Shown: in pieces, positions 1 to 36,296 of the stretch
Layout: every line of letters starts with the position of its first letter
Position numbering within the stretch: position 1 is the first letter of the stretch
Origin: a virus
Virus record (IMG/VR): IMGVR_UViG_3300009684_000081
Coordinates: 1 to 36,296 of that record
Direction: 5' to 3' (one strand)
DNA: 36,296 bases
Program-made: the position numbers and the translations under genes
The notes under the pieces: model-generated
What the model was told of the DNA's origin: nothing
Seen by the model: only the letters and a program-made list of their open reading frames with translations
Database searches by the model: none

Positions 1-519
1 ATGGTTATTGAATATGCCCAACTAATGTCAACCGCTCATCGTGTCCTTGATGGTGAAATGTACCTTGATAAGACAGCTAACAATCGTAGTATCAAAAGAT
101 GGCGATTGTTAGATGAACGTGAACAAAGATTGATGAAACCCACAATGATGAATCATCCTTCTGCTATTTGGTTGCGTCAAAGTGATAAAAACTATTTGTG
201 GTTATACCAGATGTGGTGTGAATTGCTAAAAGAATTTACTTATCGCTACGGTAAAATTCATGCAACGGCACGATTGATACCAGACTTAGCTAAAGTACCA
301 GAAAAATGTCCTACCGGTTCATTTACTGGTCCTACTCCCGCTATGCCTGATGATTGTAAAGTTTCTGGCAATTCTTTACAGTCATATCACAATTATTATG
401 TAATGAAGAAAAGTCATTTATGGTCATGGAAAGGTAAAATAAATAGTAGAAAACAACCACAATGGTTTACTGAAATGATTGAACCTTTAACTATGAATAC
501 ACTTAATGCCAACTTATAA
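1..519 (+). CDS. Conserved phage protein, 5'-truncated by the window edge
   Basis: The reading frame is open from base 1 and ends at a TAA, giving 172 visible residues. I recognise a phage family whose members usually begin with a short segment rich in HCDKH-type residues followed by a 'VxxAQLLSTAHRVLDG' stretch. Here the first visible residues already match that second stretch (AQLMSTAHRVLDG), so the ATG at base 1 is probably internal and about 20 residues lie upstream. Further family signatures are NHPSAIWLR (about 52-60), the EFTYRYGKIHAT block (about 78-89) and AMPDDCK followed by a YHNYYVMKK block. Some relatives carry the label pyrimidine-dimer DNA glycosylase, which I cannot confirm because the sequence does not resemble T4 DenV. 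The end overlaps the next gene by 14 nt in another frame. Family assignment is fairly sure; function is unknown. Confidence 0.75.
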   Translation: MVIEYAQLMSTAHRVLDGEMYLDKTANNRSIKRWRLLDEREQRLMKPTMMNHPSAIWLRQSDKNYLWLYQMWCELLKEFTYRYGKIHATARLIPDLAKVPEKCPTGSFTGPTPAMPDDCKVSGNSLQSYHNYYVMKKSHLWSWKGKINSRKQPQWFTEMIEPLTMNTLNANL

Positions 520-817
520 TTTTTTAGATACAAAAACAAATGAAGAAATAGAAATCTTTATGCCGTGGTCCCAGCGTGAGGAATTTCTTAAAATTAATCC
601 GTGGATGGAACCAATCATAACTGCACCAGCAATTGTGTCTGGTGTATCCTCAAAGAAAGCACCTTCAGGATTTAATGAGGTGTTATCAAAGGTAGCAGAA
701 GCTCATCCTACTAGTGTTGTAGGCCAGCGACACGGACAAAAATCCATTAAACAAGTTCAAACCGAACAAGTGGTTAAAAAACACGTTGATAGAGTTGTAA
801 AGAGAATGAAAAAATGA
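506..817 (+). CDS. Small FmdB-like conserved phage protein without zinc ribbon cysteines
   Basis: The protein has 103 residues. Its N-terminus (MPTYNFLDTKTNEEIEIFM) has the 'MPTYxFxxxxT' pattern of FmdB-family zinc-ribbon proteins, but there are no cysteines, so no metal site can form. The middle has a conserved GFNEVLSKVAEAHPTS stretch that I associate with a family common in T4-like marine phages. The C-terminus is very basic (VVKKHVDRVVKRMKK), which suggests contact with nucleic acid, though that is inference. The start overlaps the upstream gene and the stop overlaps the downstream ATG by 4 nt, so the three genes are probably translationally coupled. Function unknown. Confidence 0.75.
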   Translation: MPTYNFLDTKTNEEIEIFMPWSQREEFLKINPWMEPIITAPAIVSGVSSKKAPSGFNEVLSKVAEAHPTSVVGQRHGQKSIKQVQTEQVVKKHVDRVVKRMKK

Positions 818-1494
818 TATTTAACCATGTGAAGTTGCCTGAATTAGATTTTGATTTGATAGCGGAAACCACCGATAGTGGTCGGCGCTATGTTACACCA
901 AGTGGTAATGCATACCCATCGGTCACCACAGTTTTAGGTTCATATAATAAAAAAGCTATTATGGAATGGAGAGCTCGTGTAGGCGAAGAAACTGCAAATA
1001 AGATATCAGGTAAAGCCTCACGCCGTGGTACCGCATTACACACCATTTGCGAAAAGTATTTGCTAAATGAAATGTCTGATATGAAAATGCAAACAATGAT
1101 GCCAAACATCAAGGAATTGTTTCTTCAGTTAAGACCAGAACTAGATAGTAATATTGGCGATATATACTCATTAGAACAGGCTCTTTATTCTGATAGATTA
1201 AGAGTTGCTGGCCGTGTTGATTGTATAGCTCAATGGGGTGGTAAGATTTCAGTAATTGATTATAAGACCTCTACAAAGTTAAAGTTTGAAGAAAACATCC
1301 TCAATTACTTTATGCAATGCTCGGCATATGCTGAAATGTTTGGTGAAATTACAGGTAAACCTATTGACCAATTAGTAGTTGCCATAGCTGTGGAAGAAGC
1401 TTCACCACAAATATTCGTAAGAAGCAAGGCACCATATATTGGGCAATTAGAGCAGTATATTAATAAATATCACTTGACAAATACAGTTAATTAG
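814..1494 (+). CDS. PD-(D/E)XK exonuclease (RecB/AddB-type nuclease fold)
   Basis: The 226-residue protein carries the ordered motifs of a RecB-like PD-(D/E)XK nuclease: RGTALH with His76, a candidate acidic residue at Glu121, GRVDC with Asp136, and the DYK triad core at Asp149-Lys151, followed by a QCSAYAEM helix typical of motif QxxxY. These residues bind the catalytic metal and cut DNA. Stand-alone proteins of this size occur in many T4-like marine phages and are annotated as exonucleases, probably for recombination or host DNA breakdown. The ATG overlaps the preceding stop (ATGA). The last codons overlap the -35 element of the tmRNA promoter. Nuclease assignment is strong; the exact substrate is unknown. 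Confidence 0.88.
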   Translation: MIFNHVKLPELDFDLIAETTDSGRRYVTPSGNAYPSVTTVLGSYNKKAIMEWRARVGEETANKISGKASRRGTALHTICEKYLLNEMSDMKMQTMMPNIKELFLQLRPELDSNIGDIYSLEQALYSDRLRVAGRVDCIAQWGGKISVIDYKTSTKLKFEENILNYFMQCSAYAEMFGEITGKPIDQLVVAIAVEEASPQIFVRSKAPYIGQLEQYINKYHLTNTVN

Positions 1495-1502
1495 TGTATA
1501 AT
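1474..1502 (+). promoter_or_regulatory. Consensus sigma70 promoter for the tmRNA gene
   Basis: TTGACA at 1474-1479, a 17-bp spacer and TATAAT at 1497-1502 match the sigma70 consensus at all twelve positions. Transcription would start near 1509, just before the acceptor piece of the tmRNA. The -35 and spacer overlap the end of the exonuclease gene. Confidence 0.9.
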
Positions 1503-1581
1503 GGCAATATCAGTAAAGAATTCGTTGAAGTTTTTAGAAAGTTGTTGTGGACATGGGTGCGATTCCCATCACCTCCACCAA

Positions 1582-1637
1582 AAGCATACTACCGAACCGA
1601 GTTATCGGTAGCAAGGCCAAAAGGCTGTAGTATGCTT
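1582..1637 (+). other. Intervening segment of the permuted tmRNA (removed during maturation)
   Basis: An 11-bp perfect inverted repeat (1582-1592 with 1627-1637) encloses smaller hairpins, including TACCGA/TCGGTA (1590-1595/1605-1610, an alternative to the outer end) and GCC/GGC. It links the encoded CCA of the acceptor piece to the 5' end of the coding piece. In characterised permuted tmRNAs this linker is excised to give two RNA chains. Confidence 0.8.
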
Positions 1638-1722
1638 CTGATGGGGGTGCCTAGGCTCGACATGACAGTAAGTATAAAAATGGAGAATCGGCAGAGTAGC
1701 CGTAAAAACTAAAATAATAACC

Positions 1723-1755
1723 GCAAACGATAATAAGTTCGCATTAGCTGCCTAA
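1723..1755 (+). other. tmRNA tag reading frame
   Basis: Codons GCA to GCC encode ANDNKFALAA, followed by TAA. The C-terminal LAA matches the degron recognised by ClpXP in known tags, and AND is the usual proteobacterial tag start. An adenine lies four bases before the GCA resume codon, as in E. coli tmRNA. Confidence 0.92.
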
Positions 1756-1772
1756 AAACTGCTTAGGGTTTA

Positions 1773-1810
1773 GGTGAGTTCCTCGTAACAGAATACTCAC
1801 CACTTTTATT
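1773..1810 (+). terminator. Hairpin with short T tract at the end of the tmRNA coding piece
   Basis: GGTGAGT (1773-1779) pairs with ACTCACC (1795-1801), seven pairs, followed by ACTTTTATT. It may be a tmRNA helix, a partial terminator, or both. The T tract is short, so read-through into the small gene at 1825 is possible. Confidence 0.45.
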
Positions 1811-1824
1811 AATAAGGAAATTAT

Positions 1825-1980
1825 ATGAAGAAGATTATTGCTCTCGTAACCGCAACTTTCGCTGTAACAGTTTTCGCAGCTGAGCCAGCAAAAAAGCCAG
1901 AAGCTAAACCTGTTGCAAAACCTGCTGCTACTAAAGCTGCACCAGCTGCACCTGCACCAACAGCACCAGTAAAGAAATAA
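1825..1980 (+). CDS. Small secreted Ala/Pro/Lys-rich protein (51 aa)
   Basis: The ATG at 1825 follows AAGGAA (1814-1819) at a good spacing. The product is 51 residues: a basic start (MKK), a hydrophobic core (IIALVTATFAVTVFA) and an AxA-type cleavage site ending near Ala19, which is a convincing signal peptide. The remaining roughly 32 residues are almost only Ala, Pro and Lys, so the mature peptide is likely disordered and positively charged in the periplasm. Similar Lys/Ala/Pro-rich exported peptides are common in beta-proteobacterial genomes, which hints at a host origin. The gene sits between the tmRNA and a terminator and may share the tmRNA promoter. Role unknown. Confidence 0.75.
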   Translation: MKKIIALVTATFAVTVFAAEPAKKPEAKPVAKPAATKAAPAAPAPTAPVKK

Positions 1981-1992
1981 TAATTAAGGTTC

Positions 1993-2030
1993 GTGGGTTA
2001 CCTTTACCAAAAACCCACCCATTTTTATTT
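1993..2030 (+). terminator. Rho-independent-like terminator
   Basis: GTGGGTT (1993-1999) pairs with AACCCAC (2012-2018), seven pairs with a 12-nt loop, followed by CCATTTTTATTT. It lies 12 bases after the small secreted-protein gene and would end the tmRNA transcription unit. Confidence 0.75.
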
Positions 2031-2043
2031 GTTATGATGATAT

Positions 2044-2283
2044 ATGCCTTTTTTAATTGAGAAAATTGAACCAGTAAAAGAAATCCAAAAGATTGAAATA
2101 CAACCTTCTATTGATAAGGTTGAAAATTCTTCCGTTGCCTCAACTGAAGCAATCTTTATTTTCTGTGCCATCTTTGTAATATACTTACTCAGAGCACCAT
2201 TGATTGCTCTTTCACTAATCATTTTTAAGTTCATCATCATAGCCATATTTGTTTATTCTGGATACATTTTACTAATACAATGA
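2044..2283 (+). CDS. Small predicted membrane protein
   Basis: The 79-residue product has a charged N-terminal third (alternating Glu, Lys and Ile) and two hydrophobic segments at about 35-50 and 53-78, separated by one arginine. This would suit a small inner-membrane protein with a helical hairpin, possibly a holin or superinfection protein, but nothing identifies it. There is no clear Shine-Dalgarno before the ATG and a terminator lies just upstream, so expression needs another promoter or read-through. I do not recognise a family. Confidence 0.5.
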   Translation: MPFLIEKIEPVKEIQKIEIQPSIDKVENSSVASTEAIFIFCAIFVIYLLRAPLIALSLIIFKFIIIAIFVYSGYILLIQ

Positions 2284-2317
2284 TTGCTAACAAAAATATG
2301 GAATTTAGGAGAAAATA

Positions 2318-2968
2318 ATGCGTGTGTTTATGAATGGTTATCCAAACCATTGGATTTCACCCTATACTGTTATTGACTATCTATTCTTTTGGACAGATTG
2401 GTCTAAATGTTCACGGAATAAAGGCATTGTTGAGGATAAAGATTTTGTTGACCATCCTGCATGGGTTGATAAGTTGGTTAATTATCTGAATCCTTTTTGC
2501 ACGGCACTATCAGCAGTTCGCAAAGCATTCAGCCCAACAATTCGTTATGTAAAGATTGACCGATATGATACATGGTCAATGGATGACACATTGGCTCACA
2601 TCATTCTACCAATGTTAAAGCAATTAAATGAAACTAAACAAGGTGCACCTTTTACCGAAGATGAGGATGTACCAGAAGAATTAAGAAGCACCAATGCTGA
2701 TCCAAAAGAAAATGAATGGGACACCGATTCAAATCACTTCAAGCGTTGGGATTATATTATGAATGAAATGATTTGGGCATTTGAGCAAAAGATATCCGAT
2801 GATGCTGAAGCACAGTTCTTTGACCATTCTGCAGGTAATTATAAGTTACCTTGGGATAAAGACTATATTGGACCAAAATATGATAAAGAGGGCCATGAAA
2901 AACACACCAATCGTATGCAAAATGGTTTTAGATTATTTGGGCGCTACTATTCCAACCTCTGGGATTAA
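2318..2968 (+). CDS. Conserved hypothetical protein of T4-like aquatic phages
   Basis: The 216-residue protein starts after a good AGGAG site. It resembles a family I know from T4-like cyanophages, with conserved blocks NHWISPYTVIDYLFFWTDW (10-28), KIDRYDTWSMDDTLAHIILPMLKQL (about 79-103), KQGAPFTEDEDVPEEL and a C-terminal tryptophan/tyrosine-rich region ending GRYYSNLWD. The high aromatic and acidic content suggests a soluble globular protein. No catalytic motif is visible and no function is established as far as I know. It is followed immediately by the oxygenase gene. Confidence 0.8.
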   Translation: MRVFMNGYPNHWISPYTVIDYLFFWTDWSKCSRNKGIVEDKDFVDHPAWVDKLVNYLNPFCTALSAVRKAFSPTIRYVKIDRYDTWSMDDTLAHIILPMLKQLNETKQGAPFTEDEDVPEELRSTNADPKENEWDTDSNHFKRWDYIMNEMIWAFEQKISDDAEAQFFDHSAGNYKLPWDKDYIGPKYDKEGHEKHTNRMQNGFRLFGRYYSNLWD

Positions 2969-2970
2969 AA

Positions 2971-3540
2971 TTGCAAAAAAATTTAAGTGACTACATCAAA
3001 ATATATCATAATCATATTGATGATGATATCTGTAAACAAACAATAGATGAATTAAATGCTGCTGTATGGCATGAACACACCTTTGACGATTATGATAACA
3101 AAACTAAAATTAAATTAAGTGGTAATCAAGAATTATCAACATCATATGATAATGTTTCCACAAAAGATGTATTGATGAAAAAAATTTGGGAAGGATTGAA
3201 TCAATATATTATTAAAGATTTTCATTTCTCATGGTTTGATGGATGGAATGGTTTTACTCCATTGAGATTTAATCAGTATAAAGAAAATAAAAAAATGGCT
3301 GAGCATTGTGACCATATTATTATCAATGAAGCAGGAACAAGAAAAGGTATTCCTGTTTTAAGTATTATTGGTTCATTAAACGATGATTATGAAGGTGGCG
3401 AGTTTATCATGTTTCAAGATGAAGAAATTAAACTGAAGCAAGGCGACTTAATGATATTTCCATCAATATTCCTGTATCCACATAGAGTAGAACCAGTAAC
3501 CAAGGGAGTTAGGAATACTTTCGTATCATGGGTTTGGTGA
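2971..3540 (+). CDS. 2-oxoglutarate/Fe(II)-dependent dioxygenase
   Basis: The product (189 aa from a TTG start) has the jelly-roll dioxygenase signature: HxD iron ligands His112 and Asp114, distal iron ligand His171, and Arg181 ten residues later for 2-oxoglutarate binding. GGEFIMFQ and the GDLMIFPS strand typical of prolyl-4-hydroxylase-like proteins lie between. These enzymes hydroxylate protein, nucleotide or small-molecule substrates and are frequent in aquatic T4-like phages, where substrates are unknown. The TTG lies two bases after the upstream stop, has no obvious ribosome-binding site, and is the least certain point; coupling to the upstream gene is likely. Family assignment is strong. 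Confidence 0.85.
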   Translation: MQKNLSDYIKIYHNHIDDDICKQTIDELNAAVWHEHTFDDYDNKTKIKLSGNQELSTSYDNVSTKDVLMKKIWEGLNQYIIKDFHFSWFDGWNGFTPLRFNQYKENKKMAEHCDHIIINEAGTRKGIPVLSIIGSLNDDYEGGEFIMFQDEEIKLKQGDLMIFPSIFLYPHRVEPVTKGVRNTFVSWVW

Positions 3541-3551
3541 ATTAAAAAATG

Positions 3552-3559
3552 CATAAATA
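3552..3559 (+). promoter_or_regulatory. Late-promoter-like octamer CATAAATA
   Basis: CATAAATA differs from the T4 late-promoter octamer TATAAATA by one base. Transcription would start near 3565, at the base of the hairpin 3563-3591, and run into the gene at 3618. Confidence 0.5.
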
Positions 3560-3562
3560 GAG

Positions 3563-3602
3563 TACCAACAACACACACACAACCGTTGGTAACACACACA
3601 CA
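3563..3602 (+). promoter_or_regulatory. 5'-leader hairpin with CA-repeat tracts
   Basis: TACCAAC (3563-3569) pairs with GTTGGTA (3585-3591). The loop is an ACACACACAC tract and a second AC repeat fills 3592-3601, just before the AAAGGAG ribosome-binding site. This unusual leader probably affects transcript stability or translation of the gene at 3618. Confidence 0.55.
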
Positions 3603-3617
3603 GAAAGGAGTATTATT

Positions 3618-3893
3618 ATGAGTTTGTCCCCCTTTGAAATCCGAATGGAATTATTAAAAATGTCCCTCGGTCAATTAACTGATGAGCATTACGCCCATCG
3701 GTCAGTAATAGATAATAATTGGAATCTAAAAGTAGAACTAGCTAAACAAGCTGGAACTCCTTCACCAGAACATCCAGGTTATCCACCATTCCCCACAGAA
3801 AACGAAGTCATAAAAAAGGCCGAAATCCTTAATAATTTCGTATCTCAATCGCAGCAATTACTAACAGAAAAGACTAGCAAAAAGTCCACCTGA
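3618..3893 (+). CDS. Small conserved hypothetical protein (T4-like phage family)
   Basis: The 91-residue protein begins MSLSPFEIRMELLKMSLGQL and ends with an ENEVIKKAEILNNFVSQ block. This resembles a small helical family seen in many T4-like cyanophages, in which an N-terminal 'PFxIRxELLK' helix is joined by a proline-rich linker (here SPEHPGYPPFP, about 49-59) to a C-terminal helix. It starts after a strong AAAGGAG site at good spacing and has its own unusual leader. Its coding sequence ends next to the SleB gene leader. Function unknown. Confidence 0.75.
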   Translation: MSLSPFEIRMELLKMSLGQLTDEHYAHRSVIDNNWNLKVELAKQAGTPSPEHPGYPPFPTENEVIKKAEILNNFVSQSQQLLTEKTSKKST

Positions 3894-3900
3894 TGGGCGG

Positions 3901-3922
3901 AGGTTCACGATGGTGTGAACCT
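3901..3922 (+). promoter_or_regulatory. Perfect 8-bp hairpin before the cell-wall hydrolase gene
   Basis: AGGTTCAC (3901-3908) pairs with GTGAACCT (3915-3922), loop GATGGT. There is no T tract, so it is not a clear terminator. It lies between two genes, 22 bases before the hydrolase ATG, and may stabilise an mRNA end or affect translation. Confidence 0.5.
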
Positions 3923-3943
3923 TCCTTAACAACAAGGAGAAAT

Positions 3944-4528
3944 ATGCGAAGTAACCAATATTTAATTTTAGGTATTTTAGTATCACTAGCAGTTCTATTT
4001 ACCTTTTCAATGGTATCAGAAACGCAAGAGAGTAGATACAATTTACCATTCAACATCAAGTATAACACTATTTCAAAATCAGCACAAAAACAAGTTGATT
4101 GTTTAGCTGAAAACATTTATTATGAAGCGGCTCATGAACCTCAAGAAGGTAAAGTTGCCGTAGCATTGGTGACATTGAATCGCCTGGCATCTGGCAATTA
4201 TGGAAATGATGTGTGTAATGTAGTAAAACAAAAAACAAACATCAATGGCAATACAATCTGCCAATTCTCATGGGTCTGCCAGCCTTATCTCACAATCAAA
4301 AGCTTGACAGTTAATAACAATTTAGTATATAATGATATTAGGAATTTAGCGGTGTATGTGTTATTCAATTATGATAACATGAAAGATATTACCCAAGGCG
4401 CAACATACTATCACGCTGATTATGTTGACCCGAATTGGGGATTACCTAAGACCACTAAAATTGGGCGCCATATTTTTTATAAGCGCCAGCATGATTTACA
4501 AACAATGAAAAAGGAAATAAAACTATGA
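3944..4528 (+). CDS. Membrane-anchored SleB-type cell-wall hydrolase
   Basis: I place the start at 3944, after AAGGAG at 3935-3940, rather than at the upstream in-frame ATG at 3893, which overlaps the previous gene and the hairpin. The 194-residue protein has an N-terminal hydrophobic segment (about 6-24, LILGILVSLAVLFTF) and then a Hydrolase_2/SleB domain: VDCLAENIYYEAAHEPQEGK (51-70), where Glu61 matches the catalytic Glu of SleB lytic transglycosylases, followed by VALVTLNRL, an ICQFSW motif, and a C-terminal ATYYHADYVDPNW block. It would cut peptidoglycan. The single N-terminal membrane segment fits a signal-anchor-release endolysin. Two small membrane proteins follow, giving a possible lysis cluster. 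A sigma70 promoter lies inside the gene. Confidence 0.87.
   Translation: MRSNQYLILGILVSLAVLFTFSMVSETQESRYNLPFNIKYNTISKSAQKQVDCLAENIYYEAAHEPQEGKVAVALVTLNRLASGNYGNDVCNVVKQKTNINGNTICQFSWVCQPYLTIKSLTVNNNLVYNDIRNLAVYVLFNYDNMKDITQGATYYHADYVDPNWGLPKTTKIGRHIFYKRQHDLQTMKKEIKL
4304..4333 (+). promoter_or_regulatory. Consensus sigma70 promoter inside the hydrolase gene
   Basis: TTGACA (4304-4309), an 18-bp spacer and TATAAT (4328-4333) match consensus at all positions. Transcription from about 4340 would feed the two small membrane proteins, gp33, gp59 and the nucleotidase downstream. Confidence 0.75.
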
Positions 4529-4764
4529 GTAACTTCATTTTTACTGAAATTAGAACCATCTTTCTATCGGCCACACTTGTTGCAGTATCAGCGATTGTTG
4601 GCTTAACATATTATAATGTTAATGATAGGATTTTGATGTCAAAAAATATTGATGCCGCAATAGCTAAAAGTGTTGACCCTCTATCTGTAAGATGTTCATT
4701 TGTGATACAGAGTGATACCATCTGTGTAGCATACGCAGCTGCTCAAGGCGCATCAAGAAAATAA
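4525..4764 (+). CDS. Small single-span membrane protein
   Basis: The 79-residue product has one hydrophobic segment at about 11-28 (TIFLSATLVAVSAIVGLTYY), then a conserved-looking tail with KNIDAAIAKSVDPLSVRCSF and DTICVAYAAA. I associate this tail with small proteins in several aquatic phages, but no function is known to me. Two cysteines in the tail could form a disulphide in the periplasm. The ATG overlaps the hydrolase stop by 4 nt (ATGA), so translation is probably coupled, which supports a role alongside the hydrolase. Confidence 0.72.
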   Translation: MSNFIFTEIRTIFLSATLVAVSAIVGLTYYNVNDRILMSKNIDAAIAKSVDPLSVRCSFVIQSDTICVAYAAAQGASRK

Positions 4765-4766
4765 TA

Positions 4767-4946
4767 ATGAAAACGATTCTGCTGGTTATATCATTAATCT
4801 TATGTGTCTTGGTGGTAGTATCGCACATTACTTTTAATTATGGTAAATATCCTATTATAAGGTATGATTGTAGCATAGCAGAGATTTCACCTGATTATCC
4901 AATTGAAATTAAAAAAGAATGCCGTAAATTGAGAAATAAAACATGA
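4767..4946 (+). CDS. Small exported or membrane-anchored protein (59 aa)
   Basis: ATG at 4767 lies two bases after the previous stop. The 59-residue product has an N-terminal hydrophobic segment (MKTILLVISLILCVLVVVS) acting as signal peptide or anchor, then a short soluble tail with YDCSIAEISPDYPIEIKKEC. The 'DCxIAEISPDxPxxVKxxC' pattern recurs in small proteins of T4-like aquatic phages, with the two cysteines conserved. Gene order (hydrolase, one-span protein, this protein) resembles a lysis cassette, and a spanin or holin-accessory role is possible but unproved. Confidence 0.7.
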   Translation: MKTILLVISLILCVLVVVSHITFNYGKYPIIRYDCSIAEISPDYPIEIKKECRKLRNKT

Positions 4947-4973
4947 ATACAACTATATTATTGGAAATGAAAA

Positions 4974-5198
4974 ATGCCAACTAGAGATGAAATGGCAAAG
5001 TTTGCAAAAGAGATTGACCAGCTAGTATCGGAAACTGACTATAACTATATTGAAGCGATTGTTAATTATTGTAAGACAACTGGATTAGAGATTGAGGTAG
5101 CATCTACTTTGGTAAATGCCAACCTTAAAGCTAAACTTGAAAGCGATGCAATGGATAACAACCTATTAAAGAATAAAAGTCCTAGATTACCTATATGA
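4974..5198 (+). CDS. 33: gp33-like late-transcription coactivator
   Basis: The 74-residue protein matches the short gp33-type protein of T4-like cyanophages: an N-terminal helix (DEMAKFAKEIDQLV), a YIEAIVNYCKTTGLEIEVAS centre (about 24-43) and a NANLKAKLESDAM...LLKNKS end. T4 gp33 bridges RNA polymerase and the sliding clamp gp45 so that the gp55 sigma can fire late promoters. A gp33 gene next to gp59 and gp32 agrees with T4-like gene order. The protein is shorter than T4 gp33 (about 112 aa), as I recall for cyanophage versions. The stop overlaps the gp59 start by 4 nt. The assignment rests on remembered family similarity. Confidence 0.72.
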   Translation: MPTRDEMAKFAKEIDQLVSETDYNYIEAIVNYCKTTGLEIEVASTLVNANLKAKLESDAMDNNLLKNKSPRLPI

Positions 5199-5782
5199 TG
5201 ACAGGCTATGAAGCCTTTGCACTTTACCATACATTAAAGCTACATTTCACCAGTAGTTATGATTTTCACAAATACAATGGCAAGTGTAACATTAGTGTGA
5301 CAACATTTGAGAATCGTAAAGACAAATACCATTTTCATAAGCTGGCAAGAAAGTATCCAAACAAGGATGATTACCAAGCCTTTTTAATTGCCAATCTGTT
5401 TGAGAATAGTGAGTGCTGGGCAGGAACACTATTGCAACCTGAAGCAGATTCGGTATATTTGGATAGGCAAAAAATAATTCAATCACTTGCCTATACCTTT
5501 GAAAATGATTGTAAAGTTTTGTTTGATGATTGTAAAGATCCGAACGAGGTGCTGGCGACCTCTGGAGACTATCCAAAACTATTAACCATGGCTTTGCGTA
5601 GTGAGATATCACCAGAAACAATAATCGTCCTAAACACGATCCTGCAATTCTTGCCAATGTGGGATAGGAAGATTACCGATACATTACGCTGGCCAGATTA
5701 CCGAAGAAAGTTGACGAAGTATGCCAGCTTTCTAACTTTTGATGTTACGAAATATAAATTAATACTAAAGAGAATTATATGA
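5195..5782 (+). CDS. 59: gp59, loader of the gp41 replicative helicase
   Basis: The 195-residue protein aligns by eye with T4 gp59 over its length: YDFHKYNGKCNISVTTFENRKDKYHFHKLARKY (22-54) matches the T4 'YDVIKYNWCMRVS...RRDKYFFQKLSEKY' region. The FLIANLFENSECWAG segment matches T4 'LIFISNLVANQDAWIG', and the C-terminal half keeps the YPKLL...SPETIIVLN pattern. T4 gp59 (217 aa) binds forked DNA and gp32 and places the gp41 helicase on lagging-strand templates. The gene overlaps gp33 upstream and the nucleotidase downstream by 4 nt each and lies near gp32, its known partner. Confident assignment. Confidence 0.9.
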   Translation: MMTGYEAFALYHTLKLHFTSSYDFHKYNGKCNISVTTFENRKDKYHFHKLARKYPNKDDYQAFLIANLFENSECWAGTLLQPEADSVYLDRQKIIQSLAYTFENDCKVLFDDCKDPNEVLATSGDYPKLLTMALRSEISPETIIVLNTILQFLPMWDRKITDTLRWPDYRRKLTKYASFLTFDVTKYKLILKRII

Positions 5783-6270
5783 AGATTTACCTGGATATGG
5801 ATGGTGTAATTGCCAATTTTGAGAAACGATACATTGACTTGTTCAAAGAATCACCTGGCTCATCAAGAGATAGAAAAGAGTTTGGTAAGAACTGGACTGT
5901 ATTTGTTGGTGATAACCATTTTGAGTCCTTAGAGTGGTGGCCAGGTGGGCAGGAATTATTGCAATACCTGAGTGATAATAAATTTGATGTTGAGATTCTT
6001 ACCTCATCTGGTGGTCTTAAACACCATGATGAAGTTACTCGGCAAAAGACTGTATGGCTAAAAGATAGAGGCATACCATATAAAGTAAATGTGGTGCCAG
6101 GCCGTAAGTTAAAGGCTGACTATGCTACACCTAACTCTATAATGATTGATGATACTTTGGATGTTATTACCTCATTTACTGCTGCTGGTGGTATCGGTAT
6201 ACATCACAAAGATATAGGCAATACTTTAAGTTTGCTGGATATTCTCTTGACAGAGCACATAAATATATGA
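5779..6270 (+). CDS. HAD-family 5'(3')-deoxyribonucleotidase
   Basis: The 163-residue protein begins with the HAD motif I LDMDGVIANFE, with the nucleophile Asp6 and acid/base Asp8. Motif II is ILTSSG (Thr75/Ser76), basic residues RKLK (109-112) supply the motif III lysine, and motif IV is MIDDT (Asp124, Asp125). The layout and size match the NT5C/PF06941 5'-nucleotidase family found in many phages, which dephosphorylates deoxynucleoside monophosphates and may balance dNTP pools. It follows gp59 with a 4-nt overlap. Its stop codon (6268-6270) is part of the gp32 promoter. Confidence 0.87.
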   Translation: MKIYLDMDGVIANFEKRYIDLFKESPGSSRDRKEFGKNWTVFVGDNHFESLEWWPGGQELLQYLSDNKFDVEILTSSGGLKHHDEVTRQKTVWLKDRGIPYKVNVVPGRKLKADYATPNSIMIDDTLDVITSFTAAGGIGIHHKDIGNTLSLLDILLTEHINI

Positions 6271-6276
6271 TATAAT
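6247..6276 (+). promoter_or_regulatory. Consensus extended -10 sigma70 promoter for gene 32
   Basis: TTGACA (6247-6252), an 18-bp spacer and TATAAT (6271-6276) match consensus fully, with an extended -10 TGA at 6268-6270. A late-type octamer CATAAATA (6258-6265) lies inside the spacer, so the gene could be served by host and phage sigma factors. The leader to the gp32 ATG is about 50 nt. Confidence 0.85.
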
Positions 6277-6335
6277 GGTTTCTTGTGGATAAAAGTAGTA
6301 ACACATTTTAATATAAATTTAATACGAGGTAATAT

Positions 6336-7229
6336 ATGAGTTCATTTGCAAATCTAAAGCGCAATCATAGTTCGTTGGATAAACTTACTAAAGCGATTGA
6401 AGCTACACAATCCGGTTCTTCAGAATCCGGTTCAAAAGACGATACTCGCTTTTGGCAACCATCAGTAGACAAATCAGGTAACGGCATGGCGGTCATTCGC
6501 TTTCTGCCAGCACCTAGCGTTGACGGTGATGATGCCCTTCCGTGGGTTCGCACATTTAGTCACGGCTTTCAGGGACCTGGTGGTTGGTTTATTGATAACT
6601 GCTTGACTACCTTAAATGAAAAGTGTCCAGTATGTGAACACAATTCTACATTATGGAATTCTGGCATTGAAGCGAACAAAGAAGTTGCTCGCAAGCAGAA
6701 GCGCAAGTTAACCTACCTTGCTAACATTTTGGTTGTTTCTGATCCAAGTAATCCTGAAAATGAAGGTCAAATCAAGCTGTATAAGTTTGGTAAGAAAATC
6801 TTTGATAAGATTACTGAAGCGATGAATCCAGAATTTGCAGATGAAACACCAGTTAACCCATTTGACTTATGGGAAGGTGCTAACTTTAAGTTGAAGATTC
6901 GTAATGTTGAGGGATATCGTAATTATGATAAGTCAGAGTTTGCTGATAAATCGGCACTCTTTGAAGGTGATGATGCTAAGTTGGAAGAATTGTGGAAGAA
7001 AGAGTTTTCTCTTAAAGAGTTTACTGAGAAGTCACAATTCAAACCTTACGAGCAATTAAAATCCCGTTTGGAAAAAGTTCTTGGTTTTGGCGGTGAAGTT
7101 GCAAGAACTAAGGCTGAATCAGCTGTGCTAGATAGTCCTTTTAAGGATGATAGTGATATCATTTTGGACAAATCTAATGTTGAAGATGAAGATTTGGATT
7201 ATTTCAAATCATTGGCTGAAGCAAAGTAG
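6336..7229 (+). CDS. 32: gp32, single-stranded DNA-binding protein
   Basis: The 297-residue protein has the T4 gp32 design. A basic N-terminal region (LKRNHSSLDKLTKAIE) corresponds to the cooperative LAST-type domain. The core OB-fold has a zinc site His76-x12-Cys89-x7-Cys97-x2-Cys100, against His64-x12-Cys77-x9-Cys87-x2-Cys90 in T4. The core also keeps the FWQPSVDKSGNGMAVIRFLP and NPFDLWEGANFKLKI strands. The C-terminal tail is acidic (SNVEDEDLDYFKSLAEA), the part that contacts partner proteins such as gp59. It coats single-stranded DNA in replication and recombination. GAGGT precedes the ATG, an own promoter lies upstream and a strong terminator follows. Confidence 0.95.
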   Translation: MSSFANLKRNHSSLDKLTKAIEATQSGSSESGSKDDTRFWQPSVDKSGNGMAVIRFLPAPSVDGDDALPWVRTFSHGFQGPGGWFIDNCLTTLNEKCPVCEHNSTLWNSGIEANKEVARKQKRKLTYLANILVVSDPSNPENEGQIKLYKFGKKIFDKITEAMNPEFADETPVNPFDLWEGANFKLKIRNVEGYRNYDKSEFADKSALFEGDDAKLEELWKKEFSLKEFTEKSQFKPYEQLKSRLEKVLGFGGEVARTKAESAVLDSPFKDDSDIILDKSNVEDEDLDYFKSLAEAK

Positions 7230-7251
7230 TAAAAAATCCCATGCAAGTTGA

Positions 7252-7274
7252 CCCCGCTTCGGCGGGGTTTTTTA
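7252..7274 (+). terminator. Strong Rho-independent terminator after gene 32
   Basis: CCCCGC (7252-7257), a TTCG tetraloop and GCGGGG (7262-7267) form a perfect GC stem followed by TTTTTTA. It separates gene 32 from the convergent tail gene whose stop is at 7281, and works only for the plus strand. Confidence 0.96.
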
Positions 7275-7280
7275 TTGGAA

Positions 7281-9602
7281 TTAAACAATAGCATAGTTTT
7301 CAAACATTGTCTTAACTAAATCATTATCATAAACATTAGGTGGACTAACATTATTACCGCCACCACCACCATTTTGAGCAACATTTGTTGTTGGTGCATT
7401 GATAGTTGTGTTACCGCCACCAGGTTTCATTGCAGCCATTCTTTGGTCTGACATTGATGTTGATGCGGATGCTAATGCTTTACCACTTGATGGGGGAGAA
7501 GCTGATGTTAAAGTTGTTGTTGCGCCAGATGACGGATTGGAGTTAAACATTGCCAATTCAATATTTCTTCTTTTTTCCAATCCTTTATTAACTTCACCAC
7601 TAGCTTTATTATATTTTGGTATTGCTTCTGCAATCTCACTAATGGTTCTTTTCCCACCATCTGTTACTTTGTCTAATATTCCAGGTCCTAAATTATAAGC
7701 AAAAGAAGTTAATGAATCTATCTGTGATGAATTAAAACCATAATTATGTTTTTTTCCATATGCAACTACTTTATCTCTTGTTTCTTTTACTGTAGCTCTA
7801 AGCCTTCTATCAGCTTCTTGTTCGTCAATCACCTCGTCTTTACCATTAGCTTTTGTTCCATATCCAATACTATATTGTTTATGGTCCCAAAAAGCTTTAG
7901 CGCTAAAACCCTCTAATTTTTTTATATTTGATATTAATTCTTCACTTGGTTCATCACCACTTTGACTGTCTTTTGTTGGTGACATTGATGGCGATGTTCC
8001 GCCAGCTGTTGATCCAGAACCGCCAGTATATGGAGTCGGTTTATTAGTAGCAGGAGCACCGCCACCAGCTGCAGGAGCACCGCCACCAGCTGCAGGAGCA
8101 CCGCCACCAGCTGCAGGAGCACCGCCACCAGCTGCAGGAGCACCACTTGCAGCAGTTTTAGCAACACCAGATGCTTTTTGTGCTTGAGCTAAATCTTTAT
8201 CGGACATAGCAGCTAAACCAAGCAGTCCACTTGTTAAATCTTTAAATCCTTGGCCTAATTTAGATAAGTTTTCACCATCAATGTCTTTAAATAATTTTAA
8301 TTGTTTAGCTAATTTAGCTAAAGGACCTTTTTCTGGATCATCTTCACCAAAAAAGAATTCTTTAATTCCTGTTATAACTTTAATACCAAAAAGAGCAGCT
8401 AGTCCAGCGGTTAAAGCAACCAATGCACCGCCAACCTTTAAAAGATTTGTTCCATTTAATTCACTAAGAGGATTTAAACCACCAGCTAAATTTATAAGAA
8501 GTTCTTTTATTCCATCTGAACCACCTAATAATTGTACAGCAGTTCCTGATAAAGCTAAAGCAGCTAAAAATGCTCCTAAACCAACTCCAACGGCGCCAAT
8601 ACCTAAAGCTGCACTGCCTGCAAGACCAGTTGCACCAAATAAAGCTCCGGCACCTAACAACGATCCTAGTGCAATCAAACTATTTGGTTCTAATGCATTT
8701 AAACCTTCAGCAAGATTAACTAATAAATCTTTAACTCCAGCTGCACCACCAAATAGTTGAACACCAGCACCACCCAAAGCTAGGCCTGCTATGAATCCAC
8801 CAAAGCCAAGGCCAACAGCACCCATGCCAATGGCACCATTTAGGCCAACACCAAATAAAGCACCAGCACCAAGTAGTGTGCCAAGAAATACTAAACTACT
8901 AACATCAAAAGCATTTAATCCTTCAGCAAGATTAACTAATAAATCTTTAATGCCACTTGCACCACCTAATGCATTTACAGCAGCACCACCCAAAGCTAGA
9001 CCCGTTATGAATCCACCAATACCTAATCCTATTGCGGCCAACCCAACACCTTTTCCTAAACCACTCATTGCTTTATCTAAAGCTCCTAAACCAATATCCT
9101 TTAATGAGGCGGCTCCGCCTTTACCAGCAGCAGTTGGTTTAGTTGATGGTGTGGTATTTTGTTTTTTAAATTTAGATTTATATTCTTTGTCACGAGCAGA
9201 TTCTTTTTTAAAAAACTTATCACCGCTGGTTGCAGGAGATTCTTTAACAGATTTAACCAATATAGCGGTATTCTGTTTCATTATATTAATATCAAATGCT
9301 ATTCTTGATAAATTTAAAGATTCTTTTGCAACAATTCTCATATTAACAAACATTTCATCAAACATAGCACTATCAATTTGTGATGGTGAATCAGAAATTT
9401 TAGAATTTTTTACATTAGTTGGAGCTCTATATGCTTTAAATAATGCCGGTAAAGCAGCAGCTAAAAATCCTTGTTGATTAAATACATTTCTAGGATCTAT
9501 TTTTTCTAAAGCAGCTTTTCCAAAAGTTGAAGCTACACCTCCGCCTTGAGATTTCTCTGCTTTATAAATATCTGCTAGTCGTGTTGATTTGTTTTGTGCC
9601 AT
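7281..9602 (-). CDS. Tape-measure-like tail protein with C-terminal lysozyme (GH24) domain
   Basis: The 773-residue protein has a soluble N-terminus, then about four hydrophobic Gly/Ala/Leu-rich repeats (about 175-430), each with a glycine-zipper stretch and a copy of 'GIKDLLVNLAEGLN'. A 7-residue GAPAAGG linker repeat follows (about 490-520). A lysozyme domain (about 553-700) starts KLEGFSAKAFWDHKQYSIGYGT, aligning Glu564 with T4 lysozyme Glu11, Asp573 with Asp20 and Ser578 with Thr26, the last a conservative change. The rest is Gly/Ser/Asn-rich. Size, hydrophobic repeats and position right after a frameshifted chaperone pair indicate the tail-length tape measure, with the lysozyme puncturing peptidoglycan during entry. 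A non-tape structural lysozyme is the alternative. The ATG directly abuts the stop of the chaperone extension. Confidence 0.75.
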   Translation of the reverse strand: MAQNKSTRLADIYKAEKSQGGGVASTFGKAALEKIDPRNVFNQQGFLAAALPALFKAYRAPTNVKNSKISDSPSQIDSAMFDEMFVNMRIVAKESLNLSRIAFDINIMKQNTAILVKSVKESPATSGDKFFKKESARDKEYKSKFKKQNTTPSTKPTAAGKGGAASLKDIGLGALDKAMSGLGKGVGLAAIGLGIGGFITGLALGGAAVNALGGASGIKDLLVNLAEGLNAFDVSSLVFLGTLLGAGALFGVGLNGAIGMGAVGLGFGGFIAGLALGGAGVQLFGGAAGVKDLLVNLAEGLNALEPNSLIALGSLLGAGALFGATGLAGSAALGIGAVGVGLGAFLAALALSGTAVQLLGGSDGIKELLINLAGGLNPLSELNGTNLLKVGGALVALTAGLAALFGIKVITGIKEFFFGEDDPEKGPLAKLAKQLKLFKDIDGENLSKLGQGFKDLTSGLLGLAAMSDKDLAQAQKASGVAKTAASGAPAAGGGAPAAGGGAPAAGGGAPAAGGGAPATNKPTPYTGGSGSTAGGTSPSMSPTKDSQSGDEPSEELISNIKKLEGFSAKAFWDHKQYSIGYGTKANGKDEVIDEQEADRRLRATVKETRDKVVAYGKKHNYGFNSSQIDSLTSFAYNLGPGILDKVTDGGKRTISEIAEAIPKYNKASGEVNKGLEKRRNIELAMFNSNPSSGATTTLTSASPPSSGKALASASTSMSDQRMAAMKPGGGNTTINAPTTNVAQNGGGGGNNVSPPNVYDNDLVKTMFENYAIV
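8051..8146 (-). repeat. Four tandem 21-bp repeats encoding GAPAAGG linker
   Basis: The 21-base unit starts at 8051, 8072, 8093 and 8114 and a partial copy follows to 8146. It is in frame within the tape-measure-like gene, between the hydrophobic repeats and the lysozyme domain, and should vary in copy number by slippage. Confidence 0.95.
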
Positions 9603-9796
9603 TTACTTTCTTTTTTGTTGGTTTTTTAATTTTTCATTTTCTGAATCAAGATATTCAATTAACATATCAATATACAGCTGTCTTTCCCAAGGTATCATTT
9701 CTTCCAATTCACTCAAACTATACTTATGGTGTTGCATTAAAGAGAAGTTTGTTTGATAATAATTACCTAAATTTTCATGAGAAAGACCTATCCGAA
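9603..9796 (-). CDS. Frameshift extension of gp26 (gp51/tail-chaperone T-like domain)
   Basis: If ribosomes slip back one base at the end of gene 26, the -1 frame stays open for 63 more codons (9794 to 9606) and stops at 9605-9603, one base before the ATG of the tape-measure-like gene. The added sequence (starting RIGLSHENLGNYYQTNFSLM) contains QHHKYSLSELEEMIPWERQLYIDML and ends in a basic LKNQQKRK tail. That pattern resembles gp51-labelled C-terminal pieces in T4-like aquatic phages and, in style, the T extension of lambda GT. The only internal ATG (9737) would give 44 residues, has no clear ribosome-binding site and would cut the conserved region. The fused product would be 306 residues. 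Confidence 0.78.
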
Positions 9797-10522
9797 AAAA
9801 TTTTGAATACCCTCAATAACCATTTCCTCTTTATAATTACATTTTGGACAATTAAAATCAAACTTCTTAATTATTTTTGGAGCAGTTGCAAAGAAATTTT
9901 GTATTTTGGCCAAATCTGTTTGTTGCATACTTTCAATAAAATCTACCAATTCTTTTTTGGGAGTATCTTTTGCATAGTAAATATTATCTTTATCGTAAAT
10001 ATAATCAATACAATCAATAATAACATTAAACATATCAACTTCAGTTTTAATATTAAGGTTGTTAACAATATTAAAATTTGGATATTTCATAACAACACCC
10101 ATATTTCCAGTTAATTCAATTTTATCCGAATGTTGTGGATTTATTGTTGGTTCAACTTCTAAAAGATTAACATCAATTTGAACTAAACCACCGCAAATCT
10201 TATCTTCATTCTTTTCATCTTTTACTGTATTATTACAAACATATTTTAAATTTACAATTTCTCCTACTGACCTTGCTCGTAATTGCATAAACAAATGTTC
10301 AAGGTCAAAAGTTGGTAATATATTAATATCAACATTGGAATCCAAAATACAATTAGCTAATACTTGTCTAATTGCATTAATGACATCCTTTGCATCATCT
10401 GACTGTGAAGCCATTAAGAACAATTTTTGTTCTTTTACTAAAAACGGTCTAAATCTAACAGTTTTTCCTGTTGAAATTAGTTTTGTTTCATAAATCGGCA
10501 CATCAATTTTAGGTAAAGCCAT
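9788..10522 (-). CDS. 26: gp26-like baseplate hub protein / tail assembly chaperone
   Basis: The 244-residue protein belongs to the T4 gp26 'T4 baseplate' family as I know it from cyanophages. It has an N-terminal strand pair (PIYETKLISTGKTVRFRPF), LVKEQKLFLMAS (about 28-39), a region FDLEHLFMQLRARSVGEIV, and a C-terminal NCPKCNY zinc-knuckle-like motif (Cys225, Cys228) before the end EGIQNFFG. In T4, gp26 acts in hub assembly. Here the gene ends in a slippery sequence and lies directly before the tape-measure-like gene, so the protein may act as the short form of a G/GT-type chaperone pair. GAGGAT precedes the ATG. Confidence 0.82.
   Translation of the reverse strand: MALPKIDVPIYETKLISTGKTVRFRPFLVKEQKLFLMASQSDDAKDVINAIRQVLANCILDSNVDINILPTFDLEHLFMQLRARSVGEIVNLKYVCNNTVKDEKNEDKICGGLVQIDVNLLEVEPTINPQHSDKIELTGNMGVVMKYPNFNIVNNLNIKTEVDMFNVIIDCIDYIYDKDNIYYAKDTPKKELVDFIESMQQTDLAKIQNFFATAPKIIKKFDFNCPKCNYKEEMVIEGIQNFFG
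9794..9803 (-). other. Putative programmed -1 frameshift site (two overlapping slippery heptamers)
   Basis: Read on the minus strand in the gp26 frame, the end of the gene is CAA AAT TTT TTC GGA TAG. Both A-AAT-TTT (9803-9797) and T-TTT-TTC (9800-9794) fit the X-XXY-YYZ slippery pattern in phase, three to six bases before the stop codon TAG (9790-9788). Confidence 0.8.
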
Positions 10523-10538
10523 TTTATATCCTCATTAA

Positions 10539-11318
10539 TTAAAAAATCCTAGCAAGTGTGTTTCCTATTCCAGCGTTAATATTGTTTCCTGTTTTACTAA
10601 CAAATGGTGCAATTTTAACTCCAAATAGTGCGACAGCAGCTGCCACCAAATCGTAATTTCCGTCATATACAACACGGTACTTCTGATAAGCAAATTGAAC
10701 CGACAATCTATGAAAGGTATCTTCCGACCAACTTAAAGGTTGAGGGGCTATACCAATTGGAAAAGCATCAATCAGTTCTATTGCAAATATCTGTTTAATA
10801 AAATCATCATATTGAATAATTTTAATATTGGTCATGTATCTAGTTTTCTCACCCTTAGCATATCTAAGGTTGTTTGTATCTGTTGGATTAATTGCTTCTA
10901 CCCAACGGTCAAATAGTTTTCTTTCATAGAAATCATTGGTACAAATAAAAGTCAAAGTCATAGTGCCATCACCATATTGTGACATATACGGTACCTTAAA
11001 TGTTGGTCCGTAAACTTTAGCCTCATGCGTCATTAATGTTTTACCTGGCAATTCAGCGGTCTCACATTGTAAAGCTAGATAACGTGACAGAGATGCATTG
11101 GATGTTTTTGATTGCTCATCTGTTGGATTGGTATTCGTTATGTCTGTTATGCTAGCAATAATTGAATTTGGTAAATTAACCAAACTTTCAAGAATTGATG
11201 AACCAACAAAATTACTAATGTATTGCGGAATAGGCAGTATTACTTCAAAGCGTGATGGTTTAGCTGGACCATCCTTTGCCTGCATATTTGATAAAAACAA
11301 TTGTGGTGAAAATGACAT
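10539..11318 (-). CDS. 54: gp54-like baseplate tail-tube initiator
   Basis: The 259-residue protein has a gp19-type tail-tube fold signature: YLALQCETAELPGKTLMTHEAKVYGPTFKVPYMSQYGDGTMTLTF (about 84-128), then FYERKLFDRWVEAINP and a C-terminal AFPIGIAPQPLSWSEDTFHRLSVQFAYQKYRV region. In T4, tube protein gp19 and initiator gp54 share this fold. The extra N-terminal and C-terminal parts and the position in a baseplate hub block favour gp54, which seeds tube polymerisation on gp48. It could be another tube-like hub protein. The ATG overlaps the preceding stop. Confidence 0.8.
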   Translation of the reverse strand: MSFSPQLFLSNMQAKDGPAKPSRFEVILPIPQYISNFVGSSILESLVNLPNSIIASITDITNTNPTDEQSKTSNASLSRYLALQCETAELPGKTLMTHEAKVYGPTFKVPYMSQYGDGTMTLTFICTNDFYERKLFDRWVEAINPTDTNNLRYAKGEKTRYMTNIKIIQYDDFIKQIFAIELIDAFPIGIAPQPLSWSEDTFHRLSVQFAYQKYRVVYDGNYDLVAAAVALFGVKIAPFVSKTGNNINAGIGNTLARIF

Positions 11319-11926
11319 TAGAACTTTTTCCTTGATTCAGACCAAATTTTACTTTTGCTTGCGCCTACGAACATTTCATAGGGAATTAACGCTGCTATAT
11401 CCCACTCGTCAGCAGAAATTTCTAAAAATCTGCTTTTTATGTGTGTGTAGAGATACCTCTTTATACAAGGGGTATGCTCAAATATTCTTTTAGCGGCTTT
11501 CAATGTATCGTATCGTAAACGCTTAAACCTTGTGGTCTCATCGTATTCGTGATTATTCAAAAACACACTTAACTTATTCAAAAGGATAACACGTTGCTTT
11601 GGATGAATATAATGCAAGTTCAATCCTAAAAAACCGTCTGAGTATCGTTCTATTGGTATAACCAATGGGAACCTATCGTAATATGGCAACGAATCCTTTA
11701 ACTTCGGGTCGTAAAAAAAGAAATACATACGACCAAGCATGGTATTATTAGTTAGAGGTTTCTTTCTTGAGCTTTCAGCATCTTCTAAAATACTATTTTT
11801 GAGCTTGGCAGCATTAGGTTTTAATGCACTAACCTTTGCTCTTAACCAAGTTCTTGCTGTTGCCGTTCGGGCTTCAAGACCTTCTTTCTCAAGCTGTTCT
11901 TTTATTCTATCTAATAAATGAGCCAT
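11318..11926 (-). CDS. Conserved T4-like phage protein, possibly gp2-like DNA end protector
   Basis: The 202-residue protein belongs to a family frequent in T4-like aquatic phages, with an N-terminal helix (MAHLLDRIKEQLEKEG), the block MYFFFYDPKLKDSLPYYDRFPLVIPIERYSDGFLGLNLHYI (67-107) and a basic C-terminus (KSKIWSESRKKF). I have seen this family labelled DNA end protector gp2, and T4 gene 2 lies next to gene 4 as here, but I cannot confirm it from sequence alone. A perfect late octamer lies four bases before the ATG and no Shine-Dalgarno is visible, so the message may be leaderless. Confidence 0.75.
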   Translation of the reverse strand: MAHLLDRIKEQLEKEGLEARTATARTWLRAKVSALKPNAAKLKNSILEDAESSRKKPLTNNTMLGRMYFFFYDPKLKDSLPYYDRFPLVIPIERYSDGFLGLNLHYIHPKQRVILLNKLSVFLNNHEYDETTRFKRLRYDTLKAAKRIFEHTPCIKRYLYTHIKSRFLEISADEWDIAALIPYEMFVGASKSKIWSESRKKF

Positions 11927-11930
11927 AATC

Positions 11931-11938
11931 TATTTATA
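11931..11938 (-). promoter_or_regulatory. T4-type late promoter octamer TATAAATA (minus strand)
   Basis: A perfect TATAAATA on the minus strand ends four bases before the ATG at 11926. The expected start site falls on or next to that ATG. It could drive the minus-strand block from here to the tape-measure gene. Confidence 0.6.
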
Positions 11939-12027
11939 TACAAAAATAAACTCCATTATTACCTGCTTTTTGATAGCAAAACCTTATAAGTATTGGTGTT
12001 CCGTTTTTAAGAAGTTAGCTTAGCTAA

Positions 12028-12471
12028 TTAAATACCAAGTTCCTTCTCAGTTACCACCATAAACTTCCAGCCATGCTCTTGGCAGAATATATCCGCAGCC
12101 TTCCACTTCTCTTGGTTAACGGCATAAGTAGCAGCTTCTTGAATGTACCTCTGAGTCTTTTTTTTCTGAATAGGCATCTTAGTTTGTGCCATGGGTTTTA
12201 CTTCAATCACATAAGTCATTACGGATCCATCTTTTTGTCTTATTTTAGCAATAAAGTCAGGAAAGTATCTGTGCATCCGATTATCAACTGGTGACTTATA
12301 AGGAATTATTAACTCCTCAGAACACCACCATATCACATCTGAGTGGTTATCTAACCACTTCATTACCCTCACTTCCCATGTAGACCTATAGATGATATTG
12401 GCTGCATCACCATTATATTTCTTTGGATTCTTGGGTTTGAATCTTCCTTTGTAAGTTTTGCCAAATGTCAT
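12028..12471 (-). CDS. 4: gp4-like head completion protein (TnsA/PD-(D/E)XK fold)
   Basis: The 147-residue protein matches the T4 gp4 head-completion family in length (T4 about 150 aa) and start (MTFGKTYKGRF). It also has a TnsA-like nuclease layout: RSTWE with Glu33, YFPDF with Asp72, and VIEVKP with Glu90 and Lys92, together a full PD-(D/E)XK set. In T4, gp4 is needed to finish the filled head before tail joining, and its nuclease-like core is thought to trim or hold DNA. It is divergently arranged with gp48; the 34 bp between them hold a plus-strand late promoter. Confidence 0.88.
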   Translation of the reverse strand: MTFGKTYKGRFKPKNPKKYNGDAANIIYRSTWEVRVMKWLDNHSDVIWWCSEELIIPYKSPVDNRMHRYFPDFIAKIRQKDGSVMTYVIEVKPMAQTKMPIQKKKTQRYIQEAATYAVNQEKWKAADIFCQEHGWKFMVVTEKELGI

Positions 12472-12478
12472 ATAAATA
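12471..12478 (+). promoter_or_regulatory. T4-type late promoter octamer TATAAATA before gp48
   Basis: A perfect TATAAATA ends 27 bases before the gp48 ATG. A start near 12484 leaves a leader of about 22 nt containing the AGGA ribosome-binding site. It is the likely promoter of the long plus-strand baseplate block. Confidence 0.82.
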
Positions 12479-12505
12479 TATGTAGTAAATTTCCTAGGAC
12501 ATTAA

Positions 12506-13801
12506 ATGCCAATTTTTAATCTCACCGACATCACCTTCAAGGCACCGACTAGCGGTAGTGGTCCATTAGCATCATTAGCTGGATCAAAATATGATTTGAA
12601 TACTTACAAATATCCAATTGATTTAGGAAGCACCGATAAAGCTCATTACATGGTTATTAATATCAATGAGCAAGGAAAAACACAATTTGCAGGAACCCCA
12701 TCAGGTGATTTGCCTACAGTAATTCAAAATTACAGAAATACAGGCGTTAGCGCACAGGGATTAGGCCTAGTTAATAATGTTTTTGGAGCAGCACAAGCGG
12801 TAGGAGGATCAGCTGCTGATGTAGCTGCACAAGCAAAAGCATCAAAAGTAGGAGTAGCATTAGCTGGACCATTAAACACAGCAGCTCAAGCTGCTGGTGC
12901 GGTTGGAAATGCTCTTTCAAATGCTTTTCCTGGTATTTCTAATTATGTTGGCGGCGTTAATGAAGGATTAAATGCTGAATTTTCATCCGGCGCAAATAAT
13001 ATTTTAAATGGATTTACAAGAACTATTAGGAGAATAACCGATACTGTTTGTTTGTATATGCCAGACACGTTAGCATTTACCTATGAACAAAATTATGATA
13101 CCCCTAGTATAGCAAAAGGACTAGCAGGTGTTGCAGCTGTAGGAGCTTCAGCAGTAGATTCTGTTATGAAAACAAATGCTGCTGATGCAGGTAAAGCTGC
13201 GGGTCAAAACCTTTCACCATTTATAGTGGCTGGTGCAACAGCAGGTGCTGGATCTACTGGTAAAATACTTTTTGCAGCAGCAACAGGATTAGCTCAAAAT
13301 CCAATGTTGGAATTAATTTATTCATCTCCGGCTTTTCGCTCATTTCAATTTGACTTTATGATGTATCCTAGGTCTGAAAAAGAAGCTCTTGAAATTCAAA
13401 ATATTATTGATAGGTTACGATTTCACCAAGCACCTGAAGTATTAAAATCAGGTATGGGTTTCTTTTTAGTGCCACCATCCGAATTTGATATTAGGTTTAT
13501 GTATAATGGCAAAGAGAATCCAAATATACCTAAAATATCAACTTGCGTTTTAAAAAACATATTTACAGATTATGGCCAAGGCGGTGCATCTTTTTATGAG
13601 GTTCCTGGAGAATCTGCTACAAAAGGAAGAACAGGTATGCCAGTTGGTATTCGTTTAACCTTATCTTTCCAAGAAACCGAAATTATGACAAAAACAAGTT
13701 ACAATTCTGCAGCTTCTGAAATATTTCAAGATACTGGAGCCGGAACAACAACTAATAGTTTTGGTCAAGCAATCAATAATAATTTTGCTCTAGGAACTTA
13801 A
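12506..13801 (+). CDS. 48: gp48 baseplate tail-tube cap
   Basis: The 431-residue protein matches the gp48 family of T4-like phages. It has DTVCLYMPDTLAFTYEQNYDTP (about 176-197), the signature LIYSSPAFRSFQFDFMMYPRSEKEALEIQNIIDRLRFHQAPE (about 271-312), VPPSEFDIRFMYNGKENPNIPKISTCVLKNIFTDYGQG and a C-terminal GMPVGIRLTLSFQETEIMT. gp48 caps the hub and, with gp54, starts tube growth. It is longer than T4 gp48 (about 364 aa) because of two Ala/Gly-rich low-complexity stretches (about 88-150 and 200-262), which may be flexible or membrane-active. It is separated from gp54 by strand, unlike in T4. AGGA lies six bases before the ATG. Confidence 0.9.
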   Translation: MPIFNLTDITFKAPTSGSGPLASLAGSKYDLNTYKYPIDLGSTDKAHYMVININEQGKTQFAGTPSGDLPTVIQNYRNTGVSAQGLGLVNNVFGAAQAVGGSAADVAAQAKASKVGVALAGPLNTAAQAAGAVGNALSNAFPGISNYVGGVNEGLNAEFSSGANNILNGFTRTIRRITDTVCLYMPDTLAFTYEQNYDTPSIAKGLAGVAAVGASAVDSVMKTNAADAGKAAGQNLSPFIVAGATAGAGSTGKILFAAATGLAQNPMLELIYSSPAFRSFQFDFMMYPRSEKEALEIQNIIDRLRFHQAPEVLKSGMGFFLVPPSEFDIRFMYNGKENPNIPKISTCVLKNIFTDYGQGGASFYEVPGESATKGRTGMPVGIRLTLSFQETEIMTKTSYNSAASEIFQDTGAGTTTNSFGQAINNNFALGT

Positions 13802-13805
13802 TTAA

Positions 13806-14444
13806 ATGTCAAAATATTTTAATTACTTTCCAAAAACAATCTATACTTCAAATGATTCTGGTTCAGTTGATTTGGTTACCAATATCACATCTCGTTTTGG
13901 ATTTGGCCAATCATTTAAGGATAACACTTCAGTTTATTACAAATACGATGTAAAAGATAGTGATACACCAGAAATTATTGCTGCTAAAATATATGGTTCA
14001 GCAGAAAAACATTGGGTTATATTGTCGTTAAACAACATTATGGATCCTCAATTTGATTGGCCATTACAATATGACACTTTGATTAAATTTATTGATGCTA
14101 AATACACAGCCAATGCAGCAGTTAATCAAACTGGAATAGATTGGGCTAGATTAAACACACATTCATATTATAAAATTGAAACAAGAACAACTGATTTAAC
14201 AGGTGCATTTTTACAAACAAAAATAGAACTTGATGCTAACACCTATGCAAATGTGCAATCAACAATAACTAATGTTACTTTAGGTGATGGAAATGCAATC
14301 ACTATAACTACCAGTAAAGAACCTAAATCTTATTATGATTATGAGATTGAAGAAAATGAAAAGAAAAGAACTATTAATATTTTGAAACCAGAATTTGTAA
14401 CTTTCATTGAAAATGACCTTAAAAAAGTTTTTAATTTTATTTAA
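13806..14444 (+). CDS. 53: gp53 baseplate wedge protein
   Basis: The 212-residue protein matches the gp53 wedge family: MSKYFNYFPKTIYT at the start, DLVTNITSRFGF, then YYKYDVKDSDTPEIIAAKIYGSAEKHWVILSLNNIMDPQFDWPL (about 43-86), which carries the LysM-like fold region conserved in T4 gp53. The last part (YYDYEIEENEKKRTINILKPEFVTFIENDLKKVF) is the usual C-terminal strand and helix. T4 gp53 is 196 aa and joins six wedges around the hub. Gene order gp48-gp53-gp27-gp5 keeps partner genes together. It follows gp48 by four bases. Confidence 0.92.
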   Translation: MSKYFNYFPKTIYTSNDSGSVDLVTNITSRFGFGQSFKDNTSVYYKYDVKDSDTPEIIAAKIYGSAEKHWVILSLNNIMDPQFDWPLQYDTLIKFIDAKYTANAAVNQTGIDWARLNTHSYYKIETRTTDLTGAFLQTKIELDANTYANVQSTITNVTLGDGNAITITTSKEPKSYYDYEIEENEKKRTINILKPEFVTFIENDLKKVFNFI

Positions 14445-14446
14445 TA

Positions 14447-15775
14447 ATGATTGAAATATCGCAATCAACACAATTTAAGATACGCCAGCTAGAAATTGTA
14501 TCCAAAGTAGGAACAATTGATGTTAGTGGAATATTTGATGAATTGAACATTTATGATAGCATAATGATGCCGTGTATGTCTGGCAATATTATTATTCGTG
14601 ATGCTCTTGGATTGTCTAGCCGGTTGTATTTTGATGGTAGCGAATACCTCAATATTAATATTGGAAAAGAAAATGAAGAAGATGTCACCTCTTTCAAAAA
14701 AACATTTAGAATATACCGACAATCGGATAGAAAGAATATAAATCAAACATCTGAAATGTATGTTCTTCATTTTGTTTCTGAAGAATTAATTTATTCAAAG
14801 CAACAAAAAATTATACAGACATATACTGGAAACCACCATGAAGCTGCTGTATCAATACTAAAAGATTATTTGAAGGTTAAACAGGTGGTTGGTAAAATTG
14901 GAATTATTGAACCATCTAAAGGTATTCATACTTATAATTTTCCAAATATGTCGCCATTTGAAGCATTAAATTGGTTGGCTCAACGAGCTATTAGTAATGA
15001 AGGATTATCCAATTTTATATTCTTTCAAAATAAATTAGGATATAATTTTGTTTCATTATCTAAACTAATAACTCAAAATGTTTTATTTGATGTTAATTTT
15101 AATCCTAAAAATTTAACTCCATCTTTGGCACAAGAACTTATTGGTGCTCGTGATGTTAGGATTGGTGAACAACATAATTTGATTGATAATATTCAAAATG
15201 GAGTTTATGCTGGAACATTTATTGGTTTTGATCCATTGACAAGAAAAATTACAACAAATAAAATTGATTTTCAAAATATATATAAAAAAAGTAAACACGC
15301 CAATAAAAATCCAAATATTACAGCAGCTAGAAATAGAGATGGGTTGGATGGTAGTCAAATGTATAATTCTAAAATTAGTCTTTATCCGTTTCAATCAACA
15401 CGCATAGATAGTTCATATACAAAATCAAATGATAATATTACAGCAACAATTATTGATGATACGCATAATTATATTTTTCAAAGACGAGCTATATTTAAAA
15501 ATTTAATGCAAAGAAAGGTTCAAATGGTGTTACCTGGAAATTTTACAATAACTTCAGGCCTCAACTTAAATTTAATGATGCCATCTAGAGCTATATCCGA
15601 TGATAATTCAAATCCATATGATATATCTTTATCTGGAAAATATTTAATTATTGGTGCACGACACATAATTAAGTATGATAAACACGAAACGGTTGTTGAA
15701 GTTGCTACAGATTCTTCAGATAGACCACTTATTGATTCAAGTAACCAAGATACAATTCAGGCTGAGTTAGAATAA
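14447..15775 (+). CDS. 27: gp27 baseplate hub protein
   Basis: The 442-residue protein resembles the gp27 hub family. The N-terminal tube-like domain has QLEIVSKVGTIDVSGIFDELNIYDSIMMPCMSGNIIIRDALGLSSRL (about 14-60). A middle region NMSPFEALNWLAQRAISNEG (about 167-186) corresponds to the gpD/VgrG-like hub domain, and the C-terminal region contains GKYLIIGARHIIKYDKHETVVEV, typical of late hub control proteins. T4 gp27 (391 aa) forms a trimeric torus that holds gp5 and matches the six-fold tube. The gp5 OB-fold gene starts in an ATG overlapping its stop, in keeping with the gp27-gp5 complex. Confidence 0.85.
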   Translation: MIEISQSTQFKIRQLEIVSKVGTIDVSGIFDELNIYDSIMMPCMSGNIIIRDALGLSSRLYFDGSEYLNINIGKENEEDVTSFKKTFRIYRQSDRKNINQTSEMYVLHFVSEELIYSKQQKIIQTYTGNHHEAAVSILKDYLKVKQVVGKIGIIEPSKGIHTYNFPNMSPFEALNWLAQRAISNEGLSNFIFFQNKLGYNFVSLSKLITQNVLFDVNFNPKNLTPSLAQELIGARDVRIGEQHNLIDNIQNGVYAGTFIGFDPLTRKITTNKIDFQNIYKKSKHANKNPNITAARNRDGLDGSQMYNSKISLYPFQSTRIDSSYTKSNDNITATIIDDTHNYIFQRRAIFKNLMQRKVQMVLPGNFTITSGLNLNLMMPSRAISDDNSNPYDISLSGKYLIIGARHIIKYDKHETVVEVATDSSDRPLIDSSNQDTIQAELE

Positions 15776-16077
15776 TGGTTAATAAAAACTTTGCTGGTAA
15801 AAATGGATTCATTTGGTGGGTCGGTGTGATTGAAAACCGAGTTGATCCAATGGCGGTTGGTAGATGTCAAGTAAGGATTTTTGGTTGGCACCCGCAAGAA
15901 AAGAATTTATTACCAACAGATAAATTACCATGGGCTCAAGCAATGTATTCACTTAATAGCTCAAGGTCAATTACAACCGGACCTAGAGTTGGAGATTGGA
16001 TCGTTGGATTTTTTATGGATGGTGAATTAGGACAAATGCCCGTGATGATGGGTGTATTAGCTGGATTAAAGGTTTAA
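15775..16077 (+). CDS. 5: gp5-type OB-fold hub domain as a stand-alone protein
   Basis: The 100-residue protein corresponds to the N-terminal OB-fold of T4 gp5/VgrG: FIWWVGVIENRVDPMAVGRCQVRIFGWHP (12-40), LPWAQAMYSL and GPRVGDWIVGFFMDGELGQMPVMMGVLAG (about 66-97). It has no lysozyme domain and no beta-helix, both of which T4 gp5 (575 aa) carries on the same chain. Those parts are encoded elsewhere here: the beta-helix by the gene at 16873 and a lysozyme domain on the tape-measure-like protein. It should sit on the gp27 ring and support the spike. Confidence 0.88.
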   Translation: MVNKNFAGKNGFIWWVGVIENRVDPMAVGRCQVRIFGWHPQEKNLLPTDKLPWAQAMYSLNSSRSITTGPRVGDWIVGFFMDGELGQMPVMMGVLAGLKV

Positions 16078-16086
16078 GGAGAAAAT

Positions 16087-16869
16087 ATGCCAGTAAATGT
16101 AGAACAAAATAAACCTGTGTTGGCCCAAACACTTAATCAAAATAATATTATTGTTGAAACTACTCCACCAACAAACATATATCAAACAAAGGCAGATGAA
16201 CCATCTCAAACTTCATTAGAAGGTATGGGTGATATTAAAAACAGCAGCATAGCTGTGTCTAATAATAACAAAGTTCATATCTGTGATACAACACTTTATA
16301 TTAGACAAAAAATTAATCTTGGTAAAATAGCCAAAACAGTTATTACTGCTATTAGAGATGCTATTAAAGAGATAATGCTATTTTTAGGTATCACTCCTGG
16401 TTCTAATGCTTTGGTGGAAGACTTGAAGGCTTTATCTCGTTATATTAGAGATAAAATAAAAATACTTAAAGAAATTAATACAGCTATTGATACTTTTATT
16501 ATTCTTGTTCGTGAAATTAAAGCCGTGATTGAATATATTTTGAATTTACCTGCAAGATTGATTTCTTATTTTCTTGGTTGCTTAAAAGAAGCTTATGCTG
16601 AATTAGCTAGACAATTTGCAGATGTTATATCACAAGCTTCTAGTGCCGCTAATGATGCTACTGGCGGTATAATTGATGCTACAAAAGATGTAATAAAAGC
16701 AACAGGCGAATTGATAACAAATGCTGCAGCAACTGCAGCAAAAGCAGCAACTGCTGTTCCAACTGGATTAACATCAAATAGCACAGCAGCAGAAAAAGCC
16801 AAAGCAGAACAATTTGTAACAAGTGCTTATTCTGATTACAAACCTGTAACTGATTTTAAGACAGCATAA
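16087..16869 (+). CDS. Unknown helical hub-region protein
   Basis: I do not recognise this 260-residue protein. The first 70 residues are polar with a short NNNKVHICDTTLYIR strand region. The centre (about 78-185) is strongly helical with regular hydrophobic spacing (KIAKTVITAIRDAIKEIMLFL, IKILKEINTAIDTFIILV, IKAVIEYILNLPARLISYFL), suggesting coiled coils or membrane-interacting helices. The end is Ala/Thr-rich and disordered. It lies between the OB-fold and spike beta-helix genes, the place that the lysozyme domain and linkers occupy in T4 gp5, so it may be a hub or spike accessory. AGGAG precedes the ATG. Confidence 0.7.
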   Translation: MPVNVEQNKPVLAQTLNQNNIIVETTPPTNIYQTKADEPSQTSLEGMGDIKNSSIAVSNNNKVHICDTTLYIRQKINLGKIAKTVITAIRDAIKEIMLFLGITPGSNALVEDLKALSRYIRDKIKILKEINTAIDTFIILVREIKAVIEYILNLPARLISYFLGCLKEAYAELARQFADVISQASSAANDATGGIIDATKDVIKATGELITNAAATAAKAATAVPTGLTSNSTAAEKAKAEQFVTSAYSDYKPVTDFKTA

Positions 16870-16872
16870 ATT

Positions 16873-17739
16873 ATGGCAGATATTCCAAAAGGACCAGCAA
16901 AATATGAATGGACTGAACCAGATTCAGCTCATAATGCTAAGTATCCATATAATAATGTAATGCAAACTGAGAGTGGTCATCTTCAAGAGTTTGATGATAC
17001 ACCTGGCGCAGAAAGAATTAGAACACAACACAAAGCTGGAACATATACTGAAATACGGCCAGATGGCACAGAGGTGCATAAGATTGTTGGCGAAGGTTTT
17101 GATATTACAGTAAGTAACAAAAAAGTTTCTATTGGTGGATTTTGCACAGTCACTATTGCTGGTGATTCTGTTTTAGAAGTAAAAGGAAGTGTTTTTCAGC
17201 GTGTTAAAGGTGATTATAATTTAGTAGTTGAAGGTGATTACAACCAAACAGTTATTGGTGAAACAAAAATATTAACTGGTAAAGATATGGATATTGGTAC
17301 AGTCAATCCTAGTTCTGGCCAAGTTACACTCTTAGCTGGAGAATCATTTTCTATTAACAGCGATTTAGTTGTTTACGGTGGAATTTCTGGTGACTCTGTT
17401 CATTCAAAAGGAGCAGTAAGTGCTGGTACAGGTATTCATGCTGGTCTTCCAGGCTCAGCTAATCCTGTTGCAGGTATCACAACACTTGGTGGTATTAATG
17501 CTGGATTTCCTCCACCACAAGCTACAGTTCCTGGTGTAATTCGTGCTTCAGTATTAGTTACAGCACCAGCAGTTGTTGGTTCTGTAATTACTTACGGTGG
17601 TGTTTTGATGGATCCAATGGGTGGTACTCCATTAATTCGTATTTTTTATGATAATCACACTCACCTTGTTCCTGGAATTCAAACAGGAACATCGGTAGCA
17701 ACTTCAGTCTTGCCTGTAGCACAATTACCTTTACCTTAA
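16873..17739 (+). CDS. Central spike beta-helix protein (gp5 C-terminal-like)
   Basis: The 288-residue protein contains the short-repeat triple-stranded beta-helix pattern of spike proteins: RIRTQHKAGTYTEIRPDGTEVHKIVGEGFDI (about 50-80), then VSIGGFCTVTIAGDSVLEVKGSVFQRVKGDYNLVVEGDYNQTVIGETKI in 8-residue-like steps. A Gly/Ala-rich middle follows. The C-terminus carries NHTHLVPG with His262 and His264, an HxH motif of the kind that binds iron at the tip of spikes such as P2 gpV. It would form the membrane-piercing needle below the gp27/OB-fold hub. T4 carries this part on gp5. The start lies three bases after the upstream stop. Confidence 0.83.
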   Translation: MADIPKGPAKYEWTEPDSAHNAKYPYNNVMQTESGHLQEFDDTPGAERIRTQHKAGTYTEIRPDGTEVHKIVGEGFDITVSNKKVSIGGFCTVTIAGDSVLEVKGSVFQRVKGDYNLVVEGDYNQTVIGETKILTGKDMDIGTVNPSSGQVTLLAGESFSINSDLVVYGGISGDSVHSKGAVSAGTGIHAGLPGSANPVAGITTLGGINAGFPPPQATVPGVIRASVLVTAPAVVGSVITYGGVLMDPMGGTPLIRIFYDNHTHLVPGIQTGTSVATSVLPVAQLPLP

Positions 17740-17751
17740 TGGATTATTATT

Positions 17752-18588
17752 ATGACAGTTTATGATAGATTAGGATACAATTTTCCAACAGCACAATTTG
17801 GTAGTGCATCAACTTTATCTGATGGTGCTAAGAACACACTAGGTGTTATAGCTAATAATACGCCAACTATTCCAACTTGGCAAAAAACTGACTTAGCTGC
17901 TGGCCCAATTACTAGAACAAACTATTTTTATAATCGAGCCGCAACATATTGTGATACCATTAAAACAAGTGCTGATAGCATTAAAGAAAGTGCAAATTTA
18001 GCTGGTAACGCTAGTTTAGTGGCTTCAGCGGCTGCTCTTTCTACTTCAGTTAGTGCATTTAAGTCACACACTAATAATATATCTGGAGTATCTATTGTAA
18101 CAAGTGCAAATACTCCATCTTATGATTCTGCTTCTGCTATTGGCCAACAATCAATGATGACATTAACTAGAACTGATGGCCAGCAAACGGACACAACACC
18201 AATTCTTGGTTCATTTACAAGCCTGTTTATTCAAGATACACTATCTTCTAATGCTGGTGTGCTATCTGGTCAATCAACTGGATTTGCATCCAGTATAACA
18301 GTTATTTCAGGAGTTGATGGTAATGGTGATCCAACAACCACATTTACAACCAGCTATAGCGGAGCACAAATGAGTGATATCCAAAGTTATGTGATTAGCA
18401 CAACTTCGGTACTGGATACTAGACGAACACACGACTTTACATTTTATAATAATTCAGTTCAAGTAGCCAAAGATAATGGATTTTTATCACAGTTTACTAG
18501 TATGGGTGGAACAAACACATACCTTGTAAATAATGTGTGTGGAACAGATAGCTTAAAAGCTAAATTAGCTTCAGCGAATACCGCATAA
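17752..18588 (+). CDS. Conserved structural protein of unknown role
   Basis: The 278-residue protein (MTVYDRLGYNFPTAQF at the start) is Ser/Thr/Asn/Ala-rich with helical Ala/Ser stretches (about 75-105) followed by beta-rich sequence and a C-terminal region ending VNNVCGTDSLKAKLASANTA. I associate proteins of this type and position, just before gp25, with T4-like cyanophage virions, but I know no assigned function. It is likely a baseplate or hub component given its neighbours. No catalytic motif is visible. Confidence 0.7.
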   Translation: MTVYDRLGYNFPTAQFGSASTLSDGAKNTLGVIANNTPTIPTWQKTDLAAGPITRTNYFYNRAATYCDTIKTSADSIKESANLAGNASLVASAAALSTSVSAFKSHTNNISGVSIVTSANTPSYDSASAIGQQSMMTLTRTDGQQTDTTPILGSFTSLFIQDTLSSNAGVLSGQSTGFASSITVISGVDGNGDPTTTFTTSYSGAQMSDIQSYVISTTSVLDTRRTHDFTFYNNSVQVAKDNGFLSQFTSMGGTNTYLVNNVCGTDSLKAKLASANTA

Positions 18589-18591
18589 ATA
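18584..18591 (+). promoter_or_regulatory. Late-promoter-like octamer CATAAATA before gp25
   Basis: CATAAATA overlaps the preceding stop codon and ends four bases before the gp25 ATG, which would give a leaderless message. It may be a chance match. Confidence 0.35.
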
Positions 18592-18595
18592 AGAA

Positions 18596-19000
18596 ATGGC
18601 AACCATAACAACAAACATAGTTCGTGAATTTAGTGATTTGGACCTGAATTTTACTATTCATCCAATCAGAAAAGACATCAACAGAGTTACTGGTGATATG
18701 GCTGTGATAGCCTCCATTAGAAACCTAGTCCTCACAAATCATTATGAGCGACCATTCCAACCAGATGTTGGAAGTAATGTTAGGCGTCTTTTGTTTGAAA
18801 ATATGGACAATCTTACTGCAGCCTCAATAGAAAGTGAGATAGCACAAACAATAAAAAACTTTGAGCCTCGAGCAAGAATATCAAGAATTACTGCATATGC
18901 TGATTTTGACAAAAATGGATTTAGTGTTCAATTAGAGTTTTTTATTGTTAATAGAACCGAACCGATTACAATTAATTTTTTCCTAGAACGGATCCGATAG
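18596..19000 (+). CDS. 25: gp25 baseplate wedge protein (GPW/gp25 family)
   Basis: The 134-residue protein is a clear gp25 (T4 132 aa): FSDLDLNFTIHPIRKDINRVTGDMAVIASIRNLVLTNHYERPFQPDVGSNVRRLLFENMD (about 12-70), with the conserved FEPRARI motif (about 95-101) followed by the QLEFFIVNRTEPITINFFLERIR end. The EPR motif is the signature of the family, which is shared with type VI secretion TssE. It lies in the inner wedge and joins the sheath to gp6. The next gene, gp6, begins at the base after the stop. Confidence 0.97.
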   Translation: MATITTNIVREFSDLDLNFTIHPIRKDINRVTGDMAVIASIRNLVLTNHYERPFQPDVGSNVRRLLFENMDNLTAASIESEIAQTIKNFEPRARISRITAYADFDKNGFSVQLEFFIVNRTEPITINFFLERIR

Positions 19001-21052
19001 ATGGCCAGCCCTCGTTTAGAAATTTCAACTCTTGATTTTGACCAAATTAAGACCAACTTAAAGAGTTACCTAAAACAACAATCCACATTTCAAGATTATG
19101 ATTTTGAAGGTGCTGGCTTGAATATTCTTATGGATTTACTTGCATATAATACACATTATAATGCATATTACCTTAACATGGTTGCTAATGAATCGTTTTT
19201 AGATACAGCACTATTAAGAGATTCTGTTGTTTCTCATGCTAAAACATTAGGATATACTCCTTATTCTGTTACTGCACCAAAATCTATAATCAATGTAACA
19301 GTTGAAACCGGTTCTACAACTCCAGAGACCGCAACTATTCCTAAGGGCTTTACATTTAGCTCTAACCTTATTGATAGTGTTTCTTATAACTTTGTAACTC
19401 TAAAAGAAGCCAAAGTAACAAAATCAAACACCGCATTTTATTTTGAAAATTTGGATATCTATGAAGGTTCGCTGGTAAGTTACAGTTTTAATTATGTTAA
19501 AAATTCAAATCCAAAATCTGTATTCATTTTGCCTGATAGCACAATTGATACTTCCACAATTACTGTTTCAGTAACACCAAATTCAGGAAATACTGCAACA
19601 CAAGTTTATAATCCAGTAACCGAAATACTTGATGTTGATTCAACTTCTCTTGTTTATTTTTTACAAGAAGGTAGAGATGGAAATTATGAGATTTATTTTG
19701 GTGATGATGTTATTGGTAAAGCACTTATTGATGGTTCTACAATCAATGTGGGTTATTTGGTTACAAACGGTACCGTTGGCAATAAGATTAATGGTTTTAG
19801 GCCAGCACTTGTAATAAGTGGATATACAGATATTACAGTTGATGTTGTTAATGTTGCTGCTGGCGGTTCAAATCGTGAATCGGTGGACTCAATTAAATAT
19901 TCTTCAGCTGCTCAATATGCCACACAAAATCGTTTGGTTACAGTTAAAGATTATGAATCATATATTAAGAGCCATTATCCAAGTGTAGATTCAATCTCTG
20001 TTTGGGGTGGTGAAGATGAAATTCCTAAAGTTTTTGGTAAGGTATATGTTGCATTAAAGCCAAAAGGAAATTATTACATCTCTGAAACAGAAAAACAAAG
20101 AATTGTTGATGAAATTATTTCTCCAAAAGCCATTGTTTCTGTTCAAACTGAAATACGGGATCCAGAATATCTTTATTTAATTTTAGAAAATGATGTTCAG
20201 TATGATCCTAAAAAAACAATCTTAACTGAGCAACAATTAAAAACAAATATTCGCCAAGCTGTTCTAAATTACAATGAAACCAACTTAAATAAATTTGGCA
20301 CCATTTATGTTTCTTCAGATGTTCAAGATGCGATTGCTAAAATTGATATGGATGCTATTATTGGTGTTAGAACCACAACTCGAGCTCAAAAAAGATTTAT
20401 AGCACAATTAAATGATTCAGTAAGTTATGTTATAAAATATAATGTTCCAATTCACCGTGGCACAATTACAAACAAGTTAACCTCAACGCAATTTACTATC
20501 TATGATACATCTGGTACAATAAGAACTGCACAATTTGAAGAAACTCCACAATCATATACAGGCGTTTCTGAAATACAAATAACGAATGCTGGCTCAAGTT
20601 ATATTACCACACCAACAGTTACGATTAGTGGTGATGGTACGGGTGCTACAGCAGAAGCTGTAATTGTTAATGGTAAAATACAAACTATCAATATCACAAA
20701 TCGTGGTACTGATTATACTCGTGCTACAGTTGCCATTACTGGCGGAAGTGGTTACGGTGCTGAAGCTGTTGCTGTAATTGATGGTAGAACAGGAACACTT
20801 AGAACAATTTATTATGATACCTTAGCTCAACGGCAGATTATTAATTCAAACGCTGGCACCATTGATTATAATAATGGTATCATAACAATTAGCAATATTA
20901 GATTTTTGACTATTGGGTCTGATGATGGTTTAATTAGGCTCACTATTGAAGCAGAAAAAGGTTATTTACAATCAACGAGAGATACTATTATTTCAATTGA
21001 TGTGGATGATCCAGCATCCATATCCTCAACACTAGAAAAAATTAGCTTATAA
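19001..21052 (+). CDS. 6: gp6 baseplate wedge protein
   Basis: The 683-residue protein (T4 gp6 660 aa) has the N-terminal gp6 region STLDFDQIKTNLKSYLKQQSTFQDYDFEGAGLNILMDLLAYNTHYNAYYLNMVANESFLDTALLRDSVVSHAKTLGYTPYS (about 5-86). The baseplate-J-like centre includes NRLVTVKDYESYIKSHYPSVDSISVWGGED (about 311-340) and the GKVYVALKPKG strand. gp6 dimers form the continuous inner ring of the wedge. From about 524 to 600 there are two copies of an inserted-looking repeat with ITNAGSSY and GDGTGATAEAVI, also found in the gp7-like, gp8 and DUF4815 proteins. Its stop overlaps the next ATG. Confidence 0.93.
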   Translation: MASPRLEISTLDFDQIKTNLKSYLKQQSTFQDYDFEGAGLNILMDLLAYNTHYNAYYLNMVANESFLDTALLRDSVVSHAKTLGYTPYSVTAPKSIINVTVETGSTTPETATIPKGFTFSSNLIDSVSYNFVTLKEAKVTKSNTAFYFENLDIYEGSLVSYSFNYVKNSNPKSVFILPDSTIDTSTITVSVTPNSGNTATQVYNPVTEILDVDSTSLVYFLQEGRDGNYEIYFGDDVIGKALIDGSTINVGYLVTNGTVGNKINGFRPALVISGYTDITVDVVNVAAGGSNRESVDSIKYSSAAQYATQNRLVTVKDYESYIKSHYPSVDSISVWGGEDEIPKVFGKVYVALKPKGNYYISETEKQRIVDEIISPKAIVSVQTEIRDPEYLYLILENDVQYDPKKTILTEQQLKTNIRQAVLNYNETNLNKFGTIYVSSDVQDAIAKIDMDAIIGVRTTTRAQKRFIAQLNDSVSYVIKYNVPIHRGTITNKLTSTQFTIYDTSGTIRTAQFEETPQSYTGVSEIQITNAGSSYITTPTVTISGDGTGATAEAVIVNGKIQTINITNRGTDYTRATVAITGGSGYGAEAVAVIDGRTGTLRTIYYDTLAQRQIINSNAGTIDYNNGIITISNIRFLTIGSDDGLIRLTIEAEKGYLQSTRDTIISIDVDDPASISSTLEKISL

Positions 21053-23568
21053 TGTCTGACCAAAAAACTTCTCTACTGATTAATCGTCAGGTACCGGAGT
21101 TTGTTCGTGAAGAACATCCTAATTTTATTGCTTTTTTAGAAGCTTATTATGAATTTCTTGAAACAAAGCAAGGCACAAAAAAGAACGATTTAATAACAGT
21201 ATCTAAGAACCTTCGTTATGTGTCCGATGTGGATGTTTCAATTACTGACTTTGAATCAAACTTTTTTAATACTTATGCTGAATTAATTCCAAGAGAGGTT
21301 GAAGTTGGTAAAGCAACTTTAATCAAACACATATTACCTTTATACCTTGCAAAGGGTAATGAAAAATCATTTAAGCTTTTATTTCGCCTACTTTATAATG
21401 AAGAAGTTGAAATCATTCAGCCCAAACTAAACATCCTTAGAGCTTCAGATGGTAAATGGTTAATTGAAAATGCCTTTCGTATATCTAAAACAATTTATAG
21501 CAATTACACAGCTAACGGCACAAATAAAACATTCAAACTAGTCCAGCAGGTGGCTACAAACGAAATTAGTGTCTATGTTAATGGAGTTTTGAAAACACTT
21601 TCTACCGACTATTATATTCGCAAAGAATCAAGAAAATTAATATTTAATACTGCGCCAGCTAATGCTGCAAAAATTAAAGTGTTATATAGTTCTTTTGATT
21701 TTGCTTTGTTTAATAATAGAAAAATTACTGGATTAATATCTGGTGCTACAGCTATTATTGAGCGTGTTGGTCAAAAAACAGTCAATACTGTTCCTATTTT
21801 TGAATTATATATTAATACAAAAACTTTATTAGGAACATTTACTAGTGGTGAAAATGCAACCGTAAATATTATAGATCCGGATGATGGTTCATTAATTGAA
21901 GTTGAAATATTAGGATTATCAACACTCCGAACAATCAATATCATCAATGGTGGTGCCAGCTACAATGTTGGTGATCCTGTAGTAATTACAGGTGGAAACT
22001 ATTCACAACTTGCTTCAGCCTCAGTATTTGAAACTTTTTCTGGATTTATTAACCAAATTCGTGTATTAGCTGGTGGCACAGGATTCAAAACAGGATCAAA
22101 TGTCAATGTTATTGGTACTGGTGCTGGATCGCTCACGCTGGCTATTGATGCGGTGGATACTTCAGGCCAAAATGCAGCTTCTTTCTTTGTTGTTAATACC
22201 GATAGAATTTCTGATTACGGCAGCACATTAATTTCAGCAGCCAATTATAGTTTTAATGCTTCAGTTGTGGCTAGTGAAAATGTAAACACTAAAATTGTTG
22301 ATGCGCTTACTTTTCAATCGGTTACTAGTCTTGGTCCAATTACCAATGTGGCTATTTTGTTTGCTAATGCCACATTTGCAACTGTACCAACACTTGATGC
22401 TGATTCGGCACCATTTCAAGCTAATGGCACCACGCATACTGTTTTAAGCACACATTCTCTTGGTAGAATTGCAATCAATGATGGTGGATTAAATTATGCG
22501 GTTGGCGATGAAATAACATTTACAGAAAGTCAAGCAATGAAACTTGGCGTTGGTGCTGCAGCTGCGGTACGAAATGTTTCTGCTAACGGCGTAATTACAG
22601 GAGTTAGTTTACAGCCAGCAAGAATTCGTGGATTAGCTAACACATTTGGTTCAGTCAATGTAACAGTTCTTGGAACAAATACGGTATTTCAAGATGATTT
22701 GCGTGTTGGTGATTTTATTATGATTAATAATGAGTCCCGCTATATCAATACGATTTCATCTAATACATCATTAACTGTAAATGCTAACTTTGTGTATTCA
22801 ACCACAAATAAAAATATTGGTAAGTATGGTGAATATCCTATTGGCGGCCAAAATTATAATGCTCTGCGTTTGCCAACAATTACAATATCTTCAGCTGCTG
22901 GCGCTGGTGCTAATCTAACAGTAATCGCATTGATGGGTGATGGTGAAAATCTATATGCGACTGCTGACCAAAATCCTGGTGCAATTCTAAAGATTCGTAT
23001 TATAGATGGTGGTGAAGGTTATGAATTTGCACCACAAATCAATTTAACTTCAAAGGGTGACGGAACTGCTACAGCAAATTCTGAAGTTGAACAAAGTTAT
23101 ACTACATTCCCTGGTCGCTGGACATCTTCAGATAGTATTCTTTCTGCTTCTGAGCGTGTAATTCAAGGCCGTGAATACTATGTGGACTATTCATACCTAT
23201 TATCATCTGCTGTTGAATTTAGTAAGTTCAAAGAAATATTTAAGAATTTGATTCATCCAGCAGGATTTATTGAGTATGCTGATTATAAGATTGTTAAAAC
23301 TATTGACACCAGCATAACAACAACTGGATTGACTGTAGCTAATACTGTTGCTGGCACCGTCAATGTAGCTACTGGAAACATCTTTGTTACTGGAACTAAT
23401 ACTAAATTTAATATCTCTAATAGTCGCAGCACTTTAACTATTGGATCACAGATTGCGGTTAACTCTGAAATTAGAACTGTCAATAGCATTTATAGCAATG
23501 GAACGATTACAGTTTCAGCAGCATTTACACAAACCGCAAACGACCAAACTCTTGTAATTGTTACATAA
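21052..23568 (+). CDS. gp7-like baseplate wedge protein
   Basis: The 838-residue protein starts with INRQVPEFVREEHPNFIAFLEAYYEFLETKQGTK (about 10-44), a block common in T4-like aquatic phages, then HILPLYLAKGNEKSFKLLFRLLYNEEVEI (about 90-118). The middle contains several copies of the 'IxIxNGGxxYxVGDxVxIxG' repeat (about 293-380, 475-500, 645-675). The C-terminal part has YVDYSYLLSSAVEFSKFKEIFKNLIHPAGF (about 706-736). T4 gp7 (1032 aa) is the large wedge protein between gp6 and gp8, and this gene has the same position, so I call it gp7-like. Similarity to T4 gp7 itself is not visible by eye. Confidence 0.8.
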   Translation: MSDQKTSLLINRQVPEFVREEHPNFIAFLEAYYEFLETKQGTKKNDLITVSKNLRYVSDVDVSITDFESNFFNTYAELIPREVEVGKATLIKHILPLYLAKGNEKSFKLLFRLLYNEEVEIIQPKLNILRASDGKWLIENAFRISKTIYSNYTANGTNKTFKLVQQVATNEISVYVNGVLKTLSTDYYIRKESRKLIFNTAPANAAKIKVLYSSFDFALFNNRKITGLISGATAIIERVGQKTVNTVPIFELYINTKTLLGTFTSGENATVNIIDPDDGSLIEVEILGLSTLRTINIINGGASYNVGDPVVITGGNYSQLASASVFETFSGFINQIRVLAGGTGFKTGSNVNVIGTGAGSLTLAIDAVDTSGQNAASFFVVNTDRISDYGSTLISAANYSFNASVVASENVNTKIVDALTFQSVTSLGPITNVAILFANATFATVPTLDADSAPFQANGTTHTVLSTHSLGRIAINDGGLNYAVGDEITFTESQAMKLGVGAAAAVRNVSANGVITGVSLQPARIRGLANTFGSVNVTVLGTNTVFQDDLRVGDFIMINNESRYINTISSNTSLTVNANFVYSTTNKNIGKYGEYPIGGQNYNALRLPTITISSAAGAGANLTVIALMGDGENLYATADQNPGAILKIRIIDGGEGYEFAPQINLTSKGDGTATANSEVEQSYTTFPGRWTSSDSILSASERVIQGREYYVDYSYLLSSAVEFSKFKEIFKNLIHPAGFIEYADYKIVKTIDTSITTTGLTVANTVAGTVNVATGNIFVTGTNTKFNISNSRSTLTIGSQIAVNSEIRTVNSIYSNGTITVSAAFTQTANDQTLVIVT

Positions 23569-23571
23569 ATA
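23564..23571 (+). promoter_or_regulatory. Late-promoter-like octamer CATAAATA before gp8
   Basis: CATAAATA overlaps the gp7-like stop codon. A start near 23577 would leave a leader of about seven bases before the gp8 ATG at 23584, where no clear Shine-Dalgarno is visible. Confidence 0.4.
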
Positions 23572-23583
23572 GATTACTAAACC

Positions 23584-25137
23584 ATGCCAACACAATATAC
23601 ATCAAAAAAACTCTCGTTCAATAACGCAGAGCAATTCAAAGAAGCCTTTTATGAACCAGAGCCAGCTACAGTTGGTTATGTGTTCATTGGCAATCATGTT
23701 CCCTACTCAAACGAATCTTCTATTCCAGCAATTGTTGATTCCACCTTTGATGAAAAATCTACATGGGACAATATGTTTGCAGCAAAGAAGATTACTGGAA
23801 ACGATGTTGAGCTAGTTATTCCAAGAATTAACTGGACAGCTAACACCAGATATAAACAATATGATGATAAAATTAGCCTTGATAGCTTATTGACAGCTAA
23901 TGGTGTAATACAACCCATGTATGCTTTGACTACGGCACGAAATGTATACAAGTGTCTATCCAATAATGCAAATGTAATTTCCACAGTAGAACCAACAGGT
24001 GACTATGCTACGGCTAATGGCACCATCTTCACCGCTGACGGATATGTTTGGAAATACCTCTATAATGTCAAACCTTCCAATAAGTTTTTAACAACTGCTT
24101 GGATTCCAGCACCTATCTCAACCAGCAAATTAGATTATAATGTTAGCTCAACTGATTTAATTGATGGTGAGATAACAACAATCATTGTTACAAATGCTGG
24201 TTCAGGATATGTTGAACCAGTCATTTCTGCAACCGCTTTTAATAGTGGTGTGACCAATATTGTGCTGGCTAATACATCTAATCTGTCTGCAAATATGACA
24301 GTTACAGGTACAGGTATCTCATCAGGAACATACATATCAGCAGTAAATCAAAATACAAGTTCTATTACCATATCAACTGCTACGGCAGCTGCTGGTGGTG
24401 GAACAGGAAATAATATTACCTTTAGTACCAGAGTGTTTATTGAGGGTGATGGAACATTAGCAGCCGCTACAGCCAATGTGTCTAATGGCGCAATTGCAAA
24501 AATTACGATTACTGTACCTGGAATTAATTACTCATATGCTAATGCTACTATTTACGGGTCAGCAACCGGAGCTAATACAGCAAATACTAGGGTGATTCTT
24601 ACTCCAAAATTTGGCCATGGATACAATCCAGCTAAAGAGTTAGATGCCACAAATGTGATGATTGTAGAGAGAATTGGTGCAGTAGATTCCACAGAGAATG
24701 GAACAATATCAACTTCCACTTCATTTAGGCAATATGGACTTCTGAGGGATCCATATAAATATGGTCATATCTCACCGCTGGTCAGTTCAAATGCAAATAC
24801 GGTTATATCTCAGACCACTAATTTGACATTGATTGCTGGCGCAAATTTTACCTTGGATGAGTTTGTATATCAAGGCGCAACAGCTAATAGTGCTTATTTT
24901 TATGGATTTGTAAATAGTCAAACATCAAATGAGGTGCGTTTAACCAAAGTTCAAGGAACAGTTACAGTAGGCGGCACATTAATTGGTGCTACTTCAGGTG
25001 TGTCTAGAACAGTAGTTAAAGCATTTGATCCTGAATTTGCACCATATACTGGTGACATTCTATATGCTGAAAATGTTACAAAAATTACAAGAGCGGACGG
25101 CCAAGCAGAAAATGTTAAGTTTGTTATTAGATTCTAA
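23584..25137 (+). CDS. 8: gp8 baseplate wedge protein
   Basis: The 517-residue protein matches the Phage-Gp8 family. It has MPTQYTSKKLSFNNAEQFKEAFYEPEPATVGYVFIGNHVPYSNESSIP (1-48), SFDEKSTWDNMFAAKKI-type residues, VELVIPRINWTANTRYKQYDD, NVYKCLSNNAN and the typical DGYVWKYLYNVKPSNKFLTTAWIP (about 152-175). The C-terminal half has FRQYGLLRDPYKYG and a final VKFVIRF strand. T4 gp8 is 334 aa; the extra length comes mainly from about 190-320, which contains two copies of the NAGSGY-type repeat. gp8 forms dimers in the intermediate wedge, binding gp7 and gp10. Confidence 0.93.
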   Translation: MPTQYTSKKLSFNNAEQFKEAFYEPEPATVGYVFIGNHVPYSNESSIPAIVDSTFDEKSTWDNMFAAKKITGNDVELVIPRINWTANTRYKQYDDKISLDSLLTANGVIQPMYALTTARNVYKCLSNNANVISTVEPTGDYATANGTIFTADGYVWKYLYNVKPSNKFLTTAWIPAPISTSKLDYNVSSTDLIDGEITTIIVTNAGSGYVEPVISATAFNSGVTNIVLANTSNLSANMTVTGTGISSGTYISAVNQNTSSITISTATAAAGGGTGNNITFSTRVFIEGDGTLAAATANVSNGAIAKITITVPGINYSYANATIYGSATGANTANTRVILTPKFGHGYNPAKELDATNVMIVERIGAVDSTENGTISTSTSFRQYGLLRDPYKYGHISPLVSSNANTVISQTTNLTLIAGANFTLDEFVYQGATANSAYFYGFVNSQTSNEVRLTKVQGTVTVGGTLIGATSGVSRTVVKAFDPEFAPYTGDILYAENVTKITRADGQAENVKFVIRF

Positions 25138-25149
25138 GGAAAATAGTTA

Positions 25150-28100
25150 ATGTCGTTAAATACCAATTTTAATATAAATCCATATTACGATGATTATTCT
25201 GAAGATAAAAAGTTTCTTCGGATGTTATTCAAACCTGGCTATGCTGTTCAAGCTCGTGAATTAACACAACTCCAAACAATTCTTCAAAAGCAAGTTGAGC
25301 GCTTTGGTTCTCATGTATTCAAAAATGGTTCTTTAGTTACTGGCGGCCAAACCTTTCTTCAAGATGCTACTTACCTTAAATTAGATACTGACTACGCTGG
25401 TTCAGCTGTTGTTGCAAATAATTTTGTTGGTTTATCCATTACTAATAGCGATGCCAGCAAGCGTGGTGAAGTTGTCGTTGCTTATGATGCTGATGCTGGT
25501 ACGGGTGATCCAAAAACTTTGCTGGTTAAACAGCTTTACGGTACTGCATTTACTGCTGGCGAAAAGATTCAAACAGTTGAAGCTGCACCTTCTTTTGCAA
25601 ATGTTTCCACTTCAGGTGTTGGTACAGGCCAAATATTCTCAGTTAATGAAGGTGTGTTCTATTACGATGGATTCTTCATTAAAAATGATGCTCAATCTAT
25701 TGCAACATCAAAGTATAATAATGTAACAGCTAATGCACGAATTGGTTTTGAAATTACCGAATCAGTTGTTGTATATAGCACAGACACCTCATTGTTAGAT
25801 CCAGCACAAGATGCTTCTAACTTTCAAGCCCCTGGCGCTGACCGCTACAAAATTAATCCAGTATTATCTACACGAACATTAGATTCTATTGATGACACAC
25901 AGTTTATTGAATTAGCTCGTGTTGAAGATGGAGAATTGATTTACAGTAATCGGTATCCATTGTATGCCGTATTAGAAGATACTCTTGCTCGTAGAACATA
26001 TGATGAGTCTGGTAACTATACAGTTAGACCATTTAAGATTTCGCTGGAAACAAATGCTAGCAATACAGCAAAAGCAAATGTTATTGTATCACCAGGAAAA
26101 GCTTATGTTTATGGTTATGAATACGAAACAATTGCACCAACACTTATTTCAGTTAATAAACCAAGAACAACCGATTCAGTAACAGCAAAAAGGATTTCAG
26201 CTGACTATGGATTCTATGTGTATTCAAACACACATTATGGTTCTTTTCCTATCAATACTCTTTCAACCATTGATTTACATTGTGTACCAAATGCTGTTAT
26301 TAATGTAGCTACAACCAGCACAATTAGTAACACTAAGATTGGTACTGCAAGAGTAAAATCTATATCATATGAAACAGCAACAAATACATCCAATTCGGCT
26401 ACATATCAATATAGAACATACATTTTTGATGTAAATGTTGGTTCTGTTACTGGTGGAAATTGTAACAATGGTATTTTAACCACAAACACTTCTTATATTC
26501 AAATTGCAAATACATTATCTGGCAATTTATTTTATTCTACTGTAAATAATGCTTATACTGGCGCTAAGTTTAGAATTATTGCTGGCCCTGGTGTTGGCGA
26601 AACATCAAAAACTATTACAAATTATAATGGTGCATCACAAACAATTCAATTATCAGCACCATTTATTGCCAATGTAAATAGTTCTTCTACATGGTCTATT
26701 GATTTTGAAGTAAATGATATTAAGTCCATGGTTATTACCAGCAGCACCACAAGATTGGCAGCTGCTGATATAGCACCAGCATCAAAAGATATGGCAACAA
26801 TTTATGCTGATACTATCATTACTGACCAAACTTTAGAACCATTAATCTTTGACCTTGGCGAACAGTTTGTTGCACAGAATACTATTGCCAATTTCTCATA
26901 TTCATATAAGCGTTTGTATGAATCACAAGCTTTTGCAACCTCATTGTCACCAACATTATCGGTTGGTTCTGGTGAAAGTCTTGCATCAGCTAGTTCTACC
27001 AATTCAGAATTAAACAATTATTATATTGTTGTTACAGCTGCTGGCACCTCACCATATACTGTTGGTCAAATTATTTCTAATGATTTATTTTCAGTTGACA
27101 CCGCACTTCGTAAAATTACTGTTACCAATGCTAATAATATGACTGCTAATATTATTGCAACGATTGATTCGGTTAATCCAACAACAAAAGCCAAAACATA
27201 TGTTGCAGCTAATAGTACCATTCAAACTAGCGGTGGCACCAGCATATTTGCAAACAATGGTGTAATATTATATACAGCTCAAGGCCAAACACATATTATG
27301 GCTAATACTGTTGTTAAAACACCAGACTTAGCTCAATCACTATTTGTTGCTGATGTAATTAGTATTAGTTCCATTTTAGATTTTAATAATCTTTCTATTA
27401 CAACGGCTAATACAACATATGCTACCGATGTTACATCAAGGTATACATTAGTAAATGGCCAAAAAGATTCTTATTATGACCACTCTGCTATTAAATTAAA
27501 CTCAGGTGTTTCTGCACCTACAGGACCATTGCTGGTCAAATATAACCGATTTAGTTCTTCAGGTGCTGGCTACTTTAATGTTGATTCATACATTGGGTAT
27601 GATTACGGAACTATACCGAAATATACTTCCCCATCGGCAAGTAGAACCTATGAGCTAAGAGATTGCCTTGATTTTAGGCCTGTTAGAGCGGTACCGACAT
27701 CACCAGCGACAGCAAACACCGTCACTTTTGATGTTGATTCAACCACGACTGGTCCAAAGATTCCAGAGAATGGTTCCGATATTGTTTTAGACTATCAATA
27801 CTACCTTCCAAGAATAGACAAAGTTGCCTTAAATAAAAATCGTACCTTTGAGGTAATCCAAGGTGTGCCGTCTTTAACTCCTGTTGAACCTAAGGATAAA
27901 GATGGGGCAATGACTTTGTATGTTCTTCGTGAGCCAGCATATGTTGCCAATACTTCTGATATTCTAATACAATATATTGACAACAAACGATTCACAATGA
28001 AAGATGTTGGTAATATTGCTAAGCGTGTAGATAATCTAGAATACTACACATCATTAAGCTTGCTGGAACAATCTGCTGTTAACAAGCAAGATTTAACCAT

Positions 28101-31100
28101 TTTAGATTCTACCAATCTACCACGATTCAAAAATGGTATCATAGTAGATGCTTTTAGTGGTTCATCGGTAGCTGATGTTGCTAATAGAGATTATAAAGCA
28201 TCTATTGATCCAAACAGAAAAGAATTACGCCCATCGTTTAATCTTTCTTCACATTTATTAACATTTGATGCTGCCAACTCCTCATTCTATTTGAGGTCTG
28301 GTACATTGATTACAGCTAATGCAACCCATACAGCATTTGTTGACCAAAATAAAGCGTCTAAGTCTATCAATGTTAATCCATTCAATACAATTAATTATCT
28401 TGGTAAAATACAATTAGATCCAGCATCTGATATTTGGATTGATACTAATAAACAACCTGATGTGCTGGTAAACCTTAATGGTGACGCTGATGCATGGGCT
28501 CTCATTACACAAAATGCTTATGGATTTACATGGGGTGATTGGCAACAAAATTGGACAGGAACAACCATAAGCGGTGCTGTTGAAAACTATGGCAACCTTT
28601 TTGGTGGTAATGCTTTAACAGCCTATGGTACACAATACGCAACAACAACATCAAGCTATACTCGTTCAGGTGTTTATCAAGCTGTTGTTCCAAAATCAAT
28701 TACTCAATCATTAGGTAATCGTGTTGTTGATGTGTCTGTTATTCCTTATATGAGAAATCGTAATGTGTTGATTGTTGGTTCAGCATTTAAGCCTACCACA
28801 ACACTTCATAGTTTCTTTGATAACGCTCTTGTCGATAACAATGTAGTCCGGCTAAACAAATTTATATTGAAGGACAATAACCTTCAGTATAGAACACAGG
28901 TGGGCAATTTAGAGCAAGTTACTGTTCTTAATAACACAACAAACACTTCAAATGGTACTGCATTGATTGCTTTAACCTCCAATACTGAAGCATTTATTGT
29001 TAGTGTTAATCCATATACTGCATTTAATATTGCAAGTGCTAATTTAGTTGGTACTTCAACTGGTACTTCGGTTCGTATCAATGGTTATGAACACTATAAT
29101 GGTAATGCAGCTGCCGCTGGCGCTTCTACCATTACTTTGCGTGTTGATGCTACGGGTGCTAACAATTATAGTGCATATGTTGGTTCACCAATCTATATTA
29201 TTTCTGGCACAGGTTCTGGTCAAAAGAAAACAATTAGTGCATATGATTCAGCTACACGAATTGCAACAATTAGCGGAACATGGTCAATAACACCAGATAC
29301 TACATCACTTTATTCTATTGGTGATTTAACTACCAACTTAGCTGGCGATGTTGCTGGATTATTCTATATTCCTAGTGCTACATTTAGAACAGGTGAAAAA
29401 CATTTACGCCTGATTGATAATACCACAGGCGATGTTGGTTCTTCAGCTACCAATGGTGATGCTACATTCTATGCACAAGGTATGCTACAACAAACAGAGA
29501 ATACAATTATCTCTACTACTGTTCCTATAATTCAACGAGCTGCAGTAACTAGTGAAAAGGTTGTTTCATCTACCACCAGCAGAAGTGTTATTACGGGTTA
29601 CTATGATCCGCTGGCACAGACATTCTTGGTTTCACAAATTAATTATCCAGATGGAATATTCTTAAGCAAGGCTCGTTTTTGCTTTAAGTCTAAGGATACT
29701 ACACAACCAATTACATTACAGATTCGTCCTACTGTAAATGGTTATCCATCTTCATCTGTTATATTCCCATACTCAACAGTAACATTGACACCAGATAAAG
29801 TTAAGACAACACTCAGTCCTGATTTGAATGATGCAACCAAATATACCGAATTCGTATTTGATTCTCCAATCTATGTTCAGCCTGGAGAATATTCGTTTGT
29901 TCTCATATCAAACTCCAATGGTTATGAAACCTATGCGGCTGAAATTGGAAAAGTAGATACAGTAAGCGGGCGACAGATATCCGAGCAGCCTTATGGTGGT
30001 TCATTATTTCTATCGCAAAACGGTTCAACATGGACAGCTGAGCAAAATGCCGATTTGATGTTCAGATTGTATAGATACACATATTCTACTACACCAGCAA
30101 CAGCCAAATTCACAGTAGATTATCCAAGTGCTAATACTGTTTATGACTTAATGCATTTAATGTCCTCAGAGGTTGTTCTTGGTAACACTTCAATCACCTA
30201 TGCGTTTGATTCAGAAAAGGCTACTGGTGGTATGACAGGCTTACAAAGTATTACTCCGTTTACTGATTACCCAATGACAGATAGTTATGACCGCCGTGTA
30301 TTAAATCCAGCAACAGGAAATGGTACACTTAAAGTTGTAGCTACGATTGCAACAAATAATCCTGATATTTCACCATTCATTGATACTTCTCGTTTTGGTA
30401 TGATTGCAATTGAGAATATTATTAATGATTTACCATTAAGTAATGCCAGCATCGTGTTATCGAAAGGTGGAACAGCTTACTCAACTAACGCCAATGCGGT
30501 TGTAACAATTACAGGTGGCGGTGGTTCAGGTGCAACTGCAGCTGCTGTAGTAACATCTAATATTGTTACTTCAATCTACCTGACAAACGCTGGCTCTGGT
30601 TACGAAACATCACCAACCTTTACATTGGTTGATGCTAATACAACACCGGGCACAGGCGCTACAATAACATACAATGGTGAAGATAGAAAATCTGGTGGGA
30701 ATGCTAATGTTCGTTACATCACTCGCAAGGTTACTTTAGCTGATGGATTTGATTCAGGTGACTTGCGTGTTTATTTGACCGCATATAAACCTTCTGGCTC
30801 AAATATTCGTGTCTATTATAAGTTGTTATCTATTTCTGATCCTGATGAGTTTGAAAATAAAGGTTATCAATTAATGACTCAACTTAGCAATGCTAATTTT
30901 GTGTCAAATAATTACCAAGATTATCGTGAGATTGCATATGCACCTGGTTCTGCTGGCACAGCCAACAATTCTGTATCATACACATCAGGTAACACCGCAT
31001 TTAATTCATTTAGAACCTTTGCGATTAAGATTGTTTTGTCTGGCACTTCTTTCACGGATGTTCCTAAGATTCGTGATTTCCGTAGTATTGCTTTGCCAGC

Positions 31101-31110
31101 AGGTAATTAA
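25150..31110 (+). CDS. Giant DUF4815-type baseplate/tail fibre structural protein
   Basis: The 1986-residue protein begins MSLNTNFNINPYYDDYSEDKKFLRMLFKPGYAVQARELTQLQTILQKQVERFGSHVFKNGSLVTGG, the signature of the DUF4815 domain of T4-like aquatic phages (about 1-300 here, up to the YGYEYETIAP strand). A long beta-rich region follows, with GYDYGTIPKYTSPSASRTYELRDCLDFRPVRAVP and YQYYLPRIDKVALNKNRTFEVIQGVPS (about 875-905). The C-terminal third has NYPDGIFLSKARFCFKSKDTTQPITLQIRP and two NAGSGY-type repeats near 1764-1840. It takes the place of T4 gp9/gp10 after gp8, so it may connect long fibres to the baseplate. Function is inferred from position. AGGA precedes the ATG. Confidence 0.85.
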   Translation: MSLNTNFNINPYYDDYSEDKKFLRMLFKPGYAVQARELTQLQTILQKQVERFGSHVFKNGSLVTGGQTFLQDATYLKLDTDYAGSAVVANNFVGLSITNSDASKRGEVVVAYDADAGTGDPKTLLVKQLYGTAFTAGEKIQTVEAAPSFANVSTSGVGTGQIFSVNEGVFYYDGFFIKNDAQSIATSKYNNVTANARIGFEITESVVVYSTDTSLLDPAQDASNFQAPGADRYKINPVLSTRTLDSIDDTQFIELARVEDGELIYSNRYPLYAVLEDTLARRTYDESGNYTVRPFKISLETNASNTAKANVIVSPGKAYVYGYEYETIAPTLISVNKPRTTDSVTAKRISADYGFYVYSNTHYGSFPINTLSTIDLHCVPNAVINVATTSTISNTKIGTARVKSISYETATNTSNSATYQYRTYIFDVNVGSVTGGNCNNGILTTNTSYIQIANTLSGNLFYSTVNNAYTGAKFRIIAGPGVGETSKTITNYNGASQTIQLSAPFIANVNSSSTWSIDFEVNDIKSMVITSSTTRLAAADIAPASKDMATIYADTIITDQTLEPLIFDLGEQFVAQNTIANFSYSYKRLYESQAFATSLSPTLSVGSGESLASASSTNSELNNYYIVVTAAGTSPYTVGQIISNDLFSVDTALRKITVTNANNMTANIIATIDSVNPTTKAKTYVAANSTIQTSGGTSIFANNGVILYTAQGQTHIMANTVVKTPDLAQSLFVADVISISSILDFNNLSITTANTTYATDVTSRYTLVNGQKDSYYDHSAIKLNSGVSAPTGPLLVKYNRFSSSGAGYFNVDSYIGYDYGTIPKYTSPSASRTYELRDCLDFRPVRAVPTSPATANTVTFDVDSTTTGPKIPENGSDIVLDYQYYLPRIDKVALNKNRTFEVIQGVPSLTPVEPKDKDGAMTLYVLREPAYVANTSDILIQYIDNKRFTMKDVGNIAKRVDNLEYYTSLSLLEQSAVNKQDLTILDSTNLPRFKNGIIVDAFSGSSVADVANRDYKASIDPNRKELRPSFNLSSHLLTFDAANSSFYLRSGTLITANATHTAFVDQNKASKSINVNPFNTINYLGKIQLDPASDIWIDTNKQPDVLVNLNGDADAWALITQNAYGFTWGDWQQNWTGTTISGAVENYGNLFGGNALTAYGTQYATTTSSYTRSGVYQAVVPKSITQSLGNRVVDVSVIPYMRNRNVLIVGSAFKPTTTLHSFFDNALVDNNVVRLNKFILKDNNLQYRTQVGNLEQVTVLNNTTNTSNGTALIALTSNTEAFIVSVNPYTAFNIASANLVGTSTGTSVRINGYEHYNGNAAAAGASTITLRVDATGANNYSAYVGSPIYIISGTGSGQKKTISAYDSATRIATISGTWSITPDTTSLYSIGDLTTNLAGDVAGLFYIPSATFRTGEKHLRLIDNTTGDVGSSATNGDATFYAQGMLQQTENTIISTTVPIIQRAAVTSEKVVSSTTSRSVITGYYDPLAQTFLVSQINYPDGIFLSKARFCFKSKDTTQPITLQIRPTVNGYPSSSVIFPYSTVTLTPDKVKTTLSPDLNDATKYTEFVFDSPIYVQPGEYSFVLISNSNGYETYAAEIGKVDTVSGRQISEQPYGGSLFLSQNGSTWTAEQNADLMFRLYRYTYSTTPATAKFTVDYPSANTVYDLMHLMSSEVVLGNTSITYAFDSEKATGGMTGLQSITPFTDYPMTDSYDRRVLNPATGNGTLKVVATIATNNPDISPFIDTSRFGMIAIENIINDLPLSNASIVLSKGGTAYSTNANAVVTITGGGGSGATAAAVVTSNIVTSIYLTNAGSGYETSPTFTLVDANTTPGTGATITYNGEDRKSGGNANVRYITRKVTLADGFDSGDLRVYLTAYKPSGSNIRVYYKLLSISDPDEFENKGYQLMTQLSNANFVSNNYQDYREIAYAPGSAGTANNSVSYTSGNTAFNSFRTFAIKIVLSGTSFTDVPKIRDFRSIALPAGN

Positions 31111-31112
31111 TC

Positions 31113-31340
31113 ATGTTCGCTAAAGTAGAAGGTCACGAAAATCTAATTAGAGATATGAACTCCAAAGCCATTCTAAATACTGATAAAGTGGCTTTACAAG
31201 ATTATTATCATAAAAGAGATTTAGCAAGAAAAGAACAGTCCGATAAAATGGAAACTAAGCAGCGTTTAGAGAATATAGAAACCGATATGGCAGAAATTAA
31301 AAACCTATTGCATAGCTTGCTGGCCACAGGGAGTAAGTAA
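31113..31340 (+). CDS. Small conserved coiled-coil phage protein
   Basis: The 75-residue protein starts MFAKVEGHENLIRDMNSKAILNTDKVALQDYY, a block seen in small proteins of many T4-like phages, and ends in a heptad-like helix (MKLENIE-type run at about 47-70, RLENIETDMAEIKNLLHSLL) likely to form a coiled coil. The function of the family is unknown to me. It starts two bases after the DUF4815 gene stop and overlaps the next ATG by one base, so all three are probably translated from the same late message. Confidence 0.8.
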   Translation: MFAKVEGHENLIRDMNSKAILNTDKVALQDYYHKRDLARKEQSDKMETKQRLENIETDMAEIKNLLHSLLATGSK

Positions 31341-31954
31341 TGGCTATAGTCCAACTTACCACAGCAAATACCTTCCAGCAATGGTTGGTAGCTACACAAG
31401 CATTAATCACCACAGCGAATACTCTGACTGATGGTAATGGTGCTTCGTTCCTTGCGAATACAAAATTAGATATTACTGGTACAGGTTCACAGCTGAATGT
31501 TCGTAATAACGCTGGCATTAACACACTTTTTGCCAACAACATTATTATTGCTTCAAACATATCAACACTTAATGTTACTTCCACAGCAAATATTGGTGGA
31601 GATGTTTTAATATCAGGTAATTTAACTGTATCTGGTAACATCACATTAGATACGATTGGGTTTGATGATTTGATGGTCAACGGCTCTGCGACCATTGCAA
31701 ACACATTATCCGTTACAGGAAACACCAGCTTAGTTAATGCCACGATAACCTATGGTAATATTTCTACTGCCAATGTGGTACTTTTAGCTGGCTCTGCAAA
31801 TACAGCCGTTTATGCAAACATTACAACAGCTCAAGCCTTTGCAACATCTGCTGGTACCTATGGTAATACCGCATTTGGTGTTGCAAATTCAGCATTTACC
31901 GCTGCGAATTCTGCTGCTGACCAAGCTGTTGCTTTCTCAATCGCACTAGGTTAA
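31340..31954 (+). CDS. Tail fibre-like structural protein
   Basis: The 204-residue protein has a polar N-terminus (MAIVQLTTANTFQQWLVATQALITTAN) followed by fibre-type beta repeats: LNVTSTANIGGDVLISGNLTVSGNITLDTIG and VNGSATIANTLSVTGNTSLVNATITYGNISTANV (about 74-150). These 'ITVSGNxT/ANTLSVTGN' steps are typical of triple-helical phage fibres. The Ala/Asn/Thr-rich C-terminus (YGNTAFGVANSAFTAANSAADQA) recurs in the fibre gene at 32339. It is probably a trimeric fibre or adaptor. No receptor-binding tip is recognisable. Confidence 0.75.
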   Translation: MAIVQLTTANTFQQWLVATQALITTANTLTDGNGASFLANTKLDITGTGSQLNVRNNAGINTLFANNIIIASNISTLNVTSTANIGGDVLISGNLTVSGNITLDTIGFDDLMVNGSATIANTLSVTGNTSLVNATITYGNISTANVVLLAGSANTAVYANITTAQAFATSAGTYGNTAFGVANSAFTAANSAADQAVAFSIALG

Positions 31955-31956
31955 TA

Positions 31957-31964
31957 TATAAATA
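31957..31964 (+). promoter_or_regulatory. T4-type late promoter octamer TATAAATA in the fibre region
   Basis: A perfect TATAAATA ends 29 bases before the ATG at 31994. A start near 31970 leaves a leader of about 24 nt with the ribosome-binding site GAGGA. Confidence 0.8.
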
Positions 31965-31993
31965 CATCAATAAAGAATAGAGGATTACATTAA

Positions 31994-32320
31994 ATGCCAA
32001 ATAATTTCAAGAATTATTTTCTAAAGAACGCAAACACCGCATCGCAAAATGTGTATGTTACGCCAGCAGCTACTCAGACAACCATTATTGGTATGACGAT
32101 TGGTAATACTACTACATCACCAGTTAGTGCCAATGTGACTGTGGTATCTGGTGGTACAACCTACTTCATGCTTCAAACTGCAACTATTTCCAATGGTGGT
32201 GCTCTGGTACCAATCGGTGGAGACCAAAAGTTAGTTATGGAAGCTGGTGATTATATGCAGGTTCAAATGTCAGCAGCTAACTCAGCGGATGTTATTGTCA
32301 GTTGCTTAGAAATATCGTAG
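31994..32320 (+). CDS. Small beta-rich virion protein
   Basis: The 108-residue protein (MPNNFKNYFLKNANTASQNVYVTPAATQTTIIGMTIGNTT) is predicted all-beta, with alternating hydrophobic strands ending VMEAGDYMQVQMSAANSADVIVSCLEIS. This layout of 'VYTVPAxxxxxIxxxxxxN...' strands recurs in the 109-residue gene at 32906, so the two are probably distant paralogues. Such small beta-sandwich proteins are common next to fibre genes in aquatic myoviruses and may be capsid or fibre decorations. It has its own late promoter. Function unknown. Confidence 0.72.
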   Translation: MPNNFKNYFLKNANTASQNVYVTPAATQTTIIGMTIGNTTTSPVSANVTVVSGGTTYFMLQTATISNGGALVPIGGDQKLVMEAGDYMQVQMSAANSADVIVSCLEIS

Positions 32321-32338
32321 AATAACTAAGGAAAAAAC

Positions 32339-32902
32339 ATGACTTATCTTGGAAATTCTCCAGGTTTAACCAATTATACAGTAGCCGTTGAGAAATTTAC
32401 TGGTACTGGAGCTTGCACATCATTCCAGCTAGCACAGAATATTGCTGATGTTAATGCGATTGATGTTCGTGTCAGTAGTGTTCCTCAGGATCCAACCACA
32501 GCATATACATTACTTAATGGCTTAATCACATTTACAGAAGCACCACCAAATGCTGCTAATAATATTGTTGTTACCTATCGTAATACTGCGGTCATCACTT
32601 ATTCAAATATTCAGACAGCGCAATATGCTGATGCTTCAATTACAGCTTCTAAGTTAGCCCCTGGTGTTGGTGGTGATCCAGCCGCTGGCTCTTACGCTAA
32701 CTCAGCATTTAGTTTAGCTAATGGCCATAGTGCTATTGCCAACTCAGATTTTACTGGAGTGAGTGTTTCACCAGGCACTTATGGTAGTGCTGTTGCAATT
32801 CCAAGTATCACTATTGCGGCTAACGGCCGTGTAACAGCTGTAACTACTGCTGCAGCAAGTTCTGACCCTCTACCAAATATTTTAATGTTATCAGGAATGT
32901 AA
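32339..32902 (+). CDS. Tail fibre-like protein
   Basis: The 187-residue protein has MTYLGNSPGLTNYTVAVEKFTGTGACTSFQLAQNI at the start and PQDPTTAYTLLNGLITFTEAPPNAANNIVVTYRN (about 49-82), a strand module often found at the head of phage fibre genes. An Ala/Ser/Asn-rich region (SYANSAFSLANGHSAIANSD) and a VAIPSITIAANGRVTAVTTA fibre repeat follow. Ends MLSGM. It is likely a short fibre or fibre-adaptor chain. A GGAAAA run sits close before the ATG. No chaperone or tip domain is visible. Confidence 0.75.
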   Translation: MTYLGNSPGLTNYTVAVEKFTGTGACTSFQLAQNIADVNAIDVRVSSVPQDPTTAYTLLNGLITFTEAPPNAANNIVVTYRNTAVITYSNIQTAQYADASITASKLAPGVGGDPAAGSYANSAFSLANGHSAIANSDFTGVSVSPGTYGSAVAIPSITIAANGRVTAVTTAAASSDPLPNILMLSGM

Positions 32903-32905
32903 AAA

Positions 32906-33235
32906 ATGACACAAACATACAAAGTTTTAGGACAACTAAGTCCAGCTGCAAATACTTTGTCGAATGTATATACAGTACCGGCATCAAACTCTGCTGTTAT
33001 CTCGACAATCACTATTTGCAATCAAACGGCATCAAATGCCTCTTATTCAATCGCAGTTTCACCAGCTGGCGTTACAGACAATGTAAGACACTACATTATT
33101 CGTGGTGGTGTAGTACCTGCAGCCGACTCAATTGGCGTAACGCTTGGTATTACTGTTGGTAATACTGACCAGATTCGTGCAAACACTAGCTTAGCCAATG
33201 TATCATTCAATGTGTTCGGTTCTGAAATCTATTAA
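32906..33235 (+). CDS. Small beta-rich virion protein, paralogue-like of the gene at 31994
   Basis: The 109-residue protein has LSPAANTLSNVYTVPASNSAVISTITICNQTASNASYSIAVSPAG (10-54), a beta-sandwich pattern common in small proteins of aquatic T4-like phages, and ends with a VGNTDQIRANTSLANVSFNVFGSEIY strand. It has the same size and strand layout as the gene at 31994. It lies four bases after the fibre gene and three bases before the first glycine-rich adhesin gene, so it is part of the adhesin message. Function unknown. Confidence 0.75.
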   Translation: MTQTYKVLGQLSPAANTLSNVYTVPASNSAVISTITICNQTASNASYSIAVSPAGVTDNVRHYIIRGGVVPAADSIGVTLGITVGNTDQIRANTSLANVSFNVFGSEIY

Positions 33236-33237
33236 AA

Positions 33238-34152
33238 ATGGGTATCAGAAGGTTAGGTAGACCAGAAAACTACAACTACCCAATAGGATTAAGCAGCGCC
33301 GGCGGAACATTATCAGTTAGTTATCTTGTAGTCGCTGGCGGTGGCGGAGGTTGCACTCAACACGGCGGTGGCGGGGGTGCTGGTGGATTAAGAACTGGCA
33401 CATTATCTGTAACCGCAGGAACACCTATATCAATCACAATCGGTGGTGGTGGTCCAGGTATTGTAGCTCCAGGTTCTGTTGGATCATTAGGCACACAAGG
33501 CGGTTCAACTATATTTTCTACTATTACTTCCGCTGGTGGTGGAGGTGGTGCTCAATATATTGGTAATCCAGCTGCAACTGGCGGTAGTGGCGGATCAGGC
33601 GGTGGTGGCGGAACTGCTGAAAGTTCAGTAGGCCCAGGTGGTGCTGGAAATACTCCATCAGTATCTCCTTCACAAGGAAATAATGGAGGTTCAGGTGATG
33701 CAACTCCAGGAGTTTATAGAGGCGGTGGTGGCGGCGGTGCTGGCGGAGTAGGAGGAAATGGCACATATTCTCCATTAGTGGCTGGTACTGGCGGTGTTGG
33801 AGTAGCTTCATCAATTTCAGGACCATCACTCTACTATGCTGGTGGCGGTGGCGGTGGTTCTTACGGATCAACTTCACAAACAGGCGCAGGTGGTTCAAGT
33901 ATTGGTGGTGACGGTGGATATACTAACTCTATTAATCCCACAAATGGTGTTACTAATAGAGGCGGTGGCGGTGGCGGATCAGGATCAAATGCAATTACTG
34001 GTGGTTCAGGTGGCTCTGGCGTAGTCATCATCTCATATTCTGGCTCTCAAGCTGCTGGTGGCGGTACCGTAACATCTTCTGGTGGCAACACAATACATAC
34101 CTTTACTGGTGATGGTACATTTACAGCTAACGGTTCGTACTTCATCAATTAA
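33238..34152 (+). CDS. Glycine-rich gp38-adhesin-like protein, copy 1
   Basis: The 304-residue protein has a short head (MGIRRLGRPENYNYPIGLSS), a strand SVSYLVVAGGGGG, and then many poly-Gly runs separated by short Ser/Ala/Asn loops (about 35-262). It ends GSGVVIISYSGSQAAGGGTVTSSGGNTIHTFTGDGTF. The Gly runs match the glycine-rich motifs that form the polyglycine-II sandwich of T-even (S16/T2-type) gp38 adhesins, whose loops bind host receptors. The head differs from gp38. It is the first of four tandem paralogues and shares its head type with copy 4. Receptor binding is inferred. Confidence 0.82.
   Translation: MGIRRLGRPENYNYPIGLSSAGGTLSVSYLVVAGGGGGCTQHGGGGGAGGLRTGTLSVTAGTPISITIGGGGPGIVAPGSVGSLGTQGGSTIFSTITSAGGGGGAQYIGNPAATGGSGGSGGGGGTAESSVGPGGAGNTPSVSPSQGNNGGSGDATPGVYRGGGGGGAGGVGGNGTYSPLVAGTGGVGVASSISGPSLYYAGGGGGGSYGSTSQTGAGGSSIGGDGGYTNSINPTNGVTNRGGGGGGSGSNAITGGSGGSGVVIISYSGSQAAGGGTVTSSGGNTIHTFTGDGTFTANGSYFIN
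34080..34116 (+). repeat. 37-nt direct repeat, copy a (in adhesin copy 1)
   Basis: Encodes GGNTIHTFTGDG. It differs from the other two copies (34964-35000 and 35870-35906, which are identical to each other) at two bases. It lies in the C-terminal tail of a glycine-rich gene. Confidence 0.9.
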
Positions 34153-34157
34153 ATATT

Positions 34158-35030
34158 ATGGCAGATTACGAAAAGTCTTTCTCGACATCCAATTTTAGAC
34201 CAACAGGATTTGCATTTCCTGTGGGATTGGCTGGTGCAACATCTAATACTTCTGTGGATTATTTGATAGCTGCTGGCGGCGGTGGTGGAGGTTGGGGTGC
34301 CGGAGGCGCAGGTGGATTATTAACTGGCACAACAACATTGACCATAGGAACAGCTTATTCAATTGTTATTGGTGCTGGCGGAGGAGGTCTTGGCGCTGGT
34401 AACTACGGATTAAGCGGATCAAATTCAACAGGACTTGGTCTTACTTCAGTCGGCGGTGGCGGTGGCGGTGCTGCCAATTCCACAGGTTTAGCTGGTGGCT
34501 CAGGCGGCGGTGGCGGTGTGAATAATAACCAAATTGTTCCTTATGCTGGCGGAGCAGGAACTCCAGGCCAAGGATATAATGGCGGTGCTTCTTATAATGG
34601 GCCAGCTGGAGCACAAACAAATGGCGGCGGTGGAGGCGGTGCAGCAGGCACAGGCGGAGATGCTTCAGGAGCTGGCACTGGTGGCGGTGGCGGTACTCCA
34701 ACATCATCATCACTCTCTGGATCATCGGTATCCTATGCAGCTGGAGGCGGCGGCGGTGGTAGTGTTGCTGGCGGAGGTGTTCCAAATGGAGGTCCAGGCG
34801 GTGCAGGAGGAGTAACAAGTGGTAGCAATGCCGTAATAAACACCGGTAGTGGTGGCGGTGGTGTTGGCCAAGGACCATATGTTGGTGGTAATGGAAGTTC
34901 AGGTGTTGCAATCATTCGTTATCTAGGCTCACAAGCTGCAACTGGCGGTACCGTAACTTCTTCTGGTGGCTACGCAATACATACCTTTACTGGTGATGGT
35001 ACATTTCAATTCAATTACTCCATCAATTAA
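34158..35030 (+). CDS. Glycine-rich gp38-adhesin-like protein, copy 2
   Basis: The 290-residue protein begins MADYEKSFSTSNFRPTGFAFPVGLAGATSNTSVDYLIAAGGGGGG, has poly-Gly runs and Ser/Asn/Pro loops through about 40-245, and ends VAIIRYLGSQAATGGTVTSSGGYAIHTFTGDGTFQFNYSIN. The head type (FRPxGxxxPVGL) is shared with copy 3, while the Gly-loop region differs strongly in loop sequence from its neighbours, as expected if the loops set host range. The DNA of the C-terminal tail is nearly identical to that of copy 3. The start lies five bases after copy 1 ends. Confidence 0.82.
   Translation: MADYEKSFSTSNFRPTGFAFPVGLAGATSNTSVDYLIAAGGGGGGWGAGGAGGLLTGTTTLTIGTAYSIVIGAGGGGLGAGNYGLSGSNSTGLGLTSVGGGGGGAANSTGLAGGSGGGGGVNNNQIVPYAGGAGTPGQGYNGGASYNGPAGAQTNGGGGGGAAGTGGDASGAGTGGGGGTPTSSSLSGSSVSYAAGGGGGGSVAGGGVPNGGPGGAGGVTSGSNAVINTGSGGGGVGQGPYVGGNGSSGVAIIRYLGSQAATGGTVTSSGGYAIHTFTGDGTFQFNYSIN
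34964..35000 (+). repeat. 37-nt direct repeat, copy b (in adhesin copy 2)
   Basis: Encodes GGYAIHTFTGDG and is identical at DNA level to 35870-35906. Confidence 0.92.
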
Positions 35031-35048
35031 ATTAAATAATAAAGACAC

Positions 35049-35945
35049 ATGAAGAACACTCGACAATTTTCATTATTTAATTTTAGACCAGAAGGATATT
35101 TGTATCCTGTGGGATTAGGAGCAAGTCCATCCAATACTTCTTTAGCAATAACATCTAATACTTCGGTGGATTATTTGGTAATTGCTGGCGGTGGTGGTGG
35201 CGGTATAAATGCTGGCGGCGGCGGTGGTGCTGGCGGATATCTTACTGGCACATCAACACTTAGTTTAAGCACTTCTTATACTGTTAGTGTTGGTTCTGGT
35301 GGAGCAGTCAGTTCAGGAGGAAACAGCTCAAATATTGCGGCAGCAAGCATTACAGCAACAGGCGGTGGCCTAGGTGGTCAAGGTGGTGTTAGTAATGCTG
35401 GTACTGGTGGTTCTGGCGGCGGTGCAGGTGCAGGATATGGCGCAGCTCGGCCTGGCGGATCAGGAACTCCTGGCCAAGGAAATAATGGCGGAAGTGTAGA
35501 TGCTGATTATGTTGGCGGTGGTGGTGGTGGTTCTGGTCCATCTCAAAACGGTGCTGCAGGTGCTTATCCAAATGCTGGTGTTGGTGGAGGGGGTACTGCT
35601 TCATCACTTTCCGGATCATCAGTAACAAGAGCTGGCGGTGGCGGTGGTTCTGCTGTTCCTTCTCGTAATGCTGCGGGCGGTGGTGCTGGCGGTGGCGGCA
35701 CAGGAACTAATACTTCTGCTGGTGCAGGCGGTAACGGAACAGTCAATACAGGTAGTGGTGGTGGAGGCGGTGGTGAAGCTGGCGGTCAAGGTGGTTTCGG
35801 CGGCTCAGGCATCGTCATCATTCGTTATCTTGGTGCTAATGCTGCAACTGGTGGTACTGTAACGAATACTGGTGGCTACGCAATACATACCTTTACTGGT
35901 GATGGTGTTTTTCAATTCAATAATTACATCTACTCCATCAATTAA
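35049..35945 (+). CDS. Glycine-rich gp38-adhesin-like protein, copy 3
   Basis: The 298-residue protein starts MKNTRQFSLFNFRPEGYLYPVGLGASPSNTSLAITSNTSVDYLVIAGGGGGG, with a short SNTS duplication in the head relative to copy 2. Poly-Gly runs with loops occupy about 46-258 and the tail is IVIIRYLGANAATGGTVTNTGGYAIHTFTGDGVFQFN. It has the same architecture as copies 1 and 2. ATG is preceded by AAAGAC rather than a strong ribosome-binding site, so coupling to copy 2 is possible. Likely alternative or complementary receptor-binding tip. Confidence 0.82.
   Translation: MKNTRQFSLFNFRPEGYLYPVGLGASPSNTSLAITSNTSVDYLVIAGGGGGGINAGGGGGAGGYLTGTSTLSLSTSYTVSVGSGGAVSSGGNSSNIAAASITATGGGLGGQGGVSNAGTGGSGGGAGAGYGAARPGGSGTPGQGNNGGSVDADYVGGGGGGSGPSQNGAAGAYPNAGVGGGGTASSLSGSSVTRAGGGGGSAVPSRNAAGGGAGGGGTGTNTSAGAGGNGTVNTGSGGGGGGEAGGQGGFGGSGIVIIRYLGANAATGGTVTNTGGYAIHTFTGDGVFQFNNYIYSIN
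35870..35906 (+). repeat. 37-nt direct repeat, copy c (in adhesin copy 3)
   Basis: Identical to 34964-35000. Such long shared tracts between paralogues allow recombination that would swap or delete receptor-binding segments. Confidence 0.92.
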
Positions 35946-35957
35946 CTAAAAAATATT

Positions 35958-36296
35958 ATGTCAATTAAACGATTAGGCCGTCAGAAAACATACGATTATC
36001 CTGTGGGATTAGGTGTAGCTGGTTTAGCAGTAGATTATTTGGTGGCTGCTGGTGGCGGTGGCGGTGGTGCTAATATTGGCGGCGGTGGCGGTGCTGGTGG
36101 TTATTTAACAGGCACGATACCTTTACTTGCATCTACTGCTTACACAATAACAGTTGGAAATGGAGGTACTGGATCATCTTCTCTTTCATCAAGAGGAGCA
36201 AATGGTTCAAGTTCAATATTGAGTGGATCTGGAATAACAACTGTCACCTCTACTGGTGGCGGCGGAGCCGGATCATCATCAGGAAATCCAGGACAA
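35958..36296 (+). CDS. Glycine-rich gp38-adhesin-like protein, copy 4 (cut by window end)
   Basis: An ATG at 35958 opens a frame that runs to the window end without a stop, 113 codons visible. It reads MSIKRLGRQKTYDYPVGLGVAGLAVDYLVAAGGGGGG and then the usual Gly-rich pattern (GGGGAGGYLTGTIP, TVTSTGGGGAGSSSGN). The head (IKRLGR...YPVGL) matches copy 1 rather than copies 2 and 3. The rest of the gene lies outside the window. Confidence 0.85.
   Translation, partial: MSIKRLGRQKTYDYPVGLGVAGLAVDYLVAAGGGGGGANIGGGGGAGGYLTGTIPLLASTAYTITVGNGGTGSSSLSSRGANGSSSILSGSGITTVTSTGGGGAGSSSGNPGQ

Follow-up and report, generated by a model that had tools for sequence, protein, structure and literature searches.

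The window, which is the whole stretch of DNA analysed here, is an IMG/VR virus record of 36,296 bases, for which no near DNA relative was found among the GenBank phages. The neighbouring genes in the window are T4-like, being gp32, gp2, gp4, gp48, gp53, the gp5 OB domain, and a tail-tube-like protein. The features of the locus, all on the minus strand, are as follows.

10522-9788, minus strand: gene 26 homologue, putative short chaperone form (TAC-N), 244 aa (PF12322 / phrog_150)
9814-9810, minus strand: GAGGG, resembling a Shine-Dalgarno sequence, 9 nt upstream of the heptamer; possible stimulator of the dnaX kind
9812-9603, minus strand: -1 frame, encoding a gp51-like C-terminal extension; the predicted shift would add 63 codons, up to a TAA (phrog_634; phrog_150; pN/pS 0.25)
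CAA 9805-9803, AAT 9802-9800, TTT 9799-9797, TTC 9796-9794, GGA 9793-9791, TAG 9790-9788, minus strand: terminal codons of gene 26
9803-9797, minus strand: A AAT TTT, second heptamer overlapping T TTT TTC; in phase, not conserved
9800-9794, minus strand: T TTT TTC slippery heptamer, conserved candidate shift site (T TTT TTY in 57/61 lineages; synonymous codon entropy at its minimum for the gene)
9737-9735, minus strand: earliest ATG of the -1 frame, right before the core (MQHHKYSL), without a Shine-Dalgarno sequence
9602-7281, minus strand: putative tape-measure gene by position and composition, 773 aa; phage lysozyme domain at the C-terminus of the product (PF00959, E=7.9e-16)

The ATG of gene 26 is preceded by the Shine-Dalgarno sequence GAGGAT, and its product, which has a Zn-ribbon-like CPKC close to the C-terminus, matches Pfam T4_baseplate (PF12322) with E=4e-60 and also phrog_150. 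The 3' end of the gene reads CAA AAT TTT TTC GGA TAG. Both of the heptamers that an earlier note had seen here, A AAT TTT and T TTT TTC, are in phase and were correctly placed, on the minus strand; the latter, of the X XXY YYZ type, falls where the 0 and -1 frames overlap (9812-9788). The -1 frame is limited upstream by a TGA at 9815-9813, which confines any shift to the final eight codons of gene 26, a stretch that contains both heptamers. It then remains open, as had been described, from 9812 to 9603, and its TAA (9605-9603) directly abuts the ATG (9602) of the 773-codon ORF of the putative tape measure. Simultaneous slippage at T TTT TTC would produce a protein which on recomputation is 306 aa, the length given in the earlier note, with a predicted junction of ...QNFF joined to RIGLSH... 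The ends of all ORFs of the window were scanned as well, but most overlaps are just ordinary next genes and say little about the locus.

In the -1 frame there is a match to phrog_634 ('baseplate hub assembly catalyst', gp51) with E=1.2e-25, and another to positions 228-276 of phrog_150, the 0-frame match to which stops at 232. The extension is predicted to be helical (structure model, pLDDT 77). There are no ATG, GTG, or TTG start codons in the -1 frame of the window between the heptamer and ATG 9737. It had been claimed that this ATG truncates the HHKYSLSELEEM core, which is not the case: ATG 9737 sits right before the core (MQHHKYSL...), and a start at this codon would keep the core QHHKYSLSELEEM but drop a separate conserved stretch, GLSHENLGNYYQTNFSL. 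The cyanophages S-CAM1 and S-RSM4 have the same layout as the window, and in nearly all relatives the extension directly precedes a long ORF.

A first scan with gp26 of the window as the query returned 80 loci, 79 of which were readable beyond the stop, and all 79 have TTT TTC, one codon, and then the stop. The set was widened by scans with gp26 from a cyanophage, a vibriophage, Ackermannviridae, a pelagiphage, and a Stenotrophomonas phage, and the loci were collapsed to 61 gp26 lineages, less than 90% identical. An in-phase T TTT TTY is kept in 57 of these 61, the four exceptions being Ackermannviridae, and in each of the 55 lineages usable for this the end of the heptamer is separated from the 0-frame stop by 0 or 1 codon. 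One amino acid is shared by at least 90% of the lineages in 25 columns, and of these columns the two that hold the Phe codons of the heptamer vary least at synonymous sites; the first is TTT in 57/57 and the second TTC in 57 and TTT in 4. Both TTT and TTC occur in four further conserved Phe columns, and their gene-wide ratio is 495:177. The base preceding the TTT of the heptamer is T in 57/57, though the residue encoded there varies between Asn, Ser, Asp, and Ala. The lineages share ancestry, and the conservation is therefore given without a formal probability.

Of the pair of heptamers in the earlier note, T TTT TTC thus holds up, while A AAT TTT does not. The latter was ruled out as the main shift site, since AAT is often AGT, GAT, GCT, or TCT in relatives, which destroys the heptamer, and on sequence comparison it is probably incidental.

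From the 0-frame stop to ATG 9737 there are 17 codons, which have a pN/pS of 0.25 in 26 lineages of the window's clade (bootstrap 95% 0.11-0.47), the same constraint as that on the core in this clade (0.26), and in 20 cyanophage lineages the same interval has a pN/pS of about 0.12. In the other frames over this interval pN/pS is at least 1.5 (1.6-1.7 in the window's clade) and stops are frequent. By this measure, the 17 codons ahead of ATG 9737 evolve as protein in the -1 frame only.

T4 itself has this extension in a different arrangement. Genes 26 and 51 of T4 are separate and divergently transcribed, and T4 gene 26 has TTC TTT and no slippery site. Its gp26 and gp51 share a homologous N domain, which in gp51 (249 aa) is the gp26 domain (PF12322) at residues 1-201, followed in frame by the same extension as in the window. 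T4 gp51 aligns straight across the frameshift junction with a profile built from the virtual fusions, by which it is a natural in-frame version of the gp26-gp51 fusion. The gp51 of cyanophages has been reported to be without the N-terminal ~200 residues that other gp51 proteins have (Sullivan et al. 2010, PMC3037559), a lack for which the frameshift would account. Conservation of the heptamer, a coding -1 frame that has no start of its own, and homology to T4 gp26 and gp51 are all steps established by comparison between phages.

The conserved heptamer, the selection confined to the -1 frame, the absence of a ribosome-binding site at the internal ATG, and the in-frame counterpart in T4 gp51 together make it very likely that a 306-residue gp26-gp51 fusion is produced by -1 frameshifting at T TTT TTC. 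A separate gp51 of 44 residues, begun at ATG 9737 and coupled to the translation of gene 26 without any fusion, is in comparison improbable. It is true that an ATG is present at this place in most relatives, and that depositors have drawn gp51 as a small gene of its own in Melnitz, HTVC008M, and S-RSM4. However, this ATG has no Shine-Dalgarno sequence, with a mean anti-SD energy of +1.2 kcal/mol versus -6.7 at the start of gene 26, and it is not present throughout, being replaced by GTG (Val) in lineage L059 and by Ile in L069 and L125, and missing in L087. The 17 codons upstream of it are as constrained at the protein level as the core, and the frozen heptamer would be left unexplained.

Slippage of RNA polymerase on the T run, which would join the frames without any slippage of the ribosome, is less probable still. 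This is a known alternative route for joining frames (review PMC5009743), and there is a run of six T before the stop, longer in a few relatives. Yet it is the exact in-phase T TTT TTY that has been kept, and not a longer run, a pattern that fits re-pairing of tandem tRNAs. Six T is also short for slippage by a bacterial RNA polymerase. T runs are common in AT-rich sequence, but that an open -1 frame and a heptamer arose here by accident in an AT-rich genome is hardly credible, given that 57 of 61 lineages share the layout, that purifying selection acts on the -1 frame upstream of ATG 9737 (pN/pS well below 1), and that the extension matches phrog_634 and T4 gp51.

As a whole, the locus is best explained by a frameshift into a gp51-type extension giving a short/long chaperone pair, which on the comparative evidence can be held with high confidence. 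The 244-aa product of gene 26 would be the short tail-assembly chaperone. On reaching U UUU UUC, a small share of the ribosomes would slip back one base, possibly stimulated by the upstream GAGGG, and would go on to make the 306-aa long form, which has the helical gp51-type extension at its C-terminus. If lambda gpG/gpGT are a guide, the short copies, many in number, may coat the tape measure encoded by the next gene, and a few long copies may recruit the tail tube protein. What we infer beyond the comparisons is slippage itself, its rate, stimulation by GAGGG, and the chaperone role. The -1 frameshift from gp26 into a gp51-like extension before the tape-measure gene, as put forward in the earlier note, is therefore supported by comparative evidence, with T4 gp51 as the in-frame counterpart. 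Findings that would speak against it were looked for, and the outcome was mostly in its favour: the slippery site is kept in relatives, in-place fusion of both frames was seen in none of the surveyed set, and the partial exceptions are the Ackermannviridae with no canonical heptamer, an extra ATG at the junction in some phages, and the two genes of T4.

With regard to stimulatory elements, the spacing between GAGGG and the heptamer resembles that of the internal Shine-Dalgarno of dnaX. Across all lineages the mean anti-SD energy at the GAGGG site is -6.5 versus a background of -0.96 kcal/mol. On synonymous resampling, 0/300 sequences were as strong in the cyanophage clade, which indicates selection for the element, versus 67/300 in the window's clade, where the amino acids explain it. 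No downstream RNA structure (hairpin or pseudoknot) was found in the window (z = +0.3).

The 773-aa ORF is putatively the tape measure by position and composition; its N-terminal part has no match to known tape measures, and in HTVC008M the ORF downstream of gp51 is annotated 'putative tail tape measure'. For this protein we infer a short/long pair of tail-assembly chaperones, from the location of the extension directly ahead of its gene and from homology, gene 26 and the extension of the window matching PF12322, phrog_150, and phrog_634 and their profile matching T4 gp26 and gp51. Sequence searches gave no convincing relatives of solved structure. In a Foldseek search with the AlphaFold model of gp26 (pLDDT 86.7), 3fgx (probability 0.80), 2ob9 (0.72), and 3klu (0.38) were among the few higher-probability PDB matches, all with E of about 1. 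All three are structures of tail assembly chaperones, 2ob9 being that of HK97 and 3klu being YqbN, and the matches are only suggestive of a TAC-like fold in the modelled protein. The gp5-like ORF at 15775-16077 in the window is a 100-aa OB domain only, the lysozyme domain lying on the putative tape measure at 7281-9602, and the tail lysozyme therefore seems to be carried on the tape measure instead of gp5.

The likeness to lambda, a short/long chaperone scheme ahead of the tape-measure gene, is drawn by analogy, and the shift site of lambda is G GGA AAG, unlike T TTT TTC in the window. The gpG and gpGT of lambda are tape-measure-binding proteins that bring in the tail tube protein (review PMC5009743), a scheme from which the same 2016 review excepted T4, and T4 gp26 and gp51 have been listed as hub assembly chaperones (PMC3004832). 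The TAC locus of Pseudomonas phage Adele and the Vandenendeviridae likewise has a conserved poly-T -1 site and an open -1 frame before the tape-measure gene (PMC12846349), but the motif there is GTTTTT in another phage family, and the likeness is one of layout.

A frameshifted chaperone is not new in kind, and the window is a further case of a trick known in many phages. In the abstract of a study by Vladimirov and colleagues, frameshifting is said to be conserved in several T4-like groups, with T4's own group using separate genes 26 and 51. The earlier note was unsure whether this had been reported for T4-like phages; as cited in PMC10885494 and PMC12846349, Vladimirov, Gautam & Davidson (Virology 2022) had already proposed it from genome comparison, identifying the gp26/gp51 chaperone genes in these phages. 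The poly-T -1 signals in T4-like TAC-N genes are credited to them in PMC12846349, and PMC10885494 describes the alternative in T4, in which one gene is short and the other is a long fusion. No experimental demonstration of the frameshift in T4-like phages was found in the literature searched. Added here are the evidence from synonymous sites and frame-specific selection, the dismissal of A AAT TTT as the shift site, and an account of the exceptions. The frozen heptamer and the selection on the -1 frame before any start codon are strong comparative evidence that uncultured aquatic T4-like phages share the short/long chaperone scheme of lambda. None of the annotated GenBank records examined has a joined CDS, gp51 being either started at an internal codon or left out (as in S-CAM1), and among these records the gp26-gp51 gene is thus widely mis-annotated.

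In the Ackermannviridae (L175-L192, L206, L211), gp26 ends ATT TTC ATY TAA and the gp51-like -1 frame is intact, without a canonical heptamer. The limestoneviruses have a TAATG start at the junction, and the Salmonella kutterviruses have neither a junction ATG nor the heptamer. There is an extra in-frame ATG at the junction in the P-SSM2-type cyanophages, schizotequatroviruses, and the Stenotrophomonas phage. In the schizotequatroviruses (L090/L173/L174) and the Stenotrophomonas phage (L086/L204) T TTT TTC is found together with an in-frame ATG overlapping the gene 26 stop, and frameshifting and coupled initiation could therefore both make the extension. It is a tentative suggestion, and a somewhat doubtful one, that the extension is expressed by several routes: mostly by frameshifting, by frameshifting plus a junction start in the schizotequatroviruses, the Stenotrophomonas phage, and the P-SSM2-type cyanophages, and through a non-canonical ATTTTCATYTAA arrangement in the Ackermannviridae. 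If true, these would form a graded series between the frameshift and the two-gene split of T4. Some relatives, from pelagiphages and Methylophilales phages (L082 3411-3740; L083 3403-3735; L201), have an extra ORF of ~110 aa between the extension and the tape-measure gene, which bears an EF-hand-like HPADTNGDG motif.
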